Assembly: GCA_016179105.1 (NCBI GenBank)
Contig: JACOSB010000054.1
Location: 1 to 64,000, forward strand
Source of the DNA: Candidatus Acetothermia bacterium
GTDB lineage: Bacteria; Bipolaricaulota; Bipolaricaulia; RBG-16-55-9; DRXL01
DNA length: 64,000 nt
Reading direction: 5' to 3'
Positions 1 to 64,000 of the stretch are shown piece by piece. How positions within the stretch are numbered: the stretch's first letter is position 1; the number at the start of each line of letters is the position of its first letter. The notes below the pieces were generated by a model. That model did not search any database. It saw only the letters and a list, made by a program, of their open reading frames with translations, and was not told the DNA's origin. The position numbers and the translations under genes are program-made.

Positions 1-168
1 AGGAGGTCGTCCACCAGCAGGTAGACCGTTATAATGAATTCATCCAGGTGCATGATTCTCCTCCTCGGTCGATGCGATGCTTGGACCAAGGTAGCGAGAA
101 TCATGCTTTCTGGGCAACTCCAAAACTCGCACATGGGGTTAGTTACTTACAAGGAGGAATTTTTCATT

Positions 169-1392
169 ATGTTAAACGTGAGCAAAAGAGCATTAGCCAC
201 CCAGCCATCGCCCATTCGTAAGTTAAAGCCGCTCGCGGATGCCGCGAAGAAAGCGGGCAAAACCATCTATCACCTGAACATCGGACAGCCGGATATTCCT
301 ACGCCGAAAGAATTTTACGAGGGCGTCAAGCAAGCTCCGGCTGTTCTCGCCTACAGTCCTTCGCAGGGTATGGATGAGACGCTTGACGCCTGGATCGGCT
401 ATTATAAAACGCTCGGTGTCTCGCTCAAGCGCGAGGAAGTCATCACGAGCACGGGCGGCAGCGAAGGCCTCGTCATGACTCTGCTCGCCCTGACCGATCC
501 AGGCGATGCAATTCTCGTGCCCGAGCCGTATTACACCAACTACAACATGTACGCCCGCATGGCCGGGATCGAGATTATTCCCATCGAGACCCGCGCCGAA
601 GAAGGCTTTCGCCTCCCCAACAAGCGCGCGATCGAGTCGAAGATCACACCAAAGACTCGCGCGATCATGTACTGCAACCCCGGCAACCCGACCGGCGTCG
701 TCTACAACGCGCAAGAAATCGAGATGTTAAAACAGATCGCGCTCGAGAAAAATCTTTATTTAATTGCTGACGAAGTGTATCGAGAATTCGCGTATGATGG
801 CCTGAAACCCATCAGCGTCTTGCAGCTTTCGGGACTCGACCAGCACGCGATCTGCGTGGACAGCATCTCGAAGCGCTTTTCAGCTTGCGGTGCGCGCATC
901 GGAGCCGTCATAAGCCACAATCCCGAAGTGATGCAGTCAGTCTTAAAATTTGCGCAGGCGCGGCTCTCACCGCCCACACTGGAGCAATATGGACTCATCA
1001 ACATGCTGCGCTCGCCGAGTTATACGGCTTTTATCAAAGAGATGATCGCTGAGTTCGAGCGACGCCGCAACATTCTCCATGAAGAATTCTCCAAAACTCC
1101 GGGAGTCTTGTGTCACAAGCCGCAAGGGGCATTCTATGTGATCGCCAAGCTGCCGGTCGAGAACGCCGAAGAGTTTGTGAAATGGCTGCTCACTGAATTT
1201 GATGTGCACGGCGAGACGGTAATGCTCGCGCCCGCTGCTGAGTTCTACGGGACTCCGGGCAAGGGCCGAGACGAAGTGCGCATCGCGTATGTGCTCAACA
1301 CGACCGCGCTCAAGAAAGCGATGACAATTTTGCGCGAGGGGCTGGCGGCGTATCAGAAGAGAACAGCGAAAGAGACGGTGCGAGCGCAGTGA
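169..1392 (+). CDS. Class I/II pyridoxal-phosphate aminotransferase (aspartate aminotransferase-like)
   Basis: A 407-residue fold-type I aminotransferase that should move an amino group between an amino acid and a 2-oxo acid in the cytosol. Seen: the motif NPGNPTG near residue 170, the SISKRF segment with the probable PLP-binding lysine at about residue 235, and an Arg at about 371 in VRIAYV matching the substrate carboxylate-binding arginine of the family. Length is normal (about 400). The reading frame stays open upstream to position 34, but the ATG at 169 has a good ribosome site (AAGGAGGAAT at 151-160) and starts just before the first family-like sequence, so I choose it. It stands alone, 60 bases upstream of the restriction-modification genes, which look like a later insertion. 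Substrate is not predictable; aspartate or alanine/aromatic specificities are all possible. Confidence 0.93.
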   Translation: MLNVSKRALATQPSPIRKLKPLADAAKKAGKTIYHLNIGQPDIPTPKEFYEGVKQAPAVLAYSPSQGMDETLDAWIGYYKTLGVSLKREEVITSTGGSEGLVMTLLALTDPGDAILVPEPYYTNYNMYARMAGIEIIPIETRAEEGFRLPNKRAIESKITPKTRAIMYCNPGNPTGVVYNAQEIEMLKQIALEKNLYLIADEVYREFAYDGLKPISVLQLSGLDQHAICVDSISKRFSACGARIGAVISHNPEVMQSVLKFAQARLSPPTLEQYGLINMLRSPSYTAFIKEMIAEFERRRNILHEEFSKTPGVLCHKPQGAFYVIAKLPVENAEEFVKWLLTEFDVHGETVMLAPAAEFYGTPGKGRDEVRIAYVLNTTALKKAMTILREGLAAYQKRTAKETVRAQ

Positions 1393-1455
1393 ACAACTCT
1401 TTATCCTTCATATGTGTCGATTTCGTTGATCAGCCAAGGAGTTAGATAGGATAGT

Positions 1456-3390
1456 TTGCATATGAAAATCGAGCATCAAGCACTCTCTCATCAATCTCAA
1501 TACTCAGACGACCAGCGCAAATTATTAGGGGTACACTACACTCCCGATGCTATTGTTGAGTATATCATTCGTTTTACACTCCGACCTTATCTAGAGAAAA
1601 ACAACCTCGAAGCCATTCGTAATATTACTATTGTAGATCCAGCCTGTGGATCTGGATTGTTTCTTCTAAAGGCGTTTGACACACTTTGTTCTTTTTGGAA
1701 ACAGCATCTCGGTTGTCTTCATGCGAGAGATGCCCAATATATACTTGAAAACAATCTTTATGGTGTCGATATTGATGTATCAGCTGTGAATGCAGCAAAG
1801 ACCCATTTAACTACTAGAGCCAAAGAGTTGGGGGTAAAGACAATCAATGTAGATCATAATATTTGTCAGGGAGATGCTCTGGTGAGACCATTTTCTCAGC
1901 CTAGACTAGCAATGATTTTTAATGCTGAGTCATCTTCAGATGAATTTGACTGGCATCAAAAATTTCCCCAGATATTTGCTCGAGGAGGATTCGATTGCGT
2001 CGTTGGCAATCCCCCCTATATTCGTATCCAGCATGTTCAGCCACCAGAACGACGCGCCAAATATGTTGAGATTTACCAAACAGCTCGTGGACGGTTCGAT
2101 ATCGCAGGACTCTTTATTGAACTAGCGAATAGCCTTGTTAAGCACGGAGGGCGAATCGGATATATCGTTTCTAACAAATTATTGAGTACAAGCGGTGCAA
2201 GCGAATTGAGGAGTTACATCTTGACCCATTACAGGCTCGTAGAGATCGTTAATTTGTCAGATACTAAAATGTTCGCAGCCTCTGTTCTACCTATGATTCT
2301 GGTTATGGAGAAAAGACCCACTCAAGGGAAATTATTCGTGCACGCTTCAATCAAAGAGATCAAAGAGATCAACCAGACTCTTCCTCCTCCCTCCGTGGAA
2401 AGTTTGTTAGAGCCATTAGAGCAGGCTGAATTACCGCCTCTGCGAATAGATGTGGAATGGGAGGGGCGTTACTTCCGCATCGAGAAGTTCGAGTCTCCGC
2501 TGCCTACTCACCATCAACGTGTATGGACATTCCACTATCCATCTGAGCGGAGGATTATCGAAAAACTGAGAGAGAACGCTGTTCGTACGTTGGGATCAAT
2601 CGCCCACAAGATCAGTGTTGGACTAAAGACAACGGCAGACGATGTATTCATTAAACGAATGACATTAGATTTTCTTCAACAGAATAGGCTGGAACAAGAA
2701 ATTGTGTTCCCAATTTTGGAAAGTCATAACATTCAGCGGTGGAAGTGTGATTGGAAACCCGAACGAGATCTTTACGTATTGTATCCACACCGCGAACAAA
2801 ATGGAAAGGTTCTCCCAGTTTGTCTTGACCTTTACCCAAATGTTGAACGCTATTTGCTGTCACATCGAAAACAGTTGGAGGCTCGAACGTACCTAAAAGC
2901 AAGTGGGCGGCAATGGTATGAGATTTGGGTCCACCAATCACCCAGGGATTTCGAGCAGATCAAACTCATTACACCCGACATTGCGCCACACAATTGTTTC
3001 GCGTTGGATGACCAAAAATATTTTGTCAACGGGACGTGCTTCTATATAATTCTTAAAGATCAATCTCTTAACTACAATCTGTTGATACTAGCCCTACTTA
3101 ATTCAAGAGTGCTAGAGTTCTTCCACAAAGCGACTAGCGGTAACGTGTTGTATGCGAAGCGCTTCCGCTATTGGACATCCTATCTAAAGACTTATCCCAT
3201 CTGTGATATTGCCCAACCCAAGCATTCTGCTATAGTGAAACAACTCATCGAGAACACACGCAAGCTTATGGGCATAGTTAATGAACAAAAAAGAATTAGC
3301 TTAGAGAGAGAAAACGATAGATTGGTCTATCAACTCTATGGGCTTACTGATCAAGAAGTCGAAGAGCTTGAGTCCTTTCTCTTGTGCTAA
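1456..3390 (+). CDS. N6-adenine DNA methyltransferase (Eco57I/TaqI-like), type II restriction-modification
   Basis: A 644-residue DNA adenine methyltransferase. Seen: the SAM-binding motif DPACGSGLFLL near residue 61, the catalytic NPPY motif near residue 185 (GNPPYIRIQ), and a long C-terminal half that fits a target-recognition domain such as the TaqI-like C-terminal region. The TTG at 1456 and the ATG at 1462 are both possible starts; AAGGAG at 1436-1441 is a little far from either. Eighteen bases downstream lies a PD-(D/E)XK protein, so the two most likely form a type II system in which this enzyme protects host DNA. I see no PD-(D/E)XK motif inside this protein, which argues against a single-chain type IIG enzyme. 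The gene is clearly richer in A+T than its neighbours, a sign of transfer. Confidence 0.93.
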   Translation: MHMKIEHQALSHQSQYSDDQRKLLGVHYTPDAIVEYIIRFTLRPYLEKNNLEAIRNITIVDPACGSGLFLLKAFDTLCSFWKQHLGCLHARDAQYILENNLYGVDIDVSAVNAAKTHLTTRAKELGVKTINVDHNICQGDALVRPFSQPRLAMIFNAESSSDEFDWHQKFPQIFARGGFDCVVGNPPYIRIQHVQPPERRAKYVEIYQTARGRFDIAGLFIELANSLVKHGGRIGYIVSNKLLSTSGASELRSYILTHYRLVEIVNLSDTKMFAASVLPMILVMEKRPTQGKLFVHASIKEIKEINQTLPPPSVESLLEPLEQAELPPLRIDVEWEGRYFRIEKFESPLPTHHQRVWTFHYPSERRIIEKLRENAVRTLGSIAHKISVGLKTTADDVFIKRMTLDFLQQNRLEQEIVFPILESHNIQRWKCDWKPERDLYVLYPHREQNGKVLPVCLDLYPNVERYLLSHRKQLEARTYLKASGRQWYEIWVHQSPRDFEQIKLITPDIAPHNCFALDDQKYFVNGTCFYIILKDQSLNYNLLILALLNSRVLEFFHKATSGNVLYAKRFRYWTSYLKTYPICDIAQPKHSAIVKQLIENTRKLMGIVNEQKRISLERENDRLVYQLYGLTDQEVEELESFLLC

Positions 3391-3407
3391 GCTAAGCACA
3401 CAGACCT

Positions 3408-4028
3408 ATGCGTAAAGCTACGATTCTAAGCGAAGCGAATCGAAAAAAACAGCTGATCTATCGAAAGGATTTGGAAGATGCGAATGTTTTAGCTAACCAA
3501 CGGCCGGAAGCATCGATGCTTTACAGATTGGAAGAAATTGCAGTCTTAGTAGAAGACCTTATGGGGATTGACGCACCCCGCGATGAAGACGGAAGAATTT
3601 TGGAAGTTCGACCCAAGGGTCACTGGTTTGAATTTGAAGTTGCGAAGCGCCTGGGATACAACTATCCTCCAGTAGCAGGGCTATTCCCTGATATTCGGCA
3701 TCAAGTTTTAGAAATCAAACATCATACAGGTAAGAGTGTAACTGTTGATTTTGGTCGTTATCATCCAGGTTCAGACGAAATTATCAATGAAGTTTGGAAT
3801 CAAGAACTACAGCTACACGTGAACGAAATTCGTTATTTGATAGCATTAGCTCCGCCGCCAGAACATAAGATCACTACGCTTATTCTCTTGACTGGAGCTC
3901 AAATTATGGATGTTTTTGGTGTTTCTCCTAAAGCAACTATCAAATATCAGATGGGGATCTCGAACCAATGGCGTGAAGAACACCGAGGTAAAATGCTTGT
4001 TGGAGAATCGGTTTGGCATTCATTATAA
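3408..4028 (+). CDS. Putative type II restriction endonuclease, PD-(D/E)XK fold
   Basis: A 206-residue protein immediately downstream of the adenine methyltransferase. Seen: the sequence FPDIRHQVLEIK, giving Asp at about 95 and Glu-X-Lys at about 102-104, the spacing of a PD-(D/E)XK nuclease core, with a preceding acidic helix (FEFEVAKRL, about 73-81) that may supply a further metal ligand. Known: many type II endonucleases have just this core and sit beside their methyltransferase. Inferred: it cuts the sequence that the upstream enzyme methylates; the recognition site cannot be read from sequence. Composition is A+T-rich like its partner, so both probably arrived together. I cannot name a restriction family. 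Confidence 0.75.
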   Translation: MRKATILSEANRKKQLIYRKDLEDANVLANQRPEASMLYRLEEIAVLVEDLMGIDAPRDEDGRILEVRPKGHWFEFEVAKRLGYNYPPVAGLFPDIRHQVLEIKHHTGKSVTVDFGRYHPGSDEIINEVWNQELQLHVNEIRYLIALAPPPEHKITTLILLTGAQIMDVFGVSPKATIKYQMGISNQWREEHRGKMLVGESVWHSL

Positions 4029-4071
4029 GCCATTAATATGAAGAGAGACATCAGTGTTCTAATTCATTCTC

Positions 4072-4160
4072 ATGTTCTTGTATGACCACATCGGCCAAAG
4101 CTACGACTCCACCCGCCGTGCTGACTCGTACATCCTCAGCCGCTAATCCACCACCTCAAC
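4072..4160 (+). pseudogene. Broken duplicate of the 5' end of the methyltransferase gene at 4663
   Basis: From an ATG at 4072 the frame reads YDHIGQSYDSTRRAD and then stops at TAA 4144-4146. The DNA from 4081 to about 4160 closely matches 4672-4752, the start of the intact SAM methyltransferase gene, with scattered substitutions. It is therefore either the stump of an older tandem copy or a duplication made when the DUF4258/DUF2283 genes between the two copies arrived. No product is expected. Confidence 0.8.
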
Positions 4161-4213
4161 GTTACATTTGCTGAACCTAGCAATAGGCTCGCATTTTTTG
4201 GTAAGGTTGCTAC

Positions 4214-4456
4214 GTGATTGAGTACGAGTTTTCTGAACACGCTTTTGATATGCTAAAGGAGAGAGATATCTCAGAGAACTGAGTGAAGTCAACTATTGAA
4301 GCACCCGATATAAAAGAATCCAAAGATGATGGCACTGTTCATTACATCAAATCGATCCAAGAACACGGTGGAAGATATCTACGTGTTGTTGTAAATCCTG
4401 ATGCAAAGCCTCAAAGGGTAGTGACGCTCTTCTTTGATCGTAGATTGAGGAGGTGA
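4214..4456 (+). pseudogene. DUF4258-type toxin gene with an in-frame stop
   Basis: Starting at GTG 4214 the frame gives IEYEFSEHAFDMLKERDIS, then TGA at 4280-4282, then continues in the same frame with RYLRVVVNPD and RVVTLFFDRRLRR to a TGA at 4454-4456. This is the layout of an 80-residue DUF4258 protein, a family of small RelE/BrnT-like proteins often paired with DUF2283. The TGA most likely replaced a TGG (Trp) codon. If UGA is not read through, the toxin is dead while the partner at 4459 remains intact. The AGGAGG at 4448-4453 at its 3' end serves as ribosome site for the next gene, so the two were co-translated. Confidence 0.8.
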
Positions 4457-4458
4457 AG

Positions 4459-4659
4459 ATGAAACTAAAAGTTGACCACAAGAACGATGCTTTGTACTTT
4501 CGACTTGACGAATCAGCGATTGTCGACTCTGAAGAGATAAAGCCAGGTGTGATTCTCGATTACGATGCCAATGACAATGTTGTCGGCATCGAAATCCTCA
4601 ACTTGAGCAAGCGTGTCTCTGCGGAGACGCTTAAAAGCTTACAGTTCGAAACAGCATAA
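4459..4659 (+). CDS. DUF2283 family protein, probable antitoxin of a DUF4258/DUF2283 module
   Basis: A 66-residue protein with the DUF2283 pattern: DALYFRLDE near residue 10, SEEIKPGVILDYDAND in the middle, and VVGIEILNLSKR near the end. The ATG at 4459 is preceded at five bases by AGGAGG. It follows the interrupted DUF4258 gene with a two-base gap, the usual order of this putative toxin-antitoxin pair. Since the toxin frame carries a stop, this antitoxin may be an orphan. The assignment to the family is firm; the antitoxin role is by association. Confidence 0.85.
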   Translation: MKLKVDHKNDALYFRLDESAIVDSEEIKPGVILDYDANDNVVGIEILNLSKRVSAETLKSLQFETA

Positions 4660-4662
4660 TAG

Positions 4663-5442
4663 ATGGCCACATATGACCACATCGGACAAAGCTACGACTC
4701 CACCCGCCGCGCAGACCCATATCTGCCCAGTCGTCTGATCCATCATCTCAATGCCAAGCCCGGCGATAAAATTCTCGATGTCGCCTGCGGCGCCGGCAAC
4801 TACACGATCGCTCTTGCACAAGCTGGACTCCAGATGCACGGGATCGATCAGTCCAGCGTCATGCTGGAATACGCCCGCAAGAAGAGCAACAGTCATTTGG
4901 TCCAGTGGCACCTCGGCGATGCTGAGCACATGCCCTTTGCCGATAAAACTTTCGTAGGCGCGCTCTGCACGCTCGCGATCCATCACTTCAACGACACGCG
5001 ACCGATCTTCGCCGAAGTCTACCGCGTGCTCGCGCGCGGGCGCTTCGTCATCTTCACCGCCGACCCAGAGCAAATGAAAAAGTATTGGCTCAATGTGTAC
5101 TTCCCCCAGATGATGTCTAAGTCAATCGCGCGAATGTCCATGCTAGCCGCAGTCGAACAGAATCTACGAAATGCAGGCTTTAAGGCCATCCACAAAGAAT
5201 CATTCAATGTGACCAACGAACTGCAAGATTTATTCCTCTTCAGCGGCAAGCATCGCCCCCAGATTTATCTAGACCCACGCGTGCGCGCGGGTATCTCTTC
5301 ATTCGCGGACCTTGCGGATGCAGATGAAGTTGAATTAGGATTGCAGCAGCTCGCAGCAGATATTGACTCCGGAAAAATTTCTGAAGTGATCGCAACGCAC
5401 CCCAACGAGAGCGATTATCTCTTCGTCATCGCTGAGAAGTGA
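4663..5442 (+). CDS. Class I SAM-dependent methyltransferase (UbiE/type 11-like)
   Basis: A 259-residue methyltransferase. Seen: the SAM-binding loop ILDVACGAGNYT near residue 38, an acidic residue at the end of strand 2 (GIDQS), and GDAEHMPFADKTF plus ALCTLAIHHF further on, the methyltransferase type 11 signature. The substrate is unknown. It begins three bases after the DUF2283 gene and is followed 14 bases later by a GNAT gene, so it may be co-transcribed with both. A partial copy of its first 90 or so bases lies at 4072-4160. G+C content is higher than in the restriction genes, suggesting it belongs to the original chromosome and the upstream block was inserted next to it. Confidence 0.88.
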   Translation: MATYDHIGQSYDSTRRADPYLPSRLIHHLNAKPGDKILDVACGAGNYTIALAQAGLQMHGIDQSSVMLEYARKKSNSHLVQWHLGDAEHMPFADKTFVGALCTLAIHHFNDTRPIFAEVYRVLARGRFVIFTADPEQMKKYWLNVYFPQMMSKSIARMSMLAAVEQNLRNAGFKAIHKESFNVTNELQDLFLFSGKHRPQIYLDPRVRAGISSFADLADADEVELGLQQLAADIDSGKISEVIATHPNESDYLFVIAEK

Positions 5443-5456
5443 TCTGAGGAGGTCTT

Positions 5457-5894
5457 ATGAAAACGCCATTTCGCATCCAGCGCTTGGGTCCGGGAGACAA
5501 AGAGAAGGCGTGTATGGTCGCTGAGATTCATAAATCGTTGCGCCCGAGCCGCGAGTACATGGCCGAGTTTCTCGCCAATCCCAGAAATTATCTGATCGTC
5601 GCTTATGTTGGTGAAGAGCCTACGGGATTTATCTTGGGATATGAGCTGCAGCGTGTCGACCGCCGGAACCCAATGATGTTTCTTTACGAAATCGGCACTT
5701 CTGAGAACCATCGCAGGAAGGGGATCGGACGCGCGTTAGTGAGTGAGCTCGATCGCATCTGTCGCGAGCGAAAATTTATGAAAATGTACGTCTTCACTGA
5801 CGAAGCCAATGTTGCTGCAATGGGTCTCTATCAAGCAACGGGAGGCAAGAGATCGCTTCCCGACAATGTCTTGTTTGGATGGCGTTACGACTAA
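5457..5894 (+). CDS. GNAT-family N-acetyltransferase, AAC(3)-I-like
   Basis: A 145-residue acetyltransferase. Seen: the acetyl-CoA binding motif HRRKGIGRALV near residue 85-95 (Q/R-x-x-G-x-G), preceded by the strand LYEIGTSEN and followed by a C-terminal TDEANVAAMGLYQATGG stretch. The closest resemblance I recognise is to aminoglycoside 3-N-acetyltransferase I-type proteins, which share the layout of strand, pyrophosphate loop and the AxxLY element. Many such chromosomal genes have no proven role in drug resistance, so the substrate is open. GAGGAGG lies just upstream of the ATG. It sits between the methyltransferase and the phosphoesterase with short gaps. Confidence 0.85.
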   Translation: MKTPFRIQRLGPGDKEKACMVAEIHKSLRPSREYMAEFLANPRNYLIVAYVGEEPTGFILGYELQRVDRRNPMMFLYEIGTSENHRRKGIGRALVSELDRICRERKFMKMYVFTDEANVAAMGLYQATGGKRSLPDNVLFGWRYD

Positions 5895-5929
5895 AATTCT
5901 AGATCTGTAGCAAATAGAAAGGAGAGCAC

Positions 5930-6664
5930 ATGCGCATCGCAATCATCTCAGACATCCACGGGAATTTAGTTTCGTTTGAAACTGTTCTCAAAGAGATTAA
6001 CCGTGAGAAGCTAGATCAGATTGTCTGCTTGGGCGATGTGGCTGCATTCGGCCCTCAGCCTCGTGAAGCTATCGCTCGGCTCAAATCCCTGAACTGTCCC
6101 GTGGTCATGGGCAACGCAGATGTAGAATTATTAAGCTCTCCATCCGTAGAGATAACTGATGAGCATGCTCGCCGCATAGCAAAGATGGCGACCTGGGGAG
6201 CAACGCAACTTTCTCAATCGGATTTAGATTTCATCCGCACTTTTCAACCGACGGTTGAGGTGCCTTTGGATGGGGAAAAGAATCTACTCTGTTTTCATGG
6301 TTCCCCTCGATCGAATACCGAGATCATTCGAGCCACGACGCCCGACGAGGAGTTGGGAAGTATACTGTCTGGCTTCTATGCCAGCATAATGGTAGGCGGG
6401 CATACGCATACCCAGATGATCCGACGCTTTGGAGAGACAATCGTTATGAACCCCGGCAGCATAGGATTGCCCTATGAATTCTCCTGGGCAAAAAAAGAGG
6501 AGGTTCGGAATCCTCCGTGGGCCGAGTATGCGCTCATCAGTTATGAGAAAGAAAAACTGGGCATTGAACTGCGACGTGTACCCGTCGACATCCAAGCTAT
6601 AAGACAAGCGGCGCTCCAGAGCACGATGCCTGATGCAGCAGAGTGGGCAGCGGGGTGGAGATAA
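5930..6664 (+). CDS. Calcineurin-like metallophosphoesterase (YfcE-type)
   Basis: A 244-residue cytosolic phosphoesterase with all five metal-site motifs of the family: SDIHGN at the N-terminus, GDVAAFGP near 39, GNADVE near 62, FHGSPRS near 122, and GGHTHTQM near 155. It probably hydrolyses phosphodiesters or phosphomonoesters with two metal ions; the small YfcE/YmdB-like size does not allow a substrate call. AAAGGAGAG lies eight bases before the ATG. The following small gene begins 67 bases after its stop. Confidence 0.92.
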   Translation: MRIAIISDIHGNLVSFETVLKEINREKLDQIVCLGDVAAFGPQPREAIARLKSLNCPVVMGNADVELLSSPSVEITDEHARRIAKMATWGATQLSQSDLDFIRTFQPTVEVPLDGEKNLLCFHGSPRSNTEIIRATTPDEELGSILSGFYASIMVGGHTHTQMIRRFGETIVMNPGSIGLPYEFSWAKKEEVRNPPWAEYALISYEKEKLGIELRRVPVDIQAIRQAALQSTMPDAAEWAAGWR

Positions 6665-6731
6665 AATAAGCTGGACACAGTTAGTCAAACCATGTACGCT
6701 GGAATGTGATGATCTAGAAAGGAGAGGTGCT

Positions 6732-6983
6732 GTGGCAGTAAGACAAAGTCAAGTCCTGAGCCCTTCGAATGAGACAGTCGATTTTCTTCTCGAAGAGTTC
6801 GAAGAAGCCTGCGAACAAACCTTGTATATTCTCCAAAAGCTTAAGAAGACGAGCTACCAAGACTCAATTCATGAGGATCTCGAAGGCGCGTTTTACGCGG
6901 CTCTCCTCGACCTTCGAGACCACACACGCGACTTGGTAAAAGCTTGGGATAAGTTAACTGACTCTCTTCCTGATGAGGAGTGA
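6732..6983 (+). CDS. Small acidic helical protein of unknown function
   Basis: The frame opens at 6633, inside the phosphoesterase gene, but the GTG at 6732 has AAAGGAGAGG just upstream (6718-6727), giving an 83-residue protein. It is acidic and predicted largely helical (for example FLLEEFEEACEQTLYILQKLKK and a second helix around LLDLRDHTRDLVKAWDKL). I recognise no family. Its TGA overlaps the GTG start of the next small gene (GTGA), which points to translational coupling and a joint role of the two products. Confidence 0.55.
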   Translation: MAVRQSQVLSPSNETVDFLLEEFEEACEQTLYILQKLKKTSYQDSIHEDLEGAFYAALLDLRDHTRDLVKAWDKLTDSLPDEE

Positions 6984-7180
6984 GCTCTTCTTTGGGCCAA
7001 AGGAAAAAGATTCGAAAAAAGATAAAAAGCCTTCAAGAAGTGATTAGATACCACCAAGAGAAAATCGCTCACGAGAAGAGCAAAAGCTCATCCGATAAAC
7101 AGAACATTGTTTACTGGGAAAAAGAAATCCAAAGCCGACAGCGAGACATTGATCGACTGCGCAAGAGACTCAATCGTTAA
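6980..7180 (+). CDS. Small basic coiled-coil protein of unknown function
   Basis: A 66-residue, lysine/arginine-rich protein beginning at GTG 6980, which overlaps the previous stop codon by four bases. Heptad-like runs (IRKKIKSLQEVIRYHQEKI, then IQSRQRDIDRLRKRL) suggest one long coiled coil. The preceding protein is acidic and helical, so an acidic-basic pair that binds each other is possible, but that is inference. Nine bases separate it from the ABC transporter ATPase gene. No family recognised. Confidence 0.5.
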   Translation: MSSSLGQRKKIRKKIKSLQEVIRYHQEKIAHEKSKSSSDKQNIVYWEKEIQSRQRDIDRLRKRLNR

Positions 7181-7189
7181 CCTCCTATT

Positions 7190-8116
7190 ATGCAAACTCA
7201 AATTGAAACCATTCTCTCCGTCCAGCAAGTACACAAACACTACGAAGGCACGAAAGCCGTCGATGGTGTAAGCTTTGAGATTCACTCCGGAGAAATTTTC
7301 GGATTGCTGGGTCCCAACGGCGCGGGCAAGACCACGCTCATCCGCATGATCTTGGGAATCATGCAGCCTGACTCTGGAGAAATTAATTTCTCTTTCTCGC
7401 CCGATGGTCGCTTTCAGCCTGAAAGAGTTGGTTACTTGCCCGAAGAGCGCGGGCTCTACGACGATCGCAAAGTTTCTGATACACTCGTTTTTCTGGCGAG
7501 ACTCAAGGGAATATCGCCAACCCAGGCCCGTGAGCGAGGTTTGCTCTGGCTCACCCGCCTCCAGCTCGAAAAATATTTCGATCGCAGAGTCCGTGAACTC
7601 TCCAAGGGCATGCAGCAGAAAGTCCAGTTCGTGGCTGCGATTTTGCATCAGCCCGCGCTCGTCGTGCTCGATGAGCCCTTTGCGGGACTCGATCCAGTCA
7701 ACCAAGAACTTTTCAGCGAACTGATTCTCGAACTCAAATCGAAAGGCATGACTGTGCTGCTCTCGGCCCATCAGATGCACTTAGTCGAAGACCTCTGTGA
7801 CAGAATCTTTCTCATCGACAAAGGTCAACAAGTACTCTATGGAAATTTGCGTGAGATCAAACGTAGCTGGGGCGAAGACTGGGTCAAGCTCGACTTTCAC
7901 GGGAATGCCGAGTTTCTGCAGCAAAGTTCACTCGTAAAGAGCGCCACCATCAAAGACTCGCGCGCGGAGTTAGTTTTGAAGAAGGGCACCCGTCCAGAAG
8001 AGTTTCTGAACTCGATTTCTGGGAAGCTGGAGATCGAGCAAATTTCGATCCAAAAGCCGCCGCTGCACCACATCTTCGTCGAGCTGGTGACTCAAACGCC
8101 GGGTGAGAGCAAATGA
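7190..8116 (+). CDS. ABC-2 type transporter, ATP-binding protein (NatA-like)
   Basis: A 308-residue ATPase subunit of an ABC exporter. Seen: Walker A GPNGAGKTT with Lys at about 47, signature ELSKGMQQKVQ, Walker B VVLDEPFAGLDP with Asp/Glu at about 161-162, and the switch histidine in LSAHQMHLVEDL. The C-terminal 80 residues after the nucleotide domain match the extension common in NatA/CcmA-like subunits. The stop overlaps the start of the permease gene by four bases (ATGA), so the two form one transporter. Substrate unknown; sodium or drug export is typical of the family. Confidence 0.93.
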   Translation: MQTQIETILSVQQVHKHYEGTKAVDGVSFEIHSGEIFGLLGPNGAGKTTLIRMILGIMQPDSGEINFSFSPDGRFQPERVGYLPEERGLYDDRKVSDTLVFLARLKGISPTQARERGLLWLTRLQLEKYFDRRVRELSKGMQQKVQFVAAILHQPALVVLDEPFAGLDPVNQELFSELILELKSKGMTVLLSAHQMHLVEDLCDRIFLIDKGQQVLYGNLREIKRSWGEDWVKLDFHGNAEFLQQSSLVKSATIKDSRAELVLKKGTRPEEFLNSISGKLEIEQISIQKPPLHHIFVELVTQTPGESK

Positions 8117-9387
8117 GGCAGACATTGGAAATGGCACGCTGGGAGTTCTGGCAGAATCTTAAGAACAAGCTTTTTATCATAGTCACGTTCGTGAGCCCTT
8201 TAATTATGTTGGGCATCATTGGGGTCGTTTTCTTAGTACAAAACGCGGGACAGCGAAACGAGCTGAAGATCGCTCTCATCGATCATGCAGGAATCGGCCA
8301 AGAGCTGGCGGCCAAACTCGCGGGTTCCAGTTATCGAGTGCAGACTGTCATAGAGCCAGAATCAGAGATAGCCAAGCGATTGCAAAAGGGAGAATTCGAC
8401 GGGATTCTCATCGTCGAGACAGATTTTTCCGAGACGCTCGCCGCGCGCTATATTCCCAAGCCTCGCAGTTTCTTTCAGTCAGCGATAAAAGGCGATGTCA
8501 ATTTTATCGCAGCGCCTCGCCCCATCACAGAAGTGCTCTCGCAGATCGCGCTCACGCACGGACTCCAAAGAGCAGGACTCTCTTCTCAACAAATCACGCG
8601 ACTGACGCAAGGGGTTCACGTGAGCGTAGCGACTTCAACTGCTGAAGTGCAAGAACAAGTGAGCACGGGCCTCACGCTCGGAGTAGCTTTTGCGATGATT
8701 ATCTTGTTGCAGATCATCACCACCAATTCGATCACCCTGATTCTCACGAGTGTGATGCGCGAGAAGCGCAATCGCGTCGTCGAGATTTTGCTCTCGTCGC
8801 TCTCGGCGAACGCATTGATGAGTGGGAAGATTCTAGGATTGGGGGCTTTGGCATTTTTGCAAGCGGCGATCTGGGCTTCGGTGGGATTGACGGTGATCTT
8901 TGTCGGCGGGCCTTATCTCGGGCTTCCGACGGGAGCGCTCGCGGCGGCTGTTCTGCCGTTTCTTGCTTGGGACAAGGTCTTGCTTTATCTCGCCTACTTT
9001 GTCTTGGGTTATTTTTTGTTGGCAGCGATGTGCGCCGCCGTGAGCGCGACGACGAGCGATGACCCGGCGAGCGCGAGCCAGCTCAACATGGCGCTCGTCT
9101 TCTTGCCTCCGATTCTTCCACTCTTACTCTTCACGCTCGTGCTCGATAAACCTGATCATATCGCACTAAAAATTATCAGTTTCTTCCCTCCAGCGACGCC
9201 GGGCATGATGATCCTGAGAACAGCTGTCAGTCCTGTGCCTTGGTGGGAAATTCTCTTAACGCTCGTTTTATTAACTCTATCGACTTGGGGAATGATGCGG
9301 CTCGCCGGGAAAATTTTCCGAATTGGGATTCTGATGTACGGTAAATCCGCAGGGTTGAGGGAACTCTGGCGCTGGGCTCGGAGCTAG
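8113..9387 (+). CDS. ABC-2 type transporter permease (NatB/DUF3526-like)
   Basis: A 424-residue inner-membrane protein. One membrane segment lies near the N-terminus (LFIIVTFVSPLIMLGIIGVV), followed by a soluble extracytoplasmic region of about 150 residues, and then five or so further segments from about residue 190 to 405, including LGVAFAMIILLQIIT and VLLYLAYFVLGYFLLAAMCA. This is the arrangement of ABC-2 family permeases. It overlaps the ATPase gene by four bases. Its 3' end overlaps by four bases with the convergent Uma2 gene. Confidence 0.9.
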   Translation: MRQTLEMARWEFWQNLKNKLFIIVTFVSPLIMLGIIGVVFLVQNAGQRNELKIALIDHAGIGQELAAKLAGSSYRVQTVIEPESEIAKRLQKGEFDGILIVETDFSETLAARYIPKPRSFFQSAIKGDVNFIAAPRPITEVLSQIALTHGLQRAGLSSQQITRLTQGVHVSVATSTAEVQEQVSTGLTLGVAFAMIILLQIITTNSITLILTSVMREKRNRVVEILLSSLSANALMSGKILGLGALAFLQAAIWASVGLTVIFVGGPYLGLPTGALAAAVLPFLAWDKVLLYLAYFVLGYFLLAAMCAAVSATTSDDPASASQLNMALVFLPPILPLLLFTLVLDKPDHIALKIISFFPPATPGMMILRTAVSPVPWWEILLTLVLLTLSTWGMMRLAGKIFRIGILMYGKSAGLRELWRWARS

Positions 9388-9923
9388 AAGATCTTTCTCA
9401 AATCGAGCACCAGATTTTTGAAAAGAGCAGAGCGCAACTCCTCGCGGTAGACACCCAAACTCTTATAGCCAGATTTGCCCAGCGAGAGCACTTCGATCGT
9501 TTTGTTGTCCGGATCGGCCAGCCAGAATTCTTTCACGTCATTCTTGGCATAAAGTTTGCGCTTGACTTGACGATCGTGATGGCTAGTGCCCTCCGAAATA
9601 ATCTCAATCACCAGATCGGGAGCGCCAGAAATATTTTTCTTGGTGATAATAAACGAACGCGCTTTGGAGATGAAGAGCAGATCCGGCTGGACGACGTCTT
9701 CTTCAGAAAGAACGACGTCAAGTGGTGCGAAGCGCACCTCTCCTAGTTGATGTCGTCGGACATATCGATCTAGCTCACGGAACAAATTTGCTGCCACTGT
9801 CTGATGCTCGTAATCTGGTGCCGGTGCCACCCCAAATTCCCCCTCAACCAATTCATACCGCTTGTCATTCGGCATGTGGAGATAGTCCTCGTATGTAAAC
9901 TTAATCGTTGCTTTCGTGGCCAT
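9384..9923 (-). CDS. Uma2 family endonuclease-like protein (DUF820), copy 1
   Basis: A 179-residue Uma2 protein, starting at the ATG whose complement lies at 9921-9923; the frame continues upstream but without family sequence. Seen: YEDYLHMPNDKRYELVEGE at the N-terminus, VQPDLLFIS in the middle, APDLVIEIIS at about 110, and YWLADPD-type EFWLADPD near 143. These supply the Asp and Glu of a PD-(D/E)XK nuclease fold. The biological role of Uma2 proteins is unresolved; they are abundant in cyanobacteria and Chloroflexota. It is the most divergent of the three Uma2 genes in this window. It converges with the ABC permease. Confidence 0.88.
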   Translation of the reverse strand: MATKATIKFTYEDYLHMPNDKRYELVEGEFGVAPAPDYEHQTVAANLFRELDRYVRRHQLGEVRFAPLDVVLSEEDVVQPDLLFISKARSFIITKKNISGAPDLVIEIISEGTSHHDRQVKRKLYAKNDVKEFWLADPDNKTIEVLSLGKSGYKSLGVYREELRSALFKNLVLDLRKIF

Positions 9924-10000
9924 ACATGTTGCCTCACTTTTTAGACTACTCTTTCTGAGCAGGCGAATCAACTCAAATCTGGAAACTGTCAAGAATAAAC

Positions 10001-10029
10001 AAAAAGGGAGCGTGTGCATCCACGCTCCC
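10001..10029 (-). terminator. Rho-independent terminator for the small heat-shock gene
   Basis: On the minus strand a perfect nine-base-pair stem (GGGAGCGTG, loop of six, CACGCTCCC at 10006-10029) is followed directly by five T residues and a T-rich stretch (10001-10005 read in reverse). It lies 21 bases after the stop of the Hsp20 gene and before the Uma2 gene, so it separates their transcripts. Confidence 0.85.
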
Positions 10030-10049
10030 CCAACGGCTTGGTTATGGGT

Positions 10050-10358
10050 CTAGTGAGTTACCGACTCCTTCAAAGGAATCGCTACTGTGAGGACGCCATC
10101 GGCCAACTTGGCCTCGATCTCGTTCGGGTTATTCAGTTGCTCAGGTAACGGGAAGATTCTCTGGAAGCGGCCATAGCGCCGGCCGATTCTCACATAGTTC
10201 TCCTGGTGGACCTTCTCGTTGCGCTTGGTCTCGCCCTCGATGGTGAGCCGTCCGTCCCCGACGCGCTCTAAATCGCGGATCGACCAAAGCACCGGAATCA
10301 TATCGTCGGCGATCTCTTTCGCTTCTTCACGGTGAGCCTTGCAAGTCAGCTCTTGCAT
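10050..10358 (-). CDS. Small heat-shock protein, Hsp20/alpha-crystallin family, short N-terminus
   Basis: A 102-residue protein. Residues about 36-100 match the alpha-crystallin domain from its middle onward: GRLTIEGETKRNE, YVRIGRRYGRFQRIF, and AKLADGVLTVAIPLKE. Known members hold unfolding proteins as oligomeric chaperones. Odd: family members are usually 140-160 residues, and the first strands of the domain are replaced here by an unmatched stretch of about 35 residues. The frame remains open upstream of ATG 10358 (reading SAWRE, which resembles an Hsp20 N-terminus) but contains no standard start codon before a stop. Either the gene has an internal deletion, or it is a decayed or unusual short form. 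A strong terminator follows. Confidence 0.75.
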   Translation of the reverse strand: MQELTCKAHREEAKEIADDMIPVLWSIRDLERVGDGRLTIEGETKRNEKVHQENYVRIGRRYGRFQRIFPLPEQLNNPNEIEAKLADGVLTVAIPLKESVTH

Positions 10359-10408
10359 CTCGCGCCAGGCACTTTTATAGTAAGAGCCAGAAAAAGGAGA
10401 GATGGCTT

Positions 10409-11431
10409 ATGCGCTGGTACACTCGCCCCGCCCTCGTCATCGCTAGTTGCACTAGTGTTTTATTGTTCAATCCTGCAACACAATCTTCTCTAAGCCAGAT
10501 CGAGCCCATCCAGCCCGACCCGGCCAATGCCCCCAAAATTATCTCCATCGAGTTCCCAGCACAGATCGTCCCCGACGGCAAAGCCGTCCAGGGCAAAGTG
10601 AACTTCGAAGCCCCCAAAGCCGACATCTATCAAGCCGAGTTCAAAATTTTGAAAGCGATCGACCCGAAAGATGGCAGCGACTCGCGCAACCGCTCCGAAC
10701 TCCAAGACATTACGTACGACCCTCGCATCAAAGGCCAGTCCAAGGGCAGTTTCCCGTTTACGATAAAAACTAAAATCGAGCAGATCGTGACGATCGCGAT
10801 CACGCTCAGCGGCGAGAGCTCGGGCCGTGGGCCATCCAAAGAGTTTTCGTTCACGGCTCTGATCCCGAGCAGCGTGGGCACGCTCAAGTGGAGCATTCAA
10901 ATCGGGACTTCGACGGCCTCGTCTCCCGCGATCGGCTCCGACGGAACGATCTATATTGGCTCGGACGACAACAAACTCTACGCAATCAATCCCAACAACA
11001 ACGTCAAATGGACATTCAGAACCAGCGACGACGTCGACTCTTCGCCCGCGATCGGCTCCGATGATGTGATTTACATCGGCTCGAACGACGGGAAAGTCTA
11101 TGCGCTTACGCCCGATGGGCGTCAGAAGTGGGCCTTCCCGACGCAAGATCGTGTACAGTCCACGGCTGTCATTGGCAACGACGGGACGATCTATGTTGGC
11201 TCGCAAGACCGGAGAATTTATGCGCTCAACCCCGAGGGGAGCTTAAAAATCACCTTCCCGCTCTCGGGCTCGATCGGAAATTCTTCCCCCACGATCGGGA
11301 GCGACGGGACGGTCTACATCGGCACCGTCGACGGGAAAATTCATGCGATTCTCAGCGTGAGCCAGAATATCGCGAGCTCGCCCTGGCCGATGTTCTTGAA
11401 CAATCCAAGACATACGGGATCGGCGAGATAA
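10409..11431 (+). CDS. Secreted PQQ-like beta-propeller repeat protein
   Basis: A 340-residue protein with an N-terminal signal peptide (basic start, then ALVIASCTSVLLF). Residues about 30-155 form an unrecognised, possibly Ig-like domain. From about 160 to 325 there are four repeats of the type SSPAIGSDGTIYIGSDDNKLYAINP, the blade pattern of PQQ/BamB-like propellers. Only about four blades are present, whereas complete BamB propellers have eight, so the ring may be completed by oligomerisation or by the N-terminal domain. A ribosome site (AAGGAGAG at 10394-10401) precedes the ATG. Its TAA stop overlaps the first base of a palindromic repeat at 11431. The role is probably an extracytoplasmic scaffold; I cannot assign an enzyme activity. 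Confidence 0.85.
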   Translation: MRWYTRPALVIASCTSVLLFNPATQSSLSQIEPIQPDPANAPKIISIEFPAQIVPDGKAVQGKVNFEAPKADIYQAEFKILKAIDPKDGSDSRNRSELQDITYDPRIKGQSKGSFPFTIKTKIEQIVTIAITLSGESSGRGPSKEFSFTALIPSSVGTLKWSIQIGTSTASSPAIGSDGTIYIGSDDNKLYAINPNNNVKWTFRTSDDVDSSPAIGSDDVIYIGSNDGKVYALTPDGRQKWAFPTQDRVQSTAVIGNDGTIYVGSQDRRIYALNPEGSLKITFPLSGSIGNSSPTIGSDGTVYIGTVDGKIHAILSVSQNIASSPWPMFLNNPRHTGSAR

Positions 11432-11490
11432 ACCGCCAAGACGCCAAGGACACAAAGACTTTTCTTGGCGCTCTTGGCGCCTTGGCGGTT
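11431..11490. repeat. Palindromic CCGCCAAG/CTTGGCGG repeat, copy 1
   Basis: A 60-base imperfect palindrome: it starts AACCGCCAAGACGCCAAGG and ends TTGGCGCCTTGGCGGTT. It begins on the last base of the upstream stop codon and ends 24 bases before rnpB. Related copies or single arms lie at 11941-12010, 12902-12921, 13311-13339, 13351-13374, 24417-24441 and 32082-32094. It can fold into a long hairpin and might end the upstream transcript. Confidence 0.9.
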
Positions 11491-11513
11491 CAATTCTGGT
11501 AAAATACTAACGC

Positions 11514-11923
11514 AAGAGGGGTAAAGGGCCGCAATCGTCTGAAAAGATGATTGAGGAAAGTCCGGACTCCATAGGGCCAGTCGCTCAACGAGACCCGGTG
11601 CACTTGTCGGTCAAGTTGAGAGGGAGTGATCCCTGGGCAGGCCACAGAAACCAGACCGCCAACGGCTCTTCTCGAAGAGCGCGGGCAAGGGTGAAAGGGT
11701 GGGGTAAGAGCCCACCGCCAACTCGGGTGACCGGGTTGTGGCTGGCAATCCTCCGGCGGGAGCAAGGCCAAATAGGCAGGCGTGCGTAGGGACAGTTCAC
11801 GAACTGCCCCTACCAACGGGCGGCCCGTCCAACGCTCGCAAGAGCGACGTCTGCGGGTAGGCCGCATAGATGGATGGCCCTTACGGAAATTTTTTCCGAC
11901 AGAATCCGGCTTACTCCCCTCTT
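11514..11923 (+). ncRNA. rnpB: RNase P RNA (bacterial type A-like)
   Basis: The catalytic RNA that matures tRNA 5' ends. Seen: the closing stem P1 formed by AAGAGGGG at 11514-11521 and CCCCTCTT at the 3' end; the universally conserved GAGGAAAGTCCGGACTCC near 11550-11567; GGGTGAAAGGGTGGGGTAAG around 11689-11708; GGAGCAAGGCCAAATAGG at about 11759-11776; and the 3' conserved ACAGAATCCGGCTTA. A TAAAAT -10-like element lies at 11500-11505. Length of about 410 bases is normal to slightly long. The extra length includes a palindromic repeat at 11786-11813 placed in the P16/P17 region. Palindromic repeats of another family bound the gene on both sides. Confidence 0.95.
11786..11813. repeat. GTAGGGGCG-family palindrome inside rnpB
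   Basis: A 28-base palindrome, GTAGGGACAGTTC / GAACTGCCCCTAC with a two-base centre and one mismatch. It belongs to the same family as copies at 28897, 32025, 32054, 43527, 48633, 54989, 59117, 60647 and 61478. Here it sits between the arms GCAGGCGT and ACGTCTGC that would form P16 of RNase P RNA, so it would add an extra hairpin to a peripheral region. Confidence 0.85.
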
Positions 11924-11940
11924 CGTTTTGTTTATTCGGA

Positions 11941-12010
11941 AACCGCCAAGGCGCCAAGAGCGCCAAGAAAAGTCTTTGAATTTCTTTTTGTCCTTGGCGC
12001 CTTGGCGGTC
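11941..12010. repeat. Palindromic CCGCCAAG/CTTGGCGG repeat, copy 2
   Basis: A 70-base inverted repeat beginning AACCGCCAAGGCGCCAAGAG and ending TTGGCGCCTTGGCGGTC. It lies 17 bases after rnpB and eight bases before the ATG of the VanZ-like gene, so rnpB is bracketed by two copies of this family. It could act as terminator of rnpB and as part of the leader of the next gene. Confidence 0.9.
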
Positions 12011-12017
12011 AATTTTT

Positions 12018-12404
12018 ATGGCACAAACAAAAAAATTTTCGCTCGCGCGGTGGGTCTGGGGTGCGCTCTGGGTCGCGTATGCTGTGCTTATCTTTTATCT
12101 TTCGAGCCAAGCTTTACCAGATGAAGAATCTTTGTTGAAAAAGATTCCCTTCGGTGACAAAGGCACCCACGCGGGCGAGTATTTTATCTTCGGCTTGCTC
12201 ACGCTCTTGACGTTTCGACCACGCACTGGGTCAAGGTGGGTCTTCGGTCTACTCATAGCTCTCGGCTATGCTGCTTCTGACGAGATTCATCAAGCATTTG
12301 TTCCCACGCGCGATCCCAGTTTTTTTGATTGGACTGCTGATGCTGTCGGGATTTTGTCGAGTGCACTAGTGTATATTCTCTATCCGAAAAATTTGAATCG
12401 CTGA
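12018..12404 (+). CDS. VanZ-like family membrane protein
   Basis: A 128-residue integral membrane protein with four predicted segments (VWGALWVAYAVLIFYLSSQ, EYFIFGLLTLLTF, VFGLLIALGYAASDE and AVGILSSALVYILY). Conserved VanZ/PhoU-like features include SSQ after segment 1, the H..EYF motif, and SDEIHQAFVPTRDPSFFDW. Known relatives include VanZ of teicoplanin resistance; most chromosomal members have no proven role. The frame is open farther upstream, but it runs through rnpB and the repeat, so I take the ATG at 12018. No strong ribosome site is visible because the palindromic repeat ends eight bases before the start. Confidence 0.85.
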   Translation: MAQTKKFSLARWVWGALWVAYAVLIFYLSSQALPDEESLLKKIPFGDKGTHAGEYFIFGLLTLLTFRPRTGSRWVFGLLIALGYAASDEIHQAFVPTRDPSFFDWTADAVGILSSALVYILYPKNLNR

Positions 12405-12521
12405 AGCCGCGGAGCAGCACGGAAAACACGGAATGAAGGCAAGTCGTTTTCAGTGACTTCCGTGATTCTATGTGGAACTCCTCTCGCTTCGTGTTATAAT
12501 CTGAGCGTTGGTCATTGACAT

Positions 12522-12885
12522 GGGGGTGCACCGGTTTCGACGGGGGTGCGGCAGGGAGGCTGCAGGCCGAGTTCTCCGTACACTCGCTAATCAGACGGAA
12601 AGGCATATAAATGCCAACAACTTTGCTGTTGCTGCTCCTTCCCTGAACTAAGCGAAGGAGCATGTTCTGGGTAGCGTTGGGCTCGTAGCGCTGCGCAGAA
12701 CACCGACTATACGGGCCTACCTCACGATCGGCCGCGGGCCGTGGGGGAATTCTTAAAGGCGGCTAGGGTCGGCTGATCTTGTCCGACGGGAGCGACCGAT
12801 CTGAACTTTAAAGCATCGGACTAAGCCTGTAGATGCCAAACGAAAGCACCTTCGGACGCGGGTTCGATTCCCGCCACCTCCACCA
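12522..12885 (+). ncRNA. ssrA: Transfer-messenger RNA with unusual tag end
   Basis: The RNA that rescues stalled ribosomes. Seen: 5' GGGGGTG pairing with 3' CACCTCC of the acceptor stem; the conserved CACCGGTTTCGACGGGGGTG at the 5' end; the T-arm GCGGGTTCGATTCCCGC; and an encoded CCA at 12883-12885. The resume codon appears to be GCC at 12613, giving the tag ANNFAVAAPSLN before TAA at 12649-12651, which lies in the loop of a GCTCCTTC/GAAGGAGC stem. Most known tags end in two alanines; here AVAA is internal and followed by PSLN. A TATAAT at 12495-12500 is a plausible -10 element. A repeat-flanked gene starts 14 bases after the 3' end. Confidence 0.95.
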
Positions 12886-12898
12886 CCGAGGACATCTT

Positions 12899-13303
12899 AT
12901 GAACCGCCAAGACGCCAAGATAGAACCAAGGTTTGAAATTGATGAGTGGGCCAGATTGGTTATTGGCGCTGCCATCGAGGTGCACAAGCATTTAGGACCT
13001 GGCTATCTGGAAAGTGTTTATGAAGAAGCACTGGCTATGGAGTTTAATTTGAGATCCGTACCCTTCGAACGACAAAAGCCAATAAATGTGACTTATAAAG
13101 GACAGCCTGTAGGCGAAAGCCGTCTTGATTTTTTGGTTGATGGATGTCTTATTGTAGAACTGAAAGCGGTAGAAGCTTTTGCTCCTGTGCATCAAGCTCA
13201 AGTCATTTCATACCTAAAAGCTATGAATCTTCAACTCGGTTTGCTCATTAACTTTAATGTCCCTATTCTCAAAGATGGCATTAAGAGAGTGGTGTTAACA
13301 TGA
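12899..13303 (+). CDS. GxxExxY family protein
   Basis: A 134-residue member of the GxxExxY family, named for the motif seen here as GPGYLESVYEEAL at about residues 36-48. Other family parts are present: LRSVPFERQKP, the D/E..K core RLDFLVDGCLIVELKAVE (a PD-(D/E)XK-like nuclease signature), and a C-terminal GLLINFNVPILKDGIKRVVL. The function of this family is not established. Remarkably the gene starts within a copy of the CCGCCAAG repeat: the ATG is followed by AACCGCCAAGACGCCAAGAT, which is translated as NRQDAK. A reverse copy follows directly after the stop. The TGA overlaps the ATG assigned to the nfeD frame. Confidence 0.88.
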   Translation: MNRQDAKIEPRFEIDEWARLVIGAAIEVHKHLGPGYLESVYEEALAMEFNLRSVPFERQKPINVTYKGQPVGESRLDFLVDGCLIVELKAVEAFAPVHQAQVISYLKAMNLQLGLLINFNVPILKDGIKRVVLT

Positions 13304-13339
13304 ATAAAAAATCTTGGCATCCTTGGCGCCTTGGCGGTT
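12902..13339. mobile_element. Putative repeat-bounded unit carrying the GxxExxY gene
   Basis: The left end AACCGCCAAGACGCCAAGAT (12902-12921) and the right end at 13311-13339 (ATCTTGGCATCC then TTGGCGCCTTGGCGGTT) are inverted copies of the same repeat and enclose the GxxExxY gene with little else. A further partial right end follows at 13351-13374. The unit lies directly 3' of the tmRNA gene, a common insertion place. The gene-free palindromes at 11431 and 11941 look like versions with the interior removed. That this is a mobile unit is inference; no target duplication or transposase is visible. Confidence 0.45.
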
Positions 13340-14628
13340 ATATGATGTTCGGCGTCCTTGGCGCCTTGACGGTTAGCTTAATGATCGTTGGGCTGAGTGG
13401 GCCAGTATTTGCCCAACAATTGGGACTGGTCAAGCTTGAGGCAACGATCAACCCCGTGACCAAAGACTTCATCGTTCGCGTGATCGACGAAGCGAATCGC
13501 GACGGCGTTGTCGCGCTGGTGATCCAACTCGACACGCCGGGCGGGTTGCTCGATTCCACCAAAAATATCATCGAAAAGTTTTACGAGTCGAAAATCCCGA
13601 TCGTCGTCTGGGTTGGACCATCCGGCTCACGCGCGGCGTCGGCGGGTTCGCTCATCACCCTTGCTTCTGATATCGCCGCGATGGCCAGCTCAACTTCGAT
13701 CGGCGCGGCTCACCCCGTAGGCCTCGGTGGACAAGCTCCCGACAAAGATGACCCCATGACGAAAAAAATAGAAAACTTTGCCTCGGCTGAAGCCCGTAGC
13801 ATCGCTGAGAAGCGCGGCCGCCCGGTCGATATTGCCGAAAAATTTGTCCGCGAAAGTCTCTCGCTCACCTCGACCGAAGCGCTCAACCAAAAAGTCATCG
13901 ATCTGCTGGCTGACAACTTGGGTGAACTCGCCAAGAAACTAAATGGTTTCAAACTCAAAGACGGCCGCACGCTCACGATCACTAATTTTAACTACAAAGA
14001 GTACACGATGACCTGGAAAGACCAGTTGATGAACTATCTGGCTGACCCGAACATCGTCTACTTCCTGATGTTGATCGGACTTTATGGGTTGATCGCGGAA
14101 GTTTTTTCGCCCGGACATGGCGTCGGTATTGCGGGCATCATCTGTCTCTTGCTCGCGTTTTTGGGGTTGCAAATCTTGCCCGTGAATATCGTCGGCATCG
14201 TCATGATCTTGGTCGGCGCGGGCATGATGGTCTTGGATATTTTTGCTCAGACCCACTTGGCATTGACAGCGGGAGGTGCCATCGCTTTGGTCTTAGGCTC
14301 GCTCTTCTTGTTCAATTTTGACGAATTTTCTTCACCGGCCTTTGAATTGCCTTGGACCACGATCCTCGTCACCGTCGGGGCAATCACCGCGCTCTTCGCT
14401 TTTATGATCACGAAAGGCTTGCTCATCCAGCGCAAGAAAGTGACGACGGGCATCGAGGGCATGGTCGGCGCGATTGGCCAAGCTCGGGATGATTTAGCTC
14501 CTGAGGGCATGGTTTTCGTCCAGGGCGAATACTGGAAAGCGCTCTCACAAGAAGGCTCCATTCGCTCAGGAGAAGAGATTACGGTCGAGTCGATGCGCGA
14601 CGGAAAGCTCCTCGTGCGCAAGCGTTGA
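13300..14628 (+). CDS. NfeD family membrane-bound serine protease (ClpP class)
   Basis: A protein of up to 442 residues with the full NfeD layout: signal/membrane segment, ClpP-like protease domain (about 45-230) with RAASAGSLITLASD holding the probable nucleophile Ser at about 114, then four membrane segments (about 255-375), and a C-terminal OB-fold NfeD domain ending in ITVESMRDGKLLVRKR. Relatives cleave stomatin-like partners; no stomatin gene is adjacent. Start is doubtful: the ATG at 13300 overlaps the previous stop, but its first 25 codons are repeat sequence (WHPWRLGGY, then GVLGALTV). The ATGs at 13342 and 13345 would still leave part of the signal peptide encoded by the repeat. Confidence 0.9.
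   Translation: MNKKSWHPWRLGGYMMFGVLGALTVSLMIVGLSGPVFAQQLGLVKLEATINPVTKDFIVRVIDEANRDGVVALVIQLDTPGGLLDSTKNIIEKFYESKIPIVVWVGPSGSRAASAGSLITLASDIAAMASSTSIGAAHPVGLGGQAPDKDDPMTKKIENFASAEARSIAEKRGRPVDIAEKFVRESLSLTSTEALNQKVIDLLADNLGELAKKLNGFKLKDGRTLTITNFNYKEYTMTWKDQLMNYLADPNIVYFLMLIGLYGLIAEVFSPGHGVGIAGIICLLLAFLGLQILPVNIVGIVMILVGAGMMVLDIFAQTHLALTAGGAIALVLGSLFLFNFDEFSSPAFELPWTTILVTVGAITALFAFMITKGLLIQRKKVTTGIEGMVGAIGQARDDLAPEGMVFVQGEYWKALSQEGSIRSGEEITVESMRDGKLLVRKR
13311..13374. repeat. Two right-end copies of the CTTGGCGG repeat at the start of nfeD
   Basis: Two partial copies in the same orientation lie at 13311-13339 (ending CCTTGGCGCCTTGGCGGTT) and 13351-13374 (GGCGTCCTTGGCGCC then TTGACGGTT). Both fall within the open frame of nfeD, and the second codes for part of the hydrophobic signal segment. 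Confidence 0.85.
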
Positions 14629-14650
14629 GGAGTTGCAGAAAGGGGTATAC

Positions 14651-15202
14651 ATGGTCGTCAATCCTCAGATTAAGCTGAGTTACGAAGATTATCAGAATTT
14701 GCCCGAGTCGGAGACGAAACGCTATGAGCTCTTGGAGGGAGAGTTGGTGATGGTCCCAGCACCCAATTGGTTTCATCAATCGATCGCGCGGGTACTTTTC
14801 AAATTCCTGGATAACTTCGTAGGAAAGAACAGTCTCGGGGAGGTTCGCTTTGCCCCGCTGGATGTGGTCCTCTCAGACGAGATTGTCGTCCAACCGGACA
14901 TCATTTACATCTCCAAGCAACGCGCGAAGATCATCCATCAAGAGGAGGTTCGCGGAGCTCCGGATCTCGTGGTCGAAATCCTCTCGCTGGCCACGGCTAA
15001 GCGAGACCGCACCACGAAGAAGACGCTCTATGCCCGCTACGGCGTTACGGAGTACTGGCTGGTCGACCCTGAGACCAACACTGTGGAAGTGCTTAAGCTG
15101 ACCGCCCGTGGTTACCGGAGAGCTGGAGTCTACGGTGAAAAGGAGACGCTGCGTTCCCCGCTTTTGCCGGGGCTGGAAATTCCTCTAAGCAAGGTCTTTT
15201 GA
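14651..15202 (+). CDS. Uma2 family endonuclease-like protein, copy 2
   Basis: A 183-residue Uma2 protein. Seen: YEDYQNLPESETKRYELLEG, VVQPDIIYIS, APDLVVEILS and EYWLVDPETNTVEV, the conserved blocks that build the PD-(D/E)XK-like fold. The ATG at 14651 has GAAAGGGG upstream; a TTG at 14633 is a weaker choice. It follows nfeD after 22 bases. It is much more like copy 3 (25043-25603) than copy 1. Like copy 3 it is the gene just upstream of a secreted protein with the shared C-terminal domain, here 119 bases before it. Confidence 0.9.
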   Translation: MVVNPQIKLSYEDYQNLPESETKRYELLEGELVMVPAPNWFHQSIARVLFKFLDNFVGKNSLGEVRFAPLDVVLSDEIVVQPDIIYISKQRAKIIHQEEVRGAPDLVVEILSLATAKRDRTTKKTLYARYGVTEYWLVDPETNTVEVLKLTARGYRRAGVYGEKETLRSPLLPGLEIPLSKVF

Positions 15203-15321
15203 GATTGGATCGCGCGCCAGCACTCGTAAAGCATTTTCACCGAAATTTCACCTCACCGCCATCAAATTTGTACCCATTCCCTCCTAAGATTAGTCCTTAT
15301 ATTTGAGTTAAAGGAGCTAAG

Positions 15322-18300
15322 ATGATGCACTTATTGCTCTCTCTTTTATCAGTGCGAAGATGGACCTGCCTTGCGATAGTTTCACTGATTGTTGGCGGGG
15401 TGGTCTGGCCGTTTGGGGCTTACGCTTCAGGCTCGCCGGTCGTTTCTTCCCATCCTCGCATCTTGCTCACACCCAGCATCAAAGCCCAGCTGCTCGCGAA
15501 GAAGAACGCGAACGATCCTATGTGGTTGGCGTTGAAAGCAGAAGCTGATGCACTCGTGATGTACTCGATTTTGCAGTACAAATACGCGACGCGCACTCAA
15601 GAGCCGGACAATACTATTTTCTATGACTACCAAGGCTCCGGCTGGTATGACGCTGCGATGCCCTTGGCGCTCGCGTTCCAGATGACCGGCGACACCAAAT
15701 ACTCGGACAAACTCTTGGCGCTCGCCGACGAGATGCTCCGCGCGCAGTCAGACCCTGCCAATAACCCGCCCAACGGTCGCCCGCCGCTCCAGCCCGATAA
15801 TTACTACCCCACCCGCTATTTGGGTCCTGTCATTGCCATTATCTTTGACTGGTGCTACGATCAATTGGGCGCAACGCGCAAAGCCCAACTCGTCTCTTTG
15901 ATGAACGCCTATTTTGACGACCTGCGCGCGAACGCTTATCAAGCGAACGACCACGCCGACGGCAATTATTTCGGCGGCCATCTCGCCGCCGCGGCGTTCA
16001 TGGGCTATGCGTCCTACGGAGACAACTCACGCGCCCAAGAGATGATCGACTACGCGCGCCTGCGCTTCGACGGCACGCCCAGCAATCTCGTCGATCCGTC
16101 GAACGTTCCCGAAACGAACTTTGCTCAGCTCTTCGAGGGCGGCTACAAGCCGGACATTGCTCTCGGCTGGAATGGGCCGAATATCACAACAGCTCCCTTC
16201 AAAGGTGGCTTTGACTTTCAAGGCTGGGCCTACGGGACGGGGAACTACGTTCGTATCATTGATTATCTACTTGTCGTAAAAAGCGCCACGGGCGAAGACT
16301 TGGTTGCGCAACACTCATCTTGGTTTTCCCAAATCTTGCGCGCGCAAAAGCACGCGCTCTTGCCCAATCACTTCGAGATTGACCCGATGGGCGACTGGGG
16401 CGGTAACTTTGGCGATGTCATCATTCGCAGCCTGCCGATCCGCATCGCGTATGTCTTGGCGGGAACTCCCGATGGCCCAGGCGCACAGCACTTTGCTTCT
16501 GCTGAAATCGCGGCACACTCGCCCTATCCCGACTTCTATGACTCTGTGTATCAAAAATATTTTCAGCCCAGCCCCTGGGAAAATTTTTACTTCACTGACA
16601 TGACTCGACCGTCAGAAGAGTTAACACTTCCGCCGTACTACACGGGCTTTGGCCCAGCGTACCCCCAAGCAGGGCAGATCAACGGCGCTCTGCCCTATTT
16701 TATTATGCGCAGCGACTGGGGGACGAACGCGACCTGGGCTTCGCTCAGCATGGGCGCGGCCTACTATGACGACCACCAGCACCACGACGCTGGAAGTTTT
16801 TCCATCAAGCACGGCAACGATTATTTGTTGATCGATGCGTCCAATTGGAAAGGCGATGCCGGCTCGATCGGCATCGTCGGTAGCTCAACTGAAGCAGATG
16901 CGACGGCGGCTGCCAACACCCTGTGGCTCAACGATTTCGGTGACTTCCAGAACGATTATTATCTGTACTCCGGCGGCCAAGGATTCTGGGGCAAGGATGA
17001 AATTGTAGCCGACGAACAGAACGATACTTATTCTTATGTGCGCGGCGATCTCTCGACAGCTTACAACCGCAGCGCAGACCCAGCCGATCAAGTCGGTCGC
17101 CCGATCGAATACTTTTATCGAAGCTTCCTCTATTTGCGCTCGGCCAATCTCTTCATCAGTTACGACCAAGTGAAAGCAAAAAACTCCACGAACCCGCTCG
17201 GACAATACCACAAGCATATTCGCTGGCATTTCCCGACTCAGCCCGCCATCAACGGGAAACGAGTGCAAGTTAGCCAAGGCGCGTCGCGTCTTTATCTCGA
17301 CACGCTCCTGCCTAGCTCAGCGTCGATCACGGCCATCGATGAGTCACACAACCCCGACCCGTGCGACGGCTCAGTCGCCGGTTGCACGCCCTATGATAAT
17401 TGGTTCAACAACAGCGGCACCTGGCGCATCGAAGTGAAAGATTCTAATAACCCGCTCTTCATCCCATTTCTGACTGTGATCCAAGTCGGGGATAATTCAG
17501 CTCCGGCGATGAACACGACGCTTCTGAATTCGCTCGATTCAAAGATGGTCGGTGCTCAAATTTCTCAGCCGAACGGGCAAATAAATATCGTTTTTTTCAA
17601 CAATCAATCCGGGCAAGTGCCCACCCCTCTTACCAATACTTCGTATAATTTTTCTGGCCCCGACACAGCCATCCACACGCTGATGGGCGTCGTGCCCAAC
17701 GCAAAGTACGCTGTCTCGTTCGCGAACTCAGCCGTCACGGTTGTCCAAGACAATTCCGGGAACTTCACAGCTTCTCCAGCGGGCGTTTTGCAGTTCACTG
17801 TGAATAGCAATGGCGGCGGGGGCGGCGGTCCCACTTCTTTCACGCTCACAGTAAGCAAATCGGGCACGGGCAGTGGGAAAGTCACCAGCTCGCTTCCCGG
17901 AATAGACTGTGGTCCCCACTGTTCGTTCAGCTATGCCAACAATACCGTCGTCACACTGAAAGCCACGCCGGATGCTAATGCTACATTTGACGGCTGGAGC
18001 GGGGCGTGCACAAATACAACGGGAGATTGCGCTGTGACGATGGACGCAGCCAAGTCCGTCACAGCGAGTTTTACTCTTATCGTTGGGACGACTTGCCCCG
18101 GCGTGACCGTCTCGGTGAGCCCGAGCTCTGTTACCTATAAGCCAACTGACAGAAAACCGGCGCGCAAAGCGATACGCCTCACCCTTCTCAACAAGAGCGG
18201 CGCGAGCCGCACGGTTACAGAGATTTCAGCACTGCCGGGTGCACTCTTTACGATTGTGAGCATTAGCCCTACGCTCGGGCGAGCCATCCCTAACGGACGG

Positions 18301-18705
18301 CGACTCACTTTTACCGTTCGCACCCAGCGAGGGGCGGGACTGGCCCAAGCCACCGCGAGTCCTCCCTATTTTTCGGTCTCGCTGGACTGCGGGCTCTTGC
18401 CCCAAACTAATTCCTTGCTCTCTCCCGTTCCACTCAGCGTCAACGAGCTCCGTCTAGAACTGAAGAGCGGCCAGTTGTTCTTGCAGGCCGAGGGAGCGGG
18501 AATCGCATCGGTACGATTACAACTCTTCACCCTCGGCGGCCGGATTGTCGTCGATAAGACAAATGAAGAAAATTCACTCACTTTGTCGGTTGAAGATAAC
18601 AAAGCCTTGTTGCCGAACGGTATCTATCTTTACGTAGTGAGCGTGCGCGGGCAGAAAGGTGAGCTCTTGCGCAGCGAAGTGCGAAAAATTGTCGTCATCC
18701 GATAA
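15322..18705 (+). CDS. Secreted heparinase II/III-like polysaccharide lyase with C-terminal sorting-like domain
   Basis: A 1127-residue exported protein. Residues 1-36 form a signal peptide. SHPRILLTP near 41-50 and the following helical region to about 430 match the alpha/alpha barrel that starts heparinase-like lyases. A heparinase II/III-like beta domain is marked by YDDHQHHDAGSFSIKHGNDY near 481-500, whose histidines fit the metal or catalytic site. Then come a divergent repeat domain (FTLTVSKSGTGSGKVTS to about 915), a cysteine-bounded Ig-like domain (CPGVTVSVSPSSV, about 923-1030), and a C-terminal domain with LFTLGGRIV and LPNGIYLYVVSVRG, ending EVRKIVVIR. It probably cleaves acidic polysaccharides outside the cell; the substrate is unknown. 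RBS AAAGGAGC precedes the ATG. Confidence 0.85.
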   Translation: MMHLLLSLLSVRRWTCLAIVSLIVGGVVWPFGAYASGSPVVSSHPRILLTPSIKAQLLAKKNANDPMWLALKAEADALVMYSILQYKYATRTQEPDNTIFYDYQGSGWYDAAMPLALAFQMTGDTKYSDKLLALADEMLRAQSDPANNPPNGRPPLQPDNYYPTRYLGPVIAIIFDWCYDQLGATRKAQLVSLMNAYFDDLRANAYQANDHADGNYFGGHLAAAAFMGYASYGDNSRAQEMIDYARLRFDGTPSNLVDPSNVPETNFAQLFEGGYKPDIALGWNGPNITTAPFKGGFDFQGWAYGTGNYVRIIDYLLVVKSATGEDLVAQHSSWFSQILRAQKHALLPNHFEIDPMGDWGGNFGDVIIRSLPIRIAYVLAGTPDGPGAQHFASAEIAAHSPYPDFYDSVYQKYFQPSPWENFYFTDMTRPSEELTLPPYYTGFGPAYPQAGQINGALPYFIMRSDWGTNATWASLSMGAAYYDDHQHHDAGSFSIKHGNDYLLIDASNWKGDAGSIGIVGSSTEADATAAANTLWLNDFGDFQNDYYLYSGGQGFWGKDEIVADEQNDTYSYVRGDLSTAYNRSADPADQVGRPIEYFYRSFLYLRSANLFISYDQVKAKNSTNPLGQYHKHIRWHFPTQPAINGKRVQVSQGASRLYLDTLLPSSASITAIDESHNPDPCDGSVAGCTPYDNWFNNSGTWRIEVKDSNNPLFIPFLTVIQVGDNSAPAMNTTLLNSLDSKMVGAQISQPNGQINIVFFNNQSGQVPTPLTNTSYNFSGPDTAIHTLMGVVPNAKYAVSFANSAVTVVQDNSGNFTASPAGVLQFTVNSNGGGGGGPTSFTLTVSKSGTGSGKVTSSLPGIDCGPHCSFSYANNTVVTLKATPDANATFDGWSGACTNTTGDCAVTMDAAKSVTASFTLIVGTTCPGVTVSVSPSSVTYKPTDRKPARKAIRLTLLNKSGASRTVTEISALPGALFTIVSISPTLGRAIPNGRRLTFTVRTQRGAGLAQATASPPYFSVSLDCGLLPQTNSLLSPVPLSVNELRLELKSGQLFLQAEGAGIASVRLQLFTLGGRIVVDKTNEENSLTLSVEDNKALLPNGIYLYVVSVRGQKGELLRSEVRKIVVIR

Positions 18706-18706
18706 A

Positions 18707-18760
18707 CCCTCACCCTTCGTCCCTCTCCCGTTTGAACGGGAGAGGGACGAAGGGTGAGGG
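18707..18760. repeat. Perfect 26-base inverted repeat after the lyase gene
   Basis: Arms of 26 bases (CCCTCACCCTTCG... / ...CGAAGGGTGAGGG) match without error around a TG centre. It starts two bases after the stop codon of the lyase gene. As RNA it would be a very stable hairpin and may protect or end the mRNA, although there is no following T-run. Similar CCCTCACCC-type repeats are common in other genomes. I see no second copy in this window. Confidence 0.9.
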
Positions 18761-18859
18761 CTATCAAGTGACGCGATACTCCCCTCTGTCCTCTCTTGGG
18801 GTGCCGAGCATCACCTCGGAGGCTTACCGATTTTCTCGCGTAGATTCAAGTGCTTTATC

Positions 18860-18889
18860 TTGACACCCCTATGCCTGAGCTTGTATAAT
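18860..18889 (+). promoter_or_regulatory. Consensus sigma70-type promoter
   Basis: TTGACA at 18860-18865 and TATAAT at 18884-18889 are separated by 18 bases, a near-perfect housekeeping promoter. Transcription would start near 18897. No gene starts within about 500 bases downstream. A short hairpin CTCCT/AGGAG followed by CTTTT at about 18928-18948 might be an early terminator or attenuator. It may therefore drive a long leader for the secreted-protein genes at 19.5-24.3 kb or a small RNA. Confidence 0.7.
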
Positions 18890-19421
18890 CCGGCGGGTTT
18901 TGCTGCCGCTAGGTGTGATTGGGACACTCCTGAGCAGAGGAGGCTTTTATACTTAAAGTGTTTTCGGGGTTACAGTTGCTCGGGAGTCAATGTGGCATAA
19001 TTTTTGTTTATAAGTAGGGAGAGCGTATTCGCGGGAGTTAGGCTTTAACGTGCAGCAGTCTGATATTTTGATCCGACAGGAGGCGGAGACCTGCATCGAT
19101 TGAGACTTCCATGAATGTATCGAGCATCACAGACCAAACCGCCGATGTAGTTTACAATACTCTAAAGGACTTCGGGCGTATCTGGATTTTGCAAGGGGCG
19201 GTCACGGTGAGGAGCCACACCAAAGGCCGAAAGTTATACGTGCAATTCATACCAAGCTGCTCTCATTCGGCATTTTCCCATTATGGCATTCATAAATATT
19301 CACCATCAAGAAAGGGGGAGATTCCATCGCGTCAAGAATTATGGCGGTCGTATGCCAGGATCCCGCGACGGTTCCATTATTTCTAGCTGGAGAGTGTAGA
19401 GAGTCTGACAGGAGGCATTAA
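18890..19421. other. Long stretch without a convincing gene
   Basis: Apart from the promoter at its left edge, I see no protein of recognisable type. An open frame of 91 codons starting at 19111 has no ribosome site at proper distance and no family pattern. The stretch ends with a strong AGGAGG (19410-19415) before a tiny frame. It could be a 5' leader. I looked for known riboswitch cores (c-di-GMP, cobalamin, TPP) and recognised none. Confidence 0.5.
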
Positions 19422-19517
19422 ATGACTACCAAACAACAAGCAAGCAAGAAGGAGGAGACAGCAAATGAACATACCCCAAGTAGTACATCACAAAGGAGGA
19501 GTTCAGATGAACGCTAA
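19422..19517 (+). CDS. Possible 31-residue leader peptide
   Basis: An ATG at 19422 stands seven bases after AGGAGG (19410-19415) and opens a 31-codon frame rich in K, Q, S and T, which ends with TAA at 19515-19517 inside the start of the secreted-protein gene at 19507. Two further AGGAGG sites at about 19450 and 19495 lie within it. Its overlap with the next start codon would allow translational coupling. No family recognised; it could equally be a chance frame within a purine-rich leader. Confidence 0.3.
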   Translation: MTTKQQASKKEETANEHTPSSTSQRRSSDER

Positions 19518-20220
19518 GAGAAGTTGCATCGTATTCGCGTCGCTGGCCGTGCTAGTGCTCGGCCTAGCGCTGATCGCCGTCCCGGCCCAGGCGATTTCCA
19601 TCCCGATCAATTGCGGTTCGAGCTTTTTCGCTTACGTGGGATTCCATTCTATAATGTGCGTGAACCCCATCACGGGTTTCTCCGGATTATTGGACAAGAA
19701 CCCTTCGTTGAGCTGTGTCGGTTATGGTGCCAACCAGAAGCAGAATGGCCAGATCTTCATCGATAAAGCCGACTGTCTTTCGTTCTCCATTATTACTGGT
19801 CCTCTTATCGTCACCGGGGGGCCAACGGGGATCACGCTCTCAGCCTTCGCCTGGCCGTGCCGCCTCATCGCGAACGTGTTAAAGCGCAACAACCAGTTTT
19901 TAGACAAGTCTAAGCTCATCCCTATCTTTAACAGCCCTGGCTGCACTTTGAATCTCTCAAGTCGACTGACAGTGGTGCCCGCAGCGGAGCGCAGTAGCCA
20001 GAGCAAGCCGCTAGAAGCGATGACCGCGCAAGTTTATAACCTGCGCGGCCGGCTCGTCTACGAGAGCAACACGGCAGCCAGTCCGAGCCTGATCGAGACG
20101 GCGCTGAAGAGCGTCAGCCAGCAGTTGGCCCCGGGCGTCTATCTGGCCGTAGTAAGCACGCGGGGGAACCAGGGCGAACTGATCCGCCGCGAGGTGCGTA
20201 AGCTGGTCGTCACCCGATAA
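19507..20220 (+). CDS. Small secreted protein with shared C-terminal sorting-like domain
   Basis: A 237-residue exported protein. The ATG at 19507 follows AAAGGAGGAG and opens a typical signal peptide (KRSCIVFASLAVLVLGLALI, then AVPAQA). The middle (about 30-155) carries six or so cysteines and no family I recognise. The last 75 residues form the same C-terminal domain as in the neighbouring secreted proteins: VYNLRGRLV, then LAPGVYLAVVSTRG, ending EVRKLVVTR. It is followed after 42 bases by the large beta-helix protein with another strong ribosome site, so the two are probably one transcript. An upstream in-frame ATG at 19465 is possible but would precede the signal peptide by 14 residues. 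Confidence 0.8.
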   Translation: MNAKRSCIVFASLAVLVLGLALIAVPAQAISIPINCGSSFFAYVGFHSIMCVNPITGFSGLLDKNPSLSCVGYGANQKQNGQIFIDKADCLSFSIITGPLIVTGGPTGITLSAFAWPCRLIANVLKRNNQFLDKSKLIPIFNSPGCTLNLSSRLTVVPAAERSSQSKPLEAMTAQVYNLRGRLVYESNTAASPSLIETALKSVSQQLAPGVYLAVVSTRGNQGELIRREVRKLVVTR

Positions 20221-20262
20221 GTTGAGGAGGGACAAATGACATCACGAGAAGGAGGAGCCCAT

Positions 20263-23200
20263 ATGAAGTGTAAGAGATCCCAATACGTTTTTAGTATTCT
20301 GTTCTTGGCCATCGCGATCGTCGCGGTGGCTCCGTGGTCGGCTCAGGCCAATCCACCCCCAGTGCGCATACATGTCAACTCGACACTTGACACAGTCGAT
20401 GCGGCACCGGGCAATGGCATCTGCGATGATGGCGGTGGCAACTGCACGCTGCGCGCGGCGATCCAGGAGGCGAACGCCGGCGTTAACTTCGGTGTAGAGA
20501 ATATCATCGAGTTTAGCATCCCATCGGCCGGCAACGCCTGCGTCTCCGGCGTCTGCACCATCACGATAGCTACTCCGCTACCAGCCTTGACTGACTCCCA
20601 ACCGACGATCATCGACGGCACCACGCAGCTGCCCGCCTGTGGCAGTTTCTGCATCGTAGTCACTGGAAATCCTGTCGGCGCCACCTTCACGATCAAGTCT
20701 GATAACAACGTGATCCGGGGCTTGGTCATTAACGGGAACACAAGTGACCCCGCGATCTTGATTACGGCTACTGGCGCTCCGGGCGGGACCGCCAACAAAA
20801 ACAGCATCTTGCAAAACAAGATCGACGCCAACGGCGTCGGCGTCCGCATCGCCGCCTCTGGCGCCGGAACGACTAACACCAATGACAACTGCATCGGCGG
20901 CCTCACAGGCGTCAATGACCTCACAAGCGAAACCTTCAGGTCCTGTGACCCCATCGCCGCCGTTGTGTATCCATCCCTCTTGGACGGAGGCAGCGGCAAC
21001 CTCATCACCAACCACAGCACTGCCGGCATCCAGGTCACGTTAGGCTCAGATGGTAACGTCATCATCGGCAACGTCATCGGTGGCGGTAACGGCATCGGCA
21101 TTTCGGATGATAGCGACAGCTTTACTACCATCGGCGGTGTCCCCGGCGGCTTGCCGGCCGGCCCACTGCCTAAGGGCAACATAATCAACGCTAACACGGG
21201 CGACGGTATCCAGCTTAACAACAACGTTTCTGGAACCTGTGGAGGTCCCGCCGGTTGCGGCACGAACATCGCAGGTAACATCATCGGGTCAGTGGGCAGC
21301 GGGAACGGTGGTCACGGCATTCATGTCCTGGCCACCAATAACGCTCAGCAGTGCATCGGCGGAATCTTCAGCGGCACCTGCGGCGGCGGAGGTGTGTCCG
21401 GAAATAGCATCACCGCTAACATCCTCGCCGGCGTCAAGATCGACGCCACCACGATTGCGAATGACATCATTGGCAACACCATAAACTTCAATGTCTTGGA
21501 CGGTGTTCGCATTGACCCATCGTCGAATCAATGCATCGGCGGCACGATCGTCGCGGGCGTCTGTACGCCCTCCGCCGGCACAGGCAACGTCATCAACAGC
21601 AACCTGGCCAACGGTGTCAGCATCGACGGCAACAACAACACCGTCATTGGCAACTGCATCGGATCAGGGCCGACGGTGGCCGCCTGCAACCTCCCGGGCC
21701 TGGGGAACGCCTTGGACGGCGTGCTGATCTTCTCCAGCGGAGGATCATCCCATGACAACGTGATCGGCGGTACGACCGATGCAGCCCGCAACATCATCAG
21801 CGGCCAGAATTCCGGGTTTGCCGGAGTGCACATCTCGGGGACCGTCGGCCCTGGAGCTGCCAACAATAACAGCGTGCTGGGCGACTACATCGGCACCGAC
21901 GGCGCGGGCACGGGCGCTAACGGCAACACTGTTGGCGTGGTAATCGAAGCACCGCTCAATAGCAGCAAGGCGAACAACAACTGCATTGGCGGTCTGATCG
22001 TCGGCGGTGTCTGCATACCGCAACTGGGAGCCCTGAATAACTTCCCGACCAACCTGGCGGGCAACCTGATTAACGCTAATGGCACAGGTGTGTTTCTTAT
22101 TGGCGGTGCGGACGGGAACAACATCATCAGCAACTTCTTCGGGCTCGACAAGACCGGAAACGCCGGGGGGGGACCCTTGGGTAACGCTGTCGGGATCGCG
22201 GATGCTAGCGACAGCTTCACCTGCATCGGCGCTTCCAACTCGCTACCGGGTGGGTGTGTGCCGGTCAGCGGCACGATCAACGGCCGCAACATCATCAGCG
22301 GTAGCAGCCTCTTCGGCATCAAGATTTTCGAACTGATCCCCGGCGACACGGTCAATGACACCATAATTGCCAACTACATCGGGACCGACAGGACAGGCAC
22401 CATACCAGTGCCCAATCAGGTAGGAGTCTTCCTGGACCCCTCGAGCTTCAACCAGGTCGGCGGGGATGCCTTCGCCAACCCGCTCGTCCGCAACGTGATC
22501 AGCGGCAACAGCGCAGTCGGTGTCCTCATCACCGGCGTCGAGGGCCCACCGTTGACGATCACCTCGACGCACAACAGCGTCCAGGGCAACTTGATCGGGA
22601 CGAAGTCCGACGCGGTCTCACCCCTGCCCAACGGCGCCGGCGTAGTGCTGGCGCTCGGCGCTCAGGACAACAACGTCGGTGACGGCTCACTGGCCGACGC
22701 CAAGTGCAATCCGGGCCTGGGCAACGTCATCGCTTTCAATCTCGCCCATGGCGTGAACGTGGACGGCATCACGAGCTTCCACAATAGGATCCGCTGCAAC
22801 TCGATCCATGACAACGGCGGCGTGGGCATCTCGCTGACTCACCACGCCAACAACGACATCCCGCCACCGACAGTCACGGCCACCTCGACGATCGACGGCA
22901 CGGCCAAGGGCGGGAGCATCGTCGATGGCTACAATGACAATGGCGCTCAGGGTGGGACCTACATCGGCGAGGACCTCGCCAACACCAACTGCAACGGCGG
23001 GGGCATCTGCCAGTACACGATCACCGGCAGCAACCCCAACAAGAACGCGACAGCCACGCAGACCGATGCGCTGGGCGATACGTCGGCGTTCTCCAAAGAG
23101 CTGGCCACCAACCATGCGCCCACGGCGCTGGCTGGTAATGATGCAACCGTCCATGCGGGCATCCCGGTCACCCAGACGGGCAACTGCACCGACCCTGACG

Positions 23201-24336
23201 CTGGCCAGACCTGTACCTTCGCTTGGTCCTTGGTGGGGGCGAACACGGCCGCTTGCAGCTTCGCCAGCCCGACCAACCAGCAGCAGGTCACGGTCAACAC
23301 CAACTTAGGACCGGGGGCCTGCACGGTGCAACTGGTCGTCACGGACAATGGCAATCCGAACTTGCCGAGCGCTCCGGACAGCTTCCAGATCACCACGACG
23401 AACAACCCGCCCTTCTTCGCCAGCCCGGTCGATCAGACCGTGGTGGCGGGGCAGAGCGTAACGCTGGACTCGGGCGCTAAGGACCCGGATGTGGATTCGC
23501 TCACTTATCTGTGGTCCTTGCCCGGCGGCGCCGGCACAGCCGGTTGCTCCCTGCCCGGACCGAACAACAACTCGACCGTGAAAGTGAACACGAGCGCGGT
23601 CGGCACGTGCCAGGTTCGCATAGACGTCAGCGACGGGCACGGCGGCACGGCCAACACGACCGTCACGATCACCACAGTCGTAGCGATCGTCTGCAACGTC
23701 TCCGCTGCCACTGTTCCTGTCTCGGATCCGATCAGGTTCCGCAGGAACCAAACCCGGCAGATTGACCTGACGGTGACCAACGCGGCCAGCAGCACCGGCG
23801 CCGCGACGATCACCGGCATCGCGGCGATCGCGGGCCTTAACCTCTCGGTCACTCAGGTGCTCTTTGGCAAGAAGAAGCTGCTGCCAGCCTTCAGCATCAC
23901 GCTGCCGATCGGATCGCAGCAGACCTTCCGGGTGAGGATCAAGTCCTCGGTCAAGCAGACCTTGAGCCCACCGTTCGTTCAGGTGGCGGGTCTGTGTGGA
24001 GCAGTAGCCTTCAACACCCCGGCGAACGATCGGCTGCTGCACTTCGTGCCGGCGCTGCGACTCACGCTCGAGCAGCTGGCGGTGCGAGTGCAGGCGGGCC
24101 AGATCGTAGCTGAGGCGCAGGGCGCGGGCATCCGCAGCCTGCAGCTGCAGGTCTTCGACGCGAACGGACGGTTAGTCGTAGACCAGACGGTTGAGGCCGC
24201 TCAGCTGAGCCTGTCGGCGGTTGACCGGAACGGAAAAGCGTTAGCCAACGGTGTTTACATGGCTGTGATCACCGTGCAGGGCAACGACGGCAAGATACTG
24301 CGCAGTGGGGTGAAGAAGCTCCTCGTCCTGCGCTAG
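20263..24336 (+). CDS. Large secreted parallel beta-helix protein with CSLREA-type start and C-terminal sorting-like domain
   Basis: A 1357-residue exported protein. AGAAGGAGGAG stands before the ATG at 20263; a signal peptide ends near AQANPPP. Residues about 32-75 (VNSTLDTVDAAPGNGICDD and CTLRAAIQEAN) match the CSLREA-like motif seen at the start of many secreted beta-helix proteins. From about 80 to 900 run right-handed beta-helix repeats with GNxIGG turns (such as NNTVIGNCIGSG and NVIGGTTDAARNIISG). Two PKD/cadherin-like domains (from NHAPTALAGNDATV and NNPPFFASPVDQTV) follow. Then come the cysteine-bounded Ig-like domain (CNVSAATVPVS) and the C-terminal domain (VFDANGRLV, LANGVYMAVITVQG, ending GVKKLLVLR). 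G+C is higher than in flanking genes. Likely a surface or matrix protein. Confidence 0.85.
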   Translation: MKCKRSQYVFSILFLAIAIVAVAPWSAQANPPPVRIHVNSTLDTVDAAPGNGICDDGGGNCTLRAAIQEANAGVNFGVENIIEFSIPSAGNACVSGVCTITIATPLPALTDSQPTIIDGTTQLPACGSFCIVVTGNPVGATFTIKSDNNVIRGLVINGNTSDPAILITATGAPGGTANKNSILQNKIDANGVGVRIAASGAGTTNTNDNCIGGLTGVNDLTSETFRSCDPIAAVVYPSLLDGGSGNLITNHSTAGIQVTLGSDGNVIIGNVIGGGNGIGISDDSDSFTTIGGVPGGLPAGPLPKGNIINANTGDGIQLNNNVSGTCGGPAGCGTNIAGNIIGSVGSGNGGHGIHVLATNNAQQCIGGIFSGTCGGGGVSGNSITANILAGVKIDATTIANDIIGNTINFNVLDGVRIDPSSNQCIGGTIVAGVCTPSAGTGNVINSNLANGVSIDGNNNTVIGNCIGSGPTVAACNLPGLGNALDGVLIFSSGGSSHDNVIGGTTDAARNIISGQNSGFAGVHISGTVGPGAANNNSVLGDYIGTDGAGTGANGNTVGVVIEAPLNSSKANNNCIGGLIVGGVCIPQLGALNNFPTNLAGNLINANGTGVFLIGGADGNNIISNFFGLDKTGNAGGGPLGNAVGIADASDSFTCIGASNSLPGGCVPVSGTINGRNIISGSSLFGIKIFELIPGDTVNDTIIANYIGTDRTGTIPVPNQVGVFLDPSSFNQVGGDAFANPLVRNVISGNSAVGVLITGVEGPPLTITSTHNSVQGNLIGTKSDAVSPLPNGAGVVLALGAQDNNVGDGSLADAKCNPGLGNVIAFNLAHGVNVDGITSFHNRIRCNSIHDNGGVGISLTHHANNDIPPPTVTATSTIDGTAKGGSIVDGYNDNGAQGGTYIGEDLANTNCNGGGICQYTITGSNPNKNATATQTDALGDTSAFSKELATNHAPTALAGNDATVHAGIPVTQTGNCTDPDAGQTCTFAWSLVGANTAACSFASPTNQQQVTVNTNLGPGACTVQLVVTDNGNPNLPSAPDSFQITTTNNPPFFASPVDQTVVAGQSVTLDSGAKDPDVDSLTYLWSLPGGAGTAGCSLPGPNNNSTVKVNTSAVGTCQVRIDVSDGHGGTANTTVTITTVVAIVCNVSAATVPVSDPIRFRRNQTRQIDLTVTNAASSTGAATITGIAAIAGLNLSVTQVLFGKKKLLPAFSITLPIGSQQTFRVRIKSSVKQTLSPPFVQVAGLCGAVAFNTPANDRLLHFVPALRLTLEQLAVRVQAGQIVAEAQGAGIRSLQLQVFDANGRLVVDQTVEAAQLSLSAVDRNGKALANGVYMAVITVQGNDGKILRSGVKKLLVLR

Positions 24337-24366
24337 TCGCGCTTAAAAACTAAGAACGGAAACAGC

Positions 24367-24405
24367 ACCGCCCTCGGGAGTGATCCCGGGGGCGGTTGAT
24401 TTTTA
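24367..24405 (+). terminator. Terminator after the beta-helix gene
   Basis: A stem of 13 bases with one mismatch (ACCGCCCTCGGGA / TCCCGGGGGCGGT, 24367-24396) around a four-base loop is followed by a T-rich run at 24397-24405. It lies 31 bases after the stop codon and fits a rho-independent terminator. Confidence 0.8.
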
Positions 24406-24416
24406 GGGATTAGTGA

Positions 24417-24441
24417 AACCGCCAAGAGCGCCAAGAAAAAA
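24417..24441. repeat. Single arm of the CCGCCAAG repeat
   Basis: AACCGCCAAGAGCGCCAAG followed by an A-run matches the left arm of the palindromes at 11431 and 11941. No right arm is present nearby. It lies just beyond the end of the vapC remnant. Confidence 0.75.
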
Positions 24442-24455
24442 GTTGGGTTAGTTTT

Positions 24456-24604
24456 TCATCGTGTCCAGTCTTCCACTTTGAGACCATCTATCCGCTGAAA
24501 ATCACTGTCTGAGGTAACTAACGTAGCGCCTAGCGAAACCGTGGTAGCAGCAATCCATAGGTCATTCAACTGAGAGTCGAAGTGTCCAGCAGGTAAATTG
24601 CCAC
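24456..24604 (-). pseudogene. VapC (PIN-domain toxin) remnant with internal deletion
   Basis: Read on the minus strand, the region begins GTG and gives AIYLLDTSTLS, the N-terminus of a PIN-domain toxin, then meets a stop. In another frame it continues NDLWIAATTVSLGATLVTSD and RIDGLKVEDW up to TGA at 24456-24458, the C-terminus of the same family. Full VapC genes have about 390 bases; only 149 remain, so roughly 240 bases in the middle, including part of the catalytic acidic set, have been lost. It directly follows the antitoxin gene, so the toxin of this pair is dead. Confidence 0.85.
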
Positions 24605-24605
24605 A

Positions 24606-24866
24606 CTATCGCTTTCGTTTTCTGATTAAAGGATTGTCAAAGTGCACAGAACGTTTACCCTCTTCGATTAACCGCATTAACTCCTCAACATCCGCAGGTT
24701 TCACATGAGGTGGTGGGGCGTCCATAGCGGCCAAGACGGCCCGGGGAGAACCTCTGGTTGCCTGTAAGGGTGTTACTAGAACTTCCGTCCCATCAGGTAG
24801 ATCTGCTGGTTCTTCTAGTGTGACGGTCTTACCTCGCAGGATGCCTTTATACACTGACTGGGGCAT
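24606..24866 (-). CDS. VapB-like antitoxin of the broken VapBC pair
   Basis: An 86-residue protein. The minus-strand ATG at 24866 has GGAAGGTGA just upstream; longer frames up to 24965 lack such a site. The N-terminal half (VYKGILRGKTVTLEEPADLP) is an AbrB-like swapped-hairpin pattern with DGTEVLVTPL following. The C-terminal half carries LMRLIEEGKRSV, typical of the toxin-wrapping tail. The stop overlaps the region where the vapC remnant begins, as in intact pairs. With the toxin deleted, it is an orphan antitoxin that may still regulate its own promoter. Confidence 0.8.
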   Translation of the reverse strand: MPQSVYKGILRGKTVTLEEPADLPDGTEVLVTPLQATRGSPRAVLAAMDAPPPHVKPADVEELMRLIEEGKRSVHFDNPLIRKRKR

Positions 24867-25042
24867 TAGCTTCACCTTCCTGGAACTCATTGTATCGTAT
24901 CCTCTGGGATTCTCCATCTCTTGAGTCGCCAGCAGCGGCTTGGGTATCGACGTATCCATTTTCACCCAATTTTCACCTCAAAAACGAACCAAGTGCAGTG
25001 CATCGCCCGAACTCTTTTGCTATGCTGGATTTGGTGATTCTT

Positions 25043-25603
25043 ATGGCGATGAAAGTGCATATTCCCTTCACTTACGAAGATTACAAAAGCTTGCCGGAAT
25101 CCGAGACCAAACGCTATGAGCTTTTGGGAGGAGAGCTGGTCATGGTCCCCGCACCGCTGACGTACCACCAACGGGTCTCACGCAATTTGGAAGGTTTTTT
25201 GTGGGATTTCGTGAAAGATAACGAGTTGGGTGAAGTCTACAGTGCACCCATTGATGTCGTCCTCGGGCGTCCCGGCAAAGAAGATGTTGTCCAGCCGGAT
25301 ATTCTCTTTGTCGCTAAAGATCGGCTCTCGATTATCGCTGAAGAAGAGATCCGTGGTGCTCCCGATTTGGTCGTCGAGATCTTTTCGCCATCGACCGCTG
25401 AGCGCGATCGCACTTACAAGAAGAGGCTCTATGGACGCAACGGCGTCAAAGAACTCTGGCTCGTCGACCCTGACCTCAAAACCGTTGAGGTCTTCCAGTG
25501 GACGCGCCGAGGTTTTCAGAGCAAAGCTGTTTATGGGCACAAAGATCAGTTGGTCTCTCCTCTCTTACCCGGGCTTACTATTCCCTTGCGTGAGGTGTTT
25601 TAA
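25043..25603 (+). CDS. Uma2 family endonuclease-like protein, copy 3
   Basis: A 186-residue Uma2 protein, close to copy 2: YEDYKSLPESETKRYELLGG, DVVQPDILFVAKD, APDLVVEIFS and ELWLVDPDLKTVEV. Starts at 25022, 25043 and 25049 are all possible and none has a good ribosome site; I use 25043. It is divergent from the antitoxin gene. Its stop lies 15 bases before the ATG of the secreted metallopeptidase gene, so the two are probably transcribed together, as may also be true for copy 2 and the lyase gene. Confidence 0.88.
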   Translation: MAMKVHIPFTYEDYKSLPESETKRYELLGGELVMVPAPLTYHQRVSRNLEGFLWDFVKDNELGEVYSAPIDVVLGRPGKEDVVQPDILFVAKDRLSIIAEEEIRGAPDLVVEIFSPSTAERDRTYKKRLYGRNGVKELWLVDPDLKTVEVFQWTRRGFQSKAVYGHKDQLVSPLLPGLTIPLREVF

Positions 25604-25618
25604 GACAAAAACCAAGCT

Positions 25619-28600
25619 ATGCAAATTCTAAAATCGCGCGGCGTGGTTGTCAGTCTGTTTCTGGTGTTTGGGTTACTCTTCGGTCAAACGACTGAAGCGT
25701 TTGCGACCTCCGTCAAGCCCCTCAATCTCGAAGACCTGGTGTCCGGCGCTGAGCTCATTTTCATCGGCAAACTCCTCTCAGCCAATAGTTTTATCGATCT
25801 GAACGGGCTACCGGTCACTGAGTACGAATTTGAAGTGCTCCACCCCATCAAAGGCAGCGCGGACTCAACGATCACGATCCGTCAGTTTGGGCTGCGCGAG
25901 GCCGACTTCGCCACGGGCCGAGCCCCAGCTTATCCGGGTGTTCCGACCTATGAAATAGATGGTGTCTATCTGCTCTTCGTGAATGGAGAAAGTCGATTCG
26001 GCCTGCGCAACGCCGTCGGCTTGGGCCAGGGCGCTTTTTCCGTGTTTCAACAAATGACAGACCAGGGCGATTTAGAAATACGCGCCGTCAATGCCTATAA
26101 CAATGCTGGGCTTTTCAAAAATACTCGTATTCTGAACCGCCTCAATCTAAACCCGAACGAGCGCGTTCTCTTGCAATCTCGGGGCGATCTGCTGCCGATC
26201 GATTCGTTTGTTTCGCTCGTCGAAAAATTTGTCGAAAAAATGACACCCGCTCAGTTCGTGGCACCGCGCGGACCGAGCGCGGTCCCCCTCTCCGTGCGAT
26301 TGGCCGATACACTCGGCAAAGCACCGGCAGAAGAAACGCCTTCGGAAGATTTAGAAAAACCTCTCCAAGGTCCGCTGGTCGTCGCGAGCGACGGCAGCCC
26401 CTACGTCTGGGATATCCCCTCAGCGACCAACCCGAGTGGGTCATTGACAGCAATTCCCTATAACCCCGATGGTGATCTGACGGATCCTGTCTTGGGCACC
26501 TTAGGCAAGGCCGGCGCTGATGCCGCTGTGGCTAGTTTGTTCAACGGCTGGACGGCCGATTCAGGCGTGGGAGGCCAAGTTCCCACAACCTCCGTTAAAT
26601 TTGTGAATGCCGGGAATCTCCCCGTCGATTGCACCGCGAGCAACATCACGGCGACCGGGTGCCTGCCCAACTTCGCCGACGGCTTCAACCCGATCATCTA
26701 TGACGAAGATGGCAGTATCACCCGCGCGCTCTTTGGCAGCGGAGCCGAGTGCAGCATTCTGGGCTTTGCCGGTCCCGATTTTGTCGATTCCAGCCATCAC
26801 ATCGTCGAAGCGAGCGCCACCCTTAACGGCATCTGGATCGATGGCCAGAGCAACTCTGCCCAGTGCAACAGAAATACAGAAATTTCTCAGGATGAATTTC
26901 TGGGCGTCTTCGCCCATGAGTTCGGGCACTTCTTCGGGCTCGACCACACCCAGATCAATCTCAACCTCTATCTGAATAATGCCAATCTGGTCATTGGGTC
27001 TACGAATTACGGAGTCCCTCCCGTTCAGTCGATTGCGACGATGGAACCGTTCATCGCCGGACAAGACGCTCGGTCCCTAGAGACCGACGACAAAGCTTCG
27101 GTCTCGCGGCTCTATCCGGCCTTGGATGGCAGCTTCAGTAATACCCTTGGCTCGATCAGCGGAAAAATCCTGCGCTCGGATGGAGTCACGCCCTTCGATT
27201 GTGCCAACGTCATCGCCCGCGACCTGAGTGACCCGTTCCATAAAGCCGTCTCGGGCCCCTCGGGCGACCGAGGTTCTACCAAGGGCGGAGCCTTTGGCTT
27301 ACGTGGCGTCTATGAGATTGTGGGCTTGCCACCGGGAAGCTATGCGGTCAAAGTCGAGCGCATTCGCTCCAACTTCATCAACGGTTCTTCAGTAGGCCCT
27401 TGCAACTCGAGCCAGCCTTCTCTCCCAAGCCCTGAAGAATTCTGGAACAGTGCTGAAAGCTCGAGTGACAATCCCGGCGATTTCACAGCGCTCACGATCA
27501 ACGCCGGGACGGCCTTTACTGGCATAGACATCATTCTCAACGCTGCTCCTGCGGTTGATCTCTCTGTCTCCCAGACTGTCGCTCCCACGCAAGGCACGGT
27601 GGGGAACAAACTGACTTACACGATCACCGTCACCAACAACGGCCCCACAGCAGCCACCAATGTCTCTCTAACGGATACCCTGTCGGGAAACTTCACCGTC
27701 GTCTCTGCTGTGCCCAGCCAGGGGAGTTGTAATCTCCCCAGCCCCATCAACTGTAGCCTAGGCACTCTCAACAATGGGGCTTCGGCAGGGGTTACTCTCA
27801 GTCTCACTCCCACCGCGGCTGGAACGATCACGAGCACCGCCACGGTCTCGGCGACTCAGCCCGACTCCAGTCCCGCGAACAATTCATCCGTGGTCAGCAC
27901 CAGCGTCAACGCGACGACCGATCTGTCGGTAGTCCAGTCGGGTTCACCTAATCCCGCAATTGTCGGGAACCCTCTGACTTACACGATCACGGTCACCAAC
28001 AACGGTCCCGCGACTGCCACCGGCGTCACGGTGAGTGATCCCTTGCCCACGGGTGTCACGTTTGTCTCGGCTTCCTCCGGCTGTACGCTCTCGGGGAGCA
28101 CGCTCACCTGTGGGGTGGGCACTCTGGCGAATGGGGGGAGCGCGATCCTCACGCTCATCGTCACCCCCACTGCGGCGGGTCTATTGAGCAACACAGCCAG
28201 CGTGACCAGCAGCGTCACAGACCCCAACATGATCAATAACAACGCTATGGCTAGCATCACAGTGAATCCTCCACCTTGCGCGGGTGTGACGTTGACAGCC
28301 TCGCCGGCCACGATCGTTTACACCAAGAGCCGCCAACGCAAGACGGTAAGTGTCACCATCGCCAATAGCACAAGCAATCCCATCACCGTGATAGGTTTCG
28401 CTCCTCAAGCCGGACAGCCTTTCAAAATCATCAGTGTCAGCCCAAGCCTGAAGAAGAATAGCAACAAAACTATCAAGCCCGGCGTTGTGAAGACTTTCGA
28501 TGTCAAGACGCAAGGACCATCCACGGCCTCAGCCATCCCAGCGACGGCGAACGCGCCGTACCTCACCACGACGCTCAGCTGTGGCACGGTCACCTCCGCG

Positions 28601-28891
28601 AGCACATTGCCCTCGTTCTCTCTGGACGACCTAAGTATCAGAACCGACGGTGCTTCGATAGAGATCACTGCCCAGGGCCAAGGTATTGATTCAATGACAG
28701 CGCGCGTCTATGATTTGAAGGGTCGCTTAGTGCTCGTAGACCAGAGCGAGAGTGCAAGGCTCACCATCGAGATCGCCGACGCTGGCAGAAAGCTTCTGGC
28801 CAACGGTATCTATCTCGCTCTGATCACTGTGCGTAATAGCGATAACACAATCAAGCATAGCGAGATCAAGAAAATTTTGATCCACCGGTAA
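25619..28891 (+). CDS. Secreted matrixin-like metallopeptidase with DUF11 repeats and C-terminal sorting-like domain
   Basis: A 1090-residue exported protein. A signal peptide spans about 1-29 (VVVSLFLVFGLLFG). The zinc site HEFGHFFGLDH lies at 433-443 (HExxHxxGxxH, His433, His437, His443), the metzincin pattern, with GTLGKAGADAAV and similar matrixin-like context before it. A carboxypeptidase-regulatory-like domain follows (SISGKILRSDGVTPFDC, about 513-620). Two DUF11 repeats come next (VDLSVSQTVAPTQGTVGN and TDLSVVQSGSPNPAIVGN, each with YTITVTNNGP). Then the cysteine-bounded Ig-like domain (CAGVTLTASPATI) and the C-terminal domain (VYDLKGRLV, LANGIYLALITVRN, ending EIKKILIHR). Probably an extracellular or surface protease. 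Confidence 0.88.
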   Translation: MQILKSRGVVVSLFLVFGLLFGQTTEAFATSVKPLNLEDLVSGAELIFIGKLLSANSFIDLNGLPVTEYEFEVLHPIKGSADSTITIRQFGLREADFATGRAPAYPGVPTYEIDGVYLLFVNGESRFGLRNAVGLGQGAFSVFQQMTDQGDLEIRAVNAYNNAGLFKNTRILNRLNLNPNERVLLQSRGDLLPIDSFVSLVEKFVEKMTPAQFVAPRGPSAVPLSVRLADTLGKAPAEETPSEDLEKPLQGPLVVASDGSPYVWDIPSATNPSGSLTAIPYNPDGDLTDPVLGTLGKAGADAAVASLFNGWTADSGVGGQVPTTSVKFVNAGNLPVDCTASNITATGCLPNFADGFNPIIYDEDGSITRALFGSGAECSILGFAGPDFVDSSHHIVEASATLNGIWIDGQSNSAQCNRNTEISQDEFLGVFAHEFGHFFGLDHTQINLNLYLNNANLVIGSTNYGVPPVQSIATMEPFIAGQDARSLETDDKASVSRLYPALDGSFSNTLGSISGKILRSDGVTPFDCANVIARDLSDPFHKAVSGPSGDRGSTKGGAFGLRGVYEIVGLPPGSYAVKVERIRSNFINGSSVGPCNSSQPSLPSPEEFWNSAESSSDNPGDFTALTINAGTAFTGIDIILNAAPAVDLSVSQTVAPTQGTVGNKLTYTITVTNNGPTAATNVSLTDTLSGNFTVVSAVPSQGSCNLPSPINCSLGTLNNGASAGVTLSLTPTAAGTITSTATVSATQPDSSPANNSSVVSTSVNATTDLSVVQSGSPNPAIVGNPLTYTITVTNNGPATATGVTVSDPLPTGVTFVSASSGCTLSGSTLTCGVGTLANGGSAILTLIVTPTAAGLLSNTASVTSSVTDPNMINNNAMASITVNPPPCAGVTLTASPATIVYTKSRQRKTVSVTIANSTSNPITVIGFAPQAGQPFKIISVSPSLKKNSNKTIKPGVVKTFDVKTQGPSTASAIPATANAPYLTTTLSCGTVTSASTLPSFSLDDLSIRTDGASIEITAQGQGIDSMTARVYDLKGRLVLVDQSESARLTIEIADAGRKLLANGIYLALITVRNSDNTIKHSEIKKILIHR

Positions 28892-28896
28892 ATGGT

Positions 28897-28922
28897 GTAG
28901 GGGCGAAGCATGCTTCGCCCAC
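28897..28922. repeat. GTAGGGGCG-family palindrome between convergent genes
   Basis: GTAGGGGCGAAGCA / TGCTTCGCCC forms a near-perfect palindrome with a truncated right end. It lies between the convergent metallopeptidase and herA genes. Confidence 0.85.
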
Positions 28923-28928
28923 AAATCT

Positions 28929-30689
28929 TTAATGTCGCACCACGCAAAAATCTAGCCCGCGCAGCTCTAAGGGATGACTGTTATCAGGCGAGTGAATGAC
29001 CATTCGCCCCTTCTCAAAGTAGGGCAAAATCTTCTGATAGTGTTTGGGCGCATTCACTTTCTCGGCCATCTCCGAATCCATGCCCAATAAAATTTTGGTG
29101 CTGATCTGCGAGAGCACGCCGTCATTCACGTCCTGCGGGTTTTGAGTAATTAGCACAAGACCAAGTCGATTCTTGCGCCCTTGCTTGGCGGCGCGGATGA
29201 ATTTTTCGACGATAATTTTATCTTGGGCAGTCTCGGACTTGGTGAGATACGAGTGTGCCTCGTCGACCGCGAGCACCACAGGGATTCTCCCAAGTTGTGT
29301 GCCCCACTCGCGGTCGTCCATCGCTTTGGTTTTGGCGTCGGCGACCATAGACATAATGGTGAGAACGACGACGCGTTCGCCTTCTTCGCTTAAATGATCG
29401 GTAGGAAAGACGCTGACCGCGCCCTCGTTGAAGGCTTCATTATAAATTTTTGTGAGCGGGTTCGCGCCCTGGTCGAAAATCTTCTGGAAATAGGAGCGGC
29501 TCACACGACGGCGAATCGCACGAAGCGTTCCTTCGTGTATCCCAAACGTCGTCAAGAATTTTTCCGTGTTCCCTTCATCTTCGACAAATTGATGAAATTT
29601 AGCATAAGTCTTTGCTGTTGCAGTTTTGAAGAATTCTTGGACAAGTCTGACCAAACCGTCGTATTGCATCTCGTTCAGCTCGCCACCCGCAATGAGATAA
29701 GGGAAATCTTGGACCAATTCAAAGGGGATCGTGAAGTTAGTGTAGCGATCTGAGCCCGCATATTTTTTGCCTTCTTCGTTGGCGATAAAGACATTCAATC
29801 TGGAATCGATGCCGCCGCATTTTCCACCGACGGCTTTCAGATTGACGATCTCTTCGTTGTCGGAAGAGAGATTCGGGTTTTCATCCTTGAGTCCCCAGTA
29901 CTCGTTATCGGGGTCGATGATCACTAAGCATGGCTCGCGCTCGGCTCCACTGCGGCGCTCCATCTTATATTTAGAGCCGACGACTTGGCGCAAAAAGTTC
30001 TTGGACGTATGCGTCTTGCCGCGGCCGCTCATCCCCGCGATGAGCGTGTGCGTGAAGAGCAACGGGTCGCCCGTCTTGCTCGTGTCGTTAATCAAATAGT
30101 ACGGAATGGGAAGCTGGCTCTTGACTGTGATGCGCTCACCGTTCACAGACACATAGCCTAAGAATAGTCCGCTTTGCGGTATGTCGAGCCCTGTCTTAAT
30201 TTCATCGGCGTCGACGACGCGGCGGACGATGGTGTTCGGTTTGGGCAAGTAACGGACCTCGGCCGGGCGCGCGTCTTGGGTGCCGACCATCGAGATCGGC
30301 TCCAGCTCGGCGATTTCAATGTATTCGTCCTCGCTCACTTGCTCTAAATTGAGACGCGCATGGATCTCGCTCATATCGTCGATCGCGTCGCGCTTACGAT
30401 AGGAGAGCTTTTTGAGGCGTGCGAAGATTTTGTAGGGCTGATATTTTAAGGGGATGACCACATACTCGCTGACGGCGACCTCGTTGCGCTTCTCCTCAGG
30501 AATATAGACTTCGATGCAGTGCTCGGTCGTGCTCACGTAAAGCTCATCGCTGATCGCGACGTGCCCAATCTCTTCGGGAGCAAGCGCGCGCTTGGGCGGT
30601 GCGGTCGTTTGCAGCGCATCTTCGCTGAGCACCTTCTCACGCACCCGCCGCATACGTTGCAGTTCTTGTTCGAGATCGAATTCGGCCAT
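28929..30689 (-). CDS. herA: HerA-type DNA translocase/helicase
   Basis: A 586-residue ATPase of the HerA/FtsK superfamily (DUF87). Seen: an N-terminal HAS-barrel-like beta region, Walker A GMSGRGKTHT at about 219-228 (Lys225), Walker B VVLAVDEAHS with Asp476/Glu477, and an arginine-rich C-terminal part with ITQNPQDV, the usual sensor region. Known: HerA hexamers pair with NurA nuclease and, with Mre11-Rad50, resect DNA ends in archaea; bacterial homologues also occur and some act in phage defence. Here it is the last gene of nurA-herA with rad50 and mre11 upstream on the same strand, so an end-processing role is well supported. The gap to nurA is 75 bases. Confidence 0.93.
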   Translation of the reverse strand: MAEFDLEQELQRMRRVREKVLSEDALQTTAPPKRALAPEEIGHVAISDELYVSTTEHCIEVYIPEEKRNEVAVSEYVVIPLKYQPYKIFARLKKLSYRKRDAIDDMSEIHARLNLEQVSEDEYIEIAELEPISMVGTQDARPAEVRYLPKPNTIVRRVVDADEIKTGLDIPQSGLFLGYVSVNGERITVKSQLPIPYYLINDTSKTGDPLLFTHTLIAGMSGRGKTHTSKNFLRQVVGSKYKMERRSGAEREPCLVIIDPDNEYWGLKDENPNLSSDNEEIVNLKAVGGKCGGIDSRLNVFIANEEGKKYAGSDRYTNFTIPFELVQDFPYLIAGGELNEMQYDGLVRLVQEFFKTATAKTYAKFHQFVEDEGNTEKFLTTFGIHEGTLRAIRRRVSRSYFQKIFDQGANPLTKIYNEAFNEGAVSVFPTDHLSEEGERVVVLTIMSMVADAKTKAMDDREWGTQLGRIPVVLAVDEAHSYLTKSETAQDKIIVEKFIRAAKQGRKNRLGLVLITQNPQDVNDGVLSQISTKILLGMDSEMAEKVNAPKHYQKILPYFEKGRMVIHSPDNSHPLELRGLDFCVVRH

Positions 30690-30764
30690 CGGTCCCCCTT
30701 ACCTTGTGCGAGGCCCCCTCCCAGCCTCCCCCGCTACGCAGAGGAGGAGCCTTCACGCTCTGAA

Positions 30765-32015
30765 TTATAACGGTTCTCCTCGCGTCTGATTATAAATCAA
30801 ATCGAGCCCCACGCCACATTCGCGCATCAACGCTTCTCGTTCTTCTTGCGTGATGCGCGCGCGGCTGTCGGCTCTTCTGATTGCATGAGGAACGCCCTGT
30901 CCACGCGCTAACTCCGAGAGCATCTTCTGTTGAATTCTTTCAGGGTCGTGCGCGCGCAGCATCAGCCGTGGCGTCTCGATTTTCATCACCGTGCGGATGC
31001 GCGGGTCGTACACATAGAAGAAGCAGACGTGATACGCCGAGGACTCGTGAGCCAGCGTGAAAGCGTGAAGTTTTCTAAAGAGATCGACGCTGTCCCCAGT
31101 GCCCCCGGCCGGTGACGGATATTCTTCCTGCACGAACCAGCTTGAATACGAGAGATGATCTTTGGGCGCATCGCTGAGCACCGCTTTGAAAAACTGTCGG
31201 TCGTTGCTCCAGTACTGACGTCGCGCGTCGAGACAATATTGAGTGAACCATTTGGTGTCAGGATTTTTGTTGAGCGCAACGTAGGCTACTCCGCGTTGAT
31301 AGAAAACTTCAGCGACACGCAACGGCATTTGTAATATCTCTACGGCCTCATCCAATTCATCTAAATGAATATCCCACTTCCAGCCCCAGCTTGCGCCCTT
31401 TTCTCCAGCGATATAATAGAGTATTCCGATGGGAAAGGCGTTGCCGTCGAGAATGAAAAATCCTTGCTTCAGGTTGAGTGCGTCCAACATGCGCAGCGTG
31501 TGCGTCGATTCACTCGCAATATCAGCGAGCCCCTTCACCAATTGTTCGACCTTGCGTTTCACTTTGTCGGGGGTCAGATGGATGTGCCACAAATGAACCA
31601 AGTCATTCAGTTCTCGTTCGGCAGAAGCTCCTCCTAAATCATCTCTAAAAGTATGTGAGATGATCGAGACGCAGCGATAGGCTTCCAAGGGCAACCCGTG
31701 AAGCTCGGAGGCTGGGTCGCTAGAGAGCACAGCCTGGTTGGCGCACATGATCGTCCCGTTCTCAAACAGCATTGGACGCGTGCTGCCGCCGTCGACCGCG
31801 TAGACCGTCTCCCATCCAGGAAATCTCTGAATTGCGAGATCGAGAATCGGGGCGCTGCGAAAGAAGGGCTCACCCAACGGCTTGATGCTGCCGTCCAGCT
31901 TGAGTTGTGAGAAGAGCTGGCGGGCTTCCTCGCGGTGATTACGAGCCCGGCGAGTCATCTCGCCGAATTCTTGGAGTCGTTGCGTCATCGCGCGGCGCGT
32001 TTCTTTGGAGAGCAT
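30765..32015 (-). CDS. nurA: NurA domain 5'-3' nuclease
   Basis: A 416-residue protein. The NurA nuclease domain is marked by VYAVDGGSTRPM with the metal-binding Asp at about 75. Downstream elements are FILDGNAFPIGILYY near residue 193, GVAYVALNKNPDT near 259 with a lysine typical of the site, and LHAFTLAHESS near 329. It is expected to degrade the 5' strand of DNA ends in concert with HerA. The N-terminal helical stretch (about 1-45) may bind HerA. Two palindromic repeats and a CTTGGCGG arm lie in the 89 bases that separate it from rad50. Confidence 0.88.
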   Translation of the reverse strand: MLSKETRRAMTQRLQEFGEMTRRARNHREEARQLFSQLKLDGSIKPLGEPFFRSAPILDLAIQRFPGWETVYAVDGGSTRPMLFENGTIMCANQAVLSSDPASELHGLPLEAYRCVSIISHTFRDDLGGASAERELNDLVHLWHIHLTPDKVKRKVEQLVKGLADIASESTHTLRMLDALNLKQGFFILDGNAFPIGILYYIAGEKGASWGWKWDIHLDELDEAVEILQMPLRVAEVFYQRGVAYVALNKNPDTKWFTQYCLDARRQYWSNDRQFFKAVLSDAPKDHLSYSSWFVQEEYPSPAGGTGDSVDLFRKLHAFTLAHESSAYHVCFFYVYDPRIRTVMKIETPRLMLRAHDPERIQQKMLSELARGQGVPHAIRRADSRARITQEEREALMRECGVGLDLIYNQTRGEPL

Positions 32016-32024
32016 TTTTCACCC

Positions 32025-32094
32025 GTAGGGGCGAATCTTGCATTCGCCCTCTCGTAGGGGCGGTTCGCAAACCGCCCCTACTTCTTGGCGGTTT
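32025..32094. repeat. Repeat cluster between rad50 and nurA
   Basis: Two GTAGGGGCG-family elements lie back to back: 32025-32051 (GTAGGGGCGAATC / ATTCGCCCTC, degenerate) and 32054-32081 (GTAGGGGCGGTT / AACCGCCCCTAC, perfect arms). They are followed at once by TTCTTGGCGGTTT (32082-32094), a single arm of the other repeat family. Both repeat families thus meet in one 70-base spacer inside an operon. Confidence 0.85.
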
Positions 32095-32104
32095 GCCCCC
32101 AAGT

Positions 32105-34501
32105 TCATCGCATCTTCCTGACCGTGCTGATATTATCGTTTCCCTTCTCCGTCCGGTATTCATGATCGGCTCCTTCGACCAATCCCGTTTCGTGTGAAAC
32201 GATAATCACCTGACCGACGCGCCGCCCCAAATCTTCCAATAACCGTTGCAGCCGAGCGATGCGCTCGCGATCGAGATAGATCGTCGGCTCGTCCAAAATC
32301 AAGGGCATTCGTCTGATTTCTTGGGATAGTACTTGATGGATCGCGCAGCGCAATGCAATATTGATCAGCGCGCGCTCACCCCCGGAGAGCAAGGCTGGAC
32401 TAATTATCCCGCCGTTCTTGAGCTGGACTTGGATCTCATATTCGTCTGTAATCCGAACGCCCGCGTAGCTATCTTCAGCTCCCATCAGATTGAAAAAACC
32501 ATTGAAGGCCGCGTTGAGCTTGTCCATATAGCGCAGGCGCAATTCTTTCTTAACCATTTGATAAAGATCGCGCATCTTCTCCAGCTCCGACTGAATCGTC
32601 TCGATCGTTTGCGATTGGGTCGCTAAACGCCCCTGATCGCTTCGCCATTTTTCGAGTTGCTGCAACTGATTGCTGACTGTTCCGCGCTCGTGCACGAGTT
32701 TTTCATGTTGTACAGCAAGTTTTGTCTTCTCATCACGGAGCGCTTTCAGATGTTCTTGAACTTTCGTTAATTTTGCTTGCAGCTCGTCGCGATCCGTAAG
32801 CTGCGTTTTTTTCTCGTCGACTTGAGTCATGAGACGGGAAATATCGTTGCGTAGCTCGTCTCGGTTCTCATTCAGCGTCTTGCGCTGCTCGCGCTTTTGT
32901 TTCCCTTCTTCTTTCGTCCGGAGCAAAAGTAGCGTTTTCTCTTTGAGAATCTCTAACTTTTCTTTGCGTTGCTCTAGGGCTTTGATCGTTGTGTTGATCA
33001 CGGCTTGTTCGGTTTGGTTCTTCGTTCGGAGCGTCGAGCGATTTGTATCAATTTTTTTGAGTTCAGTTTCAGCACCAGCAATCTCGTCGCTCAACTGTGC
33101 TTTATGTTTTTCTAGATGGTCGAGCGTCGCTCCCAGTGTTTGGTGAGAGACCTCTTGCTGACACGTAGGGCACTTGCCCAGCTCAATCAGCTCTTGGTGG
33201 CGCTGCTGTTGTAGCTCCAATTGTTTCAGTTGTGTGCGCTTCTCTGTCACTTTTTGAGAGATTTTGTCTCGCTCTTCGCGAAGCTGCTCTTCAGCTTCGA
33301 TCGCTTCAGCGCGCTTTGTCTCTAACTGAGCGCGCGCCTCTTCTACTCTCGCTTTCGCGTTAGAAAATTCTTCCGGGAGCGACGCGATTTGCTCGAACGC
33401 GTCCGCTGGCCAGAGGGATTCAATTATTCTTTGCGAGTCTAACTCCAGGTCTCGCAGTCCCTCGCTCAAATGTTTCTCCAAATCGCGATAGCGCTGCTCG
33501 AGCATTTTGAGTTCTTTGCTCAATTGCTCTTCACGTTGAGCGAATTGTTTCAGCTTTTGTTCTTTGGTAGAGATTTCTTGTTGCGCTTGAGAAATTTCTT
33601 TGGTTACTTGTTCTAAGCGCCGGAGTTGTTCTTCAAAATGTGCCCGCAGCTGCTCGATTTCAGATAATTTTGTCTCGCGCATCTGAATCTCAGACTGAAG
33701 AGCTTCGATCTGTTTGGTGAGTTCGAGTCTCTTTGCTTCGAGCTGGAGCGCTTCGTACGCTTCGATATTTTTTTTGAGTTCTTTTTGTGCCCGCTGAAGG
33801 CCGTCGAGCTCGCGGTTGACCGCGCGTTGCGCTCCTTCTTTGACACGTCGACTATAAACATCCAACTTTTCTAAGCGCAAGAGTCGATCTATCATTTGTT
33901 TTCGTTCTTCGTCGCCCGCGCGAATCAGCCGATCGATCTCGCCCTGGCGCACGTAGAGACAGTTTACAAAGTCATCGCGGCTCATCCCGAAGAGCAATTC
34001 GATCTGAGCAACAACATCACGCACACCGACCCAGCGCTCGCCCCTGTCACTCTTAAGAACACTCTCTTCGCGCTCGCTGATGACTTGGTCGCCGCGTTTT
34101 CGAAGGGCCATCTGCGCCGTGTATCTTTTCCCATCGTGTAAAAACGAGAGAGAGACTGAGCCCGCGTCGCTCCCTAATCGTAAGATCCCGTCAAGCGAGC
34201 GACCCATCGCGGCTCCGGCTTCGCTGCCATAGAGCGCGAAGAAGACGCTTTCCAAAAGCGACGATTTTCCGCTTCCGTTCGCGCCTGCAATCACAGTGAT
34301 GCCGTGACTCCAATCGATGCGAGCCTTCTCATAGCACCAGAGATTCTCGACCTCGATGCCCTCCAAGAGCAACTGCGAGTGAGCGCTGGGTGGCATCGTA
34401 ACGGTCGACGCGTGCTCGGACGGGGCACTGATCTCAGCTTTGGCGAGCAAGTCTACTGCCGTCTGTTCAAGCAAAATTTTGTCAGATTTTTTTCGGGGCA
34501 C
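32105..34501 (-). CDS. Rad50/SbcC-type SMC-like ATPase
   Basis: A 798-residue ATPase of the Rad50 class. Seen: Walker A GANGSGKSS with Lys79, a very long coiled coil (about 205-700) broken by the zinc hook CPTC at 444-447, the signature SGGERALINIAL from about 706, and Walker B PLILDEPTIYLDRE with Asp737/Glu738. It should form a heterotetramer with the Mre11 protein encoded three bases upstream. The first 40 residues precede the ATPase domain and look poorly conserved, so the start at 34501 might be too early; an internal ATG (MPPSAHSQLLLEGIEVENLW) is an option. The length is close to archaeal Rad50 and shorter than E. coli SbcC. Confidence 0.93.
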   Translation of the reverse strand: MPRKKSDKILLEQTAVDLLAKAEISAPSEHASTVTMPPSAHSQLLLEGIEVENLWCYEKARIDWSHGITVIAGANGSGKSSLLESVFFALYGSEAGAAMGRSLDGILRLGSDAGSVSLSFLHDGKRYTAQMALRKRGDQVISEREESVLKSDRGERWVGVRDVVAQIELLFGMSRDDFVNCLYVRQGEIDRLIRAGDEERKQMIDRLLRLEKLDVYSRRVKEGAQRAVNRELDGLQRAQKELKKNIEAYEALQLEAKRLELTKQIEALQSEIQMRETKLSEIEQLRAHFEEQLRRLEQVTKEISQAQQEISTKEQKLKQFAQREEQLSKELKMLEQRYRDLEKHLSEGLRDLELDSQRIIESLWPADAFEQIASLPEEFSNAKARVEEARAQLETKRAEAIEAEEQLREERDKISQKVTEKRTQLKQLELQQQRHQELIELGKCPTCQQEVSHQTLGATLDHLEKHKAQLSDEIAGAETELKKIDTNRSTLRTKNQTEQAVINTTIKALEQRKEKLEILKEKTLLLLRTKEEGKQKREQRKTLNENRDELRNDISRLMTQVDEKKTQLTDRDELQAKLTKVQEHLKALRDEKTKLAVQHEKLVHERGTVSNQLQQLEKWRSDQGRLATQSQTIETIQSELEKMRDLYQMVKKELRLRYMDKLNAAFNGFFNLMGAEDSYAGVRITDEYEIQVQLKNGGIISPALLSGGERALINIALRCAIHQVLSQEIRRMPLILDEPTIYLDRERIARLQRLLEDLGRRVGQVIIVSHETGLVEGADHEYRTEKGNDNISTVRKMR

Positions 34502-34504
34502 GTT

Positions 34505-35563
34505 CTACTCCAGAACTTTTTCTAGATAGCGACTCACTTCATCGTCGACGCGCGAGTCAGCGATGCGTTCATCGCGCACGATGGAATCGATCTGTCGCGT
34601 CCACTCCGAAAAATTCTCGCGGTCGAGTCGCTCGGCAATTTTTTGATCGAGATTGCCCACTTCAAAGCTCACGCCTTGAGCCTCGGCCTGCGCCAAGTCC
34701 GGGCGTCTCAAATCCCGTACACGTACGGCGAGGGCACCTTTGGAAAGCCCGTGTTCTTCGATCTCTCGAATGGTGTACCCTTCTTCTTCGAGATAGACAG
34801 CCACGACAGACTCGCGAAGCTCTTTCGCGTGAGCATCGATGCCCTTGATCGGGTCTTCGTTCTCACGAATGAAGACAAAAGGGCGCGTTTGCAATTCGCG
34901 TCGATCGAGTCTTTGCGATTCTAGATGGATGAGACTGATCCCGCGCGGGCTGGATTCACTGAGCGCCCAGCGCTCGCTGCTGCCGGGGTATGTGATCATG
35001 ACATCTCCCTCGTGCCAGACGCGATGCTCGTGATAGTCTCCCAAGAGCACCAGCGAAGCGCCAACGTTCGCCATGTCTATCGATTTGAGCTCGGCTTCCT
35101 GCATCGGTTGGGCTTTGTCGAGCATCTGATGTAAGACCAGAGCGCTCTTTTTCTCTTTTAATTTGGGCAACCGAAGCTCGCGTCGCCCGGCATAGTCCAT
35201 CCCATAGAAAGCGAACTCACCCAACGAGAAAGGCTCTGGTCCCAAATGTACGGCCAATCCCAAACCCGCGAAGAGGTCGATCCATTGAACGCCGCGGCGC
35301 TGCTCGTGATTGCCGACGATCGCCAAAAATGGGATCTCGGCTTCCTTTAAGCGAAAGAGTCCTTGCAAAACATCTCTTAAATCTTCGGCCGAGACGTAGC
35401 GTTCATCGAAAAGATCGCCGGCGTGCACGACGGCGTCGACTTTTTCACTAATAGCCATATCGACGATTTGCCAGAACGCCTTCGAAAAATCCTCGCGGCG
35501 CTCTTCGAGACCATACTGGCGACAACCCAAATGAGTATCGGCTGTATGCAAGATACGTGTCAT
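34505..35563 (-). CDS. Mre11/SbcD-type exonuclease
   Basis: A 352-residue metallo-nuclease. All phosphoesterase motifs are present: HTADTHLG at the N-terminus, HAGDLFDE near 48, VGNHEQRRG near 83, LLGDYHEH near 168, and PGSSERWALSE near 185. The ATG at 35563 is chosen because GTGAGGAA lies at a good distance; the frame extends to 35620 without family sequence. The C-terminal 130 residues fit a capping and Rad50-binding region. It is the first gene of the minus-strand mre11-rad50-nurA-herA group. Confidence 0.93.
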   Translation of the reverse strand: MTRILHTADTHLGCRQYGLEERREDFSKAFWQIVDMAISEKVDAVVHAGDLFDERYVSAEDLRDVLQGLFRLKEAEIPFLAIVGNHEQRRGVQWIDLFAGLGLAVHLGPEPFSLGEFAFYGMDYAGRRELRLPKLKEKKSALVLHQMLDKAQPMQEAELKSIDMANVGASLVLLGDYHEHRVWHEGDVMITYPGSSERWALSESSPRGISLIHLESQRLDRRELQTRPFVFIRENEDPIKGIDAHAKELRESVVAVYLEEEGYTIREIEEHGLSKGALAVRVRDLRRPDLAQAEAQGVSFEVGNLDQKIAERLDRENFSEWTRQIDSIVRDERIADSRVDDEVSRYLEKVLE

Positions 35564-35839
35564 CATTTCCTCACAAAGCGGGCGTATGCCGAGTATAACG
35601 AGGGCTTTGCCGACGCGCAAATACTGGTTTAGAATCGCGGAGACTCACGAAGCGGCGGGCATTCCACTGAGCGCACGTTTTGACAGCGGACGTAGCGATG
35701 GGTATCTTGAAACATCGGGTCACGAAAAGGTGTGGCGTGTTTTCAGTCATTGACAGAAGAGTTGAAACTGAGCTCTATGAGGGATCAAGGGCACTTAAGT
35801 CTTGGGGTGAAATAGCTGATGGTGAAAATTAGAGCAATG

Positions 35840-36067
35840 TTACTTTTGTGACTGCAGGCCAAAGCTATCAACCTGATTGGCTTTATCTGCCCAGCGTTCG
35901 AGAATTCGAGCGATGTTGCGCTCGTCCAACTTGGAACCGTTGCGGGTGACAAAAAGACAATCTTCTCCTAAGAAGTGCCCTCGGATTTGCAGCCAGTCTT
36001 GCATTGCTCGAGTCAGGCGCTTTCCCATGAAGACAATACGCTCTCGATCGCGCTTGCTTTGATGCAC
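35840..36067 (-). pseudogene. Tyrosine recombinase (integrase) remnant
   Basis: A 75-codon frame on the minus strand reads RERIVFMGKRLTRAMQDWL, then CLFVTRNGSKLDERNIARIL. This is the central catalytic part of a phage-type integrase (the stretch between the first Arg and the HxxR box). The N-terminal DNA-binding domain and the C-terminal HxxR...Tyr segment are missing; the tail QVDSFGLQSQK does not match. It marks the left border of the A+T-rich accessory island. Confidence 0.75.
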
Positions 36068-36130
36068 GCATTGGGAGCGAGTTTGTCAATTGGCTTGCCA
36101 ACTTGAAGTGTGATGCGCGTTACGATAAAT

Positions 36131-36169
36131 GGTTGACAAAATTCATAAATTATTATAATATTGTCAACC
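36131..36169 (+). promoter_or_regulatory. Promoter with palindromic operator of the Xre-ImmA gene
   Basis: GGTTGACAA (36131-36139) and its exact reverse complement TTGTCAACC (36161-36169) flank 21 bases that contain a -10 element. The left half-site includes a TTGACA -35 hexamer (36133-36138); TAATAT at 36156-36161 gives 17-base spacing, or TATAAT at 36154-36159 gives 15. The palindrome over the promoter, 15 bases before the Xre-ImmA start, strongly suggests autorepression by that protein. Confidence 0.8.
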
Positions 36170-36184
36170 AACGAGGAGAACAAA

Positions 36185-37360
36185 ATGATTGGCCAGAGAC
36201 TGAAACAGTTACGCATGTCCCGTGGTTTCTCACTGGATGCTCTCGCAGCAGAATTAGGTGGCATTGTAACCAAGCAAGCTTTGTCAAAATACGAACAGGG
36301 CAAGATACGACCGTCACCTGTAGTGTTGAATAAGCTGGCATCAACTCTTGGGATTAAAGTTTCATATTTGTTCAAAGAGCCAACTATTCAGGTAAAATTT
36401 ATAGCCTATCGAAAAGTTTCTCGACTTCCTAAAAAGGAACAGTTGAGGGTAGAATGTCTGGTCAAGGAGGCATTAGAAGATCGTATTCGACTACAACAAC
36501 TAACCAATCAAGCAAATGGTTCCCACATACCTATACAGTCGATGCGTGTCAAAACAATTGAAGACGTTGAAGCAGCTGCTCAAAAATTACGCACACAATG
36601 GGAATTAGGGGTCGATCCCATTTCAAGTGTTACGGATATTTTGGAAGCACACTTCATTCATGTATTGCCGGTTAACGCTGACGATAAATTCGACGGTATT
36701 GCGGCCGTTGCTTATTCTGGTAATCACCATGTCATGGCGGCTGCGGTGGTCACACGCGGGGAAATCTCAGGTGAACGTCAACGCCTGAATCTGACCCATG
36801 AATTAGGTCATTTAGTTCTGGACATGCCTAAAAACTTGGATGAAGAAAAAACAGCATTTCGATTTGGTGCAGCATTCTTGGCTCCTGCAGAAGTAGTGTA
36901 CAGAGAAGTTGGTACTAAAAGAGGTTTTATGCAACCTGAAGAATTGTTGCTCCTGAAACGCTACTTTGGCATGAGTATTCAGGCTCTTCTATACCGCCTG
37001 CGTGACTTGGGCATCATTACTGAGTCCCACTATAAGCAATGGTGCATGGACATTAGTAGGCTGAGCTGGCGAAAGCAAGAACCTTTGGAGTTAAAACCTG
37101 AACGAGCAAAATGGCTGCGTCAAAAAGTGCTTCGTGCGTTTGCTGAAGGTGTCATCACTCTGGAGGATGCAGAACGAATGCTTGGCGACAAGCTGAATAC
37201 GAAGCAACCCTTGTCACTGATAGAACGACGAGCCTTTATGAAACTGCCCACTGAGGAGCGTCGTCGAATATTGGTAGAACAAGCAGGAAAAATGGTAGCG
37301 TACTATGAACAACATAGAGAGTGGGAAGAACTTCAAGGAGGCGACGTGATTGAGTATTAG
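36185..37360 (+). CDS. Xre-family regulator fused to an ImmA/IrrE metallopeptidase
   Basis: A 391-residue protein. Residues 1-65 are a helix-turn-helix of the Cro/CI type (LKQLRMSRGFSLDALAAELG, then ALSKYEQGK). Residues about 125-260 are an ImmA/IrrE (COG2856) peptidase with THELGHLVLD carrying the HExxH zinc site His205, Glu206, His209. The tail continues with helical segments to 391. Relatives cleave or sense repressors and antitoxins. The gene has a palindromic operator and overlaps the following MazF-type toxin gene by 11 bases, so it probably replaces the usual MazE antitoxin. GAGGAG lies just before the ATG at 36185. Confidence 0.92.
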   Translation: MIGQRLKQLRMSRGFSLDALAAELGGIVTKQALSKYEQGKIRPSPVVLNKLASTLGIKVSYLFKEPTIQVKFIAYRKVSRLPKKEQLRVECLVKEALEDRIRLQQLTNQANGSHIPIQSMRVKTIEDVEAAAQKLRTQWELGVDPISSVTDILEAHFIHVLPVNADDKFDGIAAVAYSGNHHVMAAAVVTRGEISGERQRLNLTHELGHLVLDMPKNLDEEKTAFRFGAAFLAPAEVVYREVGTKRGFMQPEELLLLKRYFGMSIQALLYRLRDLGIITESHYKQWCMDISRLSWRKQEPLELKPERAKWLRQKVLRAFAEGVITLEDAERMLGDKLNTKQPLSLIERRAFMKLPTEERRRILVEQAGKMVAYYEQHREWEELQGGDVIEY

Positions 37361-37712
37361 TTCCACAATCCCGAAGCGTGGTGAAATTTGGAAGATAAAT
37401 CTCGATCCGACTGTAGGTGCTGAAATCAAGAAGAGTCGTCCTGCTATTGTAGTGAGTTCTGATGCTGTTGGTAAATTGCCAATCAAATTAGTTGCCCCTA
37501 TTACTGAATGGAATCACGCATTCACACAAAACATCTGGCATGTCAGAATCGAACCCGATCAACTCAATGGTCTGTCAAAAGCTTCTGCGGTTGACGTTCT
37601 TCAACTTAGGGGCGTAGACATACAAAGATTTATCAGCAAGTTAGGGCAAGTACACGCAACTTTAATGGAAGAAATAGCGGCTGCCATTGCAGCAGTAGTT
37701 GAATATCAATAG
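37350..37712 (+). CDS. MazF/PemK-type endoribonuclease toxin
   Basis: A 120-residue toxin. Seen: IPKRGEIWKINLDPTVGAE at the N-terminus (the MazF loop with the catalytic Arg), KKSRPAIVVSSD, and a C-terminal SAVDVLQLRGVDIQRFISKL segment with the position of the catalytic Ser/Thr. Known members cut mRNA at short motifs. The start is TTG at 37350, eight bases after AAGGAGG, within the end of the Xre-ImmA gene, so expression is coupled. No separate MazE-like gene is present. Confidence 0.9.
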   Translation: MSISSTIPKRGEIWKINLDPTVGAEIKKSRPAIVVSSDAVGKLPIKLVAPITEWNHAFTQNIWHVRIEPDQLNGLSKASAVDVLQLRGVDIQRFISKLGQVHATLMEEIAAAIAAVVEYQ

Positions 37713-38005
37713 CAGAGGACTCTGCCCCCAAACGTACGATACTTTGCTACTGTTCCAACAACCGATTGCTCTGTCCGGCATGTCACGGCCGGGCCGAGGA
37801 TGTAAATGGGGCGATGACCCGCGAAGAAATCACGCTCTTCGCGTAGGAGTCCTGCTTCCCAGCAATTGCCCCATCCCTTGGGAGTGTGATATAATTTTGC
37901 ATCTACTGGTGGTCTTTGACAGAAGCAAAGAAGAATAGGACAAGACAAACCCTATGAGGGATGCTGATATGACCTGCTTCAGGTGTTTGTTGCTTTGTTT
38001 TCTTT

Positions 38006-38203
38006 GTGGAAGAAGTCTTCTTTGCGAATTCACCTCAGTTCCGGAAGTCGGGTGAGGTTACTTATGCCTTTGGTCAAACACGCGCCGGACGCTATCTCTT
38101 CATCGTCTTCAAACACTTGAGCCGAGGACGTGCACAAGTTATTACTGCCCGCGCGATGGACCAGACTGAAAAACGCTATTACAAAAAACGAAGAGGTTTG
38201 TGA
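38006..38203 (+). pseudogene. BrnT-family toxin, 5'-truncated
   Basis: From GTG 38006 the frame reads EEVFFANSPQFR, then YAFGQTRAGRYLFIVF, then VITARAMDQTEKRYYKKR, the last two thirds of a BrnT toxin. The N-terminal segment that normally precedes (about 25 residues with a FEWDxxK and a HGV motif) is absent; upstream the frame gives only CCFVFF-type sequence back to a stop at 37970. The truncation point lies near a CCCTATGAGGGAT sequence at 37949-37962. It may be inactive. Its TGA overlaps the ATG of brnA. Confidence 0.75.
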
Positions 38204-38529
38204 TGAAGAAAACTATCGACAACCGCAAGAAAAAGTTGCCCGATTTCAGCAAGATGACCGATGCCGAGATCGCCGATTTTTGGGACACACATAGTTTCGT
38301 AGATTATTGGGATAAGCTGGAAGAGATCGAGGTGACCACCAAGTCCTCTTCGACAGAAGTGATCGGCGTGCGGCTGGCCAAGAGCGACCTCGATCAGATT
38401 AAGAGAGTCTCGCGGAAGCTGGGGCTGAGCTATTCGACCCTCTTGCAGGCTTGGATCAAGGAAAAACTTCGTGAGCTTCGCGCGGTTAAGACAGGCCGGG
38501 GGCCCAAGTCTGCTCGCGGAGATCGATAG
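38203..38529 (+). CDS. BrnA-type antitoxin
   Basis: A 108-residue protein with DFSKMTDAEIADFWDTHS at about 15-32, the standard BrnA/CopG-antitoxin opening, and a C-terminal ribbon-helix-helix pattern (VIGVRLAKSDLDQIKRVSRK, then LGLSYSTLLQAWIKEKL). It should bind BrnT and repress the operon. The ATG at 38203 overlaps the brnT stop (TGATG). Since brnT is truncated, it may be an orphan antitoxin. Confidence 0.85.
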   Translation: MKKTIDNRKKKLPDFSKMTDAEIADFWDTHSFVDYWDKLEEIEVTTKSSSTEVIGVRLAKSDLDQIKRVSRKLGLSYSTLLQAWIKEKLRELRAVKTGRGPKSARGDR

Positions 38530-38550
38530 CTGACTGATCCACTTACGATG

Positions 38551-38650
38551 CAGAAGACGGGCCCTATGAGGGATGGAACACAATGATTACTCCTGCGTCG
38601 AGCAGTTGTCGCTCGAGTTGACACAGAAGACGAGCCCTATGATTGATTAG
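38551..38650. repeat. Two degenerate CRISPR-like repeats
   Basis: CAGAAGACGGGCCCTATGAG continuing GGATGGAACAC (38551-38581) and CAGAAGACGAGCCCTATGAT continuing TGAT (38624-38645) are 73 bases apart. The core CCCTATGAGGGATGGAAC resembles the known 3' part of many type I-B repeats (CCCTATGAGGGATTGAAAC). Related cores stand at 35771-35786 (GAGCTCTATGAGGGATC) and 37947-37963. This could be the wreck of an array; no cas gene is present. Low confidence. Confidence 0.35.
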
Positions 38651-38755
38651 CTTTCGTGCACCAAAGCCGATTTATATTTCGCCCGCAGCAATTTTTTCTC
38701 AATAAACGCCACATATTCTTTGCCACTCATTGAACACTTAATACTATTTTGCCTT

Positions 38756-39064
38756 CTAAATGTCCGAATGATTGGCTCTTCCAGTCAGCCTTTGCCTCCA
38801 ATTTATCCAGACATTCCCATGACAAATTAGTATAATAAATGCCATACAATCTTCATCATTTAATTTAAATTGATTGCAGATACTCTTGGCTGTACCTATC
38901 TTCACTTCTCCCCGGCCCTGCGGTACTGTAATCCTGAATTTGCATTGACCGCCTATCAATATCCATGCGTTCGTTTCACCTGACTCCCTGATTCGTCTAT
39001 TTTCAACTGGCGGTTTTTCGAGAGCTTTACGAGCTTCCTGAAGTCGAAAATTAAGTTTGCCCAT
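38756..39064 (-). CDS. Small protein with weak HicA-like pattern
   Basis: A 102-residue protein read from the minus-strand ATG at 39064 (an earlier ATG at 39130 would overlap the upstream gene by 80 bases). The middle FRITVPQGRGEVKIGTAKSI followed by NQFKL resembles the second half of HicA-type toxins (VTVP...GTL..I), but the HicA histidine is not seen. In another frame the last 40 codons read FGHLEGKIVLS, and related DNA occurs at 57407-57437, so a frameshift near the 3' end is possible. It ends the three-gene minus-strand group. Function unknown. Confidence 0.45.
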   Translation of the reverse strand: MGKLNFRLQEARKALEKPPVENRRIRESGETNAWILIGGQCKFRITVPQGRGEVKIGTAKSICNQFKLNDEDCMAFIILICHGNVWINWRQRLTGRANHSDI

Positions 39065-39644
39065 GATTTCTTTCGATATGGTGCGCCAAAATCCTTTTCC
39101 AACTCTTGGGAAGCTTTCCGAGTGATTCATCTTTCATAGAGACAAGTTCCGCAAATAACTCCATGATATTCCTCTTGAGGCCCATTATGGCAGCAGTCTC
39201 CGTTTCTGCCGAAGAATAGAGTTCTAGTTCTGGCCAAGTCGCAAGTATTTCATCTTCGTATTCTTCGATAGAAATTGGAATACTAGCCTTGATTTGGAAA
39301 TCATCATTGCTTAAATCCATTAGCCATACTTGTTTCACTGTTGGTCGCTGTGATATTGCTTGTTTGATTTCGGTTATCATTTTTTCTAGATTCCCAATAC
39401 GCCTCTCCAAATTCTCGATTCTCTGTACAAGTTCTCCAATGTGCTCAGTTCTATAGGTACCTACTGACTGAATTAGCACAGAAGCGAACCCTGGAACGGT
39501 CAAAGGCCATTGATCAATTCCGGTTCTTCTTTCGGGGTGCTGATACATTTCTGGGAAATGACTTCTAAGCACATACAAGCCAGATATTTTTTCTTGTGCT
39601 TTCTCCTCATCAGGAAACAACTCTTCTAAATCCTTAGTATTCAT
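39051..39644 (-). CDS. Unknown protein with central coiled coil
   Basis: A 197-residue protein. Residues about 65-95 (IGELVQRIENLERRIGNLEK) form a short coiled coil. A C-terminal region with EEYEDEILATWPELELYSSA and a helical tail follows. No family recognised. Its ATG overlaps the stop of the upstream gene (ATGA, four bases) and its own end overlaps the next start by 14 bases, so the three genes 40300-38756 are one translationally coupled unit. A+T-rich, like the whole island. Confidence 0.6.
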   Translation of the reverse strand: MNTKDLEELFPDEEKAQEKISGLYVLRSHFPEMYQHPERRTGIDQWPLTVPGFASVLIQSVGTYRTEHIGELVQRIENLERRIGNLEKMITEIKQAISQRPTVKQVWLMDLSNDDFQIKASIPISIEEYEDEILATWPELELYSSAETETAAIMGLKRNIMELFAELVSMKDESLGKLPKSWKRILAHHIERNHGQT

Positions 39645-40300
39645 GTAGTCTCCTTAGGGGTAGCGAACTTTCTGGCTATTTCGGTTGCCTTTCTAAGCGA
39701 GTCTTGAGGTAAATCCTCCTGAAGAGAACTTTTATACTCAAAGGATACAGATAAGTTTAGTTCTTCAGAAGTTCTCTTTGAACGTTTCCCGGCATTCGTA
39801 CAATCTATGACAGCACTATAGAGTAAATCTTCGCCCCTGTATTTTGTTAGACGAATACCACGTATTTCATCAAAAATTTCATTACTGCCATCCCCGATGG
39901 AAAGCGGCAATGGAATAATACACACGACTTCATTTAATGGATAGCTGAAAGTTGTTCTACAAAAAATTTTAACATTCCCTTTCAGTCCAGCAAGTTTTTC
40001 AAGAACAGTCTCTGCCTTTATAACAGTCTTCGGAGATTCAGATACAGAAGCTCTCCTATAGGTAATGTCAAAAAATGACTCTTCTTTTTTGTCAGGCTTT
40101 GACAATAATCCCATGATACTATATTTTGTTTTGCCGATTGAGTAGGACTCAGTAAATAATAACAACTCACGTTTCCTTCGGCTTTGATCCTCCAACCTAA
40201 TTAGTTGCTCAAAAGAACTTTTGGGCAAGGTAATATGTCCGTGTCCATATAATTCTATAGCTCTAGCACTTTGTAAGTCGAGTTTAGTAGTCCACGACAT
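39641..40300 (-). CDS. Unknown protein, first gene of a three-gene accessory operon
   Basis: A 219-residue protein with alternating beta-strand-like and charged segments (for example IELYGHGHITLPKSSFEQLI and YPLNEVVCIIPLPLSIGDG). No signal peptide or membrane segment is visible and I recognise no family. It starts the minus-strand group whose members overlap at their ends. Placement next to toxin-antitoxin genes and an integrase remnant suggests an accessory or defence role, but that is only context. Confidence 0.6.
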   Translation of the reverse strand: MSWTTKLDLQSARAIELYGHGHITLPKSSFEQLIRLEDQSRRKRELLLFTESYSIGKTKYSIMGLLSKPDKKEESFFDITYRRASVSESPKTVIKAETVLEKLAGLKGNVKIFCRTTFSYPLNEVVCIIPLPLSIGDGSNEIFDEIRGIRLTKYRGEDLLYSAVIDCTNAGKRSKRTSEELNLSVSFEYKSSLQEDLPQDSLRKATEIARKFATPKETT

Positions 40301-40670
40301 TGATTTCCCCTTATTTTAATCCTTACATTTATACTTCAACATTTCCCTTAGTGCCAATTTTGTCTCAATTCACCCGTAATTTCGCTGGCAAATGTCCATG
40401 AGGCAAGAGAAGTCTGCTAGGTCGCCGTTCGCTGGATGTTTATTTGGCTAAAATTGGAAGCGAAGAGTCCCCGGACTTTTGCAGCAAAGCTGCAATCGCT
40501 GGCTTTGCCTCAAATGTCAAGGTTTTGGCCTACTTTTGGGGCAAGTGACAAATCTGCCTCAAAAGTCGCTGTGATCCGTAGCTCATAGATGGATTGTATC
40601 AGAACACAAAGGTTATGGCACAGCACTTTGCACAAGACTATATTGATTATGAAGCCTCAGAAGAGAAAAG
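40301..40670. other. Intergenic stretch with a direct repeat
   Basis: I see no gene in these 370 bases. Its main feature is the 26-base sequence at 40475-40500, which recurs at 41988-42013. Short partial copies (ACTTTTGGGGCAAG near 40532, GCTTTGCCTCAAA near 40502) suggest it has been rearranged. A promoter for the minus-strand gene at 40300 should lie in its left part. Confidence 0.5.
40475..40500. repeat. Left direct repeat framing the three-gene cassette
   Basis: ACTTTTGCAGCAAAGC then TGCAATCGCT. A copy with three differences in 26 bases stands at 41988-42013, in the same orientation and beyond the far end of the three genes 40671-41940. Confidence 0.8.
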
Positions 40671-41096
40671 TCATTGTTTCGATCTTTTCAATATTTTTAC
40701 CACATTCCCGTATGCTGGCCCTTCTAATGCCTGCAAGGTACTATGTTCAATATCTACGTTTTTGCCTAGCTTACTTGCCCAAATCCCTGAACCCAATTGC
40801 CTAGCCATATGAGTTGGCATACCATTATTCCTGGCATAAATTGCAACTTTTTCGTAACCTTCTTCTAATGAAGCATTTTCACAGGGAATATACCTAAGAG
40901 TTCTAAAGGCTTGTATAAAACTTTCCACTGTCGTTTGTCGGCGAATACCGTCTGGCCAATAGGCTCTTGTTGGCCACCACCATCTGTGGGTTTCTCCAGC
41001 AGCATAGGCAACACAGTTGTAGTAATGAGATTCTTCGCTCGCTACCTTCCACTGGGCATTCTGCAATTGCGGGAATTCACTGAAATCCAAACTCAT
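40671..41096 (-). CDS. DUF7689-like protein of the three-gene cassette
   Basis: A 141-residue protein read from the ATG at 41096, which overlaps the upstream stop (TGATG). Seen: YYNCVAYAAGETHRWWWP with a conserved-looking Cys, then YWPDG, EEGYEKVAIYARNNGMPTH, ARQLGSGIWASKLGK and DIEHSTLQALEG. The C..H..D/E..H pattern (Cys near 31, His in PTHMARQL) suggests a cysteine-peptidase-like or papain-like fold. I recall this sequence type from hypothetical proteins of the DUF7689 group; the activity is unknown. It is the last gene of the cassette. Confidence 0.7.
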   Translation of the reverse strand: MSLDFSEFPQLQNAQWKVASEESHYYNCVAYAAGETHRWWWPTRAYWPDGIRRQTTVESFIQAFRTLRYIPCENASLEEGYEKVAIYARNNGMPTHMARQLGSGIWASKLGKNVDIEHSTLQALEGPAYGNVVKILKRSKQ

Positions 41097-41545
41097 CAAT
41101 AACCGTGCTGTTGACCCCACCTCAGCCATGCTTCGGTCATTTTCCTAATATCTCCTAGATCACCAGGGTCAACGGGGTCATCTCCTGTTATTGCTTCCAA
41201 CGCGGCAAACCAATGATCTGGACGTTCTTGCAGTTCCTTTAATAAGAAAGGAATCGCTGGGATTCCAATCGTTATTATCGCTTGATAACAAGGGTGTGAA
41301 ATCATCTCGTCAATCGAGGAAGTAAATTTAACCTCTTCGCGCCATTGCCCTGCTAAGTAGTTCAATGTTTGGAATATTGCCTGTTGGGAAAAAATGTAAG
41401 ACAATTTCTTAATGGATGAATTATCCGATTGACTCCGAGAAGCTTGCCATGCTTGCACACGGGAATCCGTACTATCCGTGCGTGTCACAGCATAATCAAT
41501 ACTATTAGTACCTGTTACAGCATAATCAACGACTTCCATAATCAT
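41096..41545 (-). CDS. HEAT-like helical protein of the three-gene cassette
   Basis: A 149-residue protein. The second half reads HPCYQAIITIGIPAIPFLLK, then ELQERPDHWFAALEAITGDD, resembling one or two HEAT-type repeats. It ends with AWLRWGQQHGY, a tail I recall from small unknown proteins in many bacteria. The N-terminal 40 residues include a repeated DYAVTGTNS/DYAVTRTDS motif, which may be recent slippage. The start overlaps the upstream stop (ATGA) and the end overlaps the next start (TGATG). Function unknown. Confidence 0.7.
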   Translation of the reverse strand: MIMEVVDYAVTGTNSIDYAVTRTDSTDSRVQAWQASRSQSDNSSIKKLSYIFSQQAIFQTLNYLAGQWREEVKFTSSIDEMISHPCYQAIITIGIPAIPFLLKELQERPDHWFAALEAITGDDPVDPGDLGDIRKMTEAWLRWGQQHGY

Positions 41546-41940
41546 TCCTTTTTCTGCTGTTCTTGCACTTTCAATGCTTCAAATTCGGCTACTTTTTGCA
41601 ATAACCAGTTCGCTATGACTTTAGCATCAGGTGCACTCATCACAACTCCGACTTGAAACTCTCTAGTTATATCTACAGTTCCAGGGGTCTTTGTCTGAGT
41701 AATCTGTTCACCCAAGCCACCGCCCTCTGTTACTTTTCTGATTTCTTCCTTTGGGGCGGTGGCATACTCTATGAAAAAATCACATTTCAGACCTTGTGCA
41801 GTAACTCCTCCGTAAACCCCAGTTGCTGCTATAACTCTATAATCATTTGCCATCTTGTAAGTGAATCTTACTTTATCGGGTAGTTTACCAATAGACTCTG
41901 CCACAAGTTCCTTTCTCAAGTAGATGTCAAGTATATTCAT
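41542..41940 (-). CDS. Unknown protein, first gene of the three-gene cassette
   Basis: A 132-residue protein with YKMANDYRVIAATGVYGGVT, QGLKCDFFIEYATAPKEEI and REFQVGVVMSAPDAKVIANW. The pattern (residue of type GxxGGxTxxG followed by FxxE and then a C-terminal helix LLQKVAEFEALK) matches small bacterial proteins of unknown function that I have seen in accessory regions. It overlaps the next gene by four bases. A direct repeat lies 48 bases upstream of its start. Confidence 0.65.
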   Translation of the reverse strand: MNILDIYLRKELVAESIGKLPDKVRFTYKMANDYRVIAATGVYGGVTAQGLKCDFFIEYATAPKEEIRKVTEGGGLGEQITQTKTPGTVDITREFQVGVVMSAPDAKVIANWLLQKVAEFEALKVQEQQKKE

Positions 41941-41987
41941 TCTACTATACCCAGACTTTTACATCAAAGTCACGAAAAATTTCGCAT

Positions 41988-42013
41988 ACTTTTGAGGCAA
42001 AGCCGCAATCGCT
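41988..42013. repeat. Right direct repeat framing the three-gene cassette
   Basis: ACTTTTGAGGCAAAGC then CGCAATCGCT matches 40475-40500 at 23 of 26 positions in direct orientation. It lies upstream of the first cassette gene and 52 bases before the MFS promoter. Confidence 0.8.
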
Positions 42014-42064
42014 CAAATAAATAAGTAAATTATGCTTATTTTAAGATATTTATAAACAAAAGTA

Positions 42065-42093
42065 TTGACAAATTATATTTGCTGTGCTATACT
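42065..42093 (+). promoter_or_regulatory. Sigma70-type promoter of the MFS gene
   Basis: TTGACA at 42065-42070 and TATACT at 42088-42093 are 17 bases apart. The MFS start codon lies 33 bases beyond the -10 element, with AAAGGAGGG between. Confidence 0.75.
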
Positions 42094-42125
42094 TAGGCCG
42101 CAGATCCGCCAAAGGAGGGTTCACC

Positions 42126-43481
42126 ATGAACGCGACAAAAACTTTTAAGAGACTTGCCAGCTCTCTGCGCCAATTCACTACTCCTTCCGTCGAACGAGAA
42201 GCCACGGGCTTGACTGGTTACATCCAAAAAATAAAGCTCTTCAGCTACAACGCGCGGCTCTATCTTCTTCACGTGATCGGGATGGACCTGATCCACGGCA
42301 CCTGGGATGTGATCTTCAATCTCTACTTGCTCGCGGCTGGTTTTGGCGTCGATTTTATCGGCTTACGCATTTTAATCAGCGGAGTCTCGCGCTCGATCGC
42401 CGCGATCCCGATGGGCTGGGTCTCAGATCGCATCGGGCGCAAAGCCGGGTTTATTCTGGGAGATGGCATCGGCGCAGCCATAGCCCTTGTCCAGATTATG
42501 ACCGTGAACCCCGCTGTCTTGCTCGTCGCTCCGGTGATTGGGAGCTTCTTTGGTGCGTTGCACGAGGTCACCGAGCCGGCCTTCATGGCCGAGAACAGCG
42601 AGAAGCGCGAGCGTGTTCATCTCTTCAGCGTCTCGGATGGCCTGCGTACGCTCTCGGCGATGGTTGGTAGTCTGATCGCTGGCTTCTTGCCCCTCTGGGT
42701 CGCGAATGCGTTTGGTTTTAACAAACTCGATGCCTATCGCATCGCGACGTTCATCGGCATCGCCTGGTGGTTCCTCTCGCTCGCTCCTGCGGTGATGTTG
42801 CGAACATATCAGCGACCTGAAACTGTGTTGAACACTAAGCACCCGAAAGGTTTCTCGGCGCTCTGGAAGAACGTGAAGAATCCAATACTTATCGCGCGGT
42901 TTGTGACGGTCGATGCTCTCATCGCGCTCGGCGCGGGCTTCGTCGTCCCGCTCTTCAACGTGTTTTTCAAAGAAGGCGTGCACGCGCATGAGCACGAGAT
43001 CGGTGTCACGTTTGCGACGGGCTCCGCTTTCTTGGCGATCGCTGCCCTGCTCTCGCCTTTCGTCGTCGAACGACTTGGGAAAGTGCGGGCCGTCTTTTAC
43101 ACGCGCTTGCTCTCAGTTCCGTTCATTCTGGTGATGGCCTTCGCCCCGGAAGTCGGAGCAGACGTCGGCGCGCTCTCCGTGCTCTCGGTGGCGGGCATGG
43201 CCTACGTCGCGCGCACGATGTTCATGAATATGTCGAACCCAGCGGCCTCGGCGTTCAGCATGGAGACGCTCGATCCGGGAGAGCGTGCAACATTTATAGG
43301 ATTCTCGACAGCCGCTTATGGGGTCCTCACCGGGCTCGGAGGTTTGCTCGGCTCGCGCATGATGGACGCCGGCGATTTCCGCACGCCCTTCCTCATCATG
43401 AGCGCGATGTATTTGCTCTCGAATGTGTTCTACTGGGTCTTTTTCCGAACGCTGGAGAAAGTTTCAGAGAACAAAATTTAG
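42126..43481 (+). CDS. Major facilitator superfamily transporter
   Basis: A 451-residue inner-membrane protein with about twelve membrane segments. The MFS loop 2-3 motif appears as GWVSDRIGRKAG near residue 100, and a related loop follows in the second half (ERLGKVRAVFY near 318). An N-terminal cytosolic extension of about 40 residues precedes the first segment. The ATG at 42126 has AAAGGAGGG at the right distance and a clear promoter. Substrate is unknown; drug or metabolite efflux is typical. The gene is of chromosomal composition and starts right after the accessory island. Confidence 0.9.
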   Translation: MNATKTFKRLASSLRQFTTPSVEREATGLTGYIQKIKLFSYNARLYLLHVIGMDLIHGTWDVIFNLYLLAAGFGVDFIGLRILISGVSRSIAAIPMGWVSDRIGRKAGFILGDGIGAAIALVQIMTVNPAVLLVAPVIGSFFGALHEVTEPAFMAENSEKRERVHLFSVSDGLRTLSAMVGSLIAGFLPLWVANAFGFNKLDAYRIATFIGIAWWFLSLAPAVMLRTYQRPETVLNTKHPKGFSALWKNVKNPILIARFVTVDALIALGAGFVVPLFNVFFKEGVHAHEHEIGVTFATGSAFLAIAALLSPFVVERLGKVRAVFYTRLLSVPFILVMAFAPEVGADVGALSVLSVAGMAYVARTMFMNMSNPAASAFSMETLDPGERATFIGFSTAAYGVLTGLGGLLGSRMMDAGDFRTPFLIMSAMYLLSNVFYWVFFRTLEKVSENKI

Positions 43482-43526
43482 TGAGCGGGCTGGCAAGCTT
43501 TCTCCTAGGTAATATAATGTCTGACC

Positions 43527-43550
43527 GTAGGGGCGAGGTTACTTCGCCCC
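43527..43550. repeat. GTAGGGGCG-family palindrome
   Basis: GTAGGGGCGAGGT / ACTTCGCCCC, partly degenerate at its right end, lies between the MFS gene and the membrane protein gene that starts at 43564. Confidence 0.8.
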
Positions 43551-43563
43551 ACACAAATCCAGT

Positions 43564-44184
43564 ATGAATGAAGAATTGCCGACGACCCAGAAGATCAGTT
43601 TAGAGCGATACCTCCCGAGGATTTTCTGGAGCTTGCTCATTGGCGCACTGGTCGGGAGCGTCGGCGGTTTTCTCATTATTTTCTACTTCGCAAAAAATAT
43701 CTGGTGCTACATCGGCGCATTAGTCGGCGGGGCACTAGGTGCTCTGCAAGTCGCGCGCATCTTGGCCTCGATGCTCAATCTCAATGAGCAACAGCTCTAT
43801 CATGGAGAGAACATCACCGGGCAATGGATCCGTCTGTACTGGCTTCTCAACTCGCACTTCTTGCTCGCCATGTATGGCGTCGTCGTCGGCTTCGTGCTCT
43901 CTTTGGGGCTCATGGTCTACGATACGTACAATTTGCCTCTTGTAAAAGGACAAGCCAAGGTAGTCAACGCTGAACTCGATCAAGAAGCTGCCTACCGGAG
44001 CGACGAATTCAAGGGGCGCGTTTATATAATCACTGTTCAAATGGGAACAGCTAAGCTAAACTATCACGTTGATATCGAGACTTACGACCGTACGCGCGTG
44101 GAAGATATAGTGCAGATCGCTTACACCGAAAGTCGACTCTTCCACATCGTTCAGCTGCGTGACGTACACAAAGCATCTCAATAA
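43564..44184 (+). CDS. Membrane protein of unknown function
   Basis: A 206-residue protein. Three membrane segments are visible: FWSLLIGALVGSVGGFLIIF, WCYIGALVGGALGALQV, and FLLAMYGVVVGFVLSLGLMV. A C-terminal region of about 75 residues follows with alternating strands (KAKVVNAELD-like, VYIITVQMGTAKLNYHVDI). It resembles DUF3592-type layouts (membrane hairpin plus a small beta domain), but I cannot confirm a family. There is no obvious ribosome site; the start lies 14 bases after the palindrome. Confidence 0.7.
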   Translation: MNEELPTTQKISLERYLPRIFWSLLIGALVGSVGGFLIIFYFAKNIWCYIGALVGGALGALQVARILASMLNLNEQQLYHGENITGQWIRLYWLLNSHFLLAMYGVVVGFVLSLGLMVYDTYNLPLVKGQAKVVNAELDQEAAYRSDEFKGRVYIITVQMGTAKLNYHVDIETYDRTRVEDIVQIAYTESRLFHIVQLRDVHKASQ

Positions 44185-44225
44185 ATTTCTTCATTGATTG
44201 TTGGCAGATTCTAGCATTCAGGGTG

Positions 44226-45933
44226 ATGAGCGATTTCTAATACGACCGATGTAGCCATCGTGGGCGGTGGCGTGGCGGGAGCTTATATTGCTTGGCGCTT
44301 GGGCACAGCGACACTCCAGGAGTTAGACCCAGGGTTCGCCCGCGTGCCGAACGAAACTTCTCTGTATGAATTACTCAAGGAGCGTTCCGGAAGATTAAGA
44401 ATTCACTTGTACGAACAGAGCGATCGGATCGGTGGCCGCCTGCATTCGTTACGCGTTCGAGGCATGCCCGACGTGCGCGCCGAACTGGGAGGCATGCGCT
44501 ATCATTCGACACATCAGATGGTCGCGGGATTAGTGAAACAATTGGGCTTGGTTCCCAAGCCCTTCCCCACAGGAGATAAGAATAATCTTTTCTATTTACG
44601 CCGTCACCGTTTACGCTCCAAAGACCTTCTGAACGCAAATTCAGCTCTCTATCGATTAGCGCCTCACGAGAGAGCTAAGGCACCTGCTGATTTGATCTTG
44701 CACGCGATCGAGAGGATCATTGGCGATGCGCGAAGATTTTCTGGAGAAACTGAGACAGTTTGGAAGAGACGGTGGGAACGGCTCAGACGAGAAGCGCAGT
44801 TGGAGAATAAAAGGCTCTATGAGCTTGGCTTCTGGGATGTGCTCGCGAACCTCTTGAGCAGCGAGGGTTATCAGTTTGTGCTGGATGCGGGAGGCTACTC
44901 GCCCTTCCGCAAAAATTGGAATGCCGCCGAGGCGATTTACTGGTTTCTCGCCGATTTTCTGGCCGAAGAAACCGAAGAAGCTCTGGGGTATCAGACCCTG
45001 GAAAAGGGATTTGACCGACTTCCGCAGACGCTCGCCGAGAATTTTAAGAACTTTCCGAATGCGCACATATTTTTGAGACACAAGCTGGTCTCATTCAAGC
45101 AAGACCCACTCAATCCAAGGGTCATCAAACTCTACTTCGAAGATCTTGAGCATCATCACACTGTCCAAGTCAATGCATATCATCTGATTCTCGCGATGCC
45201 TCAACGAGCCCTCAAACTCTTGGACCAACGCAACAACTTCTTCGACTCTGAGCAACTCCAGCGTGATTTGGATTCTGTTATCGCTGAGCCCGCGATGAAG
45301 CTCTTTCTCGCTTACAAAACCCCTTGGTGGCACGCTCTGAAAATACACTCTGGTAGCTCGATCACGGACCTGCCTATCCGACAAACGTACTACTTTGGGG
45401 CGCAATCGGAAGCAAGCCCAACTGAGAAAGACAACTCAAATTCTTTGTTGCTCGCCGTCTATAACTACGGTGATATACGCGGAGTTTGGGGAAAATTTTT
45501 TGAAAAGTCTAACTCGCCTGCTCAAGGGCTTTTCGAGATTGACAAGACCGTAGAGCCCGGCTATCCCGATCGACTCGAAAGAGACCATCTGCCCACGAGA
45601 GCGCTCGTGCAAGCCGTCCAAGCTCAGCTCAAAGAAGTGCACGGTCTCGCGTCCGACGTACCGGAGCCCTACACGGCGCTCGTGCAGGACTGGGGGAAAG
45701 ATCCATACGGCGGGGCTTGGCACTTGTGGAAGACCGGAGCAAAATCTTTTGAAATCATTCCACGCATAAGACATCCATATCCTCATCGCAACGTCTACAT
45801 CTGTGGCGAAGCGTATTCGACCGAGCACGCCTGGGTCGAAGGGGCGCTCATCTCGGCGGAGAATGTGCTTGAGAAAATTTTGGGGTTGAAAAGACCAAAC
45901 TGGTTGTCCGATGATTACTATCTCGGACCTTAA
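44226..45933 (+). CDS. FAD-dependent amine oxidase-like protein with apparent N-terminal frameshift
   Basis: A flavoprotein of about 565 residues. Seen: the dinucleotide-binding segment DVAIVGGGVAGAYIAWRL, the second FAD motif YEQSDRIGGRLHSLRVRGMP, GGMRYHSTH, and the C-terminal FAD box YICGEAYSTEHAWVEGALIS, as in flavin monoamine oxidases. Odd: the best start, ATG 44226, reads M-S-D-F then TAA. Removing one T from the run at 44234-44236 joins it in frame to SNTTDVAIVGGG. The next standard start (GTG 44260) lies inside the FAD-binding strand. So the gene has a true frameshift or a sequencing error. It is preceded by GGGTG rather than a clear ribosome site. Confidence 0.85.
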
Positions 45934-46198
45934 CCGAGCTTGCCCAGCCAAACCGATCAGCACAAACAGAGCTAAAAAATTTGAACCAACTCACCTACGT
46001 GTCGCCCTCAAGAGACACGCGTCTCATCTCGAAGGCCTCAAAGTAATAACGCTTTTGTAATCAGTATTATCGCTGTTTTGCTCTCTGATCGCGTACGCTG
46101 CTGGCTGTGAGAATGTACGGGTCGATCGGCGGAGGTTTTGCCTTCTCTCTTTTGCATAGCCGCTACGTCGATCTTGCCCCAAAATTCAAGGAGAAGCG

Positions 46199-48568
46199 AT
46201 GAGATTTTTCAATCTGATTCACGCCAGAAGGAAGGTCGATATGAGATTCATTGCGGCGAGTTTTATGGTTTTTGCGGCAGTGTTCGCAGTGGGGATGATG
46301 GGATCGGATGCGCAGGCACAGACCACGCCCGCGTTTGCTTCTCCTTCCGGGTGCCGGACGACAACCCTCAAAAATACGTTGCTTTTCACCCAGGCCCGCA
46401 CGGGCAACCCCGGGGACACGAGCGTTGTCGTCGGCGCGTACACCGTCACCGACGATGACCCCGAAGTCCAGGACACCGGATCGGTCGAGAACGCCAACTG
46501 CAACCCGGCTAGTTCTTCTGATGGCCATCCCACGCACGTCACGTCCATCACCGTCACGCTGGCGGGCGGCGACCTCGTCGCGGCCGACGTGCGCGCCGTA
46601 AAACTTCATCTCGACGGCAACCAAGATGGATTCATTCAAGCAGGCCAAGATCAACAGATCGGAAACGATCTGCCGGGTACGTGTTTATTCACGGAATGCG
46701 TCTTCAATTTCGGCCGCTCGACCCCGCTCTTCAGCGTCCACGATACTCAGACAGAGTCGCAAACGGCGACGGTCACTGAAAATCCCTCCGAGGCGTTCAT
46801 TATCTCGGTCGATCTTGGACCCAACGCGCGCGCGGGTGCCAATCTGATGATCAACGTGATGGCCGAGTCCAACGACATCGTCGTCCGCGGAGTAGATTCG
46901 GTCAGCTCCGACTTTAACGATACTTTTCGGAGCCAAACTTCTAATATCATTCTGAATAGTCTCACGGGCGGAGACAGTTTTGTCTTACGAGGAGTTAACA
47001 ACGGCAGCGGCAATCCCGAGACGGGCATGAGGTCTGTCGAGTTTGATGGGCTTCTCACGCGCTTCCGCGACCAGAAGATCGTTCCGGGAACACGTGAGAC
47101 TATCGCGGCCATGATCTATGTCTGCGAAGGAGGAACGCCTGTCACTCCCTCGGTCGTTATCTTGCCCGCGATCGCCAAGAGCGATCCGACCATCGCTGGT
47201 TATCCCGATGTGCTTGCTTGTATCACTTCTTCTATCCCCGATACGATCGGCACGCGGTTGCTGCGCGTGCGCGTGGGCGTGAGCGGAAATTCGGGTGCGG
47301 TCGGCACGATGAGGCTTTACGACGACGCCAACGACAACGGTGTTCTGTTCGAGGGCGGCGAGCTCGTGCTGAGCGCTAATCCTGTGGGTGGGGTTGCCAT
47401 CTTCGGTTCGCTCAACAACCCCTTGCTCTCTGGCACGCGCCCGAACGCCGAGCCCGCTCCGGGCGTATACGCCCCGCAAACCGGCCCTAACGTGACGCTC
47501 TGTGACTCTACTCAGGACAATCCCAAGCCGGGAGGTGCTTCGAAGGGTTGCCCACACTTACTGGTCTTCACCTTCGATGTCAACAGCAACGCCCAACCCG
47601 GCGACGTGAATTTTGACATCGTACTGGACGTGGGCAACTTGCCGGGCGAGGGCACCGAGTCGGCCACGGCCTCATCGAACTTGATCAGCACGGCCTCCAC
47701 CCGCAGCAAAGTGACGATCGAAGCCCGCGAAATCATCACTCAACAAAAATCCCTATTGAAACTGACCGCGGAGCATTCGGGCAATCCCAATGTCATTGAA
47801 GACGATGACATCTTCTGGGCGATGAGAAAGTGGACGAACAACGAGCCGCTCAATGACGACAATCTCAAAATCACAGACGGCGATATGCTCACGGCCGTTC
47901 GTTATTGGTCCGATGGAACGAGCATCGCTGCAGCTACTCTTGGCGACAAGCGCTTTGGCACTCTGGCTACGTCTTTCGCAGTCAGCCAAAAAACGAGCGC
48001 TGTCACGGTCGCTCCGGGCGAGTCATTTTTAGTGACAACAACCATCGAGGGCAAGAGCGTGAACGGTCTCTTGATGAGCCCAAACTTACCCGATGGCTGG
48101 ACGGTCACGTCCGTGAAGAAGATAGATGCTGCTTTTAACGGGAGCGGTTGGCTCTGGTTAAATCTGAACGGGAAGATAACAGTTACCTACAAAGTGATAG
48201 TACCTGCTAGCGCGAAAAACGGCCTCTACACAATCGGTGGACAACTGAAAGTTGCGTCTCCGGCTTATGAAGCAGCGATGAAGAAGATCATCGTGAGAGT
48301 GGCGGGTGATCCCGTGGCTCTAAAAGTGAATGAGATTCACTTAAGCAATGGCGAGTTCATCGTCGAGGGTGCAGGCATCAGCAGCACGAGCATTGAGCTC
48401 TTCAGCTTGAGCGGCGCAAAGCTTTTTGCTGGCTCCGCTGAGGGCAATCGTGTCATGCTGAGCAACGCTGGCAGTCTAGCGAATGGCGTTTATTTGTATC
48501 TGGTGACGATCAGGGGTACAGACGGCACATTGATTCGGCGGTTCAACAAACTCATCGTCCGACATTAA
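46199..48568 (+). CDS. Secreted protein with dockerin-like motifs and C-terminal sorting-like domain
   Basis: A 789-residue exported protein; AAGGAGA precedes the ATG, and the signal peptide ends near DAQAQ. Residues about 50-500 contain beta-rich domains with aspartate-rich turns (LHLDGNQDGFIQAGQD near 140, and LYDDANDNGVLFEGGE near 377, which recall calcium-binding loops). Near 545-585, DDDIFWAMRKW and DGDMLTAVRYW form two dockerin-like halves, a possible protein-binding module. After a beta domain to about 705, the C-terminal domain has LFSLSGAKL, LANGVYLYLVTIRG and ends RFNKLIVRH. It lacks the cysteine-bounded domain of the other members. A strong terminator follows. Confidence 0.8.
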   Translation: MRFFNLIHARRKVDMRFIAASFMVFAAVFAVGMMGSDAQAQTTPAFASPSGCRTTTLKNTLLFTQARTGNPGDTSVVVGAYTVTDDDPEVQDTGSVENANCNPASSSDGHPTHVTSITVTLAGGDLVAADVRAVKLHLDGNQDGFIQAGQDQQIGNDLPGTCLFTECVFNFGRSTPLFSVHDTQTESQTATVTENPSEAFIISVDLGPNARAGANLMINVMAESNDIVVRGVDSVSSDFNDTFRSQTSNIILNSLTGGDSFVLRGVNNGSGNPETGMRSVEFDGLLTRFRDQKIVPGTRETIAAMIYVCEGGTPVTPSVVILPAIAKSDPTIAGYPDVLACITSSIPDTIGTRLLRVRVGVSGNSGAVGTMRLYDDANDNGVLFEGGELVLSANPVGGVAIFGSLNNPLLSGTRPNAEPAPGVYAPQTGPNVTLCDSTQDNPKPGGASKGCPHLLVFTFDVNSNAQPGDVNFDIVLDVGNLPGEGTESATASSNLISTASTRSKVTIEAREIITQQKSLLKLTAEHSGNPNVIEDDDIFWAMRKWTNNEPLNDDNLKITDGDMLTAVRYWSDGTSIAAATLGDKRFGTLATSFAVSQKTSAVTVAPGESFLVTTTIEGKSVNGLLMSPNLPDGWTVTSVKKIDAAFNGSGWLWLNLNGKITVTYKVIVPASAKNGLYTIGGQLKVASPAYEAAMKKIIVRVAGDPVALKVNEIHLSNGEFIVEGAGISSTSIELFSLSGAKLFAGSAEGNRVMLSNAGSLANGVYLYLVTIRGTDGTLIRRFNKLIVRH

Positions 48569-48579
48569 GAGGGGGTTGC

Positions 48580-48620
48580 ACGAACCCTCGGCTCTACCCG
48601 AGCCGGGGGTTCGTTTTTTT
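48580..48620 (+). terminator. Rho-independent terminator
   Basis: A stem of 15 pairs with few mismatches (ACGAACCCTCGGCTC / GAGCCGGGGGTTCGT) around a four-base loop is followed by TTTTTTT. It lies 12 bases after the stop of the secreted-protein gene. Confidence 0.9.
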
Positions 48621-48632
48621 GAGGAATGTGCT

Positions 48633-48668
48633 GTAGGGGCGAATCTTGTTGATGAGAAATCGCCCACC
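48633..48668. repeat. Degenerate GTAGGGGCG-family element
   Basis: GTAGGGGCGAATC at 48633-48645 and a partial reverse arm (AAATCGCCCACC) to 48668 enclose 13 unrelated bases. It is the most degenerate copy of the family in the window. Confidence 0.6.
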
Positions 48669-48826
48669 AGTTCACCGAATAACAAAACTACTAGCGCTCA
48701 GTAGATCATTCACTTAAAACTAAATTTTTGCTTCCACCTTTGAAATAGCTTGCTGCGTTCGATACACTTTTCTCCGTGCCCAAATCAAAAACTTTTAGGA
48801 ATTCTGCTGCTTGGAGGAATCCGATT

Positions 48827-50530
48827 TTGCGTTGGTTACCGTTGAAAACTTTTGCTTGCTTGCTCTGTTTCAGTCTGCTCTATATTGACCCTGTAGGTCT
48901 CAGCCAAGTTGCTTCAACGTCTTACAAAATTGAGTCCCAAACTCTCGACGAACAAGGCGTCACGCACATTCAAGTCAAGAACGCACTCATAAACTATGAT
49001 TTTTCGACTGTGGGCGGAACTCTGCAGAGCGCCTATCTCTACTTCGCACCCTGGGGAAGCTCACGCGAAGAGATGATCCCCGGGACGACAACTGATCAAA
49101 AATCACTCAAGCGCACTTACACTCCTGGGCAGGTCTACCCCTTCCAGCTAAGTCTCGGCTTGCTCAAGCCAACGGACGTGTATCAATCGCGAATAATCCC
49201 TAGCGCTGACGGAAGCCAGCTCCAAGTCGAGTTCACCCACGAGGCCGATGGTCTCAAAGTGACCAAACTCTACACGATCCATAACGATGCGACGGGCACG
49301 ATCGACTTTGCACTCACCTTGCAAAATTTGTCTCCTTCTGGAAAAAAATTTGACGACGGGTACAAACTGGCGCTCGGTACAGGCGTACACAAAATGGACG
49401 AAAAAGCCGAAGCGCGTTTCTTCTTCGATGGGCAGCGCACGAGCGCGATCGTCCAGAACGGGAAACTCGAGGGCCTCGGCTTCGTGAGCGGCTTTGCTCT
49501 CTGGTTAATCACCCAGCCTACGGACAGTTTGAAGCCTTACCAAGAACCGCTCCAGCTCAATGTGTCTACCCAGCAGGGTATTTTGCAAGTGAGCAAGACC
49601 GCGCTCGGCGTCCAGTCAGCACCGATCACGCTCGCGCCGAGCCAAACGATGATCCACAATTTCCGGCTCTACACGGGACGCGTCAAATATACGCTGCTCG
49701 AATTGGTAAAGCTCCAGCACATCGCCGACATGAGCTGGTGGGACCAGCTGCTCGTGCCGGTCGCGAACTTCTTGAACTGGCTCTTCGGCTTCACCGGTAA
49801 CTATGCCTGGGCCATCTTGCTCTTCACGCTGCTCACGCGCATCCTGCTCTTCCCATTGACCCGAGCACAATATCACTCGATGGCCAAGATGACTCAGCTT
49901 CAGCCCCGATTGCAAAAGCTCCAGCAGCGCTATCCCAACCTCAATCAACTGAAAGCCAGTTACCCTAAGATGAGCGAGCTGGAACTCAAACAGCGGGCCA
50001 TGGAAAACCGCCAAGAGATGACGCAGAAAATGATGGAAATGTACAAAAAAGAGGGCGTCAATCCTCTCGGCGGTTGCTTGCCCATGGTCATTCAGTTCCC
50101 GATTCTCATCGTCTTATGGCAGGCGATCACTTACACGGCCGAGCAGATTCACTTGACGCCGGGTTTTCTCTGGTTGCCCGACCTCAGCTTGGCCGACCCT
50201 CTTTACATTATCGTGCTCTTGACCGTCGCCGCGATGATCGTCCAGACCAAGATGACCCCAACGCCCGGAGCGCAGCAAAATCAGCTGCTGACCTGGGTAA
50301 TGCCGATTATGATGGGTGTGATGCTGAAAGATTTTGCGTCCGGGCTTTGGATCTATTACTTTTCCTCGACGGTGGCGCAAGTCGGCCAGCAGATGTTCAT
50401 CAGCTGGGAACTGAAACGCGAAGCCGCACGCAAACCCGCACCAGCTCTGGCCGAGGACGATGACGCGTTGACGAACAAACCCGTGGCCCAAGAAGCGCAG
50501 GTCAGCGATGGAAATCGATCCCAAAATTAA
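48827..50530 (+). CDS. yidC: Membrane protein insertase YidC/OxaA
   Basis: A protein of about 567 residues that inserts proteins into the inner membrane, alone or with SecYEG. The first membrane segment (LKTFACLLCFSLLYI) is followed by a periplasmic domain of about 270 residues (VKNALINYDFSTVGGTL, KFDDGYKLALGTG), as in Gram-negative YidC. Then come the 60KD_IMP core: FTGNYAWAILLFTLLTRI, the cytosolic hairpin with LQPRLQKLQQRYPN and MMEMYKKEGVNPLGGCLPM, and segments up to about 540. I choose TTG 48827, eight bases after GGAGGA; GTG 48776 has no ribosome site. The 3' end overlaps jag by 23 bases. Confidence 0.93.
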   Translation: MRWLPLKTFACLLCFSLLYIDPVGLSQVASTSYKIESQTLDEQGVTHIQVKNALINYDFSTVGGTLQSAYLYFAPWGSSREEMIPGTTTDQKSLKRTYTPGQVYPFQLSLGLLKPTDVYQSRIIPSADGSQLQVEFTHEADGLKVTKLYTIHNDATGTIDFALTLQNLSPSGKKFDDGYKLALGTGVHKMDEKAEARFFFDGQRTSAIVQNGKLEGLGFVSGFALWLITQPTDSLKPYQEPLQLNVSTQQGILQVSKTALGVQSAPITLAPSQTMIHNFRLYTGRVKYTLLELVKLQHIADMSWWDQLLVPVANFLNWLFGFTGNYAWAILLFTLLTRILLFPLTRAQYHSMAKMTQLQPRLQKLQQRYPNLNQLKASYPKMSELELKQRAMENRQEMTQKMMEMYKKEGVNPLGGCLPMVIQFPILIVLWQAITYTAEQIHLTPGFLWLPDLSLADPLYIIVLLTVAAMIVQTKMTPTPGAQQNQLLTWVMPIMMGVMLKDFASGLWIYYFSSTVAQVGQQMFISWELKREAARKPAPALAEDDDALTNKPVAQEAQVSDGNRSQN

Positions 50531-51041
50531 GACTGCTCTAGAAATTTATCTGAAGGGGCTTTTCGAGGTTGTGGGCGAGCACGCTCACGTCGAGATCCGC
50601 CCCGGTGAAGAAGGCATCCTCATCGATTTACAGGGCGCGAGCGTCTTTGAGGGCCAAGACCAGCGGGCACTGCGCTCGTTGGCGTATCTCTTAGAGATCT
50701 ACGTGAGACGCACGATGAACGCTGAGATTCGCGTGCAGATGGACGCCGACGGCTATCGTCAGTATCGTAAGGAAGAGCTGCGCGTGATGGCGTTGCAGAT
50801 CGCCGAGGAAGTGATGCGCGAGCGCAAGCGCGTGCGCCTCAACCCGATGGAACCCTACGAGCGCAAAGCCGTGCACGAAGCGCTTCAAGAGATACCGGGC
50901 GTGCGTACGTACAGCGAAGGGCCGAACGAAGAACGAAGAGTTATTATCGAGCCCGTTGATTTATCCAAAGCTTCCGAGAAGCCGGAGAAGAGAGTAGAGG
51001 GGCAGCCGAACCCTGCCCCGCCAAAGAGCAACGAGCAGTAA
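50508..51041 (+). CDS. jag: Jag/KhpB-type RNA-binding protein (KH and R3H domains)
   Basis: A 177-residue protein. The KH domain (about 5-80) includes GILIDLQGASVFEGQDQRAL and the strand LLEIYVRRTMNAEIRVQMD. The R3H domain (about 85-150) has LNPMEPYERKAVHEALQEIP with the R..H signature and TYSEGPNEERRVII. Relatives regulate cell elongation and small RNAs in Firmicutes. The gene order yidC-jag is one of the most conserved in bacteria; the usual upstream rpmH-rnpA are not present here. The N-terminal Jag_N domain seen in longer homologues is missing. Confidence 0.92.
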   Translation: MEIDPKIKTALEIYLKGLFEVVGEHAHVEIRPGEEGILIDLQGASVFEGQDQRALRSLAYLLEIYVRRTMNAEIRVQMDADGYRQYRKEELRVMALQIAEEVMRERKRVRLNPMEPYERKAVHEALQEIPGVRTYSEGPNEERRVIIEPVDLSKASEKPEKRVEGQPNPAPPKSNEQ

Positions 51042-51217
51042 CAAAAGGCGGGGTTAGGGCTTTGCCCCTCGTGCGCAGTAGAGGGACAGCGATCACTCTG
51101 AAAGAAGACAAAACTCTACACCTGCTTTCGCCAAATTCCTTCGGCTTCGCGAGCCCATCCTTTACGGTGGGAGCAGCATCCGTCGGCAAACGAAGTTTAG
51201 CCACCGATGCGCACGTT

Positions 51218-52837
51218 ATGATAGCCTGGGCTCGACGCTGTAGAAGGAATCTTCTCATTGCGCTGCCGTTCTCTCTTTTCTTTTTTGTCCTCGCTGATGT
51301 ACGCCTGTGGGGATTGGGTCTTGGTTTGGGTGTCTTAATCTTCGGGCGACTTCTTAGACAAAACTTAAAACTGCCCGATTGGGTAGAACTCGCTTTCTTG
51401 AGCGCGGCCGGATTCGTAGCCTACGCATTCGGATTTCGCATTCAATTCTTGACCAAGCCCGAGGGCGGCTTCTTCTATTTGACGGCGCTCAGTTTGCCCC
51501 TCACGATCGCGTGGATCGTCGCTGTCGCGCAGAGTGTGAATTTTTTGGGACGCGTCGACTCCACCGGAAAGCTCCTAGGCAAGACTGTCTTGCTAACGGG
51601 CTTCGCTTTTCTTTTGACCGATCTGCTCCAGAGCCAAGTGCCAGCCTTCGCGCTCGTGCTGGTGCTCGCCATCCTCGGGCTAACGCTGGCTTTGATGATC
51701 CATCGTATCCACTTCGCTATTTCGGGAGTGGGCCAGTGTTTGAGTTTTGGCTTGGCGCTCGTCTCAATTTCGGGTCTACTGAAGACGACGGCCTCGCTCG
51801 CGCTCTTGACTCCTTTAGCCATCTTCGGGCTGCCGATGGTGACGACGAGTCTTGCATTCGCAGCGGGTCGTGCGCCTATGCAACACGGGTGGCTTGACTT
51901 CTTCACAACTAGAGGCTTTTCTGTAACAGCTGCGCTCTTCTTGATCTATCTCGCGTCGAGCTTGCTGAGTCTCTCGCTCGTGCTTACGGCTCAACTCAAT
52001 ACTTTGGCGTTCATCAGTTGCTTCGCGCTGCTGATCGTGAGTGGAACTGTTTTGGTCTTTGGCAAAGACCGCTGGCTCGCGGGCGGCTTGGAATCTGATG
52101 AGAAAAAACTAAAACTTTTTGGGACATCCGTCGATCGCGTGACGCTCGACGAAGCATCTGACAAGCTAGAAACATTGGTGCGTTCCGGGTACGGTGCGAT
52201 GATCATTACGCCCGATACGACGGCGCTCATGCGCGCGCAGCGCGACGCGAAGCTCAGAAAAATCTATGAGAGTGCGGCGCTCGTGACTCCCGATGGATCG
52301 GGGCTGGTGCTGGCGTCCAAATTACTCGGAATGTCTCTCAAAGAGCGCGTTTCCGGGATTGATCTCTTAGTAAGATTTTTCCCGTGTGCGGCTGCGAAGG
52401 GTTATAAAATTTTCTTACTCGGCTCAGCGCCGGGCGTAGCCGAAGAAGCTGCGCTCAAGCTAGAGAAACGCTTTAAGAAATTGAAAATTGTCGGGACTCA
52501 CCACGGCTATTTTAGCGCCAAAGAGAATGACGCTGTGATCGAAAAAATTCGCCAAACACAGCCAGATTTGATCTTGGTCGCGCTCGGTGTGCCGCGCCAA
52601 GAGCATTGGATGTCGGAGAATCAAGAAGCGCTCGGAGTTCCAGCGCTCATGGGCGTTGGCGGTAGCTTAGATGTTTTTGCGGGAAGAGTAAAGCGCGCAC
52701 CGGAACTTTGGCAAAAGCTGGGGCTCGAATGGGCGTATCGCGTCTTAAAACAGCCATGGCGGCTCTGGCGTGTGCGGGTCCTCCCGATCTTCTTGAGCAA
52801 AGTCCTGCTCCTCAAATTGGTCAAAGCGCTGGTCTAA
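51218..52837 (+). CDS. Multi-pass membrane protein fused to a WecG/TagA-type glycosyltransferase
   Basis: A protein of about 539 residues. The first 290 residues hold eight or more membrane segments (such as LLIALPFSLFFFVLADV and LLTGFAFLLTDLL). The C-terminal 240 are a glycosyltransferase family 26 domain: LFGTSVDRVTLDEA, MIITPDTTALMRAQRD, LVTPDGSGLVLASKLLG, ERVSGIDLL, FLLGSAPGVAEEA, and LVALGVPRQEHW with GVGGSLDVFAGRVKRAP. Known GT26 enzymes transfer N-acetylmannosamine(uronate) to lipid-linked sugars for wall or surface polymers. The membrane half may bind the polyprenyl carrier. The start is uncertain: TTG 51062 or ATG 51218; I prefer the latter, just before the first membrane segment. 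Confidence 0.88.
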   Translation: MIAWARRCRRNLLIALPFSLFFFVLADVRLWGLGLGLGVLIFGRLLRQNLKLPDWVELAFLSAAGFVAYAFGFRIQFLTKPEGGFFYLTALSLPLTIAWIVAVAQSVNFLGRVDSTGKLLGKTVLLTGFAFLLTDLLQSQVPAFALVLVLAILGLTLALMIHRIHFAISGVGQCLSFGLALVSISGLLKTTASLALLTPLAIFGLPMVTTSLAFAAGRAPMQHGWLDFFTTRGFSVTAALFLIYLASSLLSLSLVLTAQLNTLAFISCFALLIVSGTVLVFGKDRWLAGGLESDEKKLKLFGTSVDRVTLDEASDKLETLVRSGYGAMIITPDTTALMRAQRDAKLRKIYESAALVTPDGSGLVLASKLLGMSLKERVSGIDLLVRFFPCAAAKGYKIFLLGSAPGVAEEAALKLEKRFKKLKIVGTHHGYFSAKENDAVIEKIRQTQPDLILVALGVPRQEHWMSENQEALGVPALMGVGGSLDVFAGRVKRAPELWQKLGLEWAYRVLKQPWRLWRVRVLPIFLSKVLLLKLVKALV

Positions 52838-53042
52838 GCTAACTTAACTTCTCTCAATCCGTCTTCAGGTATAAATCTCAGTGGCAAACTGCCGTTTGAC
52901 TCTGCTGGACGCGAAGAGCTACAATTTATCGTACCGTTCCGCCGGCCGGAGAGTCTTTGTTAAGCTCTTCGGTGTCAGGAAGTGCCAAAACGCTCGTAGA
53001 ATTAGATTCAGAAAGCCAAAGACCAAAGGGGGAAGAGAAGTT

Positions 53043-54971
53043 ATGCAACGCCGCGCCGATCGTCTTGCCTTGAGGAATTTGATGCTGTTCTCAGTCGCTC
53101 TGGTGTGCTTCACTCTTGCTGTCTATCATCCGTGGGCTCTGGCTGGGCCTCAAGACAATAGTTTGGTCGTCGGAACTTCGCAGGAGCCGCGCGTCATCGG
53201 CGGAGATTTTTTGAGCGTCATCTCTAACCAAGCGATCAAAGCTGAGATCGAGCTCTATCTCTTCCCTAATGTCATCAACATCAATCTGGACAGCAAAAAT
53301 TATGCTGTGCTCGCGACGGAAGCCCCGACTCTCGAGAACAAGCGCGTGCGCTTTACGGATTTGGGTCAGGGCAAGCGTCGCCTTGAAGTGGATATTACCC
53401 TGAGAAACGATCTCAAATGGTCCGACGGAAAACCCCTCACAACCGATGATGTGCAATTCTATTACGACGTCGGCAAAGCCAAGGGGATGCCCCTGCTCAA
53501 CCCCGATTACTGGTCTCGCGTCACGCTCAAAGTCAAAGACAAGGCCAACTATACTGTTATTTACGAGCCCGCGTTTTATACAGATCTACAAGGGGGAACA
53601 CGTCCGAGCGTCGCGCTTGGATACGCACCCGCGCACATTATGAAAGATGCTTGGGAGAAGACCAAGACGGCAGTTGCAACCCTCGATCCGACCAAGGACG
53701 CCGAAAAGCTGAACGAACTCTATCGCAATTTTTTTCAGCAGTTCTCGACCCCTGAAGCAGTCAACAAGGGCGCGATGGTCTACGCCGGCCCGTTTGCCGT
53801 CAGGCGCTGGGTGCCGGGTAACTCAATTGAGCTTACTCGCAACAAGTACTTTTCCCTCACGCCTTCCGGCGGAGCTGAAAAATATGTCCAGAAAGTCGTC
53901 TATCGCTTTATCCAAAACACCAACTCGCTTCTAGTCTCGATCTTGGGCGGCCAGATCGACGTGACTTCGAGCGTGGCGCTCACCTTCGATCAAGCCCGTA
54001 GCCCTCAACTGACCAGCCGCGCCCCCGGACGTTTTGACATCTGGTTTGTCCCGAGCGCGACCTGGGAGCACATCGACGTCAACAAATTTTCCGCCGTCCA
54101 GAAGGTCAAAGAATTACAATTGGACAACCCCAAAACGCGACAGGCTCTGCTCTTCGCGATGAACCGCGAAGGGCTGACGAAGGCTTTTTTTGATGGCCTC
54201 CAGCCCGTCTCGCATATCTGGATCGCTCCTGTCAACCCACTCTTCAATCCGGACGTGAAAAAATATCCATACAACATCGAACAAGCAAAAAAACTCCTGG
54301 CCGAACTGGGATGGAAACCTGGCCCAGACGGCATCTTGCAACGCACCGTCGAGGGCAAGACGGTTAAGTTCGAGATCGAATTTGTCACGACCGCCGGCAA
54401 CGCCGTGCGCGAGCGCGCCCAGCAGTTCTTGGCCGACAACCTCAAACAAGTGGGTGTCTTAGTCAAGATCAATAACGCACCCAGTTCCGTCGTCTTCGCG
54501 GATGACTATATCCAAAGGGCCGTTGAGAGCAAGTGGACCGGGATGTTTATGTTTGCGTGGGTCTCCAGCCTGAGCGAACTAGGAAACTTGTTTGCGTGCA
54601 AAGACTTAAACACCGGCGCGACCTTTATGCCGACGAAAGAAAACAATTATCAGGGTCAGAACGTCGGCGGCTGGTGCAACAACAAGTATGACGAGATCCG
54701 CGCACAGGCAGTCACCGAGTTTGACGACAAGAAACGCAAGGCGCTCTTCGACCAGATGCAACAAACCTGGTCCGAGGATTTGCCGGCGCTCCCATTGTAC
54801 TTCCGTTCCAACCCGTTCGTCGTCGCCAAAGGTCTTGTCAATTATGTGACGGCGGCGTATGCAGGTGGCAACGGGTATCCGTCTTGGGAATCTTGGAATA
54901 TCGGCTGGGAACAAAAGGGTGCGAAAAAAATATACGACCAAGCGAAGTACGCACTTTCTCTCAAGAAATAG
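53043..54971 (+). CDS. ABC transporter substrate-binding protein, peptide/nickel type (family 5)
   Basis: A 642-residue exported binding protein for oligopeptides or related solutes. GGGGGAAGAG precedes ATG 53043, which opens a signal peptide (LRNLMLFSVALVCFTLAVY). SBP family 5 elements: NNLKWSDGKPLTTDDVQFYYD-type LRNDLKWSDGKPL near 120, and FAMNREGLTKAFFDG near 380. Also IAPVNPLFNPDVKKYPYN with AKKLLAELGW and GPDGILQR, then FQMQQTWSEDLPALPLYFR near the end. It is followed by two permease genes. No ATPase genes follow, because the next gene is on the other strand, so the ATPases must be encoded elsewhere. Confidence 0.92.
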   Translation: MQRRADRLALRNLMLFSVALVCFTLAVYHPWALAGPQDNSLVVGTSQEPRVIGGDFLSVISNQAIKAEIELYLFPNVININLDSKNYAVLATEAPTLENKRVRFTDLGQGKRRLEVDITLRNDLKWSDGKPLTTDDVQFYYDVGKAKGMPLLNPDYWSRVTLKVKDKANYTVIYEPAFYTDLQGGTRPSVALGYAPAHIMKDAWEKTKTAVATLDPTKDAEKLNELYRNFFQQFSTPEAVNKGAMVYAGPFAVRRWVPGNSIELTRNKYFSLTPSGGAEKYVQKVVYRFIQNTNSLLVSILGGQIDVTSSVALTFDQARSPQLTSRAPGRFDIWFVPSATWEHIDVNKFSAVQKVKELQLDNPKTRQALLFAMNREGLTKAFFDGLQPVSHIWIAPVNPLFNPDVKKYPYNIEQAKKLLAELGWKPGPDGILQRTVEGKTVKFEIEFVTTAGNAVRERAQQFLADNLKQVGVLVKINNAPSSVVFADDYIQRAVESKWTGMFMFAWVSSLSELGNLFACKDLNTGATFMPTKENNYQGQNVGGWCNNKYDEIRAQAVTEFDDKKRKALFDQMQQTWSEDLPALPLYFRSNPFVVAKGLVNYVTAAYAGGNGYPSWESWNIGWEQKGAKKIYDQAKYALSLKK

Positions 54972-54988
54972 TTTTGTAAAGACCAACA

Positions 54989-55030
54989 ATGCCCTGTAGG
55001 GGCGACCGGCCGATCGCCCCTACAGGGCAT
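54989..55030. repeat. GTAGGGGCG-family palindrome within the peptide-importer operon
   Basis: Arms of 17 bases match perfectly: ATGCCCTGTAGGGGCGA and TCGCCCCTACAGGGCAT around eight bases. It lies between the binding-protein and first permease genes, ending 11 bases before the permease start. The hairpin could raise the level of the binding protein relative to the permeases by mRNA protection. Confidence 0.9.
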
Positions 55031-55041
55031 AGGGAGCAGCG

Positions 55042-56049
55042 ATGCTAGCTTACACGATGCGACGGCTCTTGCAGATGATCCCGCTCCTCTTTGCCGCCTC
55101 GCTGGTCATATACGCATTGCTCGCGTTGCAACCCGGCGACCCCTTGGATGAGCTGCGCCAGAACAATCCCAACTTGACGAGTGAGCAGCTCAGCCAACTG
55201 ATACACGCTTACGGGCTCGACCAACCCATCTACATTCGTTACTTCAAATGGCTGGGCCGCGCCCTCCAAGGGGATTTCGGCCAGTCTCGGACCTACGCCC
55301 AGCCGGCAGCCAAGTATGTCTTCACCGAGCGATTGCCCAAAACACTGGCTCTTTCTGGAATTGCTCTGCTCTTGGCTCTGATCGTTGCGATTCCCATTGG
55401 CGTGCTCTCGGCCGTGCGCCAGTACTCGCTCACCGATTATTCGATCACGTTTTTCTCGTTCGTCGGTTTTTCGACCCCAGTCTTTTTTTTGGGGATCTTG
55501 TTGCTCTTTCTGTTCGCGATCGTCCTACCCGAGACCCTGCATATCCCGGCGCTGCCGACCGGGGGCGTGCCGAACGTTTTGTGGGCCGATGTGAAAGACG
55601 GTTCAGTGGATTTCTTCTCTTATATCGGGCAATGGGCCTATTATCTCGTCTTGCCGGTGATGACCCTCGCGCTCATCCAGATGGCCACCTGGACGCGCTT
55701 CATGCGGGCAAGTTTGCTCGAAGTGCTCACGCAAGACTTTATTCGCACGGCGCGATCGAAGGGATTGGCCGAGCGCCGAATTCTCTACAAGCACGCGCTC
55801 AGAAACTCACTCATTCCGATCGTCACGCTGGTCGGTTTGGCGATTCCAAACGTGCTCGGCGGAGCAATCATCACCGAGACGGTCTTCTCGTATCCGGGCA
55901 TGGGCACGGGGATCTTTGACTCCTTGACGCAAAAGGACTACAACGTGGCCATGGTCTCTCTGGCATTCTTGGCTGTCTTAACGGCCTTCTCGACGCTGTT
56001 CGCCGATCTTATGTACGCGATCGTCGACCCGCGCATCCGCTATGACTGA
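55042..56049 (+). CDS. Peptide/nickel ABC transporter permease, DppB type
   Basis: A 335-residue inner-membrane permease. Seen: N-terminal MRRLLQMIPLLFAASLVIYAL, the DppB-specific loop LQPGDPLDELRQNNPNLT with LIHAYGLDQPIYIRYFKWLG, and the EAA loop FIRTARSKGLAERRILYKHA followed by LRNSLIPIVTLVGL. Six membrane segments are predicted. It overlaps the next permease by eight bases. Confidence 0.94.
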   Translation: MLAYTMRRLLQMIPLLFAASLVIYALLALQPGDPLDELRQNNPNLTSEQLSQLIHAYGLDQPIYIRYFKWLGRALQGDFGQSRTYAQPAAKYVFTERLPKTLALSGIALLLALIVAIPIGVLSAVRQYSLTDYSITFFSFVGFSTPVFFLGILLLFLFAIVLPETLHIPALPTGGVPNVLWADVKDGSVDFFSYIGQWAYYLVLPVMTLALIQMATWTRFMRASLLEVLTQDFIRTARSKGLAERRILYKHALRNSLIPIVTLVGLAIPNVLGGAIITETVFSYPGMGTGIFDSLTQKDYNVAMVSLAFLAVLTAFSTLFADLMYAIVDPRIRYD

Positions 56050-57304
56050 GAAAACTTCTGCGGTCGCTTCAACCACTGCCAAAGCCCTTGCTACTCCCAA
56101 ATCTCAGTCCACGTGGGCGCTCGCCTGGCGGCGTTTTCGACGGCACAAGCTTGCGATCGCGGCCTCGGTCGTGATCCTCTTGCTCGTCTCGATGGCTCTT
56201 TTCGCGTCTCTCATCGCTCCGTATGACCCGACCGCGATTCCCTCGGATTTGGTCAACAGCCAGTTCTTGCCCCCTAGCGCAGAGCACTGGCTGGGCACAG
56301 ACGACCTCGGCCGGGACGTCCTCTCGCGCATCATTTATGGCTCGCGCATCTCGCTCTTAGTGGGGTTTATCGCTGCTTTCACGAGCGTCCTGATCGGCAC
56401 GGTCTTGGGCATCCTCGCGGGATATTTTTCGGGTCAATCGTTCAACGTCTACACCGGCCCCTTCAGCCGGACAGCAAATCCCGAGCAGCCGCTCTTTTTT
56501 GCGAGCAGTGCTACTTCAAAATTCTCGCTAACCTGGCTGCCGCTTGTGCCAAGCTGGATACTCTTCTATCTGGTGCTCTACGGCTGCGGCCTTATTGGCT
56601 GGATACTGGTCGAACCTGTGGTGCAGCGGGGTTTTTCAAGTGGAGCCTGGGACGCAGGTGCGTTCGTGGGTCTAGTCTTGTTGGGTATCACTGCGGTCGG
56701 CGCTATCTGGGGGTTGTTTGGGCGCATCTCGATCGATCTGGACATCCTCATCAGTCGCTGGATCGACTTCATGCTGACGATCCCCGCACTCCCGTTGAAT
56801 TTGGTCCTCTCGGCCTTCTTGCGTGATCCCAACACGGGGTTTGGTCAGTGGGCGCAACAAATTTTCGGAGAATCCGCTTCCGTTTTTATAATTATAAGCA
56901 TCATCACGATCTTTGGTTGGCTCACGATTGCGCGTCTCGTGCGCGGGACGATTCTCTCGCTGCGCGAACAAGAATTTACAGCCGCTGCCAAGGCTCTGGG
57001 ATCCAGTGAATCCCGTGTCATGTTCCATCATCTCTTGCCGAACGCGCTCACGCCGATCATCGTGCAGACGACTTTGCAAGTCGGAGGCGCATTGCTCACG
57101 GAAGCCGCGCTTTCGTTCTTGGGCTTTGGGATTCAGCCGCCGGTCGCGACCTGGGGCAATATGCTGACGAACGCGCAGAACTATATTTTCAATTCCCCTT
57201 GGTTGGCCTTCCCACCGGGGGTTATGATTCTGCTCACAGTGCTCGCCTTCAATTATCTCGGCGACGGGCTGCGCGACGCGCTCGATCCCAGAAGCCGACG
57301 ATAA
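56042..57304 (+). CDS. Peptide/nickel ABC transporter permease, DppC type, with large insertion
   Basis: A 420-residue permease. The N-terminal part (LAWRRFRRHKLAIAASVVIL, SAEHWLGTDDLGRDVLSRII, SRISLLVGFIAA) and the C-terminal part (EFTAAAKALGSSESRVMFHH, then LLPNALTPIIVQ; AALSFLGFGIQPPVATWG) are typical DppC/OppC. Between GILAGYFSG (about 126) and ISRWIDFMLTIPALPL (about 237) stands an insertion of about 100 residues with two extra hydrophobic segments (LVPSWILFYLVLYGCGLIGW and GAFVGLVLLGITAVGAIWG). Normal DppC proteins have about 290-300 residues. The insertion sits where the family normally passes directly into the next segment. Confidence 0.92.
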   Translation: MTEKTSAVASTTAKALATPKSQSTWALAWRRFRRHKLAIAASVVILLLVSMALFASLIAPYDPTAIPSDLVNSQFLPPSAEHWLGTDDLGRDVLSRIIYGSRISLLVGFIAAFTSVLIGTVLGILAGYFSGQSFNVYTGPFSRTANPEQPLFFASSATSKFSLTWLPLVPSWILFYLVLYGCGLIGWILVEPVVQRGFSSGAWDAGAFVGLVLLGITAVGAIWGLFGRISIDLDILISRWIDFMLTIPALPLNLVLSAFLRDPNTGFGQWAQQIFGESASVFIIISIITIFGWLTIARLVRGTILSLREQEFTAAAKALGSSESRVMFHHLLPNALTPIIVQTTLQVGGALLTEAALSFLGFGIQPPVATWGNMLTNAQNYIFNSPWLAFPPGVMILLTVLAFNYLGDGLRDALDPRSRR

Positions 57305-57406
57305 ATCAGTTGCTTCTTGCACAATACTGCACTAGGAACGACGCTGAAAATTGATTCACTCATCCGGGAAAATCTTTGCTTTGCTCTCGCGGCGGCACGA
57401 TCAGAT

Positions 57407-57437
57407 AATACTGTTTTGCCTTCTGAATGTCCGAAGG
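57407..57437. repeat. Dispersed sequence shared with 38740-38770
   Basis: AATACTGTTTTGCCTTCTG then AATGTCCGAAGG matches 38740-38770 with three differences in 31 bases. Both lie next to the 3' ends of minus-strand genes. Its nature is unclear. Confidence 0.6.
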
Positions 57438-57483
57438 CTGGCGTTACCAGATCAGCATTTTTCGCCCATCTATCACGACATGA

Positions 57484-58959
57484 TCAATGCAAAACAGTAT
57501 AACTCAATAAAAAGCCGACGACGCCCGTGAGCACGAGCGCACCCGTCCACAGATGCACCGTCCAAGAAATGCCCTTACTCAACTGGAGCATGGCGAAGTA
57601 GACTCCATACAGAGCCAAGGGTGCAGTGAACGCAAAGACGCGATAAGCCCACAGGCGTTGGAGAGAGGGCCTAAGTTGCCATAACAACAGATCGGCGAAC
57701 AAACCCGCGATGCCTCCGAACATCAATGCTTGCGGCAGTGCCCTTAGCGTGTCATCGTCAGACTGAGTGATCATCAAGACTGCATTGAGTAAAAAAATGA
57801 GCGTGAGACTGCCGAAGGGTAATGGCCAGCGTCGGACAGCTAATAAGACTAACCCCATCAGCAACCCGACTTGTAACAAGATGCTGAGCATTCCAATGAT
57901 TTGCCCAAACTCTCTTGCGTCAAACGAGGCCACGTCCTGAGAAAGAATGGAATGCCCGGTCGAGCTGAATGCGATCTTGTTCTGGGCCCATGACGGAAAA
58001 GACTCTTCCATCCCGGGATTGTTGGAGATGTTGATAGGGTTAGAGCCGTCCGCGTTCATCACATAGATCTCCGCGTTCTCGTCGCGCTCTGAGACGAATG
58101 CAATCTGTTTGCCATCGGGCGACCAGGTCGGCTGGTAATCGTTGGCTTGGTTGTTGGTCAAATTTACTAAGCCCGTGCCGTCGGCGTTTATCAGATAAAC
58201 TTCGATGTTGCCGTCGCGGTTGGAGGCAAAAGCGATCTTGCTGCCATCGGGAGACAAAACCGGGCTTGTCTCTTCGCTCTCGGGCAGATGGGTGAGCCGA
58301 GTCTGAGCAGCTCCGGAGGCGTTCATCGTATAGATTGCGCTATGAATCTGGGCTTTGGAGATTTTTTGGGCGATCCAGGGCTCTGCGACGGGGTGCGCAA
58401 ACTGCGTCATGAACGTGAGGAGCGAGAGCAAGAATGTGAGCGAGAGAAGCATGGGCAATAGCCCGCTCCAGCCCTTCGATGGGGAGCGATGCCAGGCCGC
58501 ACGCAGCGGACCGCTCACGATAAGCGCTATGCCGGTCGCGAGTATCAAGTGCGTCGGACTGAAGAGTGCTTCCAAGTTGCGCTCAATCCCAAAAACGATG
58601 TGCCAGATCATATCGCCAATGCCGCCCAAGAAAAAGATCGGGACCCCGAGCATCGTCAGTTGATACCCCTCGGGCAGTGAGCGCGTCCAGAGATGGCCTT
58701 TGTTGTGATGGCGCCACATTGAAAAAGCAAGAAAGCCGGCAACCGCAAAATATCCCGAATAGAAGACGGCGTGCCAGGGAGTAAAGAACGTTTCCAGTTG
58801 AGCCACGTGATTGTGCGCCCAGCCATCAAGATAGAGCCCACCCAAGAACCAGGCACTGAACCCAACGACTGCCCAATCAAACGTAAGGCCGCCCATGGGG
58901 CGCTCTTCAATCTTCACACGTGTTGTTTCGACATTGACCGTGCCGACTCGCGTCGTCAT
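57484..58959 (-). CDS. Multi-pass membrane protein with inserted TolB/PD40 propeller repeats
   Basis: A 491-residue protein. Five or so membrane segments (from FDWAVVGFSAWFLGG to LLSLTFLLSLLTFM) occupy residues 24-190. Then come three PD40 repeats (VLSPDGSKIAFASNRDGN, TWSPDGKQIAFVSERDEN, SFPSWAQNKIAFSSTG), and then five further segments (about 350-490). PD40 repeats usually form secreted six-bladed propellers as in TolB; three repeats between membrane halves is unusual and would need pairing to close a ring. It may sense or bind something outside the membrane. The gene is alone on the minus strand, convergent with the permease operon. Confidence 0.82.
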   Translation of the reverse strand: MTTRVGTVNVETTRVKIEERPMGGLTFDWAVVGFSAWFLGGLYLDGWAHNHVAQLETFFTPWHAVFYSGYFAVAGFLAFSMWRHHNKGHLWTRSLPEGYQLTMLGVPIFFLGGIGDMIWHIVFGIERNLEALFSPTHLILATGIALIVSGPLRAAWHRSPSKGWSGLLPMLLSLTFLLSLLTFMTQFAHPVAEPWIAQKISKAQIHSAIYTMNASGAAQTRLTHLPESEETSPVLSPDGSKIAFASNRDGNIEVYLINADGTGLVNLTNNQANDYQPTWSPDGKQIAFVSERDENAEIYVMNADGSNPINISNNPGMEESFPSWAQNKIAFSSTGHSILSQDVASFDAREFGQIIGMLSILLQVGLLMGLVLLAVRRWPLPFGSLTLIFLLNAVLMITQSDDDTLRALPQALMFGGIAGLFADLLLWQLRPSLQRLWAYRVFAFTAPLALYGVYFAMLQLSKGISWTVHLWTGALVLTGVVGFLLSYTVLH

Positions 58960-59116
58960 TGCCTCATCGCCTCCTGAGTGAAACCCATCATAACGGGTGA
59001 GTGTCGAGTTCTGACAAGCTTCTTAATTCTGTGAATGATCGGAAGCGTCTAAAAGTTCATTGGGAAGATAATCAACTCATCATGCGCCAGAAGAAATCAG
59101 CCAACACAATAAAAGG

Positions 59117-59148
59117 GGTAGGGGTAGGGACGCGTCCCTGCCCCTACC
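59117..59148. repeat. GTAGGGG-family 32-base palindrome
   Basis: GGTAGGGGTAGGGACG / CGTCCCTGCCCCTACC, with one mismatch and no loop. It is a variant of the GTAGGGGCG family. Confidence 0.85.
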
Positions 59149-59183
59149 ACGTGCCATCATCTCGAAGCCCTTCGGTACTTGCG

Positions 59184-59411
59184 TTAACTTGCGTTGAGCT
59201 GTGATGCGGGTGATGTCTCCAAGGAACGCGAGGAGTGCTTTTTCTTGTTCTCTTTCTCCCGTGTATGAGCGTGAGACCAAAGGACACCGGCCTCGTGCGG
59301 GCACACCGCCGGAGCTTCCTCAACGGGCTTCAAATCGTCTTTTCCACGGAGAATGCGGCATAGCTCTTCGCGGAGCAGCGTGAGGTTCTCATCTACAGCA
59401 AGTCGGATCAT
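59184..59411 (-). CDS. Possible small protein of unknown function
   Basis: A 75-codon frame starting at the minus-strand ATG 59411, with AGAAGGG about seven bases upstream. It begins IRLAVDENLTLLREELCRIL, which looks like a natural helix, but the second half is low-complexity and rich in K, S and H. No family recognised. A chance frame cannot be excluded. Confidence 0.3.
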   Translation of the reverse strand: MIRLAVDENLTLLREELCRILRGKDDLKPVEEAPAVCPHEAGVLWSHAHTREKENKKKHSSRSLETSPASQLNAS

Positions 59412-59431
59412 AGAAGAACCCTTCTACTCTG

Positions 59432-59502
59432 GGGGCAAGATAGAGTTGGTGCAGGGGGAGGAGCCCACAGCTTCCTCCCCGCGATGCACCTCATCTTGCC
59501 CC
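59432..59502. repeat. Long imperfect hairpin
   Basis: GGGGCAAGATAGAG...GGGGGAGGA on the left and TCCTCCCCGCGATGCACCTC then ATCTTGCCCC on the right form an imperfect inverted repeat of about 30 bases per arm around ten bases. It lies upstream of the possible small gene and downstream-facing to the regulator. I see no second copy in the window. Confidence 0.7.
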
Positions 59503-59713
59503 TTCCCCCGCCCGAAACTATCGAATCGATGAACTACTTAACGAAATTATTGAATTCAAGTATAGGTGAAAATGCTCCTGTTTTTCTCCTGGTTTACTCC
59601 TACGAATTTTTACGATAAAATCAGAGAAAACGGTCTGTCGCGACATGAAATGTCAGCGCAGCGCAGAAATTTAACGGGAATTTAACGACGCCGCTATATA
59701 CTGTCGCTGGAGC

Positions 59714-62700
59714 GTGGATAACGTGGGTTCCCATCGCCGTGCCGACGATGTCAGCTTCACGATAAAATTTTTCGGGCCGTGCGAGGTCTGGCGCCAGGGA
59801 GTATTGATCGCTTCGACAGCCTGGCTTCAGCAAAAGACTCTCGCGTTGTTCAAACGGATGGCCAGTGCGCGCGGCCGGGTCTTCACGCAAGATCAGCTCA
59901 TCGAAGCGCTCTTCCCCGAAGCAAAACCCGATACAGCGACACAGAATTTGTACCGACGCCTCAGCGAATTGAGATATATTCTCGAGCCGCGCCTCAAAAA
60001 AGGCTCTGCTTCCAAGTTTATCCTCAACGTCGGGTCGCAAAGCTATTGTTTTAGCGACAAAGTCCCTTGCGAGATCGACACTGAAAAATTCGAAGAACAT
60101 TTAGGGTCAGCTCAGGCAGCCGAGAAAACAAGCCGTTGGCTCCAGGCGCTCCAAGAGTATCAAACCGCCATCGAACTTTATCGAGACGATTTTCTGGTCG
60201 AAGACCTTTATGAAGAATGGACCATCGGGCCGCGCGAGCACTGGCGTGAGCTGTATCTGACGGCTCTCTTGCGCACCGCAGACTGTCACGCGCGCTTGGG
60301 ACACTATACAGAAGCGATCGCTTCTTGCCGGAAACTTTTGAAGCAAGAACCGATGCGCGAAATCGCTTTTTATCAGAAGATGCTCTATCACGCGTTAGCC
60401 GGCGAGACGAGCGCCGCGTTGCAAACGTACCAAGACTGCGTCAAAGCCCTGAGAGCAAGGCTGGACGAGAAGCCTCAGCCGGAGACCGAAGAGTTAGCTC
60501 GACAGATTGTGGAGGGAAAGCTTCCGGCGAGCCTCCGTCGACGCTACCCCTTGGCTGCTATGCCCACGCAGCACAATTTGTCCGGTCAATTGCCCAGCTT
60601 TATCGGGCGAGAGCGCGAGATTGCCGAGATCAAAGGTTTGTTGGGTGTAGGGGCGCAGCATGCTGCGCCCCTACGGGTGGTAACGTTGACGGGCATCGGC
60701 GGCTCTGGCAAGACACGGCTGGCACTACGGGTCGCGATGGATTTAGTCCAAGAATTCACTCACGGGGTCTGGTGGGTGGAACTCGCTTCTCTCACAGATT
60801 CTGGCTTGGTGGCGCAAGCCGTCGCTTCGGCGCTCGGCCTGCACGCCGAGCCGGGCAGTTCGCTCCCAGAAATTTTGTCAAATTATCTTCGCCCGAGAGA
60901 ATTGTTGCTCATTTTGGACAACTGCGAGCACTTGATCACAGCCTGTGCTCAATTGACAGAATTTTTGCTCAATGCGGCTCCCCAACTGAAAATACTCGCG
61001 ACCAGCCGGGAGATCTTAGGAGCCGCGGGCGAGACAGTCTGGCAGGTGCCGCCGCTGCTCTTGCCCGATCCGCGCCAAACCTCGAGCAAAACCTTAGCTC
61101 AATCCGATGCCGTACGGCTCTTTATGGAGCGTGCCAAAGCCGCTCGATCGGATTTTGCCCTCACCGAACAAAACGTTTCTCTGGTAGCTCAGATATGTCA
61201 ACGACTCGACGGAATTCCGCTCGCGCTTGAGCTGGCGGCCGCACGGGTCAAGACGCTCTCGATTAAGCAAATCGCCTCGCGGTTGGACGATTGTTTGCAG
61301 CTGCTCACCGGAGGCCGACGGACGGCCGTTCCCCGCCATCAGACGCTCCGAGCCGCGATCGACTGGAGCTACAACCTGCTCTCATCCAAAGAGCGACAGC
61401 TCTGGGGACGGCTCTCCGTTTTCGCTGGAGGGTGTACGTTGGAAGCTGCGGAGGGCATCTGTACTGACTCGCAACACGTAGGGGCGAGGTCACCTCGCCC
61501 CTACAAATCATCCGACATAGCTCCCGCCGAGATTCTCGATCTGTTAACCCAGTTGGTGGATAAATCACTCGTCGTGGCCGAAGAACGCGGAGAAGCGACG
61601 CGCTATCGCTTACTCGAGACGGTGCGCCAGTATGCCCAGATCAGATTGTTCGAGGCCGGCGATGCCGAGATCGCTCGCGACCGGCATCTTCATTTCTTCT
61701 TGGAGCTGGCCGAGCAGGCTGAATCAAGGCTTCGGGGAGCCGACCTAAAGAGTTGGCTCGATCGGTTGGAGATGGAACACGATAATCTGAGAGCCGCGCT
61801 CGAATGGGGACGGACTCATCAACAAAACACAGAATCCGCTTTGCGACTAGCGGGGGCTTTGGGCTGGTTCTGGGAAGTGCGCGGTTACTGGGACGAAAGT
61901 CGTCGCTGGCTTGAAGACATATTATCTCAGAGCAAAAATGTCTTAGCCTCGGTGCGCGCCAAGGCGCTCACGGCCGCTGGGGGACTGGCCTGGCGTCGTG
62001 GAGAGTATAGCCAAGCGACGGCGCTCTCCGAGAAAGGACTCGCGCTTGCTCAGAAACTTAACGACAAGCGAGGGGTCGCGTCGGCACTCAATGTGCTGGG
62101 GTTGGTCGCGCATTATCGGGGAGAGTTTGCGCGAGCGACCAAAGCCTATCGAGAGAGCTTAGCGCTCTGTCGGTCGCTCAAGGATAAACGAGGAATTGCT
62201 TCTACGCTGAATAACTTGGGACGCGTCGCGTACTACCAAGGTCAGCACGCACCAGCAGCAAAAATGCTCGAAGAAAGCTTGCGCTTGTGGCGCGAGTTGG
62301 GAGATGCTTGGGGAACGGCGATGGTCTTGCTGCTCTTGGGAGAGGTCGCGCTTTCCCAAGGGGAGCACGAGCGCGCCCGGGCACTACTCGACGAGGGATT
62401 GGCTCGTTGTCGATCGGTGGGCGATAAGCGGGGGATCGCGCTCGCGCTCAATATTCTGGGAGCGATCGCGCATTTGCAAAGAGATTGCGAGCGAGCTACC
62501 GCGATGCTGGAGGAGAGTCTGAGGCTGTGCCGTGAGATAGGAGACAAGCGCGGGTTGGCACTGGCGCTCGATATTCTGGGAGTCGTCTCTCATTTGCAAG
62601 GCGATCCAATACGAGCCACGGCGGTACTCAAGGAGAGCTTGGCCCTTCGACGAGACCTCGGAGATAAGCGAGGCATCGCCGATTGCGTCGAAGATTTGGC

Positions 62701-62944
62701 GCTGATCGACCTAACGCAGGATCCGGAGCGAGCTGCAAAATTATTCGGCATGGCTGAGGGGCTACGCCAATCGATTGGAGCTCCCTTGCTGCCTTATGAA
62801 CGCCAGGAGCACGATCGGAATCTCACCGCAGTTCGTGCAAAATTAGGAGAGAAGACGTTTGAGATATTCTGGAAGATGGGATTAGCGATGCCTTTGGAGG
62901 GAGTGATTCGTTACGCTTTAAGTGAAGAGCTAGGAAACCCATAG
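59714..62944 (+). CDS. BTAD-type transcription regulator with NTPase and TPR domains (AfsR/SARP-like)
   Basis: A 1076-residue regulator. Residues about 15-105: a winged-helix OmpR-type DNA-binding domain (FFGPCEVWRQGVLIAS, FTQDQLIEALFP). About 115-270: bacterial transcriptional activator (BTAD) helices with IDTEKFEEHL and LYRDDFLVEDLYEEW. About 295-600: an NB-ARC-like NTPase with P-loop GIGGSGKTRLAL (Lys333) and LLLILDNCEHL (Asp402). About 730-1010: at least six TPR units, many with KRGIA...LNxLG. It likely switches genes on after ligand binding. GTG 59714 or 59723 is the start. Two palindromic repeats are inserted in frame (60647 and 61478). Its neighbour is a binding protein gene. Confidence 0.92.
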   Translation: MDNVGSHRRADDVSFTIKFFGPCEVWRQGVLIASTAWLQQKTLALFKRMASARGRVFTQDQLIEALFPEAKPDTATQNLYRRLSELRYILEPRLKKGSASKFILNVGSQSYCFSDKVPCEIDTEKFEEHLGSAQAAEKTSRWLQALQEYQTAIELYRDDFLVEDLYEEWTIGPREHWRELYLTALLRTADCHARLGHYTEAIASCRKLLKQEPMREIAFYQKMLYHALAGETSAALQTYQDCVKALRARLDEKPQPETEELARQIVEGKLPASLRRRYPLAAMPTQHNLSGQLPSFIGREREIAEIKGLLGVGAQHAAPLRVVTLTGIGGSGKTRLALRVAMDLVQEFTHGVWWVELASLTDSGLVAQAVASALGLHAEPGSSLPEILSNYLRPRELLLILDNCEHLITACAQLTEFLLNAAPQLKILATSREILGAAGETVWQVPPLLLPDPRQTSSKTLAQSDAVRLFMERAKAARSDFALTEQNVSLVAQICQRLDGIPLALELAAARVKTLSIKQIASRLDDCLQLLTGGRRTAVPRHQTLRAAIDWSYNLLSSKERQLWGRLSVFAGGCTLEAAEGICTDSQHVGARSPRPYKSSDIAPAEILDLLTQLVDKSLVVAEERGEATRYRLLETVRQYAQIRLFEAGDAEIARDRHLHFFLELAEQAESRLRGADLKSWLDRLEMEHDNLRAALEWGRTHQQNTESALRLAGALGWFWEVRGYWDESRRWLEDILSQSKNVLASVRAKALTAAGGLAWRRGEYSQATALSEKGLALAQKLNDKRGVASALNVLGLVAHYRGEFARATKAYRESLALCRSLKDKRGIASTLNNLGRVAYYQGQHAPAAKMLEESLRLWRELGDAWGTAMVLLLLGEVALSQGEHERARALLDEGLARCRSVGDKRGIALALNILGAIAHLQRDCERATAMLEESLRLCREIGDKRGLALALDILGVVSHLQGDPIRATAVLKESLALRRDLGDKRGIADCVEDLALIDLTQDPERAAKLFGMAEGLRQSIGAPLLPYERQEHDRNLTAVRAKLGEKTFEIFWKMGLAMPLEGVIRYALSEELGNP
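60647..60674. repeat. GTAGGGGCG-family palindrome inside the regulator gene, copy A
   Basis: A perfect 28-base palindrome (GTAGGGGCGCAGCA / TGCTGCGCCCCTAC), translated in frame as VGAQHAAPL. It lies in the linker just before the P-loop strand (RVVTLTGIGGSGKT), and the reading frame remains open. Confidence 0.95.
61478..61504. repeat. GTAGGGGCG-family palindrome inside the regulator gene, copy B
   Basis: A perfect 27-base palindrome (GTAGGGGCGAGGT, C, ACCTCGCCCCTAC), translated in frame as VGARSPRPY. It lies in a loop after AEGICTDSQH and before the helix EILDLLTQLVDKSL. Confidence 0.95.
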
Positions 62945-62999
62945 TAACTTGGGTAAAATTTGCAACATAAAACTGATGGGCGAACAGGGAGGCGTGGGT

Positions 63000-64000
63000 G
63001 TGGGAAATCTTAAAGTCAATCGGCGTTCGTTCTTAAAACATTGTAGCGTTTTTGTCATTGCTCTCGGGGCGGTGAGTCCCTTCGCGCGCTCAGAAGAGCG
63101 CAAGCTCTACTTCTGGAGCAGCGTGCTCAGCGATCCACGGTATAAGCAACAGTATGTCCCATGGTTTAGGGAGCAAGTAAAGAAAAAATTGCCGGACTTC
63201 GAGCTCATCATAGAAGGCTATGATTACGATGAGATGCAGAGTAAATTCTTTGCCCAAGTTATCTCCAATAAACCAGGGATACCGGACATTCTAGAAGGAG
63301 TCCTCGAGCAAGTGCCGATCTATCAAACCTTCGGCATGATCGCTCCTCTAACAGCGGCCTTCAATGATTGGAAGGAGCACCAAGAATTTATCCCCTCGTT
63401 CCTTGAGGGCTTCAAGTTCAAGGGCGAACTCTGGGCCATGCCGTATTCCATCAATGCCCGGGGACTGGTCTATCGGATGCCGTTGCTGGCGAAGTACAAA
63501 CTCGACGTTCCGAAGACATGGGACGATCTACTCAAAGCGAGCTCCAAGATTACCGCGGGCGAGAAAGATGTGCCGATCAGCGGCTACATTATCGCTACCC
63601 AGAAGGGAGCCGTGCGTGTCTTTCAGGAATTCATCTCCCATGTGTTCCAGCTCTCGGATCACGTCTTTGCCTTCAATAAAGTACAGAGCAAATGGGAAGT
63701 CCAGATCACCCTGCAGCAGCTCGATCGGGTTTTTCGGTTTTATCACGATCTGTTCTTTACGGGCGATCCCCCGGCCATTCCCCTGAACTTACGGGGCATG
63801 CGGGGTAACAAGAACGACGAGAACTATACGAAGGGCAAGCACGCCATGACCCCTACGGGCAGTTTCATCTTCGGCCGTCGCCAAGAAGGGCCGGATCAGC
63901 GTCAAATTCTGGAGAACGAGACGGGGATTGCCTTCTTGCCCACTCCGCCCCGGGGTCGACAGAAGACCTACTTAGAGATTAGTCCGGTCTTGCTCAACGC
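63000..64000 (+). CDS. ABC transporter substrate-binding protein, sugar type (incomplete)
   Basis: The frame from GTG 63000 stays open to the window end (333 codons). AGGGAGG at 62986-62992 fits this start. The N-terminus NRRSFLKHCSVFVIALGA is a twin-arginine-like signal, so the protein may be exported by Tat. After it the pattern is that of an extracellular solute-binding protein family 1: LYFWSSVLSDPRY, FFAQVISNKPGIPDIL, GELWAMPYSINARGLVYR, LDVPKTWDDLLKASSKI, and GKHAMTPTGSFIFG. The last part probably continues with the C-terminal lobe beyond position 64000. It follows the BTAD/TPR regulator by 55 bases, which may control it. Confidence 0.88.
   Translation, partial: MGNLKVNRRSFLKHCSVFVIALGAVSPFARSEERKLYFWSSVLSDPRYKQQYVPWFREQVKKKLPDFELIIEGYDYDEMQSKFFAQVISNKPGIPDILEGVLEQVPIYQTFGMIAPLTAAFNDWKEHQEFIPSFLEGFKFKGELWAMPYSINARGLVYRMPLLAKYKLDVPKTWDDLLKASSKITAGEKDVPISGYIIATQKGAVRVFQEFISHVFQLSDHVFAFNKVQSKWEVQITLQQLDRVFRFYHDLFFTGDPPAIPLNLRGMRGNKNDENYTKGKHAMTPTGSFIFGRRQEGPDQRQILENETGIAFLPTPPRGRQKTYLEISPVLLN

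Follow-up and report, generated by a model that had tools for sequence, protein, structure and literature searches.

A GxxExxY gene and its periodic inverted repeat as a probable gene–repeat system, examined from a Candidatus Acetothermia locus

The window analysed here is a stretch of 64,000 nucleotides (contig JACOSB010000054.1, positions 1 to 64,000 of the forward strand) from the Candidatus Acetothermia assembly GCA_016179105.1. In this window, a small gene of the GxxExxY family starts inside a repeat arm just behind the tmRNA gene, and reversed copies of the arm follow its stop codon. The question raised by this locus is whether the gene and the repeat are only neighbours or belong together. 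In our judgement they probably constitute one gene–repeat system that resembles REP/RAYT but is built on an unrelated nuclease.

The gene, its arms and the encoded protein

The GxxExxY gene (TIGR04256/PF13366; 12899–13303, forward strand), assigned by profile matches, encodes 134 amino acids, and its start codon lies 14 nt past the end of the tmRNA gene ssrA (12522–12885, forward strand), which is a neighbour outside the element. The ATG at 12899 is directly followed by the core of the class-1 upstream arm, AACCGCCAAGACGCCAAG (12902–12919, forward strand), and this arm encodes NRQDAK, that is, residues 2–7 of the protein. Downstream of the stop codon (13301–13303) there are two inverted arms on the reverse strand: the first (13312–13339) begins 8 nt past the stop codon, and the second, of the AACCGTCAAGGCGCCAAG type, occupies 13347–13374. 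Both are located inside the N-terminal part of an annotatable ORF for an NfeD-family membrane protease (13300–14628, forward strand) and overlap its first codons. The NfeD signal-peptide region (FGVLGALTVSLMIVG; window positions 13300–13440) is partly encoded by an inverted arm, so a repeat may supply an export signal. Further upstream, the gene for RNase P RNA class A (rnpB, 11513–11928, forward strand) is flanked by two class-1 palindromes without a gene, one upstream at 11431–11490 and the other immediately downstream at 11941–12010, with RNA-fold z-scores of −6.3 and −6.5, respectively; these palindromes share 38-nt perfectly complementary arms (11453–11490 and 11941–11978), with the RNase P RNA gene between them. 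The genome also has a second repeat family, the ATCACGGAANNCACGGAA class, and one of its palindromes is found at 12416–12466, upstream of ssrA. The first-pass annotation had described the gene start within the arm, the reversed arm behind the stop codon and the two gene-free palindromes; its coordinates for the gene and arms are correct to the base, and both palindromes are present as it described them.

As for the protein, it matches NCBIfam TIGR04256 with an E-value of 2e-44 (150.6 bits against a cut-off of 35) and Pfam PF13366 with an E-value of 9e-43. In an alignment of 45 sequences, G35, E38 and Y41 of the GxxExxY motif are invariant, as are D77, K89 and Y105, while E87 and Q101 are kept in at least 90% of the sequences; D77, E87-x-K89 and Q101-xxx-Y105 make up the motif set of the lambda-exo/Cas4/RecB nuclease group. 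The AF2 model of the window protein has a pLDDT of 92.8, and its nearest PDB folds in Foldseek form a consistent list (lambda exonuclease, LHK-exo, archaeal Cas4 and the AdnAB nuclease domain), with modest E-values of 2e-3 to 2e-2 and probabilities of about 0.9–1.0; a sequence search against solved structures gave no usable match. The match to the Cas4 profile is weak (E-value 0.0024), and since no cysteine is conserved among the columns of the 45 sequences (there is only one Cys in the window protein), the four cysteines that hold the Fe-S cluster of Cas4 are lacking and identity as a Cas4 was rejected. GxxExxY is thus best described as a predicted minimal PD-(D/E)XK nuclease of the lambda-exonuclease/Cas4/RecB type with an intact catalytic motif, and nuclease catalysis would be its activity; the PD-(D/E)XK-like core surmised earlier agrees with both the predicted fold and the intact motif residues. 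At four other loci (L052, L069, L074 and L079), the GxxExxY frame ends early and the remainder lies in another frame, which may reflect gene decay or else programmed frameshifting in a region common to them.

Pairing of genes and repeats across genomes

The first-pass annotation had staked its proposal of a mobile unit on a statistical link between the repeat and GxxExxY genes in other genomes, and such a link exists. Among 80 relatives taken from many phyla, a downstream inverted arm could be seen by eye after most stop codons. When a degenerate motif was used, both arms were present at 43/75 GxxExxY loci against 2/778 other ORFs in the same DNA, and the median of a motif-free inverted-repeat score was 25 at GxxExxY loci and 11 at control ORFs. 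The arm-encoded query peptide MNRQDAKI is present in none of the GxxExxY loci, which excludes a bias of the scan towards arms through this peptide. In one cyanobacterial order, 32 of 40 genes found by HMM have clear inverted arms by motif-free detection. The link is weaker in the phylum of the window genome itself, in which 9 of 28 loci, several of them partial or cut at contig ends, score at least 18. In general, the GxxExxY gene is nearly always boxed by inverted copies of the dispersed repeat of its own genome. In the open-licence literature (subscription journals may differ), we found no paper that ties GxxExxY to repeats, none that prints the six arm strings, and no named maker for such untagged short palindromes, which many genomes carry.

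The sequence of the arm depends on the clade of the protein. The arm types include ACCGCnnAG 9-mers, CRCAGATGAA 10-mers, CTATGATT, AATCCTG, ACGGATT, CACGGAA and GGAAGCCA, and they vary by GxxExxY clade. Mapped on a 133-protein tree, the merged repeat class shows 4 changes against 16.6 after shuffling, and the flavour within class 1 shows 28 against 55. Moreover, 73 of 87 arm pairs, against an expectation of 18.7, are of one flavour on both sides of their gene, and orthologous genes at one site can have arms of different flavours, yet the two arms of each gene agree. In the cyanobacterial order, where the protein clade was assigned from sequence alone and then compared with the flank class, clade 1 has class-1 flanks in 57/58 genes and clade 2 has class-2 flanks in 10/12 genes; clade 3, which is mixed, carries arm types peculiar to it in 18/30 genes, and several of the remaining clade-3 genes have ATCCGTG-type arms that are picked up by the class-2 pattern.

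The number of dispersed copies follows the same rule. With kinship ignored, the median number of class-1 copies is 44 in genomes with a clade-1 gene, 2 in those whose genes are all of other clades and 1 in those without a gene, and the corresponding medians for class 2 are 246.5 with a clade-2 gene, 0 and 0. The search with the class-3 pattern is noisy, and a distinct excess stands out in no more than a few genomes that carry the gene, for example G250, G129 and G149. The window genome itself contains two GxxExxY genes paired with two repeat families: the second gene (C53) belongs to another clade and has ATCACGGAA-class arms on both sides; this class has about 89 copies in the genome, the one at 12416–12466 being inside the window. 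In the phylum set of 100 genomes, the ATCACGGAA class is abundant only in the family of the window genome, where some members that carry it have no gene call, several of them being incomplete assemblies. Among 10 genomes of this family, class 1 has 85 copies in the window genome against 0–2 elsewhere, and only the window genome has a full-length gene with class-1 flanks.

These counts bear on the alternative that GxxExxY is a homing-type nuclease gene which entered, or was captured between, older palindromes that had spread by other means. In its favour, there are genomes rich in repeats yet without the gene: at least 10 class-1 copies occur in 17 and at least 10 class-2 copies in 5 of 78 gene-free genomes, many of the compared genomes being incomplete assemblies, so the gene is unneeded for keeping the repeats, or was lost, or was missed. 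The disparity between 1–6 gene copies and tens to hundreds of palindromes per genome points the same way, as does the presence of other genes between arms, for example a toxin–antitoxin-like two-gene cassette in the array of G182/G159. However, control ORFs are hardly ever boxed, and the tracking of the matching clade by the class copy number is not predicted by pure homing unless the repeats are also maintained; we regard homing as unlikely. In the cyanobacterial order set, four genomes (G143, G191, G209 and G259) each contain more than 100 class-2 repeats and no GxxExxY match, which may be due to recent loss of the gene or to another partner.

Dispersal, insertion sites and genomic setting

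In the 3.7 Mb window genome, which has only those two GxxExxY genes, the AACCGCCAAGACGCCAAG 18-mer is present in about 96 copies (up to 2 mismatches) and its reversed control in none, so the arm occurs far beyond chance. The comparison of 44 arms from 40 sites indicates that the arm has a sharp end at AACC, fades after about 29 bases and is composed of three tandem CGCCAAG-type units of 8–9 bp each; the third unit, which played no part in locating the 40 sites, is also conserved (73–89% at core positions). The consensus of the arm is AACCGCCAAG..., there are no conserved bases beyond it, and the flanks are unrelated from site to site, so that it is the short unit itself that is dispersed. Single half-arms are common. 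The gene-free palindromes have loops of 4–60 nt without gene remnants and are vastly more numerous than the gene-bearing copies, as is the case for MITE-like or REP-like copies, and to call them emptied versions of the unit, as had been done at first, is therefore too strong. Nor did any target duplication come to light: there is no excess of matching flanks among 38 palindromes. Many half-arms of the window genome (L210–L249) adjoin further dispersed palindromes, among them GGGGCGGTTCGCGAACCGCCCC and GGCTATTGGCTTTTGGC-type repeats, with which they lie nested in shared intergenic gaps; these are additional repeat families without a known partner.

In the window genome (G000), the arms prefer the 3′ ends of genes, 22 of 44 arm tips lying no more than 10 nt from a long ORF's stop codon (control 4.7%). 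Such a preference, together with the strong hairpins at rnpB, would also suit the explanation that the repeats are cis-acting RNA or DNA elements, such as terminators or stabilisers of mRNA ends, with GxxExxY as a regulator or processing factor. Against this, no T-runs of the terminator type are recognised behind the hairpins of this locus, half-arms alone are common, and neither the inverted boxing of the gene nor the use of unrelated repeats in each clade is explained, which makes this explanation quite improbable.

With regard to mobility, the whole unit has been gained at an orthologous site. The arm–gene–arm unit lies between trpE and trpG in three genomes, those of Undibacterium pigrum (L075) and of two relatives (93% and 83% identical over the query). 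Of the 30 best-matching family genomes, by contrast, 21 have the two genes overlapping or directly adjoining (spacing −3 to 0), and 5 have other trpE–trpG spacers. An insertion site that is occupied in an Undibacterium lineage and empty in most relatives was found, of the kind that the first-pass annotation had proposed to look for. A fourth genome has a 70%-identical GxxExxY gene at trpE–trpG with arms of its own, and at this junction a Methylotenera MAG (L078) also carries a gene, 61% identical, so the site is old or repeatedly used. Three genomes of the Undibacterium family (L359, L360 and L347) have yet another hairpin element at the trpE–trpG junction, with a degenerate repeat of roughly 40 nt of the trpE 3′ end that rebuilds the stop/start junction; this junction looks like a hot spot. 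The unit of Sphingomonas parapaucimobilis is located between fabD and fabG.

The movement of arms is slow. In two about 99% identical cyanobacterial genomes (about 290 kb), almost every arm has kept its position, whereas IS-like insertions of 1.28 kb differ between them, and only tandem arrays of palindromes of 74–76 bp differ in number. Two candidate differences in the G182/G159 pair were rejected as insertions: a palindrome found only in genome B, near A 115301, belongs to a complex replacement and is no clean insertion, and an arm found only in genome A, at 296814, is within a replaced stretch. The array of 74-bp palindromes in G182 (L194, about 3600–5700) and the matching part of G159 (L199–L204) holds small gene cassettes between its arms, one of which looks, by eye, like a pair of an antitoxin and a PIN-type toxin; these about 99% identical genomes are unequal in the number of array copies and of cassettes, and the whole has the look of a cassette array. 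Beside the GxxExxY gene of G182, a conserved DUF1156 DNA methylase gene (L194, about 1400–1630) contains two in-frame arms. They fall in loops that vary among homologues too, so that they are suggestive but no proof of in-frame arm insertion; in the Gloeocapsa homologue (L325), this loop holds a different insert of low complexity.

The cyanobacterial GxxExxY gene stands at stable syntenic sites. It was found on 8 of 72,556 plasmids, all called non-mobilizable, and in none of 50,697 phage records, and no relative occurs in 2.9 million viral contigs. The gene–arm unit is a resident of chromosomes, not of phages and hardly of plasmids. The strong cyanobacterial synteny would also fit mere hitchhiking, in which the gene and its flanks are co-inherited and alike in composition with no functional tie. 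This has very little probability, because arms at one orthologous site vary in flavour while those of one gene agree, because many phyla have this layout with repeats of unrelated sequence, and because copies of the same class are spread over the genome. An integrase-type island at ssrA with the gene as cargo, which the distance of 14 nt had brought to mind in the first-pass annotation, is next to negligible, in view of the 3′ end of ssrA being single-copy in the window, no integrase among the adjoining ORFs, and arms also behind rnpB and ordinary protein genes; the location beside the tmRNA follows from the preference of the arms for gene 3′ ends.

Proposed mechanism and comparison with known systems

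If GxxExxY and its repeat form one system, the protein, as a minimal PD-(D/E)XK nuclease, would be the trans-acting part, and the arm of about 29 bp would be its recognition sequence. A full unit would then be a gene bounded by two inverted arms, and the arms alone (the roughly 96 dispersed copies) would be hairpins or half-units placed preferably just past gene 3′ ends. The nuclease may cut or process the arms, either folded or as duplex, and thereby copy or maintain them; that it moves or maintains the repeat is plausible. The route of spread without target duplication might be a single-strand/hairpin or repair-coupled one and not DDE cut-and-paste, perhaps at replication forks or through repair-coupled copying, at a low rate. 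The arms around the gene may also provide its start region and 3′ end. More broadly, and somewhat short of an even chance in our estimate, GxxExxY could be a new cross-domain class of repeat-spreading enzymes, each with its own periodic inverted repeat in bacterial and archaeal genomes; such a class would be neither DDE, HUH, tyrosine/serine recombinase nor reverse transcriptase. If true, several large families of unexplained dispersed palindromes would be explained at once. The rule from clade to class names a candidate with an intact catalytic motif and predicts the target repeat of each protein.

For the Rickettsia palindromic elements and the small dispersed repeats of cyanobacteria, we know of no partner protein. 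They are likewise small, palindromic and dispersed, and are reported to lie between genes and sometimes in frame inside genes (Elhai 2008, cited in PMC3733652). With Cas4, lambda exonuclease and the RecB nuclease domain, GxxExxY shares the fold and the D..ExK..QxxxY motif, but it is much smaller and has no CRISPR or recombination operon context here; the window protein is a full member of the GxxExxY/PDDEXK_3 family (TIGR04256, PF13366), a family without an assigned role. The combination of a gene unit with terminal inverted repeats and many short gene-free copies is similar to that of MITEs and their parent IS (PMC10969869). Insertion at a site empty in relatives (trpE–trpG) is a further likeness to such a pair; unlike it, the present unit has no DDE transposase and no target duplication found, no remnants of a gene remain in its gene-free copies, and its half-arms are common.

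The closest counterparts are the REPtrons of REP/RAYT (TnpA_REP), which are also chromosomal, with one or a few gene copies bounded by an inverted dispersed palindrome, an extragenic repeat in tens to hundreds of copies, and protein clades that co-vary with repeat classes (PMC8266576, PMC2817692, PMC3686654). Two differences separate them: RAYTs are HUH Y1 tyrosine transposases whereas GxxExxY is a PD-(D/E)XK nuclease by prediction, and REPs are tagged (GTAG) whereas the arms here are untagged, with neither GTAG nor CGTC at the palindrome end in the consensus of 44 arms, and consist of tandem 8–10 bp units of many unrelated sequences. The widespread GxxExxY family would thus gain a role, and, if spreading holds, a second, non-HUH kind of REP-like system would stand beside the REPtrons.
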